Source of the DNA: a virus
Strand: one strand, 5' to 3'
Length of the DNA: 47,110 nt
IMG/VR virus record: IMGVR_UViG_3300018414_000010
Coordinates: 1-47,110 of that record
Below the pieces are notes generated by a model. The model did no database searches and was not told the DNA's origin. It worked only from the letters and a program-made list of their open reading frames with translations. Shown piece after piece: positions 1 through 47,110 of the stretch. A program made the translations under genes and the position numbers. Each line of letters starts with the position of its first letter. Position 1 is the stretch's first letter.

Positions 1-123
1 CAGGACTTGGCCTTGAATGGCATCCATACCCATATGCATGGCCATGTCGCGGACCTTTTCAGAGTCCAGACCGATACCGATTCCCGGCAGGTCATCCATC
101 GCCGCAAAGTCTTCGGCGGTGTC
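1..123. repeat. Direct terminal repeat, left copy
   Basis: Bases 1-123 are identical to 46988-47110. The repeat lies inside the major capsid gene, whose reading frame continues from one end of the window to the other. It is therefore most simply an assembly overlap of a circular or circularly permuted genome, not a biological repeat. Confidence 0.95.
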
Positions 124-186
124 AAAATTTGCCAAAGACCTGACTTTGCGAGGGCCTACGGAAGAGTGGATTTTTGAGGTTTTCAT
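1..186 (-). CDS. Major capsid protein (DUF2184-type), N-terminal part
   Basis: This is the 5' end of the capsid gene, split by the window edge; the rest is at 46052-47110. The ATG at 186 is preceded by a GGGAG ribosome site nine bases upstream, just after the stop of the cement gene. The first residues are MKTSKIHSSVGPRKVRS. When joined across the 123-base overlap the protein is 373 residues, normal for this capsid family. Confidence 0.9.
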   Translation of the reverse strand, partial: MKTSKIHSSVGPRKVRSLANFDTAEDFAAMDDLPGIGIGLDSEKVRDMAMHMGMDAIQGQVL

Positions 187-200
187 TATCGTTGGCTCCC

Positions 201-899
201 TTAATTCGTGATGGTGACGCAAGCGAGACCTGCGGCTGTTGGTTCAAAGTGACTGACTTTGCAACGGGGGATATTAGTTTTCCCTGCTGGCGTTGCTGTG
301 GTTGCGGTGAGGTTTGTAGACGCAACGGTCTGAGAGTTATTGATATTGTAAGTCCCAGCCCCTCCTGTCCCTGTACCCAGAGATGCGATTGTGGTTCCTG
401 GAGTGACGCCCGGGCCAGTGATGGTTTGTCCAATGGCAAGCGTGCCGCCTGGGGTGCCGGTAACGGTCAGAACGGTTGTCGCAATCGAACCAGTGAACTG
501 GAACGGAGCGGAAACAGAACCAAGTGCGCCAGTGGTGTTGTCAAAGAAAACCTGGTCTTCGATCTGGGCAGCATTTGCCAAGAGAACCCAGAACTCGCCC
601 ATATCCGCGATGTCGGCGATGGTTTCGTTCGGCAATGCATCGGTTCCAGCAAGAGTGCCACCCGCCGCCGTGCCGTAGGAAACATGCTGTTTTGGATCGA
701 CGAGAAGACCAACGAAGGCACCGGTTCCGCCGGCTTGAGCGACACCTTGGGCAACACGAGTGAACGCGCGGCCAAAGACGTTATTCAGCGCAGATGCAGA
801 ACGCAGGATAAAAGGTTCAGAACGCAGGGGACCTTCAAATGCAAGTTCGCCTGGAATGCCGTATGCCTGATCGGTATTGATTGTGGATTGGAATGACAT
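201..899 (-). CDS. Structural cement/decoration protein (Gp24-like)
   Basis: A 232-residue protein encoded directly upstream of the capsid gene. The N-terminal half (about residues 1-120, with VFGRAFTRV and [14 protein letters not shown]) resembles the structural cement proteins (Gp24-like) that brace capsomers in phages with DUF2184 capsids. Residues about 145-195 are Gly/Thr-rich ([25 protein letters not shown]). This module is known as a mobile insert in many unrelated phage structural proteins, so here it probably forms a surface-exposed domain. It is co-transcribed leftwards with protease, portal and terminase. The family match is from recognised sequence pattern and gene order. Confidence 0.75.
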
Positions 900-911
900 G
901 ATGCGGGGCTC

Positions 912-2093
912 CTATGCTTTGCCAGATTTGTAGTCGTTGATTTTGCTAGATTTTTTTACACCGTCCTCACCGGAGATGTGAACGATATTGTCGACATCGG
1001 CTTTGCGACCATGCAGGAAACCGGTCAGGGCAGAGATTTCTTGGCCTGCATCACATGCAACGCCCAGTTTTTTAACGCCATATTCAGCGACTTCCTGAAC
1101 CGTTTTATCCGATGCATCGAAGGCTCCAATGAATGGGGTAAGCTTTGCGGCCAGGGCATCACGTTTTGAAATCGCATCCATTGCAGCTTTCGGGGCGCCG
1201 GTCTTCAAAGCGGTGACTTCCGAGGTCAGGGTATCGATTTTCTTGACTGCGGCATCCAAAGCGCCGGTGACTTTTGTCAGGGCATCCATCGCTTTTTTGC
1301 TGTCCATTTCGCTTTCTGGATCATATTCCAGTTCATCTTTTGCTTTTTTATCGGCGGCGGCTTTGGCGGCGGCTTCTTCCTTTTCATTTTCTTCGGCATC
1401 CTTGGCGGCCTTCTCGGCGGCGTCCGTGGTCGCCTTAACCAGAGCATCCATCCCGGATGTGATCTTGGCCAAGGCGGCATCCTGTGTGTCGAGACGCGTT
1501 TTGATTTGTTCCGGGGTGAGCATGTCTTGATTTTCCTTTTTGTGGGTTGAGAGGTCTAAACTGTCAAAAGTGATCGATTTTCCGTCCAAGACGTAGACAT
1601 TGCAGCGCGGCTCATCGACTAAGGCTATATGGTTCCCGCGCATGGACCGCTGGACGAAATCATAGAACTGCCCGTTAAATACCCCGGGCGCATATTCGTA
1701 TTCACACAGATATCCGAGAGAGAGGCCAATTTTGTTATCATCGATCTTGTCGGCGAGGCTTTCACTGAAAATCTTAAGATCAGAGTACAGAATATTATTT
1801 TCGAAATCAACACGGCTTCCGGTGATGCCATGGATACCCTTCTTCTCGGCGGGCGTGAATCCCATCTCGGTTGACCCGATCATGGTGTGATCATCGATGA
1901 GCGGGACCTGTTGAAAACTAGCAATGCATGCCGGGTCCTGAAGGGTCTCGGCCGGTCGATAGACGTTATAAACTTTGTTCGGATCCGCTGCGCCCGGCAG
2001 GTTGGCACCCAGATACGGGAAAACCCCAACGCGAGAGATGGGATTACGGGAGATGGTGATAAAGCCGTTACGATCAACGCTGCGAGCGGACAT
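912..2093 (-). CDS. Prohead protease/scaffold-like protein (DUF2213)
   Basis: A 393-residue protein. The N-terminal ~170 residues (RNGFITISRNPISRVGVFPY ... GLSLGYLCEYE ... NHIALVDEPR) match the DUF2213 family found beside phage portals and capsids, thought to be the head maturation protease. After about residue 180 the chain becomes a long Ala/Lys/Glu/Asp-rich coiled coil, as expected of an internal scaffold domain fused to its protease. The C-terminal ~100 residues are again globular in composition. I chose the ATG at 2093 (AGGGAAA just upstream) over the in-frame ATG at 2153, because the conserved domain starts at MSARSVDRNG. It overlaps the upstream small zinc-ribbon gene by 20 bases. Catalytic residues were not assigned. 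Confidence 0.75.
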   Translation of the reverse strand: MSARSVDRNGFITISRNPISRVGVFPYLGANLPGAADPNKVYNVYRPAETLQDPACIASFQQVPLIDDHTMIGSTEMGFTPAEKKGIHGITGSRVDFENNILYSDLKIFSESLADKIDDNKIGLSLGYLCEYEYAPGVFNGQFYDFVQRSMRGNHIALVDEPRCNVYVLDGKSITFDSLDLSTHKKENQDMLTPEQIKTRLDTQDAALAKITSGMDALVKATTDAAEKAAKDAEENEKEEAAAKAAADKKAKDELEYDPESEMDSKKAMDALTKVTGALDAAVKKIDTLTSEVTALKTGAPKAAMDAISKRDALAAKLTPFIGAFDASDKTVQEVAEYGVKKLGVACDAGQEISALTGFLHGRKADVDNIVHISGEDGVKKSSKINDYKSGKA

Positions 2094-2271
2094 TTTCCCT
2101 GCTTTTCTGGATTTGCCTGTCCCGTTTATCATACCGCAAAGCATGGCCACCACAAGGGGTGCATACGCGACGCAGGAGATAGGTGAAAATTCCGAGCATG
2201 TTGTCGCCGCAGTTTTTGCACGGCATCGACTTGGAAATCAGTCGTTCATGGTCATGATCGGTTCGGGGCAT
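2074..2271 (-). CDS. Small zinc-ribbon-like protein
   Basis: A 65-residue basic protein with two CxxC knuckles (CKNCG at about residue 18 and CTPCG at about 37), spaced like a small zinc ribbon, followed by a highly charged tail. GAGGAG lies about eight bases before its ATG, five bases after the head morphogenesis stop. The frame overlaps the next gene's start. Com-like zinc-finger proteins of phage Mu have a similar size and metal-binding layout, but that is only an analogy. Function unknown. Confidence 0.6.
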   Translation of the reverse strand: MPRTDHDHERLISKSMPCKNCGDNMLGIFTYLLRRVCTPCGGHALRYDKRDRQIQKSRENVRSQR

Positions 2272-2276
2272 GGAGG

Positions 2277-3158
2277 TTACTCCTCGCCACCATCATCACC
2301 CGAAAGTCCGGAAAAATCAACAATCGGACGCATGAAGCATGTGCAGTTGATCAGATCGCCCGGCTTCCCGCGCTGGCCCGTTTTCTCATCGATGACAGGC
2401 GGATTGTCTAAACTGAATATCTGGCCGTTCAAAACGTTGAGGTGCAGGGGCCGCGGTTCCCGGTCACCGTTGGAATGGCACCATTCGTATTTCTGGACTC
2501 CCACAGCCTTCATCCGGCCAGCATTCAGATTATTATAAACCTTGCGGGTCTGGTCCCGGGCAATCAATCGGGCCCGGCGTTCGGTGATTTCTCCGTATTT
2601 GTTCAGGGCCGGGAAAAGGTCCTGCATGCCGTTGCCGGTGGTGATCGACCGCATCACGGCGCCCTGCACCTGGGTCAAATACTGGCTGGGGATAGATTTT
2701 ATCAATCCGACATTTTCAGCAATCGAAGCCTTCATGATTTGTTTCATGGCGGGTGTGATCGATGTCGTTTTCAAGGATAGCCCGCCTGATAATTCCTTGA
2801 GGCTGCCGTGAAGCGCGCCGGAACTGGCTCGATCATTCTCATCCACCATTCGGCTGGCGAGGCCCTGGGCTTTGGTATCGAACAATTGCTGAAAACGTTT
2901 CATCAGGGAATTCATCAGCAAGTTCGCCTGTGGTGAGATATTAGCATCCATGGCGAAAAACTTCTTGGCATGCGCAGTATCGAACAAAGCCCCGATTTCC
3001 TTCTCGACTGTCTTGCGCATGGTCCGGATCAGGGAATCAAGACGTTTCTGATAATTATCCTGTACGCCGACATTGGGCCGGAGGGGCTTGCCGCGAATGA
3101 TGGCCTTACGGGATTTCGCCCATTTAGCTCGCTTGTGCGTTAGAACCTTCTTCGGCAT
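2277..3158 (-). CDS. Head morphogenesis protein (phage Mu F / SPP1 gp7-like)
   Basis: About 293 residues. The C-terminal ~110 residues carry the Mu F-like minor head protein signature: RARLIARDQTRKVYNN, then EWCHSNGDREPRPLH and a terminal GDLINCTCFMRPI. This family enters the procapsid with the portal and is needed for head assembly or DNA ejection. It follows the portal gene as usual, and its start at 3158 (MPKKVLTHKR) lies inside the portal's 3' end, about 35 bases of overlap in another frame. An upstream in-frame ATG at 3254 would lengthen the overlap to 131 bases and adds a low-complexity basic leader, so I disfavour it. Confidence 0.85.
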   Translation of the reverse strand: MPKKVLTHKRAKWAKSRKAIIRGKPLRPNVGVQDNYQKRLDSLIRTMRKTVEKEIGALFDTAHAKKFFAMDANISPQANLLMNSLMKRFQQLFDTKAQGLASRMVDENDRASSGALHGSLKELSGGLSLKTTSITPAMKQIMKASIAENVGLIKSIPSQYLTQVQGAVMRSITTGNGMQDLFPALNKYGEITERRARLIARDQTRKVYNNLNAGRMKAVGVQKYEWCHSNGDREPRPLHLNVLNGQIFSLDNPPVIDEKTGQRGKPGDLINCTCFMRPIVDFSGLSGDDGGEE

Positions 3159-4647
3159 TGGCAGGATCATCCAGGTTTGCGTTGGGGTCAATTTCTTCCT
3201 CATCGGGAAGTTCATCGGCGGGGAATTCTTCCGGGATGGCTTGATATCCGACATTCGGATTTGACCTGATCCGCTCCCTGACTTCGCTCGGCGCTATTGC
3301 ACCGGCTTCTAGCCAGATCTGATCGGCCTGCGCATCTTGGTAATTGATGGCGGATTGATCTTTAGCATTCGGGCTGGAAATGGGATTCCATTCGATATCA
3401 GTCGGCGTCGATGATTCAAGTTCTGATTTCAAAACCAATAGATGGTGGCGATTAACCAAAGGCGTGATCTTTTGCTGAACGGTGTCAAGTTCCTCACGAT
3501 AGGATTCTTGTTCGTAATCGCCGGTGGCGTTGAATCCCTTTGGCGAGGTACCCAGAAGCTTTACTCCGGGCAGGTCAGCGATGGCGGCGCAAATCTGGTA
3601 CTGAGTCATGATGACGGTATCAACATCGGCCAGAGAGGTGTCGGTTTGATTGACCTCCTCATCTTCGCCCAAGAGTTTTACACCGAAATTGTTCATGAAG
3701 CGTGACCAGATGCTGATCTTCTCTTCGACATCGGCTTGGTTAGCTATCCCTGCCGACATGTTCATCTTCATTGTGATCAGGCGCTTGGTCATCGCCAGCA
3801 TCGGAGCTTCGTTCGCTGTCCGTTCGGCGGCATAAACGCGCTCATAAATCTTCTGCGGAACTGAGACGCCACCATACATGTAGGTCGGCTTCAGGATGTC
3901 TGCCACTTCTTCGCCGCGATAGATGATGAAATGTGATTTGTGGTATCGCTTCCCGTTAATGATCCAGAACGTAGGCTCATAGAAATCGAGGTTGGCTGGA
4001 TCGGATATCGCGCTGCCTATCATCTCCGGGGAAATCCATGTAGGATCGATCTGGCTGATTCCCTTGTATTGCCCCTTTTTGATGCCATCAATGTTGAAAG
4101 GGCGTTCATAATATTTTGGATCGCCGGTTTCGACGACGAACAGGGCATGCCTGATGCCGAAGACGCGGCCCATTTTCACGAATTCTATGCATGAATCCTT
4201 TAGACCCATCTTCTTGTCGATCGTCTTCATCTTGTCAACGAGGTCTGTATTGTCGCCGGACCCTTCCGTTACAACGATGTCGAACCAAGTCCGGACCGCA
4301 TCGCGCGCAGGCATGGCGCAAACCTTGTTTACCAGCCAGTGCTGGGCAATGATGGCGCAAAGCGGGAAGCCGATGAAACCTTGTGAGGCATACCATTCGA
4401 GCTGGGCATCAGGGATCTGGCCACGGGAAACGCCGAGTTTAGGGAATGGCTGCCCGTTGTTACCGCTATCATCCATGGCCACGCCTACAGGACGGGGCAG
4501 TTCCTTTTGGAATGTTTTAGCCAAAGCTGTCTGGATGCGGGTTCCGTCACGGGATTTACCCTGCATGAACAGGTCGGTGTTGAAAATGCTGAACCCAGGC
4601 TCTTTCGCTTCAGGGGCCTTAACTTCCTTTTTAGACCAAAAACCCAT
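3124..4647 (-). CDS. Portal protein (DUF1073)
   Basis: A 507-residue portal subunit. The signature segment around residues 85-125 (EWYASQGFIGFPLCAIIAQH, then WLVNKVCAMPARDAVRTW) and the later KRYHKSHFIIYRGEEV and KLLGTSPKGFNATGDYE segments match the DUF1073 phage portal family. It forms the dodecameric DNA gate at the head vertex and docks terminase. It sits between terminase large subunit and the Mu F-like protein, the canonical order. The C-terminal ~40 residues are acidic and probably flexible. Confidence 0.92.
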   Translation of the reverse strand: MGFWSKKEVKAPEAKEPGFSIFNTDLFMQGKSRDGTRIQTALAKTFQKELPRPVGVAMDDSGNNGQPFPKLGVSRGQIPDAQLEWYASQGFIGFPLCAIIAQHWLVNKVCAMPARDAVRTWFDIVVTEGSGDNTDLVDKMKTIDKKMGLKDSCIEFVKMGRVFGIRHALFVVETGDPKYYERPFNIDGIKKGQYKGISQIDPTWISPEMIGSAISDPANLDFYEPTFWIINGKRYHKSHFIIYRGEEVADILKPTYMYGGVSVPQKIYERVYAAERTANEAPMLAMTKRLITMKMNMSAGIANQADVEEKISIWSRFMNNFGVKLLGEDEEVNQTDTSLADVDTVIMTQYQICAAIADLPGVKLLGTSPKGFNATGDYEQESYREELDTVQQKITPLVNRHHLLVLKSELESSTPTDIEWNPISSPNAKDQSAINYQDAQADQIWLEAGAIAPSEVRERIRSNPNVGYQAIPEEFPADELPDEEEIDPNANLDDPANAEEGSNAQAS

Positions 4648-4658
4648 TCTTTGCTCCC

Positions 4659-5957
4659 TTACTTTTTGCCGAGGATGTCCAAAATGGATTTGCCTCTGGA
4701 TTTTATGTATTTAGACAGCGCATACCGAACCGCGTCCCAGCCGTGATTGAATTTGTCCACGATATCCGTGGTGATGTCCTTGGTGAGTTTATCAATTTTG
4801 TAGCTGTATAGTCTAGCCTCTTCCTGCATCTCAGTGCAGCGGGTATGAATAACAATCTCGACAAACGATTTAAGAACCGCAATCCCATCTTCCACGCTGC
4901 CCGGCCATTTCTCCGCACCGACGATGTTATATCCTTTGTGTTTGATGTGACTGATTGTCTCCGGGCGGGAGCAATCGGCATAGATTTTATGGCTCTTGCT
5001 GTCGGGCACGGTGTCATAGAACCGAGGGATATCATCTAATTCCACGCCCTGCTCGAAGGCCGCATATTCGATGAAAAGGCGTCGAGATGCCTTCCGGTCA
5101 TCGCCGGAGACGTGGGGTATTTCCTCAACCCAGCACTTGACCAAGGTATTCGGGTCTTGCGAAAAACCCCAGTCTGCGCCGAAATAGGGACCATGCCATT
5201 CAGGTTTAGGATCAAATGTCTGAACGCTATACTTTCCTGAAAAGATGATTGACTCATGGAGTCCGACAGCGATACCGAGATATTCGTGCTCATAGGCAAG
5301 GATATTATTTTCGCGGAGCCATTCTGCGTCCTCAATAAACTTTTCGCCAAGCCACTCGCGGGGAACATCCTGATAGGTTGAATGATGGACATGACGTCCA
5401 GGTTTAGCGACAAGGCTTTCCTTGTTGACCCATGCTTGCGGGTCATTCGGAGGGTTATAGGTTATGAACTGAATAAACTTCTCACCGCCGCGCAAGACCG
5501 ACTGCTGGACAGAGCGTATCTCGTTCATGCCATTGAATTCTTCGGCCTCCTCAAACCAAAGAAATTTGAAATAACCTTTTTTAAGTTTGAGAGATTTAAC
5601 CTTGAGAGCTTTATCGAGGCCTTTGAGCAGGATTTTCTGGCCGGTCGGCTTGTAGGTAATTTCTGCCGGGCTAGTTGTGACTTTGAACAGATGGGATACA
5701 TTCAGCATCTCCATAGCCCATTCGAAGTTCCCAAGGATCGATGTCCTTAAGGTTTCTCCGACTTTCCTGAACCCGATTGCATTGGCATCGGGATCGGACA
5801 TGATGCCGAGGAGAATTTCAATAGCGGCGAAGGATGATTTAGTGGAGCCCCGGCCACCTTTCAGCCAGAACTCCGAGGCCTCGTAAGCCTTAATCTTTTT
5901 ATGGATTGGGATAAATGCCGGTGCGATCAGGTTGGAAAGACGAACCTGGATTTGCAT
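4659..5957 (-). CDS. terL: Terminase large subunit (PBSX/XtmB type)
   Basis: A 432-residue packaging motor ATPase-nuclease. Walker A is GGRGSTKS at about residues 34-41, Walker B with catalytic acids is FLWFEEAEEF at about 133-142, and a coupling-type motif FITYNPPND follows near 165. The nuclease half contains GADWGFSQDP (about 261-270), IYADCSRPET (about 327) and a terminal NHGWDAVRYAL, the acidic positions expected for the RNase H-like metal site. Length is typical of the PBSX/Terminase_3 family. Start at 5957 immediately follows the stop of the small-subunit candidate. Confidence 0.95.
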   Translation of the reverse strand: MQIQVRLSNLIAPAFIPIHKKIKAYEASEFWLKGGRGSTKSSFAAIEILLGIMSDPDANAIGFRKVGETLRTSILGNFEWAMEMLNVSHLFKVTTSPAEITYKPTGQKILLKGLDKALKVKSLKLKKGYFKFLWFEEAEEFNGMNEIRSVQQSVLRGGEKFIQFITYNPPNDPQAWVNKESLVAKPGRHVHHSTYQDVPREWLGEKFIEDAEWLRENNILAYEHEYLGIAVGLHESIIFSGKYSVQTFDPKPEWHGPYFGADWGFSQDPNTLVKCWVEEIPHVSGDDRKASRRLFIEYAAFEQGVELDDIPRFYDTVPDSKSHKIYADCSRPETISHIKHKGYNIVGAEKWPGSVEDGIAVLKSFVEIVIHTRCTEMQEEARLYSYKIDKLTKDITTDIVDKFNHGWDAVRYALSKYIKSRGKSILDILGKK

Positions 5958-6359
5958 CTATTTTAAATCATCAACGATCTGAACGAGCAGGGCCGATCCG
6001 TCGGCGCCGGTCAATTCTGTTTTATCGGCAAGTTTGCCGTACATGTCGTCCTTGATCATCTTTAACGCCTCAACATTACCGCTCAGACCTTTTTTAATCA
6101 GAGCCATCTCTAAGGCTTCGGCAACGGTAATCGGTCTGCCATCAATTCCAAACGGTTGTGCGCGCGTCTTTCCGTCATCGGTTTTAAAAGTTGCCTCAAG
6201 GTAACGCTTCAGTATCGTGCTGCGGTTTAATGTTCCTGGGGCCTTCCCTTTAGGATTTCCGCTCTGGCCCTTGACCCAATCTTTTTTCCCCTTCTTGAGA
6301 TTATCAAGCTGGGCCTGAGTCATTCTCTTTTTCGGTTTCTTAGGCGGTTCGTCTGTCAT
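5958..6359 (-). CDS. terS: DUF5681 protein, probable small terminase
   Basis: A 133-residue, Lys-rich protein with the DUF5681 signature KGQSGNPKGKAPGT near residue 30, followed by a helical domain. DUF5681 proteins commonly lie directly upstream of the large terminase in phages and prophages, where they are the best candidate for the DNA-recognition subunit. The start overlaps the methyltransferase stop as ATGA, and the stop abuts terL. The small-subunit role is inferred from position, not from a recognised DNA-binding motif. Confidence 0.7.
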   Translation of the reverse strand: MTDEPPKKPKKRMTQAQLDNLKKGKKDWVKGQSGNPKGKAPGTLNRSTILKRYLEATFKTDDGKTRAQPFGIDGRPITVAEALEMALIKKGLSGNVEALKMIKDDMYGKLADKTELTGADGSALLVQIVDDLK

Positions 6360-7609
6360 TCGATCACCTTATCGCCGTTTTCGTGGACGGCCTTCTTGCC
6401 AGTCATGTTCTGCCAACGCTTGACGATGATGTCGCAGTAAACGGGATTGAGTTCTGAACCATAGCAGACGCGGGCCTCGGTCTCTGCGGCGATCAGGGTT
6501 GTTCCGCTACCTAGGAACGGATCATAAACGATGTCCCCCGGCTTGGAATTGTTCATCATCGGGCGGCGCATGCACTCGACTGGCTTTTGCGTGCTATGGC
6601 CGGTTTCTGATTTCTGGGGTTTGTCGATATTCCAGATTGATGTTTCCTTGCGCGAACCATTCCAATGCCCTGTCGCGCCTTTTTTGACCGCATACCAGCA
6701 AGGCTCGTGCTGCCAGTGGTAATCGCCGCGACCAATGGCAAACACGTTCTTTGCCCAGATGATTTGGCATCGCCGCATGAATCCGGCCTGCTCAAGAGAT
6801 TGAATAACGACATCGTTAAACATCGAGGCACACCAGACGTAGGCAACATCGCATGGGGACAATTCCCAAGCCTCTGTCCAGTCCGCCCGGTCGTCATTCA
6901 TGACCTTACCGACGGCACGGGCAGAAACGATCGATCCGTCCGCGCGTTTAATTCCATTGCGGAAATTTGCGTCATACTCAACCCCATAAGGCGGGTCCGT
7001 AACCATCAGGTGCGGCTTTGCGCCCGCCAGCAGGGCCTTGACGCCTTCGGGGTCGCAACTGTCACCACAGCGCAGGCGGTGCTTGCCCATAACCCAGATG
7101 TCGCCCAGCGCGGTAACGGGCACGGCGGGCGCGTCCGGAATATCGTTCTCGGGAGTGTTCTCGACATGGTCATGGGTGAAATCGGCAATTTCCGAACCAT
7201 CGAACCCGGTCAGGTCCATGTCAAAATCGAGGCTGGCCAGTTCTTTCAGTTCGATGCGCAGGATATCTTCGTCATACCCAGCATCCTGCGGGATGCGGTT
7301 ATCAGCCAGCATATACGCCCGCTGCTGGGCCTCAGTGAGATGGTCAGCCATGACGCAAGGCACCTCGTCCAAACCCAATTGCAGGGCCGCCTGCAGCCTG
7401 CCGTGCCCGGCCAGGATCTTTCCTTTGCCGTCGATGATGACCGGATTGATGAACCCAAAAGCCTTGATCGCCTTGGCCAGCTTGTCGATTTGGGATTTGC
7501 CGTGAGTTCGTGCATTGCGGGGATTTGCCGTGAGTTCGTGGACAGAACGCAGGGCATAAGGAATTTCCGCTGAAGTTTCCGCTACATTATTGGAAAATGA
7601 TTTGTTCAT
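6356..7609 (-). CDS. ParB-domain / DNA methyltransferase fusion
   Basis: A 417-residue two-domain protein. Residues ~20-110 are a ParB/sulfiredoxin-type nuclease-like domain (FGFINPVIID, GHGRLQAA). Residues ~165-400 are a beta-type N6-adenine or N4-cytosine methyltransferase with DPPYG at about 205, HSTQKPVE at about 338 and DPFLGSGTT at about 363. Such orphan methyltransferases modify phage DNA against host restriction or tune packaging and transcription. The ParB domain is not evidence of plasmid partition. The ATG at 7609 has no recognisable ribosome site. A promoter with TATAAT five bases upstream of the ATG suggests leaderless expression. The gene ends overlapping the terS candidate by four bases. 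Confidence 0.9.
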   Translation of the reverse strand: MNKSFSNNVAETSAEIPYALRSVHELTANPRNARTHGKSQIDKLAKAIKAFGFINPVIIDGKGKILAGHGRLQAALQLGLDEVPCVMADHLTEAQQRAYMLADNRIPQDAGYDEDILRIELKELASLDFDMDLTGFDGSEIADFTHDHVENTPENDIPDAPAVPVTALGDIWVMGKHRLRCGDSCDPEGVKALLAGAKPHLMVTDPPYGVEYDANFRNGIKRADGSIVSARAVGKVMNDDRADWTEAWELSPCDVAYVWCASMFNDVVIQSLEQAGFMRRCQIIWAKNVFAIGRGDYHWQHEPCWYAVKKGATGHWNGSRKETSIWNIDKPQKSETGHSTQKPVECMRRPMMNNSKPGDIVYDPFLGSGTTLIAAETEARVCYGSELNPVYCDIIVKRWQNMTGKKAVHENGDKVIE

Positions 7610-7614
7610 AGCCG

Positions 7615-7644
7615 ATTATATCCATCAGCCCCGAAAAATAGCAA
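7615..7644 (-). promoter_or_regulatory. Sigma70-like promoter for methyltransferase and packaging genes
   Basis: On the minus strand TTGCTA (7644-7639) and a perfect TATAAT (7620-7615) are 18 bases apart. The start codon begins only six bases after the -10 box, so the transcript probably starts at the ATG. The -35 element is part of the CTTGCTATTTTT box shared with other control regions of this genome. Confidence 0.65.
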
Positions 7645-7891
7645 GAGGGTCTGAAACGCGGAGGTAAAGCAATTTTCTGGAACCATGATTATAGGGCTTC
7701 ACATGAAACAATCCGGACTTAACCAAACCGCTCAGAGATACCTCGAAACTGTTTTGGTCCAAATCGGGAAATTCAATCTCAGCCATGAGATAAAGATCGA
7801 AACTTGTGACCCAGCAGAAATCGGGCGCGAATTCCCGGATGAACTTTATCACCCCCCAGTTTCGATTTGATACCCGAACATATTTCGTCAA
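7625..7891 (-). CDS. Small hypothetical protein, possibly winged-helix
   Basis: An 88-residue protein with a TTG start whose TTGA overlaps the stop of the upstream methyltransferase, indicating coupled translation. The layout FDLYLMAEIEFP ... LSGLVKSGLFHVKPY resembles a winged-helix fold in which a helix ends in G-L-F/V and a basic beta wing follows. This is a weak structural guess and no family is recognised. The promoter of the next gene overlaps its last codons. Confidence 0.55.
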   Translation of the reverse strand: MTKYVRVSNRNWGVIKFIREFAPDFCWVTSFDLYLMAEIEFPDLDQNSFEVSLSGLVKSGLFHVKPYNHGSRKLLYLRVSDPLAIFRG

Positions 7892-8472
7892 TTTTTATAA
7901 ATCCTGTGCAGTTGTGTTCCAGGAGGATGCCCCCGTTCCCAGACGAACCAAGCATGGGCCGCCGTTGTTCCTGAAGTCCGCTCCTCTTCCGGAAGGTCAT
8001 GGCGCCAGCAGGTTGCCCGATCACCACAGATGTAAATGCGGGCAGGGGGATGATTATCCCAAAATTCGCGACGTCCTTTGGATTCCCACCAAGCGAAGCG
8101 TTGGAAGCAAACAATCTTGCGCGCGCCGAGTTCGAAAGCCTTTTCGACAAAGTCACAAGCCAGAGAGAAGGGGGGATTCATGAAAACTGTTGCGCCTGAT
8201 GGACGATCAGTAAACAGGCAATGCCATTCTTGATCTAGATTTAAAAAATCAACAACGTTTGTCCATACATATCCCCAATCATGAATGTCGAAAGAGCGGA
8301 CATCTCTACTTCCAGCTTTGATAGCTGCCTTTGAAAGTACTCCGGTTCCGCAACATGGATCAATGACAACTTCACTGAGCAATTCGTGCTCAAGAATTTT
8401 ATCCGCAGCCCATTGCGGAGTTTCGAAATGCTCCAGCCTGATCGCGAGTTCTTTTAAAGTTTCCATGATCAT
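7888..8472 (-). CDS. Class I DNA methyltransferase (NPPF)
   Basis: A 194-residue SAM-dependent methyltransferase. Motif I is DPCCGTGVLS (about residues 38-47) and the catalytic motif IV is NPPF (about 99-102), pointing to N6-adenine methylation. A second acidic loop (FDIHDWGY, about 61) would bind the SAM ribose. It is compact, with no obvious separate target-recognition domain. This is the second methyltransferase in the same operon, so the phage may carry two modification specificities. The start at 8472 (or in-frame ATG at 8466) overlaps the upstream small gene by four bases. Confidence 0.85.
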   Translation of the reverse strand: MIMETLKELAIRLEHFETPQWAADKILEHELLSEVVIDPCCGTGVLSKAAIKAGSRDVRSFDIHDWGYVWTNVVDFLNLDQEWHCLFTDRPSGATVFMNPPFSLACDFVEKAFELGARKIVCFQRFAWWESKGRREFWDNHPPARIYICGDRATCWRHDLPEEERTSGTTAAHAWFVWERGHPPGTQLHRIYKN

Positions 8473-8669
8473 TTCCTCCCAAAAAACGAATTACGTTTCC
8501 CGATCTTTCGCGGATCGGTTTTTAGGATTCGATTATGCCCCCATGCGATGACCCAAGAGTATGGGGGTGCCTGCTCGCCCTTTGAGATTTTACCTGCGCG
8601 GAGGAAGTAATAACGCTTGGTGGGTTTTTTCTTGATGATCATCTCTCTGCCCTCTGGAAAAATGACCAT
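8469..8669 (-). CDS. Small basic hypothetical protein
   Basis: A 66-residue, strongly basic protein (many Lys/Arg, ending GKRNSFFGRK) with no recognised domain. It overlaps the following methyltransferase as ATGA, and its own start lies inside the end of a 47-residue gene. Tight coupling on both sides is the main evidence that it is expressed. Confidence 0.5.
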   Translation of the reverse strand: MVIFPEGREMIIKKKPTKRYYFLRAGKISKGEQAPPYSWVIAWGHNRILKTDPRKIGKRNSFFGRK

Positions 8670-8782
8670 AGCCTGTATTTACCGACGCGCTGATAAACGA
8701 TCCTGTTGAAAATTTTCAACTGAGATACTTCACCCTCCTTGTCGTACTGCAATGGTCCGAATTTTAAATGCGCTGTTTTCAT
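8639..8782 (-). CDS. Tiny hypothetical protein (47 aa)
   Basis: A 47-residue frame beginning MKTAHLKFGPLQYDKEGEV. Its ATG forms an ATGA overlap with the stop of the zinc-knuckle protein upstream, the same coupling used by its neighbours, and its 3' end overlaps the next start by about 30 bases. Without it there would be a rare ~110-base gap in a packed operon. No family is recognised. Confidence 0.5.
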   Translation of the reverse strand: MKTAHLKFGPLQYDKEGEVSQLKIFNRIVYQRVGKYRLWSFFQRAER

Positions 8783-9165
8783 TTCTTCAACTCCTTGATC
8801 ATATTGTCCGCAAACTTAACCGCGATTTCTGGAATAATCTCTACGGCATCAAGAAAGTTGATAATCCTTTTCTGATAATTATTGATGCAATCCTGAAACA
8901 TCATTGTTGAATACTCAAACGCTAATTGTTCCCGCTTTGTCAAAGGCTCAACAGCGTAACCCGCTATCTTCGAAATAGCATGCGTTGATATTGGGCGCTC
9001 TGGTTTCATTCCACCGCTGTCTTTGTTCGGAGGCGGTCCCGGATCTTTTACTGAAAGATAACCTTCTGTTTTACATTCTGGACAAGTTCTAAAACCATAT
9101 CGAACGCGGACATCTTTTCCACAAGCTGAGCAATGATTATTTTCCATGGCTGAATATGAGTTCAT
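8779..9165 (-). CDS. Hypothetical protein with N-terminal zinc knuckles
   Basis: A 128-residue protein with two CxxC pairs near the N-terminus (CSACGK about residue 12 and CPECKT about 28), spaced as a zinc ribbon. A Pro/Gly linker (DPGPPPNKDSGG) and a helical C-terminal region of about 70 residues follow. The start overlaps the upstream gene as ATGA. A second ATG at 9147 precedes the first cysteine and is a possible alternative start. Function unknown. Confidence 0.6.
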   Translation of the reverse strand: MNSYSAMENNHCSACGKDVRVRYGFRTCPECKTEGYLSVKDPGPPPNKDSGGMKPERPISTHAISKIAGYAVEPLTKREQLAFEYSTMMFQDCINNYQKRIINFLDAVEIIPEIAVKFADNMIKELKK

Positions 9166-9422
9166 TTCGCCAACTCCGCCAGCAGAGCGTCTGCTGCTTT
9201 TACAGACAGTTCCGCATGAACGTCTCCTCCAAATGAGAGTCCAGGATTTGAAAGTGCGCCGGCCATGATCTTTATCGCCGCGTACTGGCGCAGGGTCATA
9301 CCAGGGATCGTTCTGTATATTCCAACTGGGGCATAAGTGACAGGATCGGCTTCCCAGTGTGAAAGTTCCTGAGTAGGAAAGGCTGGTTGCTCTTTGATAT
9401 TGATTTCAATTTCTTGGGCCAT
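9162..9422 (-). CDS. Conserved phage protein (GMTLRQYAAIKIM family)
   Basis: An 86-residue protein whose centre carries PGMTLRQYAAIKIMAG. This is the recognisable core of a small protein family common in phages of Proteobacteria (usually GMTLRDYFAAKAM). The family has no assigned function; the C-terminal half is a short helical segment (VKAADALLAEL). It is encoded between two coupled small genes. Confidence 0.7.
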   Translation of the reverse strand: MAQEIEINIKEQPAFPTQELSHWEADPVTYAPVGIYRTIPGMTLRQYAAIKIMAGALSNPGLSFGGDVHAELSVKAADALLAELAK

Positions 9423-9423
9423 T

Positions 9424-9585
9424 CTAAATCTCCTTCAGTGTTGCGGTTTTGATGTTTGGGTTTTTGTGGACGTTGCTGCAGTACTCGCGCGCGATGGCAA
9501 CGGTTGAAAAACTGACTTCTGTTTCTTCGCCGTCTTCCCATGTCACGGTGACCACGGCTTTTGGCAATGCGCTATAGTAGTTCAT
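9424..9585 (-). CDS. Small hypothetical protein (53 aa)
   Basis: Starts at the ATG at 9585, which has GGAGG upstream and overlaps the preceding stop as ATGA. A longer in-frame start at 9645 lacks such a site. The 53 residues (MNYYSALPKAVVTVTWEDG...) are mostly beta-prone with an acidic loop. No family recognised. Confidence 0.55.
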   Translation of the reverse strand: MNYYSALPKAVVTVTWEDGEETEVSFSTVAIAREYCSNVHKNPNIKTATLKEI

Positions 9586-10013
9586 TCGTTCCTCCCGAAA
9601 TGCTTTTTCATTACTGTCATGATCACATCTGTATTTCCAATGCATTCAAATTTTTCGTTATTCATGACATCAACAAGGACGTGATCTTTTATCGAGTTCA
9701 TGTCCCATCCATAGACACGCTCGAGTGCCCTGCATAGAGCGTGGTCAGAAAGCTTATGGCGTTTTGGGTCTGATTCCTGAGATGAGAATTTGTCTGATTT
9801 CGATTTTGATATTCTGTTGATGAAATGACAAACACTGTAAACCAGCGGCCTTTTTTTTGATGGCAAAGTTTGAGCCAACTCTTGAAGGCGTTTTCTGATC
9901 CTGATCACCTGAATAATATCCTTGTCTTCGATTGTTTTTATCAAAGGCAATATTTTTTCAACATGCATAGCATAGGGTATCGGACATTTAGGAAATGTAT
10001 AATCAACTTCCAT
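9582..10013 (-). CDS. Hypothetical protein (143 aa)
   Basis: A 143-residue helical protein. The ATG at 10013 forms TGATG with the upstream stop. The middle (KDIIQVIRIRKRLQELAQTL) is a basic helix, and a later segment SDHALCRALERVYGWDM reads like a small-molecule or nucleic-acid-binding helical bundle, though I cannot name it. It sits among replication-proximal small genes. Confidence 0.55.
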   Translation of the reverse strand: MEVDYTFPKCPIPYAMHVEKILPLIKTIEDKDIIQVIRIRKRLQELAQTLPSKKRPLVYSVCHFINRISKSKSDKFSSQESDPKRHKLSDHALCRALERVYGWDMNSIKDHVLVDVMNNEKFECIGNTDVIMTVMKKHFGRNE

Positions 10014-10168
10014 CACGCCACCTCCACAATGGTAACGCCGGCACTCGACCATAGCCCTCGATCGCGGACAAAGTTCATGACCAGGTTCATACGCTCATAC
10101 AAGGACATAATGCGATTAGCGTCATAGGTAACGATATGGTGGTTGTCGACGCGGATTTGATATTTCAT
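10013..10168 (-). CDS. Small hypothetical protein (51 aa)
   Basis: Starts at ATG 10168 (MKYQIRVDNHHIVTY), which overlaps the upstream stop as ATGA and has AAGGAA nine bases before it. The 51 residues end VTIVEVA and overlap the next start. Predicted compact alpha/beta; no family recognised. Confidence 0.5.
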   Translation of the reverse strand: MKYQIRVDNHHIVTYDANRIMSLYERMNLVMNFVRDRGLWSSAGVTIVEVA

Positions 10169-10506
10169 GGCGATGTTCCTTTGTTGCATCCATAGCATTC
10201 GCAAGATTTTCTGGCGTTATCGTCCTCAATGAAAAATCTTTGATCAGTCCATTTTTCCATTCGTCTCAAAATGGCGATCTGCGCGATCAGGCATGCTGGC
10301 TTGTTATTCCATTCTTTCCAACGCCACCGGATTGTCTTACCTGCGTATACGGTTCCGATATCACGCTCATGCTGATTTTTAAAAACATGAGCCAAACCAT
10401 ATGTCGGAAAAATAAGATCAACCGTGTCATCATTGACATGATCAATAAAGGCTCTTTCCGATAAAATTCTTTTAACCGTTTCAAAGTGTCCGCTGACCAA
10501 AGTCAT
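10165..10506 (-). CDS. Hypothetical protein (113 aa)
   Basis: A 113-residue protein with a C-terminal CECYGC cluster that could bind a metal. The central part is Trp-rich (RWRWKEWNNKPA). The start overlaps the upstream gene as ATGA. No family is recognised, and the role is unknown. Confidence 0.55.
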   Translation of the reverse strand: MTLVSGHFETVKRILSERAFIDHVNDDTVDLIFPTYGLAHVFKNQHERDIGTVYAGKTIRWRWKEWNNKPACLIAQIAILRRMEKWTDQRFFIEDDNARKSCECYGCNKGTSP

Positions 10507-10844
10507 GATGGATCCTTCCCGATGATAAGAGTTTCATAATCGCTGATGTATTTGCGTTCATCATCGCTGACGAAGACACTTCCATCACGAATCCTTCGAC
10601 AGAGTTCTGAATAAACATGTCCAGACATTTTTTCCTTCGGTGGATCAATCAATTCAATAATGCAGTTAGGTGTCGGAACTTTTTTCTTCGTCCTGATATG
10701 CGTCAAAAAAGCCTCCTTCACCTTCGATGTCTGGTAAGGCTCCAGAATAGTCAGAAAGATCGCCACGGTATCCCTCAGACTGTCCGGCTCCTTTCCGAAC
10801 AATTCCATCGTCGCGTAGCATTGGTGGATTAACTGCTGGACCAT
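10503..10844 (-). CDS. Hypothetical protein following DUF1376 (replication-region)
   Basis: A 113-residue protein starting at ATG 10844 with GGGG nine bases upstream. It is encoded in a different frame from the end of the DUF1376 gene, which it overlaps by 179 bases. The chain is helical (MVQQLIHQCYATMELFGK ... VKEAFLTHIRTKKKVPTPNC ... MSGHVYSELCRRIRDG). A protein downstream of the DUF1376 gene is common in phage replication modules. No specific function is assigned. A longer start at 11171 would only add residues antisense in character to the real frame. Confidence 0.65.
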   Translation of the reverse strand: MVQQLIHQCYATMELFGKEPDSLRDTVAIFLTILEPYQTSKVKEAFLTHIRTKKKVPTPNCIIELIDPPKEKMSGHVYSELCRRIRDGSVFVSDDERKYISDYETLIIGKDPS

Positions 10845-11691
10845 TTCCTGCCCCTGCTCGTCCTGCCCGATACAGGGCAAGTCCTTCGGCTGCGGATTCC
10901 GCTGCTCGTTCAAGTTTTGTCTTGCCCACAGCGGGACGTTTTCCGACCGGGCTATCAATTGCTCGATCGATCCAATTTTGCCAGGTTCCGAACCAATCTT
11001 TTTTTGTTCCCCCTCCCTTGGCATCAGGGCTGTTCCAGTATCGGTTAAAGAGCTTGGCCTGCTGAGCGATGAATTCTCGGCTGGCTCCCTGACCAAGGGC
11101 ATAGTTTCCCCAATCGGGCGGAAGTCCCCTGAACCCGTTCTCCTCGAGCCATTGTTCGAGTCGTTTTCCAATTAATTTCTCCTTTTTTTTGATTTTCGGT
11201 TTTTCAGTTTTTTGGGCCGAAGGACCCTCTAAACTATCCATTCTCTCTGTATGTTGATTCTTTAACTCTTCCTCCTTTACCTCTCCTGTATTGTCCTGTG
11301 CTATAGCAGAGGCTTCAGCCACCCTAGAGATGTCATTGATTTCATTGACTTTATTTTTTTGGTTCTGTTTTCTGATTTCGGCACCCTTTTTTCCGCTTTG
11401 GGACAGCCGTTTTGTCTTTTTGTCCTGAAAATTTAGGATGTCATCGCAGAGTTTTTTATGGAGAAATTTTCCGCGAACTTCGAAAAACGGACGCACGACT
11501 GGGGCGGCCAAAATCATCCACCGGTCATGGCTATCACCGATAATCCGGGCCAGTGCGCGGTCATCATTTGGAAGGGGCTGCCGGGTTTTCATGTAATGGT
11601 CGATTAGGCGCCGGTAGCAGCAGTCCTGGTAATGATCCAGATGCATTGTCGCAGCCGCATAAAGATCAAAATGCCAAGGATACCAGTCCAC
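10666..11691 (-). CDS. DUF1376 (YdaU-like) replication-type protein
   Basis: About 341 residues from the GTG at 11691. The N-terminal ~95 residues (DWYPWHFDLYAAATMHLDHYQ, then RLIDHYMKTRQPLPNDD) are the DUF1376/YdaU domain, which in phages replaces O- or DnaT-like initiators near the origin. A charged Lys-rich linker follows. The segment about 195-260 (LPPDWGNYALGQGASREF ... KDWFGTWQNWI) is a second conserved domain typical of replication or helicase-loader-type phage proteins. It is the first gene of the leftward unit. A TTG at 11748 is an alternative start. The last 179 bases are shared with the next gene in another frame. Confidence 0.75.
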   Translation of the reverse strand: MDWYPWHFDLYAAATMHLDHYQDCCYRRLIDHYMKTRQPLPNDDRALARIIGDSHDRWMILAAPVVRPFFEVRGKFLHKKLCDDILNFQDKKTKRLSQSGKKGAEIRKQNQKNKVNEINDISRVAEASAIAQDNTGEVKEEELKNQHTERMDSLEGPSAQKTEKPKIKKKEKLIGKRLEQWLEENGFRGLPPDWGNYALGQGASREFIAQQAKLFNRYWNSPDAKGGGTKKDWFGTWQNWIDRAIDSPVGKRPAVGKTKLERAAESAAEGLALYRAGRAGAGNGPAVNPPMLRDDGIVRKGAGQSEGYRGDLSDYSGALPDIEGEGGFFDAYQDEEKSSDT

Positions 11692-11837
11692 AAAAACCCC
11701 AATAAAAAACCCCTCTATGATGCCTCCAAGGCCCGGCGAAGGAACCAAAGAAACATCATAGAAGGGTTGCTTTTAAACTTACGGCGCTTCGCCCGCCGGG
11801 AGCAACATTGCGTGATTCGCCCGAGTCGCGCAAGCCC

Positions 11838-11848
11838 CAATTGCTGAA
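11838..11848 (+). promoter_or_regulatory. Operator-like box CAATTGCTGAA, copy 1
   Basis: CAATTGCTGAA is identical over 11 bases to copies at 18867-18877 and 18928-18938, the three being found in control regions. Here it lies just downstream of a possible leftward -10, where a bound protein would block the leftward unit. Confidence 0.6.
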
Positions 11849-12036
11849 TTATCCCCAGCCTGTCTGGCCCCTTAGCCTCTGCGCCGGTTCTGCATCGCCA
11901 TTTAATGCCCATTTATATTGGGTTTTATTCTAAAATTGCCTGAAAAACCCCCTATTCCTGCGCCGCCATGAGAATCGCAGAAATCCGTCAAAAATAAAAA
12001 TAATCAAAAAAATCGCCAAAAACCTAAAATAGCAAC

Positions 12037-12065
12037 TGGACAAACTAGCAATCCGGAGCTATGAT
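12037..12065 (+). promoter_or_regulatory. Rightward promoter for small-gene unit R1
   Basis: TGGACA (12037-12042), 17-base spacer and TATGAT (12060-12065) form a near-consensus sigma70 promoter about 50 bases before the first rightward gene. A TAGCAAT box (12046-12052) lies inside the spacer and a TAGCAAC box (12030-12036) abuts the -35, a layout expected of repressible phage promoters. Confidence 0.65.
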
Positions 12066-12121
12066 TATTTTAACGGGTTGGGAAGCCCGAAGTTACAACC
12101 AAGTGGAAAAAGGAAGAAATC

Positions 12122-12406
12122 ATGACAAACGCATCCTGGACAATCAGCGAAGAGACAAACGTAGACGGCGACAGAATGATCTGTGTCATCGCGGAGAATG
12201 GTGTCACGGTCATCTGGCAGGGATATGAGAGCGATGACAATTGGTCCATCGCGAGGAAGATCGCTGCGGCACCGGCTCTTATTAAATTACTCGACGATTT
12301 GATAACGGAGATAGAGGCTACGGCCATCGAAGAAAATATCGGTCTTGTCGATGAGGCCATGCGCAAAGATGTTTACGAACTATTAGCCAAAGCAAAGGGA
12401 GAATAA
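12122..12406 (+). CDS. Small acidic early protein (94 aa)
   Basis: First gene of the rightward unit, with AGGAAG seven bases before its ATG. The 94-residue acidic protein contains SIARKIAAAPALIKLLDDLI, which is reminiscent of the IAAAPELL segment widespread in small uncharacterised early phage proteins. No function known. It is followed after two bases by the next gene. Confidence 0.65.
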   Translation: MTNASWTISEETNVDGDRMICVIAENGVTVIWQGYESDDNWSIARKIAAAPALIKLLDDLITEIEATAIEENIGLVDEAMRKDVYELLAKAKGE

Positions 12407-12408
12407 CC

Positions 12409-12984
12409 ATGTCAAACATTGAGCAACACAAGCACTACGAACGCGCGTACAGAGCTTACAGTGGAACAAGTTTCTCTCCAGAGAAAAGGGCGAAATCTGT
12501 TTGCGAGTGGTACGACAGTATTCAAACAGAATTTGCTGGAAAAACTGAAGCTTTAGAAAGGTTCGAAAAACTCTTCACAAAACAACTCGCCGCAAAGTAT
12601 CGCTGTGTTTCTTCCATGATTGCTGGCCCTGCAAATTTCCCTGTTGCCCGTATGCAGAAATATAATGAATGGGAACACAAAGCTTCCGAGGCGCTAACAG
12701 CATTCGTTGCTAAAATCAGAGATCCAAGAGCAGCAGGACCAATGCGAACTGAATTGGACTACGGGATTGAGGCCAAAGAATATCAGATTGGCGATGTAAT
12801 GGTTAAACACGACACCGAAGACAATCGAATTAAACTCACCTTCCCCGACAAACCTGAACCAGAAATGATAGAGAAACTTAAAGGTCGTGGATTCAAATGG
12901 TCCCCACGCAATAAGGTTTGGCAACGTCAATTAACACCGAATGCCATTGTAGCAACTCGTAATGTATTAGCGAAAGTTGAATAG
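12409..12984 (+). CDS. Conserved phage/mobile-element protein (191 aa)
   Basis: A 191-residue protein in two parts. The N-terminal ~110 residues are helical and include SSMIAGPANFPVARMQK, a segment seen in large mobile-element proteins. The C-terminal ~60 residues, starting KLTFPDKPEPEMIEKLKG and ending in a WSPRNKVWQRQLT motif, form a small alpha/beta domain common at the end of phage and plasmid accessory proteins. Its function is not established. Base composition is like its neighbours. Confidence 0.65.
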   Translation: MSNIEQHKHYERAYRAYSGTSFSPEKRAKSVCEWYDSIQTEFAGKTEALERFEKLFTKQLAAKYRCVSSMIAGPANFPVARMQKYNEWEHKASEALTAFVAKIRDPRAAGPMRTELDYGIEAKEYQIGDVMVKHDTEDNRIKLTFPDKPEPEMIEKLKGRGFKWSPRNKVWQRQLTPNAIVATRNVLAKVE

Positions 12985-12986
12985 TC

Positions 12987-13136
12987 ATGCAAACACTTAA
13001 TTCTCTATCAAAAAAACAACTCTTTAATCTTGCTGAGCGTGTTCTGAAATGGAATTTAATGTCTTTTTCTGATATTGCCACACGCAGGCGAAAAATCTCT
13101 AAACGAATTCTAAACGAATTAGAAAAGAGAGGTTAG
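12987..13136 (+). CDS. Tiny basic hypothetical protein (49 aa)
   Basis: A 49-residue basic helical frame (MQTLNSLSKKQLFNLAERVL ... RRRKISKRILNELEKRG) starting three bases after the previous stop. The composition suggests nucleic-acid binding. No good ribosome site is visible, so it may depend on translational coupling. It is moderately supported because it fills the only gap before the next well-placed start. Confidence 0.45.
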   Translation: MQTLNSLSKKQLFNLAERVLKWNLMSFSDIATRRRKISKRILNELEKRG

Positions 13137-13139
13137 ATC

Positions 13140-13283
13140 ATGTCAAACATCATCCACTTCCCCGCAGTCGGCAACATCGGTCCAATGTCCGAATCCGCAC
13201 GCCGGCGCATAGAAGAACAGAAACGTCTTGACGATCTGGACGCATGGATCGCGAAATATTATCCAGATAAACAAGTTTCCTAA
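13140..13283 (+). CDS. Tiny hypothetical protein (47 aa)
   Basis: A 47-residue frame beginning MSNIIHFPAVGNIGPMSES and ending in a charged helix. GAGAGG lies upstream of the ATG. Unknown function; it is followed by a strong inverted repeat. Confidence 0.5.
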   Translation: MSNIIHFPAVGNIGPMSESARRRIEEQKRLDDLDAWIAKYYPDKQVS

Positions 13284-13299
13284 GCCACTTGGGAAAGGG

Positions 13300-13344
13300 T
13301 CTGGCTGGGTTCCCCCATGCTGCCGAACGGCATGTCCAGCCAGA
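13300..13344. repeat. Inverted repeat / RNA hairpin element
   Basis: A perfect 9-base stem TCTGGCTGG (13300-13308) and CCAGCCAGA (13336-13344) encloses 27 bases that contain a second 5-base stem CATGC/GCATG. No T-run follows, so it is not a classical terminator. It lies between two small genes about 40 bases upstream of the next start codon and could be an mRNA stability or processing structure, or a protein-binding site. Confidence 0.55.
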
Positions 13345-13383
13345 TCACCAAGCGGGGAATTAACCGAACGATAGAGAGAGACA

Positions 13384-13635
13384 ATGAACTTCAAACTTAG
13401 GATGAAACTTTGGCGGGCGATTGGATTTTTGCCCGTGTACCAAGACTTCGATAAGACAGCATGTCTGGGATTTGCAAGGTTTAAGAACGGAAGATTTATC
13501 ATCCGATTTTTTAACCCACAGGACAATTTGATTTTGCAAAGTTCCCGCATCCAGATGAGTTTCTTGCTGATTGCCGGATCGGAAAAAGTCTCTGAAGTTC
13601 AATGTTTGTCGATATCAATCAGTACACAGAATTAA
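13384..13635 (+). CDS. Small hypothetical protein (83 aa)
   Basis: An 83-residue basic protein (MNFKLRMKLWRAIGFLPVYQ ...) with alternating hydrophobic residues suggesting a beta sheet, and GAGAGAG before its ATG. No family recognised. It ends just upstream of the XRE regulator gene. Confidence 0.5.
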   Translation: MNFKLRMKLWRAIGFLPVYQDFDKTACLGFARFKNGRFIIRFFNPQDNLILQSSRIQMSFLLIAGSEKVSEVQCLSISISTQN

Positions 13636-13655
13636 CCACAGCAATGGAGAGAAAA

Positions 13656-13997
13656 ATGAAGAAACAAAACGAAGCGAAAAATGCGCAACCTGTCGATGTT
13701 CAGGTCGGTGCAATATTAAAGGCGAAGAGAGCGGCGGCGGGATTGAGCCAGACCGATCTTGCGGAGGCCAGCGGGATCACGTTCCAGCAGGTTCAGAAAT
13801 ACGAGCGCGGCACCAATCGCATCAGCATCAGCCGGTTATATGAATTCGCGAATACTCTTGGCCTTGAGGTTCATGAGTTCTTCCCGACAGGCATCAACAA
13901 GGCATTCGACAAGCAGCGTTCCAGGATCGAATATCTTGAGGCGACTTTAGAAAAGACGCGAGCCGATCTCAAGAAGATCATTCAGGAGGCAAGATAA
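13656..13997 (+). CDS. XRE-family regulator, alphaproteobacterial type
   Basis: A 113-residue helix-turn-helix protein. Residues ~18-70 (GAILKAKRAAAGLSQTDLAE, then SGITFQQVQKYERGTNRIS, then LYEFANTLGLEVHEFF) are a full XRE domain of the form typical of alphaproteobacterial regulators, where the recognition helix reads ITFQQVQKYE. A short C-terminal coiled coil (RIEYLEATLEKTRADLKKI) could dimerise it. I chose ATG 13656 because GGAGAG precedes it; ATG 13644 is also in frame. It is not divergently transcribed from its neighbours, so it may be an early regulator, not the lysogeny repressor. Confidence 0.88.
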   Translation: MKKQNEAKNAQPVDVQVGAILKAKRAAAGLSQTDLAEASGITFQQVQKYERGTNRISISRLYEFANTLGLEVHEFFPTGINKAFDKQRSRIEYLEATLEKTRADLKKIIQEAR

Positions 13998-14176
13998 TGA
14001 GTGAACTTCTAAATAAAATAATTGATCAAAAAATAATTTCTAGAATCATATATGGAGAAGACCCATATAAAAAACCGAATGATTATTGTGTTTGGATGAG
14101 AGATGGCTCATTCAGATATGCATGGATGGAATCCGATGAAGATTTAAAAAAGAGAGTTTTGGAGAGTTTAAAATGA
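13997..14176 (+). CDS. Small hypothetical protein (59 aa)
   Basis: A 59-residue frame (MSELLNKIIDQKIISRIIYG ...) coupled to the XRE gene by a TAATG overlap and to the next gene by ATGA. It is more A/T-rich than its neighbours. Aromatic and acidic residues in the second half (CVWMRDGSFRYAWMESDED) suggest a small folded domain. Function unknown. Confidence 0.6.
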   Translation: MSELLNKIIDQKIISRIIYGEDPYKKPNDYCVWMRDGSFRYAWMESDEDLKKRVLESLK

Positions 14177-14373
14177 ACGCCACCCATCTAATCACCGGCA
14201 GAACCACTCGCCTCGCGCTGGTAACTCTCGACCACATCGGAAATGGCATTTTCAATGATCTTGATAATCATGGTCGGGTGGTCTGCCCGATCCATCCGGA
14301 CTTTGTGAAGCCGATCGATAACGAAGCTTTATCAACGGTCAATAAAGATCAGGGGAGTTATCATGGAGCATAA
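14173..14373 (+). CDS. Small hypothetical protein (66 aa)
   Basis: A 66-residue frame starting with an ATGA overlap. Its sequence (MNATHLITGRTTRLALVTLD ...) contains an IHPDFVKPI turn but no recognised family. It overlaps the start of a tiny membrane peptide by about 10 bases. Confidence 0.5.
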   Translation: MNATHLITGRTTRLALVTLDHIGNGIFNDLDNHGRVVCPIHPDFVKPIDNEALSTVNKDQGSYHGA

Positions 14374-14449
14374 TCGCCGCGATAAAATATTCGTGTTTCT
14401 GGTCCTCGTGATGGCGATTGTGTCCATCGGATGGGTGGGGTTGAAATGA
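14363..14449 (+). CDS. Tiny single-pass membrane peptide (28 aa)
   Basis: A 28-residue frame with AGGGGAG before its ATG. After a charged N-terminus (MEHNRRDK) it is almost entirely one hydrophobic helix (IFVFLVLVMAIVSIGWVGL). Small membrane peptides of this shape occur in phage early regions, for example superinfection-exclusion or host-takeover factors. The role here is not known. Confidence 0.5.
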   Translation: MEHNRRDKIFVFLVLVMAIVSIGWVGLK

Positions 14450-14500
14450 CCAGTGATAACAAGTCCCAGAAATTGAAACGACAAACGATAGGAGAATATG

Positions 14501-14905
14501 ATGAAAGAACTTAATAGTTTAATAGGAAAAACAGTCACAAACCTTTTTGTTGGGGTGGGTGAAAATGATCTGTACTTTGTGACAAAGGAATATATTTACC
14601 GCCTGCCCACCTACGGCGATTGCTGCTCTGAGACATGGTTTTCAGACGTTACTGGCTTTAATGCCTTAATTGGATCTCCGGTTATATCGATAGAGGAAAA
14701 AGACCTTCCACAAGAAGAAGATGGTCGCACAAGGCAAGAGTGTGATCAGTTTATGGGATTTACGATCAAAACGGAAAAGGGTCATTCTGATGTTCTGTAT
14801 CGTAATAGCTCAAATGGGTGTTATGGAGGGTCGGCTGACGATTTGCGGGAGGTTGTTCAAGTTCCTGAATCTGCAAAAGAAATTATGGACGATTGGTCAG
14901 CATAA
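14501..14905 (+). CDS. DUF7448-like protein
   Basis: A 134-residue acidic protein. The N-terminal region (LIGKTVTNLFVGVGEN ... LPTYGDCCSETWFSDVTGFN ... LIGSPVISIEEKD) fits the DUF7448 pattern: a D/G-C-C-x-E/S pair and a LIGSPI segment in a beta-rich fold. Family function is unknown. AGGAGA lies upstream; ATG 14498 immediately before is an equally possible start. Confidence 0.65.
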   Translation: MKELNSLIGKTVTNLFVGVGENDLYFVTKEYIYRLPTYGDCCSETWFSDVTGFNALIGSPVISIEEKDLPQEEDGRTRQECDQFMGFTIKTEKGHSDVLYRNSSNGCYGGSADDLREVVQVPESAKEIMDDWSA

Positions 14906-14933
14906 CTCAAACATCAAACACTAGGGGAAGAGA

Positions 14934-15077
14934 ATGAAACGTATTTGGATCAACATGCCGGAAGAACCAACGCAGGAAATGCTGGAATTCGCAGCAGGGG
15001 ATAGGCCGGAAATGCAGCTTGTAGCCAAAGCTATGTATTTATCAATGGTGGAATATGTCAGGAAAAACAGGATTTAA
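14934..15077 (+). CDS. Tiny acidic hypothetical protein (47 aa)
   Basis: A 47-residue frame beginning MKRIWINMPEEPTQEMLEFA with GGGGAAGAG upstream of the ATG. Mostly helical by composition. No family recognised. Confidence 0.5.
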   Translation: MKRIWINMPEEPTQEMLEFAAGDRPEMQLVAKAMYLSMVEYVRKNRI

Positions 15078-15109
15078 CCCCTCATAAGGCATACACGAAA
15101 GGAAAGAGA

Positions 15110-15322
15110 ATGAGTGAAGCGCCCAAAACTATAAAAAGGTATCTAGCTGGCTGGGTCGCGGAAAGATCGCAAGAGGCTTTGGCAGATTGTTTAAAATTTA
15201 TTGCTGATACCGAAGAATTTCGTAGCTGGGATAGCTTAACAACACCCGAATGGTTTGTTCAAGCTGCGCTGTTGGAGATGAAATTAGGAAGAATTATAGC
15301 GGAAATGGACAAATCAGAATGA
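15110..15322 (+). CDS. Small hypothetical protein (70 aa)
   Basis: A 70-residue helical protein (MSEAPKTIKRYLAGWVAERS ...) with AGGAAAGAG before the start. It is coupled to the next gene by an ATGA overlap. Function unknown. Confidence 0.55.
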   Translation: MSEAPKTIKRYLAGWVAERSQEALADCLKFIADTEEFRSWDSLTTPEWFVQAALLEMKLGRIIAEMDKSE

Positions 15323-15774
15323 TAGATAATGACGATACCCTGCCAATGCCAGAGGTTATCTATGCTGGACGAAGCAACAACACGCGCAACCATGATACGG
15401 GACTGCCTGAGCCTGATTTCCTCTGGCTATCGTATGAACAGGTTTACGAGGGTTATCCACCCTATACCCGCTATGTACGGGCCGATCTGGCAGAAACCCG
15501 AGCGGATGACGGGTGGAGGCTGATAGAGAGTGCGCCGAAGGATGGGACATTGATTGATTTGTTCACCGAAGGCGGGTTTAGGTTCCCTAGCTGTCGATGG
15601 AATCCAAGTTATAACCCAGGATATGAGGAAGACGGACTCGGATTCTGGGAAGAGTTGGTTTCCGGAACGGTTGACAAGTTTACAGGGATTGGCCCGTACG
15701 GTTGTTCAGACGACGATTTTAGCCACTGGCAACCGCTTCCCGCACCACCCCAAACACCGGAGGACAAGCCATGA
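15319..15774 (+). CDS. DUF551-like protein (151 aa)
   Basis: A 151-residue protein. The C-terminal part has the pattern GWRLIESAPKDGTLIDLF ... FSHWQPLPAPP, which resembles the DUF551-type proteins frequent in phages and prophages (WQPIETAPKDGT ... THWMPLP). The N-terminal ~60 residues are acidic and carry a separate LPEPDFLWLSYEQVYEG segment. Function unknown. The start overlaps the preceding stop, and its own stop overlaps the next ATG. Confidence 0.65.
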   Translation: MIDNDDTLPMPEVIYAGRSNNTRNHDTGLPEPDFLWLSYEQVYEGYPPYTRYVRADLAETRADDGWRLIESAPKDGTLIDLFTEGGFRFPSCRWNPSYNPGYEEDGLGFWEELVSGTVDKFTGIGPYGCSDDDFSHWQPLPAPPQTPEDKP

Positions 15775-16025
15775 CCCACAGCATCCAAACACAAAGGCTC
15801 GAATATGTTTACATCAAGGATCATCTCGAACGTGCGCGCGCTATTGCGAAGGCCGGGGATTTGTCGATCGTCGCCGCGCTTGACACTTGTATCGTCGGAT
15901 GCATCGCCGCGATCGAGAATATCAACGAGCAGGAACGTCAGCAAAGAAGTGCAGCTATGGACTCCGCGCGCGATACTATCATTAGTTTCCCCGGAAACTT
16001 TGTGCACGTCATCGGTGAACGATAA
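15771..16025 (+). CDS. Small hypothetical protein (84 aa)
   Basis: An 84-residue helical protein (IKDHLERARAIAKAGDLSIV ... IAAIENINEQERQQRSAAMD) coupled at both ends by four- or one-base overlaps. No family recognised. Confidence 0.55.
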   Translation: MTHSIQTQRLEYVYIKDHLERARAIAKAGDLSIVAALDTCIVGCIAAIENINEQERQQRSAAMDSARDTIISFPGNFVHVIGER

Positions 16026-16207
16026 TGACCATCTGTAAATGCTGCGGACAAGACCGCGACTGGATCAATGAGATTTTCGAGGATGATGATCCGGATTTCA
16101 TGTTCGAGGATTTGCGACTGTCGCAGCCCGGGCTAATCGACCTTTCTGGCATGCCGGACCCGTTTGATGAGGCTATGATTGAGCGCGTGGGGAAGACTTT
16201 GCAATGA
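16025..16207 (+). CDS. Small acidic protein with one CxxC (60 aa)
   Basis: A 60-residue, very acidic protein beginning MTICKCCGQDRDW; the CKCC motif at the N-terminus may bind zinc. It overlaps the next gene by four bases. Its charge would suit a DNA-mimic or protein-interaction role, but nothing proves this. Confidence 0.5.
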   Translation: MTICKCCGQDRDWINEIFEDDDPDFMFEDLRLSQPGLIDLSGMPDPFDEAMIERVGKTLQ

Positions 16208-16470
16208 CTGAAAAATATCGCCCATCAAACGGATCAGAAGGCGAATGGTTCATGGATAAATTCTGCCATCAATGCGCTAGGTCAAATCTTGAAGACGAGA
16301 GCAAGGTTCCGTGCGGCATCCTGGGCTTGATGCTGGGTCTCAGTGAAGACCATAAGGATTATCCTAAAGAGCTGATCGAGGATGAAAATGGGCCGCGCTG
16401 TACGGCGTTTATTCCTGAAGGCGACCCTATACCGGAACAACGTTGTGAATTGACCAGAGAATTATTTTAA
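16204..16470 (+). CDS. Conserved phage protein (YRPSNGSEGEWFMDKFC)
   Basis: An 88-residue protein with YRPSNGSEGEWFMDKFCHQC near the N-terminus, a segment I recognise from small uncharacterised proteins of phages and prophages. Two cysteine pairs (CHQC and later CGI/CTAF) may bind a metal. Function unknown. It is the last coupled gene of the cluster. Confidence 0.65.
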   Translation: MTEKYRPSNGSEGEWFMDKFCHQCARSNLEDESKVPCGILGLMLGLSEDHKDYPKELIEDENGPRCTAFIPEGDPIPEQRCELTRELF

Positions 16471-16512
16471 AATCCCTGCTAAACTGGACCATCAACAACA
16501 GGAGTTTTAAAA

Positions 16513-16689
16513 ATGGGTTTAGTGGTTCTTGCATACGTCCTTCTGGGCGGTCTGTCGATCAACGGGTATAATGCCGCGCAGGCTGGCCATCCGGTCGAGA
16601 GCGTGGGCGATTTCAAGCACGCCGTTGTCGCGGAATACTATGTCATTAAGGCGCGCCCGGGTTTCGTGTCTTATAAACTGAATGATTAG
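16513..16689 (+). CDS. Small protein with hydrophobic N-terminus (58 aa)
   Basis: A 58-residue frame with CAGGAG before its ATG. The first ~20 residues (MGLVVLAYVLLGGLSINGYN) are hydrophobic and would act as a membrane anchor or weak signal peptide. The rest is polar. It ends seven bases before the tRNA-like gene and could be co-transcribed with it. Confidence 0.55.
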   Translation: MGLVVLAYVLLGGLSINGYNAAQAGHPVESVGDFKHAVVAEYYVIKARPGFVSYKLND

Positions 16690-16695
16690 AATTCG

Positions 16696-16831
16696 TGATG
16701 GGTGGCGGAACTGGTATACGCTGCGTGGTTAAAAGCCTGCCTTAGCTGCTTCCTGAATTAACAGGGGGTGCTGTAGAAGAGAACTACGGTGGGATGGAAG
16801 ATCCCTTGAGGGTTCGAATCCCTCTCCATCA
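16696..16831 (+). tRNA. tRNA-Leu-like gene with ~48-base insertion in the anticodon loop
   Basis: Acceptor stem TGATGGG/TCCATCA (16696-16702, 16825-16831), a Leu-type D arm GCG-GAACTGGTATA-CGC (16705-16721), a class II variable arm GGGAT-GGAAG-ATCCC (16791-16805) and a perfect T arm GAGGG-TTCGAAT-CCCTC (16808-16824) are all present. CGTGG (16724-16728) can pair with CTACG (16784-16788) as an anticodon stem, but the loop between them is 55 bases, not 7. The loop holds a 9-base hairpin (16747-16755 with 16762-16770). Some 48-base excisions would leave a Leu anticodon (GAG or AAG). No CCA is encoded and base 73 is T, where leucine tRNAs usually have A. It may be an intron-bearing tRNA, a decayed tRNA or a tRNA mimic. 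Confidence 0.6.
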
Positions 16832-16839
16832 TGAAAACG

Positions 16840-16873
16840 AAAAGGCCGCCCCAGCAATGGAAGGCGGCCTTTT
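16840..16873. terminator. Bidirectional rho-independent terminator
   Basis: AAAAGGCCGCC (16840-16850) and GGCGGCCTTTT (16863-16873) form an 11-base stem flanked by A and T runs. It separates the rightward unit ending in the tRNA-like gene from the leftward unit ending in the cold-shock gene. Confidence 0.9.
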
Positions 16874-16889
16874 CTATCCCCGAGGGGAA

Positions 16890-17102
16890 TTACTGAAGTT
16901 CGACGTCAACGGCACCAGTCTTGCCGTTCTTTGTTTCCAGCGCGTAGGTGACTTTCTGGCCTTCGACAAGACCATTTAGGCTGGCATGCGCCAAGGCTGA
17001 TTTGTGGACAAACACGTCTGTACCACCGGCATCAGGCAGCAGGAAGCCAAACCCCTTATCGACCGCATACCATTTTACGATTCCTGTATAACGTTCACTC
17101 AT
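16890..17102 (-). CDS. Cold-shock domain protein
   Basis: A 70-residue single-domain cold-shock protein. It has the RNP-1-like GFGFLLP (usually KGFGFI) and RNP-2-like VFVHKSAL segments and the opening GIVKWYAVDKGFGF. These proteins bind single-stranded RNA/DNA and melt mRNA structures. ATG 17102 is chosen because the domain starts there and AGGAAG lies upstream. Its first eight bases overlap the previous gene. Phage copies may aid late translation or antitermination; that is inference. Confidence 0.92.
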   Translation of the reverse strand: MSERYTGIVKWYAVDKGFGFLLPDAGGTDVFVHKSALAHASLNGLVEGQKVTYALETKNGKTGAVDVELQ

Positions 17103-17340
17103 TTCCGTGTTCTTCCTCGTCATGCTCGATTGTTTTTTCGGTCTGGATATCTTCATCCAGCTTTGCATCCGGTGCAACATAATTTTGAACGGCCTCGGTG
17201 CTCATAAATACGACCTTGCCATCGTTCAGGGGGAATTGATAACCACCCTCAACCTGATTGATATGGGCGCAACCCAGATCGGCCTGGATGGCCTCAAGGT
17301 TCCGGTTCAGGATCTGCTTTTCAGTGGGTTCATCGGCCAT
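17095..17340 (-). CDS. Small acidic hypothetical protein (81 aa)
   Basis: An 81-residue acidic protein ending in a run of Glu and His (TIEHDEEEHGNE). I prefer ATG 17340 because AAGGA is six bases upstream. The ATG at 17346, which overlaps the RusA stop, is too close to that site. No family recognised. Confidence 0.55.
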   Translation of the reverse strand: MADEPTEKQILNRNLEAIQADLGCAHINQVEGGYQFPLNDGKVVFMSTEAVQNYVAPDAKLDEDIQTEKTIEHDEEEHGNE

Positions 17341-17342
17341 GG

Positions 17343-17810
17343 TCATTCCTTCGGCTGCGGGTTGAATATCAGGTCAGGATCATCATACCGCCGATCTGGC
17401 ACCTCGTAAATCCTGACCATGACACGGGCGGCACCATGGCTGACATGGCGCCGGTGGGCGACGATCTGATCGATTTGTTTATCATTGACGAAGAATTTAT
17501 CCTGAAGGAAATCCTGCAGGGCTTTGATGCGGTTATCGACATCGCTGTTTAGCGTCCCATTGGCACCATCGATAAAGCAGAAAATGCATTCCAGGCGCAG
17601 GCGTCCGGTGAATTTCTCGCTCGGTTTATAGGGATATTGCTGCCGATATGAGATTAAGGCGTACTGCAGCCATTCCTCGTATTCCGGTGATCGGGTGCGG
17701 CCTTTCATCCATTTTCCTGTGGTCTTGTCGCGATAACCTTTGGTCAGGACGTGAGAGGCATTAACGCTGACGGGCATCGGTAAAGTGATCTGATAAAACG
17801 GTATATCCAT
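17343..17810 (-). CDS. rusA: RusA-like Holliday junction resolvase
   Basis: A 155-residue endonuclease of the RusA family. The catalytic acids lie in NSDVDNRIKALQDFLQ (Asp about 90 and 92, Lys about 96) and in FFVNDKQIDQI (Asp about 110). These bind the metal and cleave four-way junctions symmetrically. The opening beta strand and the VSVNASH turn are also typical. With the YqaJ exonuclease and RecT across the control region it completes a phage recombination and packaging-substrate pathway. It starts 16 bases after a terminator. Confidence 0.92.
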   Translation of the reverse strand: MDIPFYQITLPMPVSVNASHVLTKGYRDKTTGKWMKGRTRSPEYEEWLQYALISYRQQYPYKPSEKFTGRLRLECIFCFIDGANGTLNSDVDNRIKALQDFLQDKFFVNDKQIDQIVAHRRHVSHGAARVMVRIYEVPDRRYDDPDLIFNPQPKE

Positions 17811-17825
17811 TGCTGATTTCTTTCG

Positions 17826-17855
17826 AAAAAAAAGCCCGGGTTTTTACGCCCGGGC
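17826..17855 (-). terminator. Rho-independent terminator after GapR-like gene
   Basis: On the minus strand GCCCGGG and CCCGGGC form a 7-base G/C stem (17855-17849 with 17840-17834) followed by eight T residues (17833-17826). It should stop or attenuate leftward transcription between the GapR-like gene and rusA, lowering rusA and downstream expression. Confidence 0.88.
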
Positions 17856-17876
17856 GAGGTAAGGGGTGGCAAGGAA

Positions 17877-18317
17877 CTAGTTGACTGCGGCCTGCATGGC
17901 ACCAGCGACATCGGCACCATTGTTCTTTTTCGAGCCGCCCTTATAGACTTCGCTGATCGCGGCGTCGGCGGTGCGTTGCGGGGCAGGACCCTGGACAGAG
18001 ATTTCAATATTCTGTTTTTGATCGAACAAATCCATTTGCTGCATAAAGCCCATTTCGGTCATATAGGCGAGGAACGATTTGATCGTGTCGTATGCCTTGG
18101 TCTCTTCCATGTTCATGAATTTCATGGCGAGTTTGAATGCCATCTTATTGCCGCCAGCCTCTTCCACCTTGTTCCATTCATCGGAAACATCGCCTTTGAT
18201 GGTGGCCATCTTCGTATCCAGCGCATCCAGACGACCTTTGAATTTGTTCATTTCAGCCAGCGTCAATCCGCCGTGCTGAATAGCCTTTTTGCCGGTGTGT
18301 TTTTCTTCTGCAGTCAT
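17877..18317 (-). CDS. GapR-like (DUF2312-like) DNA-binding protein candidate
   Basis: A 146-residue protein. Residues ~15-85 (KFKGRLDALDTKMATIKGDV ... MTEMG) align by eye, without gaps, to the heptad layout and length of Caulobacter GapR: a long helix, a Gly-Gly break, a basic helix and a final Y..x(4)G helix. Identity is low. GapR clamps overtwisted DNA ahead of forks and RNA polymerase. A ~60-residue tail (DLFDQKQNIEISVQGPAPQR ...) is additional to GapR. ATG 18317 has GAGGAG upstream. It has its own promoter and a strong terminator, implying high independent expression. GapR homology is my inference; an unrelated coiled-coil protein is possible. Confidence 0.55.
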   Translation of the reverse strand: MTAEEKHTGKKAIQHGGLTLAEMNKFKGRLDALDTKMATIKGDVSDEWNKVEEAGGNKMAFKLAMKFMNMEETKAYDTIKSFLAYMTEMGFMQQMDLFDQKQNIEISVQGPAPQRTADAAISEVYKGGSKKNNGADVAGAMQAAVN

Positions 18318-18360
18318 TTGAAAATTCTCCTCGTGATTCGGTGTCGTGATTGACAAGACG

Positions 18361-18388
18361 AGGTTACGCCCGATTGCTATTTTGTCAA
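18361..18388 (-). promoter_or_regulatory. Promoter of the GapR-like gene
   Basis: On the minus strand a consensus TTGACA (18388-18383) and TAACCT (18366-18361) are 16 bases apart, with a predicted 35-40-base leader before the ATG at 18317. An ATTGCTATTTTGTC box (18373-18386, plus orientation) covers the spacer and -35, so the promoter is likely repressible. Confidence 0.7.
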
Positions 18389-18396
18389 GGCAGGGA

Positions 18397-18612
18397 TCAA
18401 TCGATATCCGGCATTTTGAACAGGCTTGTCCGGGTAGAGCAAAGCTTCTTGTGTTCGGCGCAATAGACTGATTCGGCTTCACGGTATGCCGCGCAGATCG
18501 TGGCCGCGCGCGTTCTGGGGTCGCCTGAAATGTATTGGCATAGGTTCTGGGTGCAGACGTCTAGGAACGCCTCAACGGAATACGGGACCGGCTTATGCAG
18601 CGGGTTCGGCAT
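18397..18612 (-). CDS. Small Cys-rich hypothetical protein (71 aa)
   Basis: A 71-residue protein with five cysteines (CTQNLC, CAAY, CAEH, KLC), downstream of and overlapping the repressor-like gene by 20 bases, with AAGGGG before its ATG. No family is recognised. Its conserved-looking helix (DPRTRAATICAAYREAESV) suggests a compact helical fold. Confidence 0.55.
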   Translation of the reverse strand: MPNPLHKPVPYSVEAFLDVCTQNLCQYISGDPRTRAATICAAYREAESVYCAEHKKLCSTRTSLFKMPDID

Positions 18613-18850
18613 CCATTACCCCTTCGGCGATGAAAGCGGCATGAACGGCGCGGATTTTATCCCATTTCGGGGTGATCGCCCCGGTCTTCATGCGGTTGAA
18701 ATAAGTCTTTTCGAAGCCGTGTTTCGCGCAGAACTGGTCCTCGCGCAGGGGTGATTCGGCTCTGGTGGCCAAAATCTTAAGAAATTCAGGCCATCTTGCG
18801 CAGGTTTCCCGGCGTGCGGCCTTGGCTTGGAGGGTTTCTTCTTTCTTCAT
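18593..18850 (-). CDS. Repressor-like helix-turn-helix protein
   Basis: An 85-residue protein. Residues ~33-70 (LREDQFCAKHGFEKTYFNRM, then KTGAITPKWDKIRAVHAAF) have the four-helix pattern of a short XRE/Cro-type DNA-binding domain. It is divergently transcribed from the exonuclease/RecT unit, the usual position for a CI- or Cro-like repressor. ATG 18850 lies about eight bases from its -10 box, so the mRNA has almost no leader. An AATTGCTGAA box lies between its -35 and -10, suggesting autoregulation. No C-terminal dimerisation or protease domain is present, so it is more Cro-like than CI-like. Confidence 0.75.
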   Translation of the reverse strand: MKKEETLQAKAARRETCARWPEFLKILATRAESPLREDQFCAKHGFEKTYFNRMKTGAITPKWDKIRAVHAAFIAEGVMDAEPAA

Positions 18851-18858
18851 GAACTCGA

Positions 18859-18886
18859 TTATTAGCCAATTGCTGAAATAAATCAA
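18859..18886 (-). promoter_or_regulatory. Promoter of the repressor-like gene
   Basis: On the minus strand TTGATT (18886-18881) and TAATAA (18864-18859) are 16 bases apart. The spacer contains the operator-like box CAATTGCTGAA (18867-18877). With the ATG at 18850, transcription probably begins within zero to four bases of the start codon. Confidence 0.7.
18867..18877 (+). promoter_or_regulatory. Operator-like box CAATTGCTGAA, copy 2
   Basis: Identical to the boxes at 11838 and 18928. With the preceding TTAGC it makes an imperfect inverted repeat, TTAGC-CAATT-GCTGAA, as expected for a dimeric repressor site. It occupies the spacer of the repressor promoter. Confidence 0.65.
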
Positions 18887-18927
18887 GGGTGTCGGTTATC
18901 GTGGTATCTGCCGGGTCTGGTTACCCC

Positions 18928-18938
18928 CAATTGCTGAA
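18928..18938 (+). promoter_or_regulatory. Operator-like box CAATTGCTGAA, copy 3
   Basis: Third exact copy, nine bases upstream of the -35 box of the rightward promoter. A related AATTGCTATTTT follows at 18945. Copies 2 and 3 are 61 bases apart, about six helical turns, which would suit cooperative binding on one DNA face. Confidence 0.65.
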
Positions 18939-18946
18939 AAAGGTAA

Positions 18947-18974
18947 TTGCTATTTTATCTGGGACGGGTATTAT
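18947..18974 (+). promoter_or_regulatory. Rightward promoter for recombination unit R2
   Basis: TTGCTA (18947-18952), a 16-base spacer and TATTAT (18969-18974) lie about 40 bases before the first rightward gene. The -35 element is inside an AATTGCTATTTTATC box and is next to operator copy 3. Confidence 0.7.
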
Positions 18975-19012
18975 CACGTCAACGAAACATTTTTCACAAA
19001 AAGGAACCAGCA

Positions 19013-20236
19013 ATGACCAATGAAGCGCGCCTTTCCATCGGTGCCAATAATCCCCCGGCAGAAGAGCAATTGTTAATCGACAAACTCCGTGCCGACAATT
19101 CCGATATCCTCATGGTTTATGAGGCCGCCCTGAACAAAGAGGCAGAAATCCCGACTGAGGTCACCACTGATGAGGAATCGGGCAAGGTTTCCGATTATCT
19201 GAAAAAGCTTAAAACTGCCAAGAAAATGCTTGACGGTGCCCGAGAAACGGAAAAGGCCCCGTATACCGCAAAAGCGAACGTGGTCCAGTCATTTTTCAAA
19301 GGCCGGATGGAAAAATGCGATGAAATAATCAAGCGCGTTGAGGTCCCGCTGGCCGCCTTCCTCAAAAAGAAAGAGGACGAAAAACGCCGCGCCGCCGAAG
19401 CCAAGGCCCGCGCAGATAAGGAAGAGGCGGACCGTAAACTGCGCGAGGCCAAAGAGGCGGAAGAGCGTGCCCTGAAGGCACAGCGCGAAGCCGAGGCCGA
19501 GGCGCGCCGTATTGAGGAAGAAAAGCAAAAGGCTGCCAAGGCTGCGGAGGAGGAGGCCGCACGGGTTAAGGCCGCCGCTGAAGCCGAAGCGAAGCGGGTC
19601 GCCGACGAGGCCGCCGCCAAGCTGAAAGCCGCTCAGGACGAAATTGACCGTCTGAATAAAGAAAAGGCGGACCGAGAAGCCGCCGCTGCGCAGAAAATCT
19701 TGCAGGACGAGGCCGACAAAGCTGCCGAGGTGAAGGCCAAGGAAGAGCAAAAAGCTGCCGAGGCTCGACTGAAAGAAGCCAGTAAAGAGGTTAAAGCTGC
19801 GGCCAAAGAAGGCAATGAAATCCTGAAGGAAGCGGCCAAAGAGGTCAAGGAACTCGAACGTGAAACCCGCGTTGAAATGGCCGAAATGGATCATTCTTTG
19901 AAAGAGGTCAATAAGGAGGCATCGCAGGCGCTGCGCGAGAGCGGTGCGGCCTTTGATGATGCGGTGCGCCATGACAAGTTGGCTGCAAAGTCTGAACGTG
20001 CAGCCGATGAGAAAGGCAGCCTTCTTTCCCGTACCCGCGGCGATGCAAGCCTTGCCAGCGTGACCGAAACGTATGTGGGCGATGTTCTTGATCGCGATGC
20101 TCTGGACCTTGAAACCCTGCGCGATCATATCCCGTTCTCCGCGCTGGAACAGGCCGTCAATTCCTTCGTCCGCGCCGGTGGGCGTGAATTGAAGGGTGCC
20201 CGAATCTATCAGCAAACGAAAACGGCGATCAGATAA
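19013..20236 (+). CDS. Long coiled-coil protein of the exonuclease/RecT operon
   Basis: A 407-residue protein. The N-terminal ~120 residues are globular. Residues ~120-320 are an Ala/Glu/Lys-rich continuous coiled coil. The last ~65 residues (RTRGDASLASVTETYVGDVL ... VRAGGRELKGARIY) are a conserved C-terminal domain that I recognise from phage proteins lying next to recombination genes. AGGAA precedes the ATG at 19013; an upstream in-frame ATG at 18947 overlaps the promoter and is rejected. A role as an assembly platform for the exonuclease and RecT is inferred from the operon only. Confidence 0.75.
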   Translation: MTNEARLSIGANNPPAEEQLLIDKLRADNSDILMVYEAALNKEAEIPTEVTTDEESGKVSDYLKKLKTAKKMLDGARETEKAPYTAKANVVQSFFKGRMEKCDEIIKRVEVPLAAFLKKKEDEKRRAAEAKARADKEEADRKLREAKEAEERALKAQREAEAEARRIEEEKQKAAKAAEEEAARVKAAAEAEAKRVADEAAAKLKAAQDEIDRLNKEKADREAAAAQKILQDEADKAAEVKAKEEQKAAEARLKEASKEVKAAAKEGNEILKEAAKEVKELERETRVEMAEMDHSLKEVNKEASQALRESGAAFDDAVRHDKLAAKSERAADEKGSLLSRTRGDASLASVTETYVGDVLDRDALDLETLRDHIPFSALEQAVNSFVRAGGRELKGARIYQQTKTAIR

Positions 20237-20409
20237 TGACACCCGATGAAATGGTAAGAAATGGATCCTCAATGATTATCCGGGGAGCGCACCAATCAAT
20301 AGCTGACACCATCAGAATTGTTTCTAAATCTGAGAAGATAAAGAACATGTCTGGAGTCGAAGCATGTGAAGAAATCGCCAGAATGTTAGAGAGTGCAATT
20401 GCTTCTTAA
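20236..20409 (+). CDS. Small hypothetical protein (57 aa)
   Basis: A 57-residue helical frame (MTPDEMVRNGSSMIIRGAHQ ...) coupled by TAATG to the coiled-coil gene and overlapping the exonuclease start by 17 bases. No family recognised. Its position suggests expression with the recombination genes. Confidence 0.55.
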   Translation: MTPDEMVRNGSSMIIRGAHQSIADTIRIVSKSEKIKNMSGVEACEEIARMLESAIAS

Positions 20410-21334
20410 ATTTGACAATGAAGCCGAATGGCTTGAGGCCAGAAAGCAGGACGTCACCTCTACGGAGGTAGCGGCCCTGTTTGGTCTAAATCCTTATAAA
20501 AGCCGCCTCCGTCTTTGGCATGAGAAAGCCGGTACCATTGAGCCAGACTTTGTCGAAAGCGATGGAACGAAGTGGGGACGCCGCCTTCAAATCCCAGTCG
20601 GCATGGGAATATGTGAGGATGAATGCTGGACCGGCGACGATCTGACCGGGTTCTATGCCCGCGATCCGGTCCGCCGCCTTGGATCTTCATTCGATCTTGG
20701 AGTTGTCTCGATCGAGCGTGGCCGGGGATTGCTTGAGGTCAAGATTGCCGACAACTTCCGCGAGGACGATGGCTGGTTCAAAGACAAAGCCCCGCTCCAC
20801 TATGAATTCCAGATCCAGAACGAAATGCATTGTGCCCGCATCGATACGCCAGAGGTGAACTGGGGCGCACTGGGTTGCCTTGGCAAGCGACAGGCCGTCC
20901 GCCTCTACATTCGTGAATACGATGCCAAAGTCGGTGATCTGATCAATGAAGAGGTCGAAAGTTTCTGGCGCAGCATCACCGCCGGCCGGCCGCCGAAACC
21001 TGATTACACCGTTGACTCCGATCTTCTCGAAAGCCTGCGTAAGCCGCTGCGATCAGGCGATGTGATTAATCTTTCAACCAATAACAGAGCCATGGATCTT
21101 GCTGCGTCATACGATAATCTGCGAGAAATTCGCGGCCCATTGCAGGATCAAATTGACGTTATAAATGCTGAAATGGACACGATTAAGAGCGAACTCTGGG
21201 CTATTATCGGACGCAACGAAAAGGCGATTATCGGGCCTTATACAATCGGGGCCAGAGAAACGAAAGTCGAGGAATTTATAAACTATGGGCATACCCGCCG
21301 TGGGTTCTCATTCAACAAAAAGAAAGGCCAATAA
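20393..21334 (+). CDS. YqaJ-type recombination exonuclease
   Basis: A 313-residue lambda-exonuclease-like (YqaJ) nuclease. Asp of GSSFDLGVV (about 101) and the EVK triad of GLLEVKIAD (about 115-117) are the metal-binding PD-(D/E)XK residues. HYEFQIQNEMHC (about 136) is the conserved Q motif. In related proteins the early motif has a glutamate (G..LE); here the position reads RRLQ, possibly a Glu-to-Gln change. It digests one strand to make substrate for RecT. The start is probably GTG 20393 or TTG 20399. The C-terminal ~100 residues form a helical extension. Confidence 0.88.
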   Translation: MQLLLKFDNEAEWLEARKQDVTSTEVAALFGLNPYKSRLRLWHEKAGTIEPDFVESDGTKWGRRLQIPVGMGICEDECWTGDDLTGFYARDPVRRLGSSFDLGVVSIERGRGLLEVKIADNFREDDGWFKDKAPLHYEFQIQNEMHCARIDTPEVNWGALGCLGKRQAVRLYIREYDAKVGDLINEEVESFWRSITAGRPPKPDYTVDSDLLESLRKPLRSGDVINLSTNNRAMDLAASYDNLREIRGPLQDQIDVINAEMDTIKSELWAIIGRNEKAIIGPYTIGARETKVEEFINYGHTRRGFSFNKKKGQ

Positions 21335-22528
21335 ATGTCGAGCGAAGTAAAACTACAAGGCACAGCGGTGACTCCTGCAAACGAAAAACCCCTTAAACCT
21401 TCCGAGCAGATCAAGCGTTTAATGTCGAGCAGGAAAGAAGATTTCATTCAATCACTGCCATCGCATATCAGTTTTGATAAATTCCAGCGCACAGTGATGA
21501 CAGCGGTTCTGACTGATCCGGCACTTCTGCAGGCTGATCGGCATACGCTGATGGTGTCGGCACTTAAGGCTGCATCGGACGGGCTGCTGCCGGACAAGCG
21601 CGAGGCCGCCTTTGTGATCTTCAACACCAAAGTGAAAGATGACAGCGGCGCGGACGTTTGGATTAACGCCGTGCAATACATGCCGATGTATCTCGGTATC
21701 TTGAAAAAGGTCCGTCAATCGAAAGAACTGGCCAGCGTTGTCGCACATGTCGTTTATGAGAAGGATGAATTCAGTTATACCCTCGGCGATGACGAAAATA
21801 TCAATCACACCCCCTACATGGGCCGGGAAGATCGGGGTTCTGTCATTGCTGCATACGCGATCGCCCGCCTGACAGATGGCAGCGTGATCCGGGAGGTGAT
21901 GAGTTTCCAAGACATTGAAAAAGTCAGGAAGGCTTCAAAATCAGGATCGGCAAACGCGAAAGATGTTGAGTGGAAAAAGGCCAAAGAGGTGGGTGAAGCA
22001 AAGGGCATCTGGAAAGAATGGTATCCAGAGATGGCGCGCAAAACCGTGTTCCGCCGTCTTGCAAAATGGCTGCCGCAGTCGGTTGAAATCATTGATCAGG
22101 CGTTTGAAAATGATGACAGCATGGAAGTTCTGGACCATGTCAAAGGCGATGAAGGGACGTATGAAGATCCAAAACCGGTTCAGCAATTGACCGATGAGAG
22201 CAGCCAGCCTGATCTTGCCGCAGAGATTGAAAAGGCGAACGCCAAAGATGAGGAAAAAATACCAGTTAAAAAATCAAAATTGAAAAAGGACGCCGACACC
22301 AAAGCAGATGCTTCGCCTCCAAAAGAGGAAGAAAAAGAAGATGAACCAGTGGAAGAGGAAACGATTTTCAACCAGATCAAATATGCTCTCGAATATGCGC
22401 AGAGCCTGGACGAAGTCTATGACCTCTGGACCGTTGATTTCAAAGACGATGTGAAGGCCATGTCCAAAGAGGACCGCGATACTCTCGAATCTGTCTACAA
22501 GATCATGTCTAAGAAATATCAGGAATAA
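21335..22528 (+). CDS. recT: RecT single-strand annealing protein
   Basis: A 397-residue RecT-family recombinase. The N-terminal ~280 residues hold the family core: SHISFDKFQRTVMTAVLTDP, then ASDGLLPDKREAAFVIF, then AVQYMPMYLGILKKVRQS, and WYPEMARKTVFRRLAKWLP. The last ~110 residues are an acidic, Lys/Glu-rich tail ending in a small helical domain, longer than E. coli RecT. It anneals complementary single strands made by the upstream exonuclease. The ATG follows the exonuclease stop directly. Confidence 0.93.
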   Translation: MSSEVKLQGTAVTPANEKPLKPSEQIKRLMSSRKEDFIQSLPSHISFDKFQRTVMTAVLTDPALLQADRHTLMVSALKAASDGLLPDKREAAFVIFNTKVKDDSGADVWINAVQYMPMYLGILKKVRQSKELASVVAHVVYEKDEFSYTLGDDENINHTPYMGREDRGSVIAAYAIARLTDGSVIREVMSFQDIEKVRKASKSGSANAKDVEWKKAKEVGEAKGIWKEWYPEMARKTVFRRLAKWLPQSVEIIDQAFENDDSMEVLDHVKGDEGTYEDPKPVQQLTDESSQPDLAAEIEKANAKDEEKIPVKKSKLKKDADTKADASPPKEEEKEDEPVEEETIFNQIKYALEYAQSLDEVYDLWTVDFKDDVKAMSKEDRDTLESVYKIMSKKYQE

Positions 22529-22589
22529 CTAACGGGGTCCGGCTGCCATGAACTCAGCACGGACCCCACCACTTTTACAGGAGATTTAA

Positions 22590-23015
22590 TTGCCAATTTT
22601 AAATTATACGACATCAATAGCGGTCGATAAGACCGTTGGAGAAATCCAAAAAACACTGTCGAAAGGCGGCGCAACGGCAATTCAAATAGAATATGGCCCG
22701 GGGGGCAACGTGTCCGCACTTCGTTTCTGTGTGCCCGTCAATGATGTTCCGATCTATTACAACCTTCCAGCAAATGTCCCCGGAATAACCGCTGCACTCA
22801 AAAAGCAGAAGGTTTACAAGAACGAGGAACAAGCTGCCCGGATTGCTTGGCGGATTCTGAAAGATTGGGTAGAAGCTCAAATGGCGATTGTCGAATCACA
22901 AATTGTTGAATTGCCGCAAGTGTTTTTGCCATACGCGCAAACAAATAACGGACAGACTGTTTATCAAAGAATACAATCAAGCGGTTTTAAAATGTTAGAA
23001 GGTCCTAAATCATGA
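22590..23015 (+). CDS. Conserved phage hypothetical protein (141 aa)
   Basis: A 141-residue protein with a TTG start and AGGAG upstream. The opening (MPILNYTTSIAVDKTVGEIQ) and the pattern ARIAWRILKDWVEAQMAIVE ... LPQVFLPYA match a family widespread in phages and integrated elements near recombination or replication genes, whose function is unknown. It looks like an alpha/beta domain with a conserved amphipathic helix. Confidence 0.7.
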   Translation: MPILNYTTSIAVDKTVGEIQKTLSKGGATAIQIEYGPGGNVSALRFCVPVNDVPIYYNLPANVPGITAALKKQKVYKNEEQAARIAWRILKDWVEAQMAIVESQIVELPQVFLPYAQTNNGQTVYQRIQSSGFKMLEGPKS

Positions 23016-23272
23016 TCCGCACCCTAATCTTCATCGCCTGCATTTTTTCCTCTATGCCGTGTCACGCCGAACCAGCAACGGGACATATCACTGCCAATGT
23101 CGTTTCCCAGGACGTGGCAATCATCAAGGATCAGGACATTCTCACATTCACAAGCGCGGATGTTCTACCAGATGGTCGAGCAGCATATGAACGATGGAAG
23201 GCCATACCGGATTACGAGGCCGATCACATGGCCAGATTTGAACCGGCGGCGGGAGATGATGATGCCAAATAA
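23012..23272 (+). CDS. Small exported protein (86 aa)
   Basis: An 86-residue protein with a clear Sec signal peptide (MIRTLIFIACIFSSMPCHA, cleavage before EPATG). The mature ~67-residue part is mildly acidic and should reach the periplasm. It could act in superinfection exclusion or envelope modification, but nothing identifies it. It overlaps the preceding stop as ATGA. Confidence 0.6.
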   Translation: MIRTLIFIACIFSSMPCHAEPATGHITANVVSQDVAIIKDQDILTFTSADVLPDGRAAYERWKAIPDYEADHMARFEPAAGDDDAK

Positions 23273-23426
23273 GCCAGCACGTATCTATTGCGGTTCAACA
23301 CTAATTCGACGCATGCCTGCTAATATCAATGTCAAAGTTTATCCCGACATCACCCTGTCTCCGAACGCGTATTTTATCCAGGACAAGAACGGAAATGTAA
23401 TCAAGAGAGGAACCGTAAGATCATGA
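23262..23426 (+). CDS. Small hypothetical protein (54 aa)
   Basis: A 54-residue basic frame starting at the third of three consecutive ATGs (GGGAG lies six bases upstream of it). The end (FIQDKNGNVIKRGTVRS) looks like a beta hairpin. It overlaps both neighbours. Function unknown. Confidence 0.5.
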   Translation: MPNKPARIYCGSTLIRRMPANINVKVYPDITLSPNAYFIQDKNGNVIKRGTVRS

Positions 23427-23524
23427 AACAAAAAAATCCTATGCCATTGTGGTACGTCCGCGCGATATGGTTCATCGCCGGGGCAATCGCACATTCAATA
23501 TTTTTACAGGTGTTTTTGAAATGA
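23423..23524 (+). CDS. Tiny membrane peptide (33 aa)
   Basis: A 33-residue frame (MKQKNPMPLWYVRAIWFIAG ...) coupled by ATGA overlaps at both ends. The middle is a single hydrophobic helix rich in aromatic residues, so it is a probable inner-membrane peptide. Function unknown. Confidence 0.5.
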   Translation: MKQKNPMPLWYVRAIWFIAGAIAHSIFLQVFLK

Positions 23525-23910
23525 CTGACAAACTGGACGAGATTAAAAAACATCTTGAGCATTATCGCGATAAGTACGAGCGTTTTGAGACGTTCGATAA
23601 TTCGTCCCATGACACTGGCGGGTCAGGTTACGAGTATATTAATGGTCCGGCTAGAAAAGCCCTAGCCCTTCTCGCCGAAATCCAAGAACAGCAGAACAAG
23701 GCCATTGAGACTTTAAAAATGGGCGAAAGACCTACATGGGAAAATGGTGACCCTCAAGGATGGGATGATCTTCATGAAGGCTGGAATTCCTGCATCGACT
23801 ACCTCGCCAGCAAAAACCTATTGCGCGTTAATGGGATCAATGCTTCCGGGCGGTACGGGGAATCAACCGGATATGGACTTATTCACCCAGACGATGACAT
23901 GAACAATTAA
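23521..23910 (+). CDS. Hypothetical protein (129 aa)
   Basis: A 129-residue acidic protein with a charged N-terminal helix (MTDKLDEIKKHLEHYRDKYE), a second helix, and a Gly/Asp-rich C-terminus (GRYGESTGYGLIHPDDD). It is coupled by ATGA and TAATG junctions. No family recognised. Confidence 0.5.
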   Translation: MTDKLDEIKKHLEHYRDKYERFETFDNSSHDTGGSGYEYINGPARKALALLAEIQEQQNKAIETLKMGERPTWENGDPQGWDDLHEGWNSCIDYLASKNLLRVNGINASGRYGESTGYGLIHPDDDMNN

Positions 23911-24071
23911 TGAGCAAACTGATGAATAAAGAAAATGAAATATTTAGACGCGCAAGAGAGCAAGTTTCTGACGAAGGTGTATTCAGCCAAGACCAGATAC
24001 TTCTCCTTCAACGCATGATTTACAACATTGAAGACGCAGTTAAGTCGTTGATTATTCAGGAGCGCGGGTAA
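23910..24071 (+). CDS. Tiny helical hypothetical protein (53 aa)
   Basis: A 53-residue frame (MSKLMNKENEIFRRAREQVS ...), predicted to be helical throughout and coupled by TAATG at both ends. No family recognised. Confidence 0.5.
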   Translation: MSKLMNKENEIFRRAREQVSDEGVFSQDQILLLQRMIYNIEDAVKSLIIQERG

Positions 24072-24712
24072 TGGAAAGACACCAAGTTCAGAAGGCACTG
24101 CACGACCTAGAAAAAATTGAGTTTCAAGACACTGATTTTCCGAAGCTGCGTTATGATTTTGAAGGTGATGCGTTTTTACAAGACTACTATCAAACAATCC
24201 GCGCCGCCCTAACTGACTGCCTCCGCAACACCCCGGCCAAAGAAAACGCTGGGGAGATTATCTGCGACCATTGCCAGCAAAGAATGGTTGATAAACATGG
24301 TGCCTATAAGCCAGATACTATGATGATTGCGACAACTATCAGCGCCGATGGATATGATTACACCGAATATAAACGCGTAATCAAACCCGCCCCTGTGGAA
24401 AATTCCGGGCCTGTCGATGATGGATCATTCCCTTGCGTTTCATGCGGTAAATCATCTGAAACCTCAACGGTTGACGGTGCGGATATGTGCTTTGAATGCA
24501 TGGCCTGTTTTCAGGCCAGCGAATACGACCAGATCAAAAAGAAGCTCATTGAGATGCTGGAAAAGTTTCGTCCAGACCTCAATCCTGATGATGTAATTTC
24601 GTCTTTAGAGTTAAATCTGTGTATTTCTGTCGATGATAAAGCCGGAACGCCAGTTCAACCGTCATCCGAAGCCGTGCGCGTTAATGAAATCGAACCAGAG
24701 GGGAGAGGGTGA
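24071..24712 (+). CDS. Hypothetical protein with two zinc-finger-like segments (213 aa)
   Basis: A 213-residue protein with CDHC (about residue 65) and a later CVSC ... CFECMAC cluster (about 122-148), which looks like one or two zinc-binding sites. The rest is acidic and helical. A modular zinc-ribbon accessory protein is likely. The precise role is unknown. Confidence 0.55.
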   Translation: MERHQVQKALHDLEKIEFQDTDFPKLRYDFEGDAFLQDYYQTIRAALTDCLRNTPAKENAGEIICDHCQQRMVDKHGAYKPDTMMIATTISADGYDYTEYKRVIKPAPVENSGPVDDGSFPCVSCGKSSETSTVDGADMCFECMACFQASEYDQIKKKLIEMLEKFRPDLNPDDVISSLELNLCISVDDKAGTPVQPSSEAVRVNEIEPEGRG

Positions 24713-24996
24713 TGCTTAAAATCTCAGCAGCTTACAAGGTCGTTTTATCTGGTCTTAGTGAACATAGCTTTGGTTGTGGCACATTCAAAAGAACAGTTTG
24801 GCATGCACTTGTCCTCGAAGATTATGGAGATGGTAGATTCAAAAGAAAGCGATCTGATTTTCTGTGTTCTCCAAAATCAAGGCCATTTGATACAGGCTTT
24901 AAAAGCGGCAAAGATATTAACCCAAAAATAAACTGCAAATCTTGCCAGCGTATTCTAGAGAAACGAGCTTTTGAACGTGAGGATTCATTGTCATGA
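24712..24996 (+). CDS. Small basic zinc-knuckle protein (94 aa)
   Basis: A 94-residue basic protein ending in INCKSCQRIL, with a second cysteine pair upstream (FGCG, FLCSP) that might complete a metal site. ATG 24712 has GGGAGAGG upstream; GTG 24709 is an alternative. It overlaps the next gene by four bases. Confidence 0.5.
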   Translation: MLKISAAYKVVLSGLSEHSFGCGTFKRTVWHALVLEDYGDGRFKRKRSDFLCSPKSRPFDTGFKSGKDINPKINCKSCQRILEKRAFEREDSLS

Positions 24997-25646
24997 CCGA
25001 CACCACGAAACGCGAGGCGGAAGCCGAACTGAAGAACTGTCCGTTTTGCAAAAGTGCGGCACAAATACAATCTTATAATCCGCCGCGAATTCACTGCAAA
25101 AAACCGTTATGCCGTGGCCATATTGATATGGGCGATTGGGGTAATATGAAGGACGCCATTGCAGCATGGAACACCCGCGCCAGTCTCGCAACGCCAGCCG
25201 TGCCGGATGAGAAGCCAGAGCCGGAATTAGACTGGATCACCTCCATGAAAATAACCAGTCCCGGTTTTTTCAACCCTAAAATTGAGAAGAAAGACCAAAA
25301 AGCTGAAATCGAAAGCAGGCTCGAAATTCTGACAGAGCCGGACAGTATCCCAGCCGTAAATAAAGCCATGCTCACTATGTGGCAACGCATGGATCAAATT
25401 GACGGTGAGATTGCTTGCAAAGATTGCAAAACGATTAAATCCTTAAACATTAGAGAAATCGTTCACGAGGCGATGCAAGAAGGTTGGGATGATATTGGTG
25501 GCGATACTGGATGCCATCCATTGGATATTACACGCAACGGAAAATATCTTTCATTCCGTCCGTATCATTGGGCTGATTACATCGCGGGATTTATCGAACA
25601 GAAGTTGCTATCAGCAGCGCCTAAACAAAACGATCAGGGGGAGTAG
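24993..25646 (+). CDS. Lar-like restriction alleviation protein with extension
   Basis: A 217-residue protein. Its first ~65 residues fit the Lar/Lar_restr_allev pattern: LKNCPFCKSAAQI, then IHCKKPLCRGH and DAIAAWNTRA. This is a small zinc-ribbon domain whose Rac prophage member reduces EcoKI restriction. The remaining ~150 residues are not part of Lar and end in a helical segment (EIVHEAMQEGWDDIGGDTGC ...). It lies in the early accessory cluster and may cooperate with the phage's own methyltransferases. Anti-restriction activity is inferred from the domain only. Confidence 0.7.
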   Translation: MTDTTKREAEAELKNCPFCKSAAQIQSYNPPRIHCKKPLCRGHIDMGDWGNMKDAIAAWNTRASLATPAVPDEKPEPELDWITSMKITSPGFFNPKIEKKDQKAEIESRLEILTEPDSIPAVNKAMLTMWQRMDQIDGEIACKDCKTIKSLNIREIVHEAMQEGWDDIGGDTGCHPLDITRNGKYLSFRPYHWADYIAGFIEQKLLSAAPKQNDQGE

Positions 25647-25934
25647 ATGAGCGTAAACGGATACATGTCCATAGAACGTGAACTTGAGGCACGTAGGGAG
25701 CAGAGAAAATCAATGGAAGGCAAAGAGAAAAACTTCCGTGTGGAGTTTAGGTTTTCTGGTGGAACTAAGCACTGGCAATATTTTGAGAAATACGAAGATT
25801 GCCTGGTGGCGGAGGACTCCGTTTGTAGGTACGGCCCTTTTGGCGGAGCGATAATTGAGAGGCCAACCTCCAAACAAATACAGAAGAAAGGCCAGCGCGG
25901 CGGATATTCAAAATATGACGGAGAAAAAGAATGA
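25647..25934 (+). CDS. Hypothetical protein (95 aa)
   Basis: A 95-residue basic protein (FRVEFRFSGGTKHWQYFEKY, then CRYGPFGGAIIERP) of alpha/beta character with GGGGGAG before its ATG. No family recognised. Confidence 0.5.
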   Translation: MSVNGYMSIERELEARREQRKSMEGKEKNFRVEFRFSGGTKHWQYFEKYEDCLVAEDSVCRYGPFGGAIIERPTSKQIQKKGQRGGYSKYDGEKE

Positions 25935-26164
25935 CAACAATCGATGAAATTAAAAAGCTTTGTAAAGAAAATCCATCAGTGCTGAATATTAAAGTCCTCG
26001 GTGCGGCGTGTGATGAATTTCTACCGCAGGCAATCCGCGTCATGGAGCAGATGGCGGAGGCAATGGAAATACATTTTGCGTTACTACCTGACGCTGAAGA
26101 TCACATGAGAAAAGCCCTCGCAGCCTTCGACACCCTGAAAGGAAAAACAAATGACCGAGGCTGA
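25931..26164 (+). CDS. Hypothetical protein (77 aa)
   Basis: A 77-residue helical protein (MTTIDEIKKLCKENPSVLNI ...) coupled by ATGA to its predecessor and overlapping the XRE gene by 14 bases. No family recognised. Confidence 0.5.
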   Translation: MTTIDEIKKLCKENPSVLNIKVLGAACDEFLPQAIRVMEQMAEAMEIHFALLPDAEDHMRKALAAFDTLKGKTNDRG

Positions 26165-26414
26165 GAAATGCCCAATGGAAAACCTTCGCAGTAGCTTTGG
26201 TCAACGCCTTAAATTCCTGCGTGAACAGTCAGGTGAAAGCCTTCAAGATGTTGCCACAGCAATCGGATGCTCTAAGGGAAATCTGCATGATCTTGAGAAC
26301 GAAAAAACAAGAAACCCAACGCTGAATTTAATCAGGGCACTTTCGATTCATTTTATGGTTCCGGTTGCCGCACTGGTTGAAAACGAAATAACAGCACAGT
26401 ACAGGAGGAAGTGA
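26151..26414 (+). CDS. XRE-family regulator (87 aa)
   Basis: An 87-residue helix-turn-helix protein. Residues ~17-75 (GQRLKFLREQSGESLQDVAT, then AIGCSKGNLHDLENEKTRNP, then LIRALSIHFMVPVAALVE) are a complete XRE domain with nothing else. It is inside the early rightward cluster, the second XRE protein of the genome. It may switch early to late transcription or act on host promoters. Confidence 0.85.
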   Translation: MTEAEKCPMENLRSSFGQRLKFLREQSGESLQDVATAIGCSKGNLHDLENEKTRNPTLNLIRALSIHFMVPVAALVENEITAQYRRK

Positions 26415-26596
26415 TGACGTTGTTTGATTTATTAATGGGATTTTTCCTCTGGATTGCCTATGGGCACGCTGTTTGCCTGTCTGCCATACTTTGGATGGAT
26501 AAACGTCCGACAATGTCGAAGTTGGTTGTCGGTCTACTAGCTGGACCGTTTGCGTTGAACAAGGAATGGTGGAAAGGAGGAAGTGATGGACGATAA
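26414..26596 (+). CDS. Small membrane protein (60 aa)
   Basis: A 60-residue protein with two hydrophobic stretches (LFDLLMGFFLWIAYGHAVCL and MSKLVVGLLAGPFAL). AGGAGG lies five bases before the ATG. Possibly a two-pass inner-membrane protein. Function unknown. Confidence 0.55.
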   Translation: MTLFDLLMGFFLWIAYGHAVCLSAILWMDKRPTMSKLVVGLLAGPFALNKEWWKGGSDGR

Positions 26597-26969
26597 GAAC
26601 GAGTTTGAGATGGCTTTGGATAGAGCCAGATATACTCTTGATTATTTTGATACTGAATTTGAGGGATGTGATGAACTGAAAGTTTCAGAGTATGCCGGTG
26701 GAATGACCGTAGACGATCTAAGGCTGGCAATTAAAGCCCTTGAGTTCATGGCAAGGAATGGTGAGGGGATGGTTGTGGTTCCGATGGAGCCGACTGAGGA
26801 GATGATTGAGGCTGGCGCTCGGATGTATTGCAGCAAAGATGCAAAGGGCAAGAAAACAATGAAAGGTACACCACTGGTTGATTTAGTTTGGCCCGTTCAT
26901 TCAGTCGGGATGCGGGAGGTTTATCTCGCAATGATAGCAGCATACAAACCGGATGGAGATGGGGAATGA
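26586..26969 (+). CDS. Hypothetical protein (127 aa)
   Basis: A 127-residue acidic protein. The central piece (VVVPMEPTEEMIEAGARM) is a short motif widespread in phage early proteins, which usually continues with AxxY/YxAMI as here (VYLAMIAAYKP). Start ATG 26586 has AGGAGG upstream, an exact copy of the AGGAGGAAGTGATG start region of the previous gene. Function unknown. Confidence 0.65.
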   Translation: MDDKNEFEMALDRARYTLDYFDTEFEGCDELKVSEYAGGMTVDDLRLAIKALEFMARNGEGMVVVPMEPTEEMIEAGARMYCSKDAKGKKTMKGTPLVDLVWPVHSVGMREVYLAMIAAYKPDGDGE

Positions 26970-27196
26970 CCGCCTACACCACAGAAGAATCAGACAAAAT
27001 TCGCCTCTGTGTCATCGACCTTGGAAACCTTCTTGTCGAAACGATGATACCTCCAAAGATCCTGGCCCCGGCAATGATGATCATGACCGTGGGCATGATG
27101 TCAGATGCAGGTGTCAAAGAGGCTGACGCAATACGGATGTTCAGGAAATGTTTCAAGGATGCGAGGAAAATGATAAATGCCAATCCTGTTAATTAA
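26966..27196 (+). CDS. Hypothetical protein (76 aa)
   Basis: A 76-residue helical protein (ILAPAMMIMTVGMMSDAGVK) with unusually many methionines. It is coupled by ATGA to the gene before. No family recognised. Confidence 0.5.
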   Translation: MTAYTTEESDKIRLCVIDLGNLLVETMIPPKILAPAMMIMTVGMMSDAGVKEADAIRMFRKCFKDARKMINANPVN

Positions 27197-27323
27197 TGGT
27201 GTCCCGCGCGCCTGCATGTCCGGACCGAAGATCATGTTTTCCAAAGTATCGAAACTGGTCTGTGCCCGGCTGGCACCGGCAGCGAACGAAAATCTAGCCT
27301 ATTCAGATGTCGAGCGATTGTGA
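27177..27323 (+). CDS. Tiny hypothetical protein (48 aa)
   Basis: A 48-residue frame (MPILLINGVPRACMSGPKIM ...) overlapping the previous gene's end; AGGA lies nine bases upstream. It is the last rightward frame before the terminator. Only moderate support. Confidence 0.4.
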   Translation: MPILLINGVPRACMSGPKIMFSKVSKLVCARLAPAANENLAYSDVERL

Positions 27324-27367
27324 TACGATTGTTTTCCAGACACTCTTCTCCTCCTCTGTTCAATCAG

Positions 27368-27397
27368 AAAGGCCCCGGTATAAAACCCGGGGCCTTT
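27368..27397. terminator. Bidirectional rho-independent terminator
   Basis: AAAGGCCCCGG (27368-27378) and CCGGGGCCTTT (27387-27397) form an 11-base stem with T and A runs on either side. It separates the convergent rightward early unit and the leftward lysis genes. Confidence 0.92.
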
Positions 27398-27423
27398 TTG
27401 CATCTTATCGATCTTAGTGAATC

Positions 27424-27762
27424 TTAATGCGGTTTAGCGCCCAAAACCCTAAGACCGTCCCGGTTATCGAGGTAATCGGTCAACATTCGGCGCAGGGCCG
27501 AGCACGGCGGGGCGTCTATAGCGATGTCGCGGGCGCAGGGTGATGTCGGAAGGGTTTGCAATTCAGCAAGCCCACGGGCCAGAAACGGGGCTGAATAGGC
27601 GTATAGGGTGGGGAGGGGTTTGGCCGGGCCAGAGGCAGGGGCGGACACGGGAACCACCGGGGGGTCAGAAATCGCCCCTGCGCATCCGTTCATCAGCATC
27701 ATCGGAACTATGAGACTTGAGATTATCCAAAGCCGCGCGGTCCTCGTTGTCCTGTTTGACAT
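27424..27762 (-). CDS. Outer-membrane spanin candidate (o-spanin lipoprotein)
   Basis: About 112 residues with a basic N-terminus, a hydrophobic signal (LWIISSLIVPMMLMNG) and a lipobox LMNGC, so the mature protein starts as a lipidated Cys followed by a Pro/Ala/Ser-rich stretch (PPVVPVSAPASGPAKPLP). This is the architecture of Rz1-like o-spanins that bridge to the outer membrane in the last step of lysis. Its 5' part overlaps the next upstream gene in another frame, again as in Rz/Rz1. The C-terminal ~60 residues are more globular than usual. ATG 27774 is an alternative start. Confidence 0.7.
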   Translation of the reverse strand: MSNRTTRTARLWIISSLIVPMMLMNGCAGAISDPPVVPVSAPASGPAKPLPTLYAYSAPFLARGLAELQTLPTSPCARDIAIDAPPCSALRRMLTDYLDNRDGLRVLGAKPH

Positions 27763-27877
27763 GTTCGAGTTCATTTTGAGCCTTTCCCAGATTTACCTTG
27801 TCGTCACGGTCAGAGGCATCCCCCCCGCCAAAAAGGCGGGAGAGAGCCCATTCTAGAACTGTCCAGAATATCTTCAT
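27665..27877 (-). CDS. Inner-membrane spanin candidate (i-spanin)
   Basis: A 70-residue protein with a short hydrophobic N-terminus (MKIFWTVLEWALSRLF) and a charged coiled-coil body (NLGKAQNELEHVKQDNEDRA). It overlaps the lipoprotein gene by 98 bases in another frame. Together they fit a small i-spanin/o-spanin pair. The membrane segment is weak and the body short compared with lambda Rz, so this is an inference from context. It is coupled by ATGA to the gene before. Confidence 0.55.
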   Translation of the reverse strand: MKIFWTVLEWALSRLFGGGDASDRDDKVNLGKAQNELEHVKQDNEDRAALDNLKSHSSDDADERMRRGDF

Positions 27878-28302
27878 GCTAAGTGATCGTCTGCGGTGAA
27901 GTCAGGTTCGGCGAATGCGACCTGTTGCAGCGGGGTAGCTTGGGCGCTGACTTCCACTGTCGGCACTTCTGCGGTGGCATCGGCCTGAGCGTGGCTAGTA
28001 ACAACGGTTGCGATCAGGCTGGCCGTGGTTGCATAGATATCTTTGCCCTGTTTCTCGGACTCATCCTTGGCCGCCTGATAGGCAACATCGATCAGGGCCT
28101 TTCCGCTCTTGCCGTCGGCCGCCGCTGCCTTCACTGCCAGCAGGGCCGCTGCAGCAATCGCCTTTACAGCATCGGTGCCGATTTCTTTGATCTGGGGAAG
28201 CATTGGCACGATCATGGCACCGACATCATCGAGGCCGTCCGTGAACAGGTTTTTCAGTTTGGTGAGAAGCTTGCCGAAGAAAGTTTGCATGAAAGCAGTC
28301 AT
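27874..28302 (-). CDS. Hypothetical protein of the lysis region (142 aa)
   Basis: A 142-residue Ala-rich protein. The N-terminus is amphipathic (MTAFMQTFFGKLLTKLKNLF), followed by an Ala-rich helix (AVKAIAAAALLAVKAAAADG) that may be membrane-associated, and an acidic tail. Its position between endolysin and spanins suggests a holin- or lysis-related function, but no family is recognised with confidence. Confidence 0.5.
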   Translation of the reverse strand: MTAFMQTFFGKLLTKLKNLFTDGLDDVGAMIVPMLPQIKEIGTDAVKAIAAAALLAVKAAAADGKSGKALIDVAYQAAKDESEKQGKDIYATTASLIATVVTSHAQADATAEVPTVEVSAQATPLQQVAFAEPDFTADDHLA

Positions 28303-28356
28303 ATCTAATCCTCTGTAGGGTTTGAGTTGTTAACAACCCCGAGGATAGCACGCTTG
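28303..28356 (-). other. Structured intergenic segment after endolysin
   Basis: The 54 bases between the endolysin and the next gene include a perfect palindrome GTTGTTAACAAC (28326-28337) and, around the endolysin stop, a small hairpin TAGCA-AGCG-TGCTA. They could shape mRNA decay or hide the following ribosome site (AGAGGA). No terminator T-run is seen. Confidence 0.4.
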
Positions 28357-28812
28357 CTACTTCGCATAAATGGCTTTGAAGAAAATATCGCGTTCCATCT
28401 GGCGCCGGTTGACAAGGCCGGGCACGATGACGCCGCCTTGTTTGGTCCAGCCATACTGGGCAGAGAACGTTTCTCGATCAAAACGATCAATATTTCCCTC
28501 GTTCAGCAGTTCCCGGGCCAATGATTTTTTCCAGGATGTCACCCCGATATTGTAAAGCAGGGAGACAAGCGCATCGAATTGATGCTGGTTCAGCGGAAAC
28601 CGGACCGTGGCATCGACATCTTCAGCGGACTGGCCAAGATCGTCATAAAGGAACTCCTCGGCCTCGTATGGCGTGATGATCATGCCTTGGTAAACGCCAC
28701 GGGTTCGTCCATATCCGATGGTCCAGACATCTTTCGGTGTAGGCTTAAATGCCACAAGGCGGAGAGCTTCACGGCGTCTGACGAACTCAACCAAATCCTG
28801 TGATGGCATCAT
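28357..28812 (-). CDS. Endolysin, lysozyme-like (GH24)
   Basis: A 151-residue T4-type lysozyme (glycoside hydrolase 24) that cleaves MurNAc-GlcNAc bonds. The active-site region reads FVRRREALRLVAFKPTPKDV then WTIGYGRTRGV: the catalytic Glu (about 15) and the Thr of TIGYG (about 31) are in place. The Asp or Cys normally eight residues after the Glu is a Pro-Thr here, with Asp28 close by. NQHQFDALVSLLYNIG and the C-terminal GLVNRRQMERDIF are canonical. No signal peptide, so release depends on a holin. Starts with an ATGA overlap. Confidence 0.92.
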   Translation of the reverse strand: MMPSQDLVEFVRRREALRLVAFKPTPKDVWTIGYGRTRGVYQGMIITPYEAEEFLYDDLGQSAEDVDATVRFPLNQHQFDALVSLLYNIGVTSWKKSLARELLNEGNIDRFDRETFSAQYGWTKQGGVIVPGLVNRRQMERDIFFKAIYAK

Positions 28813-29063
28813 GACTGATCCTTTTTAGATTCTGATGATTGGAGTTTCTGCGCAGCGACCAGATATGCAACCAGCGGGCCGGATGATATTGCTCCCTCAT
28901 AAATTATTAGCTGCAGGGCGAGCTTTTCATCCAGCATGAAGAAACCGCACATAATGGCGATGAAGACTGGGAAAATGACGAGGGCAAAAAATACGCATGC
29001 AAAGGCAAGAAGGCGTCGGACCTTCAAGGGATCATCTGGATCAGGTTGAGGAATTACTGCCAT
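28809..29063 (-). CDS. Holin candidate, two membrane segments
   Basis: An 84-residue protein with a charged N-terminus, a strong transmembrane helix (LLAFACVFFALVIFPVFIAI), a charged turn and a second hydrophobic stretch (GPLVAYLVAA), ending in a polar tail. Length and two-segment topology fit class II/III holins. It directly precedes and overlaps the endolysin gene, the classical holin position. Confidence 0.72.
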   Translation of the reverse strand: MAVIPQPDPDDPLKVRRLLAFACVFFALVIFPVFIAIMCGFFMLDEKLALQLIIYEGAISSGPLVAYLVAAQKLQSSESKKDQS

Positions 29064-29093
29064 GCGATAATGATGACAGAAAATATTTTTAGA

Positions 29094-29381
29094 TCAATGG
29101 GGTTTGCGTGCGCCTATTTTTTCGATGATGGAATCGAGCTTCTTGTCCATATCTTTATTATCGGACTTCAGATCGTCAACGGCGTCCTTTAGATCCTGCT
29201 TATTCGGATAATGTTTATAAAGTTCATTTCTGACTGATTCGACAAGATTACGAGTATCAACATTATCAGTACGATTTTGGCTGATCTGCATTTTCATGTC
29301 CTTCACGATAAATCCGATAAGCAATTGGACAAAAGCAACTAGCCCAGTTATGACGGCTAAAATTATTTCCTTACCGTCCAT
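29094..29381 (-). CDS. Membrane-anchored coiled-coil protein of the lysis cassette
   Basis: A 95-residue protein with an N-terminal transmembrane helix (IILAVITGLVAFVQLLIGF) and a charged coiled-coil body (LKDAVDDLKSDNKDMDKKLD). This layout suits an XhlA-like holin accessory or an i-spanin. GGAGAG is seven bases before ATG 29381; in-frame ATGs at 29411 and 29438 lack such a site. It is first in the lysis cassette after a weak terminator. Confidence 0.6.
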   Translation of the reverse strand: MDGKEIILAVITGLVAFVQLLIGFIVKDMKMQISQNRTDNVDTRNLVESVRNELYKHYPNKQDLKDAVDDLKSDNKDMDKKLDSIIEKIGARKPH

Positions 29382-29454
29382 TAATTTACTCTCCGTGTGG
29401 GGCGATACCATGTCAATTCTGTAAAGATATCGTAACATTGCAGAACATAAGAAT

Positions 29455-29484
29455 AAAGCCGCCCCGGTTTCCCAGAGCGGCTTT
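29455..29484 (-). terminator. Probable leftward terminator after tail fibre
   Basis: AAAGCCGC (29455-29462) and GCGGCTTT (29477-29484) form an 8-base stem with a 14-base loop. In the leftward direction it is followed by a broken T-run (TTTATTCTT). It would reduce read-through from fibres into lysis genes. Confidence 0.65.
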
Positions 29485-29489
29485 ATATA

Positions 29490-30746
29490 TTAATTACCCC
29501 AGACGTTCATATACACAACGGCTGAGTTCGCAGCAGCCTGACCTAGTACACCAGTCAGAATATTGGATGTTGTCAATTTGTTAGCGGTAATGGTGACTGT
29601 CTTATTGCTGTTCGACCATGTTGCAGCCATCTGATATGAAGCGGCAGCATCACTGACAAAAGCATTCAGGCTGCCAACAATAGGTCCATTCGGGAACAAA
29701 GGAGTTCCAGTTGAAAGGCCATCATTTGTCAGGTTGAAAACCACTGAACCACCAGAGACAGTTCCCATTGAGGTGTAAAGAATGGGATTCGCCTTCAGGG
29801 CAGTACCGGCATAAACCTTTAAGTCATTCGCAGTTGCGCCAGCAGAGATTCCAGCGAGTTTAGTTTTCTCAGTCGCAGTATAGCCTTTATTTGTGGCGCC
29901 ATCCGAAACCTGATCGAGATTGTAATCCCCGGATTGTGCGGTTACAGCACCGGTGCGACCCATGACGGAAGATACGCCATCTGCGGCAGGAGAATGTTGC
30001 CAGATCGAACCGTTATAAATGACAAGATCACCAATCGCCCATGTCTGATTGCCAGAGCCGATATTTCGTGTTGCCGCCACACTGGCACGATAGACATCGC
30101 CAGTATTTCCAGTTCCGTCCACCAGCGCAGGAATGTTTGTCGATGGGTCCCAATTGCCTTGATATTCCATGACAGTGTTGGGGAGATATGTTGCTGATAT
30201 TTTGCTGCCGCTATCGAGCGGGACAAGGCCGTTTGCATTACCCTTTTGTGCAGTAATCCTTGCGTCTGCGGCGGTGCTAAAATCAGTGACTTGCGAGGCG
30301 GTAAATGATTTCGCGGAGTCCGCTGTGTTGTCGACATTGCTGAGGCCGATATCGGATTTTGTCACGGTGACATCTGCGGTTAGATTGTGACCATTGATGG
30401 TTCGAGATGTTTCAACTTTTGCTGCGAGTACGTCATCAAGGTCCTTCGGATACTTTACAAGATTCGCGCTTGTAAAAAGTGTGAAACCTAATGTGGAGTT
30501 TATTGTGCTGATTGCTGAAGCTGATGTTTGAGAAAAGTAATATGAAGCGGCAGATTCAAAATCAGGGAATGTAAGAGTAGATACATCAAGTGGCCCCATA
30601 TTAAATTGACCAATCCCATAACTTACCTGATTAAGAACATTTGGATCAATTGTGTAAATGCCGTCGTTAACGCCAGTAAAATTACCATTCCAGTTACTGG
30701 ATGTGGTGTTGTAAGTAACTCCGAAAACTAAATTTAATGCAGTCAT
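29490..30746 (-). CDS. Tail fibre protein (418 aa)
   Basis: A fibre-like protein of 418 residues starting at ATG 30746 (AAGGA upstream). It contains repeats typical of fibres and host-recognition proteins: VTVTKSDIGLSNVDNTADSA, a GDLVIYNGSIWQHSP segment, SVMGRTGAVTAQSGDYNLDQ, and TEKTKLAGISAGATAND. The N-terminal ~110 residues are different and may attach it to another fibre. As the last structural gene before lysis it probably contributes to receptor binding. Confidence 0.78.
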   Translation of the reverse strand: MTALNLVFGVTYNTTSSNWNGNFTGVNDGIYTIDPNVLNQVSYGIGQFNMGPLDVSTLTFPDFESAASYYFSQTSASAISTINSTLGFTLFTSANLVKYPKDLDDVLAAKVETSRTINGHNLTADVTVTKSDIGLSNVDNTADSAKSFTASQVTDFSTAADARITAQKGNANGLVPLDSGSKISATYLPNTVMEYQGNWDPSTNIPALVDGTGNTGDVYRASVAATRNIGSGNQTWAIGDLVIYNGSIWQHSPAADGVSSVMGRTGAVTAQSGDYNLDQVSDGATNKGYTATEKTKLAGISAGATANDLKVYAGTALKANPILYTSMGTVSGGSVVFNLTNDGLSTGTPLFPNGPIVGSLNAFVSDAAASYQMAATWSNSNKTVTITANKLTTSNILTGVLGQAAANSAVVYMNVWGN

Positions 30747-30750
30747 TTTT

Positions 30751-31014
30751 TTATCCTTCTGTATGATATTTGGGGTCAAGTTTATACTGCCCCGGAAACA
30801 GTCTTTCTGCTTGAATTAGTAATTCCCGGGCGGCAATTGGTTCATAGGCATCAGTTGTCTCCTTGATAGATCCTATTTTATTCAAGAAAGATCCTGTAGG
30901 TCCAACATTGTAAAGTTCTATATTTTTTGGACTCCATTGGGCCTGTATCATATTTTCATCTATGATTATCACTTTATCTAAAACAACTTCCATTATTTCC
31001 ATCATTATCTCCAT
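30751..31014 (-). CDS. Small hypothetical protein between fibre genes (87 aa)
   Basis: An 87-residue protein coupled to the large fibre gene by TAATG. Several in-frame ATGs occur near the start (31014, 31005, 30990), so the true start is unclear. Position between two fibre genes suggests a fibre assembly chaperone; its sequence (YEPIAARELLIQAERLFPGQ) shows no recognised family. Confidence 0.5.
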   Translation of the reverse strand: MEIMMEIMEVVLDKVIIIDENMIQAQWSPKNIELYNVGPTGSFLNKIGSIKETTDAYEPIAARELLIQAERLFPGQYKLDPKYHTEG

Positions 31015-34000
31015 TATATGGGTGTCTCGATATAAACTGATGATATCGCTATCATCACCGCATTAGTTCCTGCCCCAGTATTAAAATACAATTGAGGGGC
31101 CAGAAAATTTGTATTCGCTGGTATATCAGTGGTTATTGTACTAGATGTGAATTGTGGGGAATCTAATCTCTCAAGTGAACAAGATATTCCAGAGCCGTTT
31201 GGAGGTGTATAGAATCTTGCTTCATAAACTACATTTGCGGTTGTGCCTGGGAAGTTTGTTCCGAGTGGGGTTTTAGTGGCAGTCCCAGTTCCATCATTAT
31301 TCATGATGCTGAAATTACTGTCCCCAGCATCCATGCCAAAGCCGATGATGTTAATTGCAGATGAAGGATCTGCACCAGACACAATAGGAGGCGCAGTTGG
31401 CGTTAATCCTATGAATGCCCTCATACCCGGTTGGGGTGTATCAATTACAAAACGGTATATATATAAAAATCCCCCTTGACCGGGAGAGTTTCCCCGCCAA
31501 GCCGTTAAACCAGTTCCGGCTGTTGTCGGTGTTCCGCCGCCTACCCCGGTAGTCGAGTTAGCTGCTGCTGCCGATGTGTATGCAGTTCTTCTAATAGTCG
31601 TTGAGAGATTCGTAGAGAGAACTGGTCTCGTTGCGACCGTCCCTTGCGGGGTCGGAGCGACAGCAGCTAAAAGAGTAAATCCACCATTTCCACATCCGGC
31701 AGCGAAATAACCACCTATCTTTGTTCTGCCTATGTTTGATTGAAGATCAACCCATGAATTTTCATTGTTTATATATGTCGGGCAACTTCTGCCAGAAACA
31801 TTTCCGCTAAATAAAGTCGTTCCCGATGTCGGAGTTGGTGGAAGTGTCGGAAGAGTATTATCACCGAGAAGAATATTCCCATTGGCATCAATCGATGTGA
31901 GCGCCGCCCCACCAAAAGCCCCGGAATTATTGTACTGAACTTGGGTATTCGATCCTCCCGGAGCGCCCGCCGTTGCAGCTTGGAATGAAGGATCAACGCC
32001 GGGGCCGTTATCGGTGAGGACATATCCTGCGGTATTAGGAGACACGAATGTCGGATTTGAAGTTCCTTGACCGATGATAAGAGAATGTGCGGTCAGCGTT
32101 GCAAGACCTGTTCCGCCATGACTGACAGGGACGTTACCTGAAAGGGTTGATGTTCCGAAATTTATTGTGAACCCGGCACCAGTCGCGCCGCCGGTTAAGG
32201 TTCCGACCGATGTCAGGCTTGAAGAGAGGACGTTTGCAGCCAGCGTGGTTCCTGTGAGCGTGCCCGCAGGCGCAATGACTGCAGTTGTTCCTCCCGCAGT
32301 GAGTTGGCCTTGTGCATTGACAGTGAAGGTCGGGATCATAGTGGATGATCCGTATGATCCGGCGGCGACGGCGGTATTTGTGATCGAGAATGCCGAACCG
32401 GTTAATGTCAGTCCAGTCGATGCCGTATAAGTACCGGCACCGGAGAACTGGGTGAAATTGATCGCCGTTGTGCCGATTGTGTACGGCCCCGGAGAAGGAA
32501 CAGCCCATCCTGTCGAGCCGTTCGCCGTCCCGCCCGTCTCAACGAAAACGAATGCTCCGGGGATCTCAGTGGCCAGATCGAAATCAACCGCCCTGGTCAG
32601 GACATAGGCGGCTCCGGCGGCACCAGTATTGGTAACGGTATAGATACCATTTTGCAGTGCGGAGGCTTGGTTTTTGACGAGAATCCTTTGGCCGGTGGTA
32701 ACGGCTACACCATCAACGGACAGTGCCCCATTTGCTGTGGCCGTCAGAGTGGCACCGACACCCGCCGTCCCGTTTGCGTAGGTATTTGCAGGAAGCGCCG
32801 CAGCCGTGGCCAGACCGACAGAATTCTTGACAGACAGTCCCTGCGCAATGGCATCGACATAGGCCTTGTTTACGGCATCATTATTTGAAACCGGGGTCGC
32901 AACGTTATTGATGAGTTGCGAGTTCATGTTCAGGGCACCACCGATCGATACGGCACCGCTGGCGGTAATGGCCGCCGCTGTCAATGTTCCGGTGACTGTC
33001 GGTGACGCGGAGAACATTACGTTTCCGGTTCCCGTTGTTCCCGCTACCGTTTTCCCTTGGATTTGCGCAACCGTTGAGGTCGATGATCCCGGTCCTGATG
33101 CAGTGATATCGCCTGTCAGCGCCGTGATGTAATTCCCAGAGGCCTGTTTTCCGTTCAATTGGGTCTGAATATTCGATGTAACACCGGAAACAAAACCGAG
33201 TTCTGTGTCCGTTGTCGCCGATGCTGTCAGAATTCCAGAGGCACTCGAAACAACGGCCCGGGATACTGTAAGGCCCTGCAATTTTGAAAGAGAAATGGCC
33301 GCCGCGGCGTTGATATCGGCATCGACAATGACCCCGGCACCGATGGCCGCCGTATTCGATCCAGCCGGAATTGTGATATCGCCTGTGATGCTCGAACGCC
33401 CCATACCCGGCGTTGCATCATCATAAACCAGTGTGCTGTCGAATATAGTTCCAACGGCATCCTGTGCGCGCTCTACAGTAAAATATTGTGCTACACCCTC
33501 GGGGATATCATCGGTATCAAGTTCGACGGTTCCGGTCTGGCCGTTTACGCTGTCGACAGCGCCACCACCGCCGCCGCCCGTGGCATTGATGACGTAAGGG
33601 TCTTCCAATGTACCTGAACCGGTGATGGTGACATTGTTGCCTTGCTCGATCATGCCGGTGATGGCGCCAAGTTCCATCCATTTCGTATCGTCTGTTGGCA
33701 ATGCGGTGTTATTGCTTTGCAAAGAGATGTAATTCTTATTCTGATATCTGGTTATCGCCATGATCGCATAAGGGAATGGCGTACCATCATTATCAGATGT
33801 CGTAATAAAATCAGGTATGCCCTGTTCCTGGATATCTTTTATAGCTGATGTAATTTCAAACATCAGATCGTTGAAAGAAAGGCGCTCGATTGTCTTAGCA
33901 TTCGTGGGGTCAATGTTGGGATCAAGAGAATAATCAGGGCCGTATCCCGTATCATAGCCAACTGCTCCGTCAACAGATGTTTCGGGGATTGCAGTTTTCT

Positions 34001-34034
34001 GACCTTCTTCAGCAAAAGGTTTTTTAAAATACAT
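31014..34034 (-). CDS. Large tail fibre protein (1006 aa)
   Basis: The longest gene, a 1006-residue fibre. The first ~120 residues (GYGPDYSLDPNIDPTNAKTI ... GIPDFITTSDNDGTPFPYAI) are paralogous to those of the next fibre upstream and probably form the baseplate attachment domain. Residues ~130-700 are Ala/Gly/Thr-rich repetitive shaft (SVNGQTGTVELDTDDIPEGV; GTGNVMFSASPTVTGT; VSHGGTGLATLTAHSLIIGQ). The last ~250 residues form a non-repetitive head domain likely to bind the receptor. AAGGAG precedes the ATG. Confidence 0.85.
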   Translation of the reverse strand: MYFKKPFAEEGQKTAIPETSVDGAVGYDTGYGPDYSLDPNIDPTNAKTIERLSFNDLMFEITSAIKDIQEQGIPDFITTSDNDGTPFPYAIMAITRYQNKNYISLQSNNTALPTDDTKWMELGAITGMIEQGNNVTITGSGTLEDPYVINATGGGGGGAVDSVNGQTGTVELDTDDIPEGVAQYFTVERAQDAVGTIFDSTLVYDDATPGMGRSSITGDITIPAGSNTAAIGAGVIVDADINAAAAISLSKLQGLTVSRAVVSSASGILTASATTDTELGFVSGVTSNIQTQLNGKQASGNYITALTGDITASGPGSSTSTVAQIQGKTVAGTTGTGNVMFSASPTVTGTLTAAAITASGAVSIGGALNMNSQLINNVATPVSNNDAVNKAYVDAIAQGLSVKNSVGLATAAALPANTYANGTAGVGATLTATANGALSVDGVAVTTGQRILVKNQASALQNGIYTVTNTGAAGAAYVLTRAVDFDLATEIPGAFVFVETGGTANGSTGWAVPSPGPYTIGTTAINFTQFSGAGTYTASTGLTLTGSAFSITNTAVAAGSYGSSTMIPTFTVNAQGQLTAGGTTAVIAPAGTLTGTTLAANVLSSSLTSVGTLTGGATGAGFTINFGTSTLSGNVPVSHGGTGLATLTAHSLIIGQGTSNPTFVSPNTAGYVLTDNGPGVDPSFQAATAGAPGGSNTQVQYNNSGAFGGAALTSIDANGNILLGDNTLPTLPPTPTSGTTLFSGNVSGRSCPTYINNENSWVDLQSNIGRTKIGGYFAAGCGNGGFTLLAAVAPTPQGTVATRPVLSTNLSTTIRRTAYTSAAAANSTTGVGGGTPTTAGTGLTAWRGNSPGQGGFLYIYRFVIDTPQPGMRAFIGLTPTAPPIVSGADPSSAINIIGFGMDAGDSNFSIMNNDGTGTATKTPLGTNFPGTTANVVYEARFYTPPNGSGISCSLERLDSPQFTSSTITTDIPANTNFLAPQLYFNTGAGTNAVMIAISSVYIETPI

Positions 34035-34043
34035 GGGCGCTCC

Positions 34044-35102
34044 TTAAAGCTTGATGAGGGTATTCCGCACGATTACAGGCTGAACATTAGGATGGATATC
34101 TCCGTTACCGGACGATCCAACGGATCCTGTAATGGTATGAACGTGCGCTCCGGCGCTGTCCGTGGTAACGGACGAATTAACAAATGATTGGTTAGAAACG
34201 TTGATGTAAGACCCGCTACCAGTGGCATCTGGGCCTGATCCTATATTGTGGACGTGCGCACCGGCTGATGATGTGGCCAATGTTCCGACACCGTGAACAT
34301 GGCTGGCAAGCTGTGCGGTGGTCAGTGAAACGCCCTGCGTGCCGCCTGTATTTGCTAAGATCGTTGGATCGAACCCGTTCAAGGCATTCGTGATCCTTCC
34401 TGGATCAGTCGTTCCGCCCATGGTGGCCGGTGAGATTGCAGTGCGTGACCTGCTGTCAGGAACCGCGATTGCCTTGAGAGCGGCCCAATCTGAAGCAGCA
34501 GAAACGCCACGCGTTGATGGTGCACCAGCACTGGTAAAGATAGGTAATTGTGTGGCCGGATATGACCAGAAAAGATTGAAAAGGTCTTGAGTCGATGGAT
34601 CAGCAAGGTTCGTGGCGCCTGATCCTGTGTTGCCAATAGTATTCCCGTTTTCCCAAACCCACCCGCTCTCCAGCGTTGTCGCGTAGGTTCCTTTTGTATC
34701 CCCGGTCTTGAATGGGCTGGCCTGCGCGAATAGGGCCCATTTTGTGTTGTCGGTTGGATCCGCCGTGTTCGTATTGGCGAGGGAATAATAGACTTTTCCA
34801 TCCGTCCAGCGAACGAATGCGTTGATATCGTAAGAATATGGTGATCCATCATTCTGGGCCGATGTAATGAAATCCGGGAAACCGTGAACCTGCAGGACTT
34901 GGATATTCTCCATCACCAAGCGGAAAAGCTCGTTTATGACTGGTCGCTCCGGATAAAGAACTGCTGGATCGCTAGGATCGGCTTGGTAATCAACGCCGAA
35001 ACCATCCGTAAAGCTTACGGTTCCATCGACCTGAGAAGCTTCAGGGATCGTTACAACTGTTCCTGAACTTGCAAATGGTGTCCTGAAGAATGTCTGTGCC
35101 AT
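34044..35102 (-). CDS. Short tail fibre with His-rich tip (352 aa)
   Basis: A 352-residue fibre. N-terminal ~130 residues share the fold and landmarks of the large fibre (GFGVDYQADPSDPAVLYPER; HGFPDFITSAQNDGSPYSYD). The middle is a tail-collar-like segment. The C-terminal ~100 residues carry repeated HVHGVG/HVHNIG/HVHTITG motifs, the GxHxH metal-chelating pattern of knitted-beta fibre tips, ending IHPNVQPVIVRNTLIKL. AGGAG precedes the ATG. Confidence 0.85.
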   Translation of the reverse strand: MAQTFFRTPFASSGTVVTIPEASQVDGTVSFTDGFGVDYQADPSDPAVLYPERPVINELFRLVMENIQVLQVHGFPDFITSAQNDGSPYSYDINAFVRWTDGKVYYSLANTNTADPTDNTKWALFAQASPFKTGDTKGTYATTLESGWVWENGNTIGNTGSGATNLADPSTQDLFNLFWSYPATQLPIFTSAGAPSTRGVSAASDWAALKAIAVPDSRSRTAISPATMGGTTDPGRITNALNGFDPTILANTGGTQGVSLTTAQLASHVHGVGTLATSSAGAHVHNIGSGPDATGSGSYINVSNQSFVNSSVTTDSAGAHVHTITGSVGSSGNGDIHPNVQPVIVRNTLIKL

Positions 35103-35131
35103 TTTGACTCCTAATCAGAAAGATATCACAT

Positions 35132-35725
35132 TCATGGGAGAACCGAAATACTGGCCGAAACTCCGGCCGGGCGCGGCAGAATATCGAAGTTCTTGAAAAT
35201 ATAGGAAAGATTTGACGGGACCGCGAATTCAAAGACATACGTCATCGTCATATCGTAATTGTCCTGGACGTAAGCCGGCCCGAGGTCGCCGAACAGGATT
35301 TTCAGAAACTTATTAATTTCCGGTACTGTTCCACGTGAAGTTATTTGGAAATAACGCATACGAAGAACGGTGCGCGCCTGTTCGACGGTTAATTCTTGAG
35401 ATCCCGCTGTGGCCCTGAAGTTTCCATGAGTGAAGTTTTTATGAAGCGGGCCCCAGCCAAATCCCACGACATCCGCTGGTGGCGTGACGACCACAATAAT
35501 GGGAATGTCTAATATGATAGCCCAGACCGAAAGGCCGAACTGATTTGCAGTTTGAAGGTTAAAAACATCCCGGTACCAGCTTTCCCAGAATTGCTGCTGG
35601 TTGACGTTATACCAATTCTGCTTTTGCTCGAGCAATGACTGAAGGGAAAGGGCGCTCTCATATTGCCAAAGCAAAGCTTGCAGCAAATCCACAGAAAAAT
35701 CGAATTCCCTTACGCCCTGGCTCAT
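35132..35725 (-). CDS. DUF2612 baseplate protein
   Basis: A 197-residue protein of the DUF2612 family (WQYESALSLQSLLEQKQNWY, then FWESWYRDVFNLQTANQFGL). These proteins follow baseplate J in many myoviruses and correspond in position to the gpI-like wedge subunit linking the baseplate to fibres. It overlaps baseplate J by four bases. Confidence 0.85.
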   Translation of the reverse strand: MSQGVREFDFSVDLLQALLWQYESALSLQSLLEQKQNWYNVNQQQFWESWYRDVFNLQTANQFGLSVWAIILDIPIIVVVTPPADVVGFGWGPLHKNFTHGNFRATAGSQELTVEQARTVLRMRYFQITSRGTVPEINKFLKILFGDLGPAYVQDNYDMTMTYVFEFAVPSNLSYIFKNFDILPRPAGVSASISVLP

Positions 35726-36912
35726 ACCACATTCACCGTAATATTTGATGAAATCAGGGTTGCGATCTGGTTAATAGCAATAACGATTTCAGCATTGCTG
35801 AAACTGTTCGCCGCCACAGTCGTTATCTCCATGTTCTGGACATAGATTTGAGGAACCTCACGATTGACCGCCCCGGCCAGTTCGAAAGAGGAAATGTCTG
35901 ATCCCACGGTAAAGCCCGGCTCGCCTTCCAAGAGACCAGCGGCATAATCCAGAATGGCCTGTTTTACAGCAGATGGTCCATCGATAAGGGAATCAGCCAC
36001 TTTGATGGTGGCTCGGACTTTAATCGGGATAGCGGTAGGTCTGTCAAATTTCACGGTATACGACTGCCCGCTGACCGGTTCAGTAATGGTAACCGATGTC
36101 CCCCCGTTCCATCCCGCGCCGGCTGATTTGTTTTGCAGGAGGGCCATGGCCACATCGGAATTTGATCCGCCATCCACACAGGCATAAACCGAATGGGCAA
36201 GGATGGAAACGCTATCGATCGTGATCGTTGACCCGGTCACGTTCTCGCGATAGGTCAGGCTTCGAACCCCGGCCGTGGCGTAAAGGGCTGAAACCTGCGC
36301 CTCTACCAGAGCAACACCCTGCAGGGCCAGCGTTACCTTGCGCAGCGCGCGCAGGGATTGATCGGTTTGGAGGTTCTGGCCAAGGACCGCGCTGGCCGCA
36401 TTGGTGATCGTTTCCCAGCCAAGGACGCCGTCAACAATCTGTGATAGGTCACCGGAGAGGCACGGGATCGGACCAAATTCAACGGACTGAAACGGGGAAT
36501 CTACCGTTCCGCCGCCTGGGATAGTTGTATCACTGATCAACGCGAATTGGTCGCCAGCCGGAGTCATCGCGCGCACTCCCGCCGGAATTACAGTGCCCGC
36601 AACCCCGGTTAGGGTGGCCAAGACATATGATTTTGTGGCCGCAGACCGCTCAAGTCCGGTCAGGGCGCAGATAGCATCCAGAAATATTCCTTCGGCAATA
36701 TTGGGATTAAGCTGGTTTGAGACATCAGCATTGTTCTGGACTGTAGCGGTCCGCGTCAGGGCTTCTGCGGTGATCAGTACGCCCTGGACAGTGCTGGGAT
36801 CAAGTGAAAGATCGGCCCCCAGCGCGGTCTGGTATTCGCCCTGAACGATGGTCAGGATATCGCTGGTCTGTGGGATGATGACCCCGGTTCTATCCAGGTA
36901 TTGATATGCCAT
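35722..36912 (-). CDS. Baseplate J-like wedge protein
   Basis: A 396-residue baseplate J/gp47-like protein. Typical segments are ILTIVQGEYQTALGADLSLD, PNIAEGIFLDAICALTGLER, GTVIPAGVRAMTPAGDQFAL, ETITNAASAVLGQNLQTDQS and the closing GSDISSFELAGAVNREVPQI. It forms the wedge ring that opens on host contact. The start at ATG 36912 (GGAG upstream) overlaps the gp25-like gene by 23 bases; a longer frame to 36981 is antisense-like in composition. Confidence 0.92.
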   Translation of the reverse strand: MAYQYLDRTGVIIPQTSDILTIVQGEYQTALGADLSLDPSTVQGVLITAEALTRTATVQNNADVSNQLNPNIAEGIFLDAICALTGLERSAATKSYVLATLTGVAGTVIPAGVRAMTPAGDQFALISDTTIPGGGTVDSPFQSVEFGPIPCLSGDLSQIVDGVLGWETITNAASAVLGQNLQTDQSLRALRKVTLALQGVALVEAQVSALYATAGVRSLTYRENVTGSTITIDSVSILAHSVYACVDGGSNSDVAMALLQNKSAGAGWNGGTSVTITEPVSGQSYTVKFDRPTAIPIKVRATIKVADSLIDGPSAVKQAILDYAAGLLEGEPGFTVGSDISSFELAGAVNREVPQIYVQNMEITTVAANSFSNAEIVIAINQIATLISSNITVNVV

Positions 36913-37252
36913 TAATCTCCGCCTCTCCGAAAGTTGTCTGAATGGTTGCGGTGTAGAAAAGGGTGTTATCCCTGACGTCAATTACGAGATTAGCAATCCC
37001 TGTGACATTGTCGACCGCCAGCAGCGCCTGTCTTAGATAGAATTCATATTGTAATGTATCGGTGGCATCCGTCCAGATGGTTTCGAAGTTCGGGATTCCC
37101 TGATCATAGGCCAAGACCATTTCTGTCAACTGTGCTTTTGCGACATGCGCGCAGACCTGCAGGACTGAGTTTATGTCCCTGACAAGATTTATGTTTCCGT
37201 CCGGGGAGACGAAAAGATCGTTGTTCTCATTCACAGCCAGCGTAATTGTCAT
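36890..37252 (-). CDS. Baseplate wedge gp25/W-like protein
   Basis: A 120-residue protein with the gp25-like opening (NENNDLFVSPDGNINLVRDI), a helix (VCAHVAKAQLTEMVLAYDQG), and a GIPNF turn. This subunit nucleates sheath assembly on the baseplate by presenting a sheath-like strand. It lies between spike and baseplate J, as usual. Confidence 0.85.
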   Translation of the reverse strand: MTITLAVNENNDLFVSPDGNINLVRDINSVLQVCAHVAKAQLTEMVLAYDQGIPNFETIWTDATDTLQYEFYLRQALLAVDNVTGIANLVIDVRDNTLFYTATIQTTFGEAEINGISIPG

Positions 37253-37992
37253 GGTTTCGGCTCTCCTGAATCCCCTGTACCTCCTGAGTTTACATGGACG
37301 TGCGTGCTAAGGGAAATATTGTTCGGGCCGCCGATGACATCCGTGGCGCCGCGCAGGATGCCAGCAAAGGCCGCTTCGCCAAGTCCAACACCGCGTGCGC
37401 CGGTGCCATTGATGTCGCCGGTGAAGGTCACCAGATCGGTGTCGATGGTGATCTGAGTATCTTGGATCGTTATAGCCGATGATCCTGATGTCATCTTGAT
37501 ACGGTCCGGCCAGATCGAAATCCGCTGCGTTCCGTCAAGGGTCTGAAGAACGCAATTTTCTTCGTCTTCGGCGTTTATCGTATAGCCGCGCATATTGTCC
37601 GGAAAAAAAACAGCATCTTCAAAACTATGCATGCGGTCTGTATTGGGTCCGTTTTCAGCAAAGTTTTGCATGAAGAGGGAAATATCTCGGTCAGTGGCTT
37701 TGATCCAGCCAAGATCACCGGGATTGATATTAAATAGCAATGCAACATTTCCGCCACCGATCTGAAAAACGGGAACGCTGGCCACCGGCGCGCGCGAGAA
37801 CGTTTGGTTGATTGTGGATACTTTCTGGATAAGTGGCTGGACCGTGGCGCGGTTTGAAGCCCGATCATATCCCTTCACGATAGCGGGGAGACAGTCATCT
37901 GTATTGGCTAGGAACTTGCTGAGCACAAGTTTAAAGACGCCCAGTAGCGTTCCTTCATCGGCCGGATCTATGGATGGAGGTGCGTTTGTCAT
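37249..37992 (-). CDS. Tail spike / membrane-puncturing protein (Gp138/gpV-like)
   Basis: A 247-residue spike. The N-terminal OB-like domain (CLPAIVKGYDRASNRATVQP; PVFQIGGGNVALLFNINPGD; DLGWIKATDRDISLF) matches Gp138-type spike proteins. A beta-helix stem (AITIQDTQITIDTDLVTFTG) and a tip with THVHVNSGG follow, the last being a metal-binding HxH apex. ATG 37992 (GAGG upstream) is chosen over 38016. Confidence 0.88.
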   Translation of the reverse strand: MTNAPPSIDPADEGTLLGVFKLVLSKFLANTDDCLPAIVKGYDRASNRATVQPLIQKVSTINQTFSRAPVASVPVFQIGGGNVALLFNINPGDLGWIKATDRDISLFMQNFAENGPNTDRMHSFEDAVFFPDNMRGYTINAEDEENCVLQTLDGTQRISIWPDRIKMTSGSSAITIQDTQITIDTDLVTFTGDINGTGARGVGLGEAAFAGILRGATDVIGGPNNISLSTHVHVNSGGTGDSGEPKP

Positions 37993-38816
37993 GGGCTCAA
38001 CCTCTTGCATTCGCAAAGATAATAAAACGGGGTATCGCGCGATGCCACGGAGAATCCTAACTTATAGATAACATAAATTCCATTCGCGGCAGGATTCATT
38101 TGGCTCACGATCTGGATACCGCCACCGACGCGCACGCGGTTGTCGAAAAGGACCTCGACCTTAACGCCGTGTTCAGTGATCTGTGGGATGCCAATCATAC
38201 CGCTGTGCTGATCAAATAACGGGATATCTCCATTCAGAGGTCGATCAACATTCTTAACGAAAAGAGTTTCATCATCGATGAAGGCATTAATATTGCCCAT
38301 CTCTCCGATCTTATCGATTTCGCCCAAAGATCCGCCGGTGAACGAATAGTTTGCAATGGCTTTATCATCGCCCTGGAAATCAAGTGTCAGTCCCTTGCTT
38401 ACTGCCGCCTTACCCGATATCTCCTTGATCGATGATCGGCCCGGCTCATGGGTTGATATGATATTTCCCTTGAGAAAGTTCCCTGTCATCGCCTTGATGG
38501 TCAGATCAATATCCGGGGGCTGGCCAATGGTTGCAGAAACGATATCGCCGACGAAAATCTTTGATGTGCCGTAGGACTGGCGACCGACCTCAAGAATAAG
38601 TTTTTTGGGTTTTCTGTTGAGGTTATAAGGCGATGTTTCGGTCAGGATATAATCCCGCGTTGCCTTAAGGATATTCGTTATTTTTACTTCGCATTCGTTT
38701 TGATTTGCATTCGCGTATTTTGTGCCGGTTGCAGTTATGGCGAGACCATCATAGATTTTCAATTGATCATCTACTTGAATACTGAGGCGGACGATGCGCG
38801 GATCAAATTCAATCAT
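37989..38816 (-). CDS. Baseplate hub protein
   Basis: A 275-residue protein with LKATRDYILTETSPYNLNRK, LILEVGRQSYGTSKIFVGDI and later segments typical of the small baseplate hub (gpD/gp27-like) of this phage group, which joins tube and spike. It lies between the plug-like protein and the spike gene and overlaps each by four bases. Confidence 0.75.
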   Translation of the reverse strand: MIEFDPRIVRLSIQVDDQLKIYDGLAITATGTKYANANQNECEVKITNILKATRDYILTETSPYNLNRKPKKLILEVGRQSYGTSKIFVGDIVSATIGQPPDIDLTIKAMTGNFLKGNIISTHEPGRSSIKEISGKAAVSKGLTLDFQGDDKAIANYSFTGGSLGEIDKIGEMGNINAFIDDETLFVKNVDRPLNGDIPLFDQHSGMIGIPQITEHGVKVEVLFDNRVRVGGGIQIVSQMNPAANGIYVIYKLGFSVASRDTPFYYLCECKRLSP

Positions 38817-39127
38817 GTCGCCCTTATCGTTAAAAGTTCGGATTGGCTGAAATAATACAGGAATTGGCTAATCCCGAATTTATCGTAATAAATCAGATCA
38901 TCATTCATGTTGTCGATGATGAAGTTACCGTGCTCTTCATAGGCATAAGGCAAGATACGCATGCCAGCGATGATTCGTTGTCCGCTGATGATAAGAGTGC
39001 TATCGCGCGTAATCGAGATCGCCATTTCTCCATTCACTTCCTGGATGACGAATTGATAGAACGAATCATCCAGCCTGGCTGAGAATGATTGATTCGGGAT
39101 GGCTTGAATTTCTATCTGCTGAACCAT
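38813..39127 (-). CDS. Baseplate plug-like protein (DUF6983)
   Basis: A 104-residue beta-rich protein matching the phage baseplate plug family pattern: EIQAIPNQSFSARLDDSFYQ at the start, a middle strand GQRIIAGMRILPYAYEEHGN, and a closing FGISQFLYYFSQSELL. In phages of this type it sits inside the hub and closes the tube before ejection. Confidence 0.75.
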   Translation of the reverse strand: MVQQIEIQAIPNQSFSARLDDSFYQFVIQEVNGEMAISITRDSTLIISGQRIIAGMRILPYAYEEHGNFIIDNMNDDLIYYDKFGISQFLYYFSQSELLTIRAT

Positions 39128-39675
39128 TATCTAAATCCCGCTACGAAATCTGAGAATTTGATCAGGGCTGATGGGCTCGCTGGTTTCGGCTGTTTAACTC
39201 CTGCATCGACGGTCGAGGCCTTCTTTTTGTCTTTAACCTTTGCCGGTGGAAGTTTACCCGTCTTCGGTGTGACAAAAAGGGCCTCTTCAAGTTTAACCGC
39301 GATGGCTATCATGTCAAATTGTTCAGGGGTTTCATCATGCGGCATGGCCGAGATGACCATATTTGAATAGGTTCCGGTTCTGGTCTGGACGATAATGATC
39401 GTGTTGTTCAGAAAAATAGTCCTGATTTCTTGATAAACACTACGATAATCATCTCGCCCCTGCAGGAGAACCGATAATTCGATGTTGACTGGCTGTATGA
39501 CGGCATGATCAGCAATCACTTCCCCGGTTTCGATCGGATGCTGCATCACCTTTTTTTCTTCTTTGACGGTAATCTTTAAAGGGCGTGCCGTTGAAAATAA
39601 CTGCTTGAATGTCTGGTCAAAGACCGCGACGACATCCGCAGAACCGCTTGGAATAAGTGCGCTCAATAAGGGCAT
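39127..39675 (-). CDS. Dit-like baseplate protein (DUF6046-like)
   Basis: A 182-residue protein with EEKKVMQHPIETGEVIADHA and NIELSVLLQGRDDYRSVYQE, the motif of Dit-like/DUF6046 tail proteins (a beta-sandwich at the baseplate-tube junction). It ends in a basic Lys/Pro-rich tail. Overlaps the tape measure stop by one base. Confidence 0.78.
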   Translation of the reverse strand: MPLLSALIPSGSADVVAVFDQTFKQLFSTARPLKITVKEEKKVMQHPIETGEVIADHAVIQPVNIELSVLLQGRDDYRSVYQEIRTIFLNNTIIIVQTRTGTYSNMVISAMPHDETPEQFDMIAIAVKLEEALFVTPKTGKLPPAKVKDKKKASTVDAGVKQPKPASPSALIKFSDFVAGFR

Positions 39676-41162
39676 TATCTCACCCCGTCATCGTAATTCG
39701 CGGTGGTCTGTTTTATGTGCTGTTGCAGGGAATCGGCAAAATGTTGCGCGATCATATCGATGGACTGGGCCTGAGTCTGCATGTTGATTTGATCGATCTG
39801 AACAACGGTAGTTTTACTATTACCGCTGCGCAAAATGCTTCCAGATGATTGGGAATTGATCGGATTTGCATCTGCCATTCGGAGGGATTTAAGATCAACA
39901 GCGAATTTCAATCCTTCAATCAGCGCTCCCTTGAAATTAAGGGTAGCAAGATTCGCCATGATCTTTGCGATATCGTAAAGAATGGTGAGCCATTTCCTTG
40001 TTTTTGGTGCCAGACCGTCAATCAATTCGCCGATGCGAACTAATCCACGGCCCAGATAGGAATCTTCCCCACCAATAAAGGCGCGGATATCATCAAGCAC
40101 TAAATAGACGAAGAAGAACCCAGCGGCTAGGGCAGCCACAAGGAGAATGTTAAGCAAGAACCCGATTGCGGTCGCTTGAAGGAGACCGGCCATGATCGCC
40201 AGCAACAGTTCATTCTTGACCAGCCACGCCGCCAACGTTGCGCCCATTTCTATGATGGCCGGTATCATAGCCGCAGTGATAATGGTGGCCACAAAGCCGA
40301 TCGTATACCCCAGAGTTTTGAAGTATTCCGAATTTTCGCGCAGCCATTGCGGAAGTTCTTTCATCACTAAAAGAACCTTTTGCAGACCTTCGAGGAATTT
40401 AGTGAAGGCTTCCAGAACCGGCGTCCCGACTTCCAGAGCCAGTGTACGGAACAGTAATTTTGTCCAATCCAGTTGCTTGTCGAATTTATCGGCAACCTCA
40501 CTCTGTTCTGTGGTAATGACACCATATTCCTTGGTCTTCGCCACAAGGTCTGTCAGGCCCTGTTTACCCTGCTGGAGAAGGCGAATTGTTCCATCATCAA
40601 GCCCCAGTTTTCTGCCGAGACCGAGGGATTCCTGTTTGTCCATGCCTTCGAATTTCCCGGCAAGGTCTGTCAGAAGATCAAGGACAGGACGACCCTTACC
40701 GTTGGCATCAAGCATCTGAATGCCAAGGGATTGAAAGAACGGGGCCGCGCGGGATTTGCCAGTAACATCTACCTGGGCAAGGCTGGCGGTGAGGCGGGCC
40801 AGGGAATCGGTGAGGCCGTCCGCGCTTCCCCCAAGATGATGGGCTGCATCCCCCCATGCGCTGAGATTTTCAACGCTAATGCCAAGAGTTTCTGATGTGT
40901 CGTTTAGTTTTGCCGCATATTCCTCGGCCTGCTTAATGCCCTCGATCGATGCGCCGATCGCCAGCAGGCCTCCGACCATGGCACCAAGTTCAAGGACTGT
41001 TTCATGAAGGCTTTCACCGAGGCGGATCGCGGCACCATGGCCAAGGTTGATGCGTTCGGTCAGACGTTCTGTGGCATGGCCAGCCTTGTCGGCTTCTTTT
41101 TCGACCTTTTTAGCGTCGCTGTCGAAGAGAATGAAGAATGTTTCTAGGAGTCCGCCAGCCAT
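39675..41162 (-). CDS. Tape measure protein (495 aa)
   Basis: A 495-residue protein with an N-terminal helical region (DSDAKKVEKEADKAGHATER), a long amphipathic middle (LGLGRKLGLDDGTIRLLQQG) and two clear hydrophobic stretches (TIGFVATIITAAMIPAIIEM; LLNILLVAALAAGFFFVYLV) as in tape measures that insert into the host membrane. At roughly 1.5 angstroms per residue it implies a tail near 70-75 nm, short for a myovirus. It follows the assembly chaperone. Confidence 0.87.
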   Translation of the reverse strand: MAGGLLETFFILFDSDAKKVEKEADKAGHATERLTERINLGHGAAIRLGESLHETVLELGAMVGGLLAIGASIEGIKQAEEYAAKLNDTSETLGISVENLSAWGDAAHHLGGSADGLTDSLARLTASLAQVDVTGKSRAAPFFQSLGIQMLDANGKGRPVLDLLTDLAGKFEGMDKQESLGLGRKLGLDDGTIRLLQQGKQGLTDLVAKTKEYGVITTEQSEVADKFDKQLDWTKLLFRTLALEVGTPVLEAFTKFLEGLQKVLLVMKELPQWLRENSEYFKTLGYTIGFVATIITAAMIPAIIEMGATLAAWLVKNELLLAIMAGLLQATAIGFLLNILLVAALAAGFFFVYLVLDDIRAFIGGEDSYLGRGLVRIGELIDGLAPKTRKWLTILYDIAKIMANLATLNFKGALIEGLKFAVDLKSLRMADANPINSQSSGSILRSGNSKTTVVQIDQINMQTQAQSIDMIAQHFADSLQQHIKQTTANYDDGVR

Positions 41163-41168
41163 ATTGTT

Positions 41169-41713
41169 TTATTTCCCTTTTGCATTCTGGACGGCAAGCC
41201 ATTCATTGAACCTTTTGGTTACGATGACTTCCCACATATCCATGGCGTCTTCGAGATCATAAACCGTTCTTAGCTCATTGAGGGTGGCGTACCCTGATTC
41301 CCCGATGATGGTGCCGATGATTCCTTCAACATTTGGGAAATCAACGCTCTTACCTTCGGGGCGATAGCTTCTAAGAAACTTGAGCTCCGCCCGTTCTGAA
41401 AAAAAGTTGTGTTGTACTCAATCATTCCCATTTCAAGTTTTGCCAGAACTTCCCATGTCGGGCAATGGTTGTTAATAATCTCCATCGTGGAAAGTGGGAT
41501 CAGCGTTCCGGTTTCTGTTTTGACCTGAACATAAGCCATCAATTTATACATCATGGCTTCATTCGATTTATATTCCCCTACGCGCGGCAGGGCTGTCAGT
41601 GGGTATTGGGTAATAATCTCACGTGCCTGTACCGCAGGAATGCGTGAGAGGACGAAGGTTTTCACCCCGTCCTCAGTATCGATTTCAACTTCTTTCGGCT
41701 TTAAAAAAATCAT
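41169..41713 (-). CDS. Tail assembly chaperone -1 frameshift product (G-T)
   Basis: The upstream frame (41713 to 41399) reads through a T TTT TTT slippery heptamer (41405-41399). A -1 slip there continues in an open frame of 76 codons (SERAELKFLRSYRPEGKSVD ... RFNEWLAVQNAKGK) to TAA at 41171-41169, giving a 181-residue fusion. This is the classical G/GT arrangement upstream of the tape measure, where the ratio of short and long chaperone coats the tape measure during tail assembly. Frameshifting is inferred; no protein data are available. Confidence 0.85.
41270..41713 (-). CDS. Tail assembly chaperone, unshifted form (G-like)
   Basis: The 147-residue zero-frame product of the same gene, ending at 41270. 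Its first ~105 residues (KPKEVEIDTEDGVKTFVLSR ... YVQVKTETGTLIPLSTMEII) form the chaperone N-domain; the last ~40 (FQNGRSSSFLEAIAPKV ...) replace the T-domain. Expected to be the more abundant form. It overlaps the tail tube gene by four bases. Confidence 0.85.
   Translation of the reverse strand: MIFLKPKEVEIDTEDGVKTFVLSRIPAVQAREIITQYPLTALPRVGEYKSNEAMMYKLMAYVQVKTETGTLIPLSTMEIINNHCPTWEVLAKLEMGMIEYNTTFFQNGRSSSFLEAIAPKVRALISQMLKESSAPSSGNQGTPPSMS
41399..41405 (-). promoter_or_regulatory. T7 slippery site for -1 frameshift
   Basis: Seven consecutive A residues on the plus strand give T TTT TTT in the chaperone's zero frame (ACT TTT TTT CAG). After slipping by one base the reading enters an open frame that lasts 76 codons, exactly to the end of the intergenic space before the tape measure. 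Confidence 0.82.
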
Positions 41714-42171
41714 AGTGATGGTATCCCTGTAATGACACGGTTCTCGAAGGCGAAGATATAAGACTTAGATTTGAAGCGCCCGGCGGAAGCGACACTATTG
41801 CCGGCTGGTCCGTCCGTGATTGCGCCCTCTGTGAGGAGTTGGGTAGAACCATCCGGATAAAGTGCGGTCATCTGGATACGATCCCGGGCAGGATTTTTAC
41901 CCTTAGCGGTGCGATTGGCTTCCAGCAAGATAGCTAGATTTCGATCATCCTGGCTGTTTGGAATTACACCCAACGTAATAGGGAGCGGAGTTCCTTTCGA
42001 TGCGATGATCAGATCACCGTTTAGCCCTGTCGTTGCCTCTGCGACCTTGATGCTGGGCTGATCAAAGGGATCAGTATCATCCGCGAACTGGGTAATCGTG
42101 ATCCCAGCAGGGAAGGTTGTCGAGGCGATCAAACGGACCTGAAGGCCAAAGCCTGAGATATAAGTCGTCAT
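41710..42171 (-). CDS. Tail tube protein
   Basis: A 153-residue beta-rich protein immediately after the sheath gene, as expected for the tube subunit of contractile tails. Segments such as AGITITQFADDTDPFDQPSI, GDLIIASKGTPLPITLGVIP and SKSYIFAFENRVI are characteristic of the tube family accompanying DUF3383 sheaths. It overlaps the assembly chaperone by four bases. Confidence 0.82.
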   Translation of the reverse strand: MTTYISGFGLQVRLIASTTFPAGITITQFADDTDPFDQPSIKVAEATTGLNGDLIIASKGTPLPITLGVIPNSQDDRNLAILLEANRTAKGKNPARDRIQMTALYPDGSTQLLTEGAITDGPAGNSVASAGRFKSKSYIFAFENRVITGIPSL

Positions 42172-42190
42172 GGTTTTTTGCTCCTAAAGG

Positions 42191-43702
42191 TTAAATAAGA
42201 ATGTGGGTGCCGTTTACGCTGCGGATATCATCGTCCTTAGAATACACTAAAGTGTACACGGCGCGGTATTCTGTGGTGCCACCGAGACCGACATATTGCT
42301 GGAATGTGACATCCAGCCAATAACCAATTGCTTGGACCTGCCTCCATGCCTGATCATCGCCGGTTATTTGAGTGATGTAGAGTTGCTGAGCAGGCGTAAG
42401 GGTTTTACCCACGCTGATTGTCCCGTTATTCAGAGCGGCATTGATTGTCCCCTGAAGGGCGGTCTGCAACTGGATACGGCCATTGTTATTGGCAGATATT
42501 TTTTCCAGCGACAAGAGCAATGTCATGATGTTTGCCGATGCGCTATCTTTCAGCCACATCTCGTTCGCATAAACGTTCATGTCGACGGGATCGCTGGCCA
42601 GACCGGTCATGATGCCGCGCTGGTAGAACTGGACCTTTTGACCGGCAGATTGTGTTTCACCGTAATAGTTAACGCGCAGGCCATCATAGAGATTAGCGTT
42701 TGTGCTATCAGAAACAGATGGAGTCAACGTGAACTGCTGGAACATGTAGTTTTTGACAGAGTTCCGTTTCGTATAGTCCGTTGCGGCCAAGATCATGCCC
42801 GGAACCATCTCAGGATATTCTGTGGAGATAGGTGCCAGAGTGAGGGCTTCACCGGCCAGACCGAGCAGGTTCGTGCTGTTCGTTGACGCATCAGCCGCCG
42901 TTGTCGGCACAAGGAACATGAATTGATTATTGTAGGCACTGGAATCATTTACCGTAGCGACCTCAAGGTTTTGTGCCGGGGTCAGGTAAACTGTGAAGCA
43001 GAACGACCCGAAGTTATTCGAAATGTTAATTGATGTGTTCAGAAGTTGGGTCAGGGTCTGAATGTCAGAGCCATCGGAGAACAGGGCCGTTGTGCCCGGC
43101 AACCATCCGATCTGACCGGCGACATCGTTACCTCCCGTACCAGCCACAACAGTGATGACCGATGCGCCAGTCGCGCCGCCGACGAAGTTAAAGGATTGAC
43201 GAACCGGGTCATAGGTTACGGTTGCCGCGGTGAATGCGGTTCCGGTCTTTGCCCGGATCGCGGTTTGAAGGATTGAGGCGACATCTGAAAGGCTGGACGC
43301 CGATGAGAAGTTAATCCCAGTGATCGATTGAGCGGACCCTCCCATGGAAAGGGTAAACGCGCCCGCCGTGATCGAGGTATAACTGGCCACGGATTGGGCG
43401 CCACGGACACCGTAAATCGTCGGGGCCACGGCAACATTTGCCCAGCGCGCGAAGCTGATCTTTGTCGGCGTCGAAATGCTTTTGCTGATCCAGCCAAAAT
43501 AGAACGCAGCACGCAGATACTCCAGAGATGTCGAGCCAAAGAAATTGGCAACATCTGCTGCCGATGTGAATTCCAAAACCCCATTGGTTGGAACAAGCGG
43601 GTTTTGGCTGAAAATTCTGGTGATCAGGTCACGCTGGCGCAGGTTATTTCCGGCACCGATGCCAGAGGTAATAAAGACGTATCGTGTCAGAGGAATAGCC
43701 AT
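42191..43702 (-). CDS. Tail sheath protein (DUF3383)
   Basis: A 503-residue DUF3383 sheath protein. The N-terminus (RYVFITSGIGAGNNLRQRDL ... LEFTSAADVANFFGS) and C-terminus (AIGYWLDVTFQQYVGLGGTT) carry the family core, and the middle contains an exposed beta-rich insertion. Sheath subunits wrap the tube and contract to drive it through the cell envelope. This gene defines the phage as a myovirus. Confidence 0.93.
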   Translation of the reverse strand: MAIPLTRYVFITSGIGAGNNLRQRDLITRIFSQNPLVPTNGVLEFTSAADVANFFGSTSLEYLRAAFYFGWISKSISTPTKISFARWANVAVAPTIYGVRGAQSVASYTSITAGAFTLSMGGSAQSITGINFSSASSLSDVASILQTAIRAKTGTAFTAATVTYDPVRQSFNFVGGATGASVITVVAGTGGNDVAGQIGWLPGTTALFSDGSDIQTLTQLLNTSINISNNFGSFCFTVYLTPAQNLEVATVNDSSAYNNQFMFLVPTTAADASTNSTNLLGLAGEALTLAPISTEYPEMVPGMILAATDYTKRNSVKNYMFQQFTLTPSVSDSTNANLYDGLRVNYYGETQSAGQKVQFYQRGIMTGLASDPVDMNVYANEMWLKDSASANIMTLLLSLEKISANNNGRIQLQTALQGTINAALNNGTISVGKTLTPAQQLYITQITGDDQAWRQVQAIGYWLDVTFQQYVGLGGTTEYRAVYTLVYSKDDDIRSVNGTHILI

Positions 43703-43714
43703 GATAAAAATCTC

Positions 43715-44254
43715 CTAGATTCTATAGAGGTCAAAGGTTTCCGTCTGAACGACAGGGCTTGATCTGATAATGACCTGTTCATGCGAAACGGTAAAGTCAA
43801 AAGAGGGATCGGCCTCAAACTGATCTCGATCATCAAGAAAATATGGATTGCGGATTCCACGGATTTTCTGCACGCCGAGGCCCAATGCGACGAATTTTGT
43901 GATCGTGTCTTGGCTTTGCAGGATCATGGCCGCTGATGTGACAAGGTCGCTGGCCGTAAAAGGGGATGGTTTTGCGGGATCAATAAGCACCTGCGCGCCG
44001 ATTTGTAGTGTTGTTTCAATTGCTTGTATCTGCTTATTGACCATGATTGAATTTACATGATCCCATTCATCGGATGCCTGCGGGGAGCCGACGAGAACGT
44101 TCGGAAGTTTGAAAAACGTCACCATATTTTGGATCGGGGTACCCTGCTTTGTGGGCTGATAACGCTGTTTTACGATAATTCCAGTCATGCCGAGAGCCGC
44201 AAAGCCATCATCCAGAACCTTTTTGATATTTTTGTAAATATCATTGTCCAGCAA
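43715..44254 (-). CDS. Phage neck/tail terminator protein (gp12-like)
   Basis: A 179-residue protein between the collar-type gene and the sheath. Segments GIIVKQRYQPTKQGTPIQNM and MILQSQDTITKFVALGLGVQ fit the neck terminator family seen in DUF3383 phages, which caps the tail and connects it to the head. Overlaps its upstream neighbour by 14 bases. Confidence 0.72.
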   Translation of the reverse strand: MLDNDIYKNIKKVLDDGFAALGMTGIIVKQRYQPTKQGTPIQNMVTFFKLPNVLVGSPQASDEWDHVNSIMVNKQIQAIETTLQIGAQVLIDPAKPSPFTASDLVTSAAMILQSQDTITKFVALGLGVQKIRGIRNPYFLDDRDQFEADPSFDFTVSHEQVIIRSSPVVQTETFDLYRI

Positions 44255-44696
44255 AAAACACCCCGTTGTCGAAGTTCTTGTAATATGGACCGAATCCGAA
44301 GAACAGGGTCGGATTGATCGGCGGCTTGGCGGGGCCGATGTCGGACATCAGCATTGCCAGCCATCCGTCCTGATTAAACCATGGGGTATCGCTTTCGCAT
44401 TTATAGCGGCGGCCCGCATATTCCAGTTCATCGCCGCCGGTATCCCTGCCGACGTCGACAATGTTTTTTGAGACATAGAACAGGGCATAGGATTTCTGGA
44501 AGTCTAGTCCGTTCTGCAGGTAAAGGCTACGCGGAACTGGTTGCAGGCTTCCCAATAAATCGATGCCAGCGGCAAAGGATGTCACATCGTAACCGGCATC
44601 TGTTACAGTCCGTCCGGTGTTTTTATAATAAACTGTCTTCTGTTTGGCGATCTTTCGGAAAGCCCGGTTCAGAAGGTTTGATCCTGGAACAGTCAT
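44241..44696 (-). CDS. Phage collar/head-tail connector protein
   Basis: A 151-residue protein (KTVYYKNTGRTVTDAGYDVT ... YAGRRYKCESDTPWFNQDGW). It matches the small collar or tail-completion proteins found before the neck terminator in this group. Assignment rests on gene order and the recognisable DTPWFNQDGW segment. Overlaps by four bases. Confidence 0.65.
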   Translation of the reverse strand: MTVPGSNLLNRAFRKIAKQKTVYYKNTGRTVTDAGYDVTSFAAGIDLLGSLQPVPRSLYLQNGLDFQKSYALFYVSKNIVDVGRDTGGDELEYAGRRYKCESDTPWFNQDGWLAMLMSDIGPAKPPINPTLFFGFGPYYKNFDNGVFFAGQ

Positions 44697-45181
44697 TTCT
44701 TCTTCTCCACCGTGTTCGTGATGGTATCAAACATATAGCCGGTATCAATTAATGGCTTCGATGTTCCACGGCTCTTACCACGTTTGGCACGGTATTGTCG
44801 ATTCTTGATGGTTGATTCCTTCAGCGGCGGGCTGGTGATACCTGAAATCGTCTTTTTCACATCGCCAACCGCCTGCAGGCCGACTGCTTCCAGAACCTGA
44901 ACCATGCTGATCCGTCCCTTGAGAACGGCCTTTGATCCATCGGCGATGATCTTCATCCAGGCAGCGCGGTTTGCCTTGACGGTGGGGCGCATCATCGGGC
45001 GTGCAGGAATATCCTTGGTGCCAAATTCGTTAATGGCGGCGACATAAGCCACGGGCGTTCCATCAGGATATTTTGAGGATTCAAACCAGCCGACACGGCC
45101 TTCGACATTTCCAAGGTCCTTAATTCTAACCTTGAGTTCATCCATGCTGATATTGCCGGGGATGCGTTTGACGCGGGCCAT
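44693..45181 (-). CDS. Tail completion / virion morphogenesis protein (gp10-like)
   Basis: A 162-residue basic protein starting at ATG 45181 (TAATG overlap). The GWFESSKYPDGTPVAYVAAI and NEFGTKDIPARPMMRPTV segments form the HK97 gp10-like signature (E-[FY]-G-x-x-x-I-P-A-R-P). It joins the finished head and tail. Confidence 0.85.
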   Translation of the reverse strand: MARVKRIPGNISMDELKVRIKDLGNVEGRVGWFESSKYPDGTPVAYVAAINEFGTKDIPARPMMRPTVKANRAAWMKIIADGSKAVLKGRISMVQVLEAVGLQAVGDVKKTISGITSPPLKESTIKNRQYRAKRGKSRGTSKPLIDTGYMFDTITNTVEKKK

Positions 45182-45618
45182 TATCTGAAGCACCCATATG
45201 ATTTGCGGAACGCGCCGAGTTCGTCACGGGCACCCACGTATAGACCGCCGGCGGCCTTCATAGCCAGAAGGAAGGCGAGTTGCGCTCCGTATGGTGTAAG
45301 CTGGAGCCAATAATCAAAGGCATCTTTATAAGGGGGCGGGGCAGTGGTCACGCTGATCTTGTCGATCGTCGCCGATGTTTCGATACCCGGAACTTCCCCG
45401 GCGGCGATGATATCGTTCAGGGCGAGGATGTGGGCGGTGAGCAGGTTCAGCGCGTAGGCGCGAGAGTCATTCCTGAGAACGCCATAATTCTGTTTTGAGA
45501 TGTAATCTGTGGAGATGCCCCAGAACATATTCACCGTAGCATTGGGGTATGTGGTGATGCTGGCGAAGGCAGGGAACTGGAGGCGAAATGCCGAAATATC
45601 AAAAACGATGTCGGTCAT
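45181..45618 (-). CDS. Head-tail adaptor protein (DUF4054)
   Basis: A 145-residue protein with ISAFRLQFPAFASITTYPNA at the start, LLTAHILALNDIIAAGEVPG in the middle and a closing YGAQLAFLLAMKAAGGLYVG, matching DUF4054 adaptors that sit on the portal. It follows the capsid-proximal small gene. Confidence 0.88.
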   Translation of the reverse strand: MTDIVFDISAFRLQFPAFASITTYPNATVNMFWGISTDYISKQNYGVLRNDSRAYALNLLTAHILALNDIIAAGEVPGIETSATIDKISVTTAPPPYKDAFDYWLQLTPYGAQLAFLLAMKAAGGLYVGARDELGAFRKSYGCFR

Positions 45619-45638
45619 ATTCGCCTCCTCCCAAATAG

Positions 45639-46031
45639 TTAACCTTTACTTTTCTTGCCTACAGAAACTTCGATTTTGCCATCGCCTTCAACATTCTCAG
45701 GGATGTCGTGCTCGGTGATCTGAGCGCCGCCATCGGCTGTTTCCATGTCGGCCGCCACAACTTCGGCATCGAAGTTTTTATCATGGACAACGATATATTT
45801 ATTCTTCATGTGGGTCTTGAAGGATTCGTTCTCCATGAGATGAGCAAGATCACTCTCCGAAACCTCGGTACGGACACCCAACGGGGCGCCGGGCTGGTCT
45901 TTGCGGACAACGCCCGTGCCACCTTTGATCAAAACCTTCTTTTCGGGCTCGATAACAGAACCGTCAGAGGCAGATTTTTTCCAAGTGGTATAGGCGTTAT
46001 CAGCGGAGAGAGTCGAATATACGTGTGGCAT
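45639..46031 (-). CDS. Hypothetical head-region protein (130 aa)
   Basis: A 130-residue protein between capsid and DUF4054 adaptor. The first half is Gly/Lys/Val-rich (KKVLIKGGTGVVRKDQPGAP) and the second acidic. The position fits a head accessory or decoration protein, but no family is identified with confidence. Confidence 0.65.
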   Translation of the reverse strand: MPHVYSTLSADNAYTTWKKSASDGSVIEPEKKVLIKGGTGVVRKDQPGAPLGVRTEVSESDLAHLMENESFKTHMKNKYIVVHDKNFDAEVVAADMETADGGAQITEHDIPENVEGDGKIEVSVGKKSKG

Positions 46032-46051
46032 AGTGCATTCCTTTCAGTGAA

Positions 46052-47110
46052 TTACATCCCGGTTGCGCGGTAGACCGCATAAGGACGTTTTAGCAGAACG
46101 CCAGCCGTTGCCATACCGAAATCTTCGACATAAGCCTTGATTTCCTTGTCCGAGCCGATCATTAGGAATTTGGCTGGAACGAGTTGGGCGAAGGTGCGGC
46201 GATCATCGGTTGATGCATCTTCGGTGTTTGGACCGACCACATCGGCGTAAACATAGGCCACGTTCAGGCCGCCGTTGGCACCGACGAATTCAGGAACGGC
46301 CAGGATGCGGACATTCTTGTAAGTGGTGTCCAGCCATTCCTGAACCGAGTTACCGAAAGTAGAAACAGTTGAGAGATAGCCGACCGAGTTGATGCCCAGC
46401 ATAAAGGTCATCTGATCTTTGGAAGGATTGATCAAACCTTTCGAGGAAATCCTGACACCTTCAAAGAAGGATCGGATATCAGCAACGATTTCCAGATATG
46501 TCTTGTTCGCCCAGAGCGGGGAAGCAGCGGCACCGTTCGGAACCGTGACATAGGCTGGAAGGTTTGGATCATTGAGAAGGCCATAGGTGCGGGCATTGGC
46601 GGCGTTGTAGCCGTTGAAGCCGATAGAGTTACGCAGGATATTCAGGGCCAGAGTAGCGGCGTTCCGTTTTGTGGTCGCAGCATCGATGTTGACGCGGCCA
46701 TAACGCAGGTTTTCAAGGAAGCCGACGCGCATGCCTTCTTCGAAGCGAACGTTTGTACGGCGTTCGAAGTTGTTCGTGAAGCTGGACAGCGGGACGTTGT
46801 TATAATCGCCGTATGGCTGAGCGCGGCCAGTCATTTCGAGGATGTTTTGGATCAGTTCTTCATCTTCGAAAGCACCGACAGTCTGGATACCAATGGCCTC
46901 ATCAATAAGCTGCGGTGCGGTAGTGATCGCCACGAAACCAGGAAGCCATGTTTGCAGAAACTGAACAGGAACGCCAAGCGAACCGGCCAGGACTTGGCCT
47001 TGAATGGCATCCATACCCATATGCATGGCCATGTCGCGGACCTTTTCAGAGTCCAGACCGATACCGATTCCCGGCAGGTCATCCATCGCCGCAAAGTCTT
47101 CGGCGGTGTC
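46052..47110 (-). CDS. Major capsid protein (DUF2184-type), C-terminal part
   Basis: Together with 1-186 this encodes the 373-residue coat protein. GVPVQFLQTWLPGFVAITTA and IDEAIGIQTVGAFEDEELIQ near the N-terminus, FERRTNVRFEEGMRVGFLEN, and the closing LLKRPYAVYRATGM match the DUF2184 capsid family, an HK97-fold protein. Neighbours (cement, protease/scaffold, adaptor) agree. The gene continues across the window edge. Confidence 0.93.
   Translation of the reverse strand, partial: DTAEDFAAMDDLPGIGIGLDSEKVRDMAMHMGMDAIQGQVLAGSLGVPVQFLQTWLPGFVAITTAPQLIDEAIGIQTVGAFEDEELIQNILEMTGRAQPYGDYNNVPLSSFTNNFERRTNVRFEEGMRVGFLENLRYGRVNIDAATTKRNAATLALNILRNSIGFNGYNAANARTYGLLNDPNLPAYVTVPNGAAASPLWANKTYLEIVADIRSFFEGVRISSKGLINPSKDQMTFMLGINSVGYLSTVSTFGNSVQEWLDTTYKNVRILAVPEFVGANGGLNVAYVYADVVGPNTEDASTDDRRTFAQLVPAKFLMIGSDKEIKAYVEDFGMATAGVLLKRPYAVYRATGM
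46988..47110. repeat. Direct terminal repeat, right copy
   Basis: Exact copy of bases 1-123 within the capsid gene; see the left copy. The open reading frame continues through it from one window end to the other. Confidence 0.95.

Follow-up and report, generated by a model that had tools for sequence, protein, structure and literature searches.

A tRNA-Leu-like element with an enlarged anticodon arm in a tailed phage, and an apparently undescribed group of viral tRNA-Leu shells

The window analysed here is a whole stretch of viral DNA of 47,110 nucleotides (positions 1 to 47,110 of IMG/VR record IMGVR_UViG_3300018414_000010). The phage is a tailed virus; it has terminase, portal, capsid and tape-measure genes, and its other genes encode RecE/RecT, RusA, a phage-type repressor and a Lar-like restriction alleviation protein (24993–25646; Pfam PF14354); a DNA methyltransferase with a fused ParB-like domain lies at 6356–7609. 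Positions 16696–16831 of the plus strand hold a tRNA-Leu-like element whose parts and immediate neighbors are the following.

16513–16689, plus strand: ORF of 58 aa, its stop 6 nt upstream of the tRNA-like element
16696–16702, plus strand: acceptor stem, 5′ strand TGATGGG, 7/7 pairs with 16825–16831, one of them G-U
16703–16721, plus strand: Leu-type D arm, TGGCGGAACTGGTATACGC, in agreement with the Leu D-arm consensus used in our scans
16724–16730, plus strand: anticodon-position stem, 5′ strand CGTGG(TT), paired with 16782–16788 in the MFE fold of the middle
16729–16783, plus strand: 55-nt anticodon loop including the extra ~48 nt, an insert without homologue among the loci compared
16748–16769, plus strand: hairpin inside the loop, GCTTCCTG-AATTAA-CAGGGGGT, 8 bp by folding
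16763–16769, plus strand: AGGGGGT, possible pseudoknot partner of ATCCCTT at 16801–16807, 7 pairs, two of them G-U
16782–16788, plus strand: anticodon-position stem, 3′ strand (AA)CTACG, paired with 16724–16730
16791–16805, plus strand: class II variable arm, GGGAT-GGAAG-ATCCC, by reading and folding
16808–16824, plus strand: T arm, GAGGG-TTCGAAT-CCCTC, 5/5 pairs, T loop equal to the consensus
16825–16832, plus strand: acceptor stem, 3′ strand TCCATCA, then N73 = T; CCA is not encoded
16839–16874, no strand assigned: terminator-like inverted repeat of 14 bp, rich in GC and bearing T-rich tails, reported on the minus strand by the scan

The first-pass annotation held that the element is probably transcribed, since it precedes a strong terminator. 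The terminator-like repeat is indeed present, and it also folds on the plus strand (−25.9 kcal/mol). No sigma-70-like promoter was found in 16300–17100, so the whole case for transcription is positional: the element begins 6 nt after the stop of an ORF and ends before the repeat.

Direct reading of the sequence recovers all the arms that had been claimed for the element, namely a fully paired 7-bp acceptor stem (7/7), a Leu-type D arm, a class II variable arm and a perfect T arm. The whole element folds below all 200 of its shuffles (z −3.8), and a Leu-type D arm and a T arm at most 160 nt apart occurred as a pair 0 times in 400 simulated windows; that the element is tRNA-derived is, in our judgment, beyond reasonable doubt. 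The middle, between the D and T arms, measures 86 nt and when folded alone forms an irregular anticodon arm of ~65 nt, several times larger than usual, plus the variable arm. Its anticodon stem, CGTGG/CTACG (16724–16728 with 16784–16788, one G-U pair), encloses the 55-base loop at 16729–16783 just as annotated, and a TT/AA extension brings it to 7 bp. Two details of the original description need amending: the loop hairpin, given as 9 bases, has 8 bp by folding (16748–16769) and is part of a longer irregular stem, and the D stem and anticodon stem are separated by two nucleotides rather than one. Against shuffles the middle reaches z −2.9 and the 55-nt loop alone z −1.1. The variable-arm loop GGAAG is the reverse complement of CTTCC (16749–16753), and the pseudoknot pairing AGGGGGT/ATCCCTT competes with local hairpins.

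ARAGORN in its default mode calls no tRNA at the element or elsewhere in the genome, and Rfam, including RF00005, returns no tRNA match for the element even at E ≤ 5. A 7-nt loop with a Leu anticodon is conceivable only after excision of 48 nt; such an excision does give GAG or AAG, as proposed, and the intron mode of ARAGORN reports tRNA-Leu(AAG) with a 48-nt intron at this position. The locus might in that case encode a pre-tRNA-Leu(GAG or AAG) whose anticodon-loop intron is removed by some RNA or protein activity, an explanation that we consider possible but rather unlikely. The anticodon stem and variable arm are both of normal size for it (5 bp each), and excision would leave U33, the Leu anticodon, A37 and A38 in the 7-nt loop; it has to contend with a D-to-anticodon spacing one nucleotide too long, with an anticodon stem that the insert extends through U33 and with the discriminator, which is T73 (T16832) instead of A73. 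The lack of A73 had been reported correctly, and T73 speaks against ordinary leucylation.

Comparison with known systems places the element near several of them. With class II tRNA-Leu it shares the acceptor, Leu D arm, long variable arm, T arm and T loop; it differs in its 55-nt anticodon loop, T73, altered pre-anticodon spacing and lack of an encoded CCA. It resembles tmRNA in that other RNA replaces the anticodon domain of a tRNA-like core, but it retains a D stem, its middle is 86 nt, and the Rfam tmRNA model matches the T arm alone, scoring 10.5 bits where the cut-off is 47. By eye, a tmRNA-like tag frame was noticed in the loop. Cyanobacterial tRNA-Leu(UAA) group I introns are likewise inserted in a tRNA-Leu anticodon loop, but the known ones are ribozymes of about 250 nt; the window insert has 48 nt, against the ~200 nt or more required of a group I intron, and the element has no Rfam group I match. 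Archaeal bulge-helix-bulge tRNA introns are also short inserts in anticodon arms and need an EndA-type splicing endonuclease, whereas the window belongs to a tailed phage whose relatives infect bacteria.

Three cyanobacterial tRNA inserts of 22–49 nt, termed group I introns in a 2017 paper (PMC5733544), are similar to the window insert in size and in anticodon-loop position. Their motifs resemble those of a ~50-nt cyanobacterial and phage insert family, with the shared motif AAAAC...CUU-hairpin-CGA...GGUUAUC, that emerged from our class I control (ordinary-type D arms with long middles) and a scan of bacterial genomes. An insert model of this family, R1, was built from 17 inserts and has 62 matches in the 58 loci searched, a figure that counts these 17; a single Prochloron contig has as many as ten. 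Excision of these inserts restores tRNA-Lys, Phe, Cys, Ala, Thr and others, the unspliced genes being uncalled; in five cyanobacterial contigs ARAGORN finds no tRNA by default and 2–11 each in intron mode. The recurrence of inserts of similar size in other tRNAs, this viral and cyanobacterial family among them, makes a short intron in the window plausible, though the window insert gives no match to R1, lies outside the family and has no homologue among the loci compared, all of which counts against an intron.

RusA identified no relatives of the phage, and RecT together with the portal identified six distant contigs, all without the element; an isolated T-arm-like match (L384) has no Leu-type D arm upstream. 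A bacterial genome search that assumed an alphaproteobacterial host gave distant portal matches only, and an exact 18-mer spanning the D arm and anticodon stem is absent from the viral contigs scanned. A pseudogene—a tRNA-Leu gene of the phage that an insertion has recently disrupted, leaving it functionless—would fit with the failure to detect relatives that carry the locus, with a single copy in a genome that has no other tRNA and with the atypical T73. Every stem is nevertheless intact, the middle folds better than shuffles (at the z values given above for it and for the loop), and intact shells with remodelled middles, described below, are too frequent for accidental breaks, so that we regard a pseudogene as improbable. 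Integration at the 3′ half of a tRNA gene is common among tailed phages, a habit that would suit an attachment site derived from a host tRNA-Leu gene of which the phage had captured a part. The element, however, is full length with neither end missing, and a tyrosine integrase was not detected in the window; we give this origin very little credence.

The window element has the features by which we define a viral tRNA-Leu shell: an intact acceptor, a Leu D arm, a T arm and a long middle. Viral contigs scanned for a Leu D arm and a T arm with a long middle between them contain at least 138 matching stretches, a lower bound on an abundance that is higher still; at least 6/7 acceptor pairs are present in 118 of the 138 listed, with unrelated middles. 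Nearly all middles are unrelated to one another (92 distinct clusters from 109 shells among the matches listed), and their lengths, again among the matches listed, run from 45 to 75 nt without a gap. One shell has a middle of just 20 nt, and a few are too short for an anticodon arm. The gapless lengths and the 20-nt shell show that the middle does not amount to a constant intron added to a tRNA. Excision restores a tRNA in 23/157 Leu shells, where shuffles lead one to expect 8, so most viral Leu shells are not restorable; a one-position shift of its stem keeps the window element out of the 23, and both points weigh against the intron. Of the 40 ordinary Leu tRNAs in these data, 39 have A73. 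So do 84 of 111 long viral shells among the matches listed, which hints that many shells may still be charged with leucine and counts against a non-decoding RNA. In the class I control, 43 of the 122 cases among the matches listed have a paired acceptor, being partly tandem tRNAs and partly short-insert tRNAs; long middles are therefore not confined to Leu. Metagenomic contigs are the source of many shells in the sample, a few of which are in fact tandem tRNAs or artefacts of assembly joining.

Some contigs carry several shells with different middles, at times among ordinary tRNAs. Shells with an AGTCAGG/CCTGACT acceptor and differing middles (gaps of 34–109 nt) occur several per contig in L095 (2700–3860), L137 (4496–7219), L110, L102 and L083, and in L137 some of them alternate with short ORFs. 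The window element is akin to these by architecture only, not by insert homology.

At the population level, T-arm-anchored stems and crossing stems are above shuffles in 182 non-redundant middles, which are therefore structured. The stem preceding the T arm scores 13.5 against 11.9 ± 0.2 in shuffles and crossing stems give z 5.1; no stem anchored at both ends proved common to the middles. Within homologous families, changed pairs are kept in 18/31 cases against 61/169 when slid, a modest effect, and in the homologue pair L391/L460 both sides of the pre-T-arm stem seem, by eye, to have changed. The window element is able to form the crossing arrangement (CGTGGTT/AACTACG with AGGGGGT/ATCCCTT); simple cloverleaf arms are also possible for it, and the local variable-arm hairpin competes with the crossing arrangement. 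We also considered and rejected two other roles. For middles acting as guides or antisense RNAs, words shared with their own contigs were counted and were no more numerous than in controls. For shells acting as 5′ leaders of the next gene, proximity to gene starts was only slightly more frequent than for ordinary tRNAs, and the window element is not so placed.

The annotation had weighed an intron against a tRNA mimic or decoy. The insertion anatomy behind both was right, and T73, the odd spacing and the many shells with unspliceable middles now tip the comparison somewhat toward a non-decoding RNA, the intron keeping the lower likelihood given above. Our best explanation, which we advance tentatively, is a non-decoding tRNA-like RNA in which the tRNA core is kept and the anticodon arm rebuilt, possibly as a decoy for tRNA-binding or tRNA-cutting proteins. 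Such an RNA, phage-encoded and derived from a tRNA-Leu that has lost decoding, would be the last transcribed unit of a small operon, with transcription ending at the following terminator, and would presumably be trimmed like a tRNA by host RNase P and 3′-end enzymes. The tRNA core would then fold normally while the enlarged arm prevents decoding. As the least certain step, this mimic might occupy host proteins that recognize the tRNA core, e.g., tRNA-cutting immune nucleases; the decoy function is one we infer. Two papers provide precedent for conflict over tRNAs: in one, tRNA-Tyr is cut by Septu, and anti-defence loci are amplified in phage T6 (PMC13096335); in the other, tRNA tails are cleaved by Cas12a3 (PMC12851939).

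The viral tRNA-Leu shells with their differing inner parts are apparently an undescribed group of RNAs, possibly host-fooling, and a search of the open-access journal literature returned no description of such a class. A bolder proposal, which we hold to be speculative and on balance doubtful, is that they form a large viral RNA class with a fixed tRNA-Leu core and a hypervariable structured payload, of which a phage keeps one copy or many, and that they act as decoys for host tRNA-recognizing defence proteins. If the class is real, many phages make tRNA-shaped, non-decoding molecules that standard tRNA finders miss, with implications for the reasons why phages carry tRNAs and for the ways in which they cope with tRNA-cutting immunity. 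The combination of hypervariable middles with conserved acceptor and T arms could be the product of an arms race in which the tRNA's lower half is contested.

Several observations concern the short inserts themselves. The ~50-nt family occurs in most or all tRNA genes of cyanobacterial arrays (Prochloron, Nostoc and Pseudanabaena; L326 at 2501–5698, L278, L331, L293 and L275), where it has the appearance of a family of short tRNA introns not described before, and it is also found in phage tRNA genes of several isotypes (L236, L243, L204, L186, L170 and L164). Related short inserts may represent a type of tRNA intron so far unrecognized in bacteria. A second recurrent insert, of ~45 nt at position ~29/30, consists of a hairpin followed by ACAGCAA or ACTGCAA and was found in L238, L244, L258, L160, L166, L182, L194, L202, L227 and L334 (Lachnospiraceae). 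In L222 (455–557) and L368, a mini tRNA-like element made of an acceptor-like stem and a T arm lies within the anticodon loop of another tRNA.
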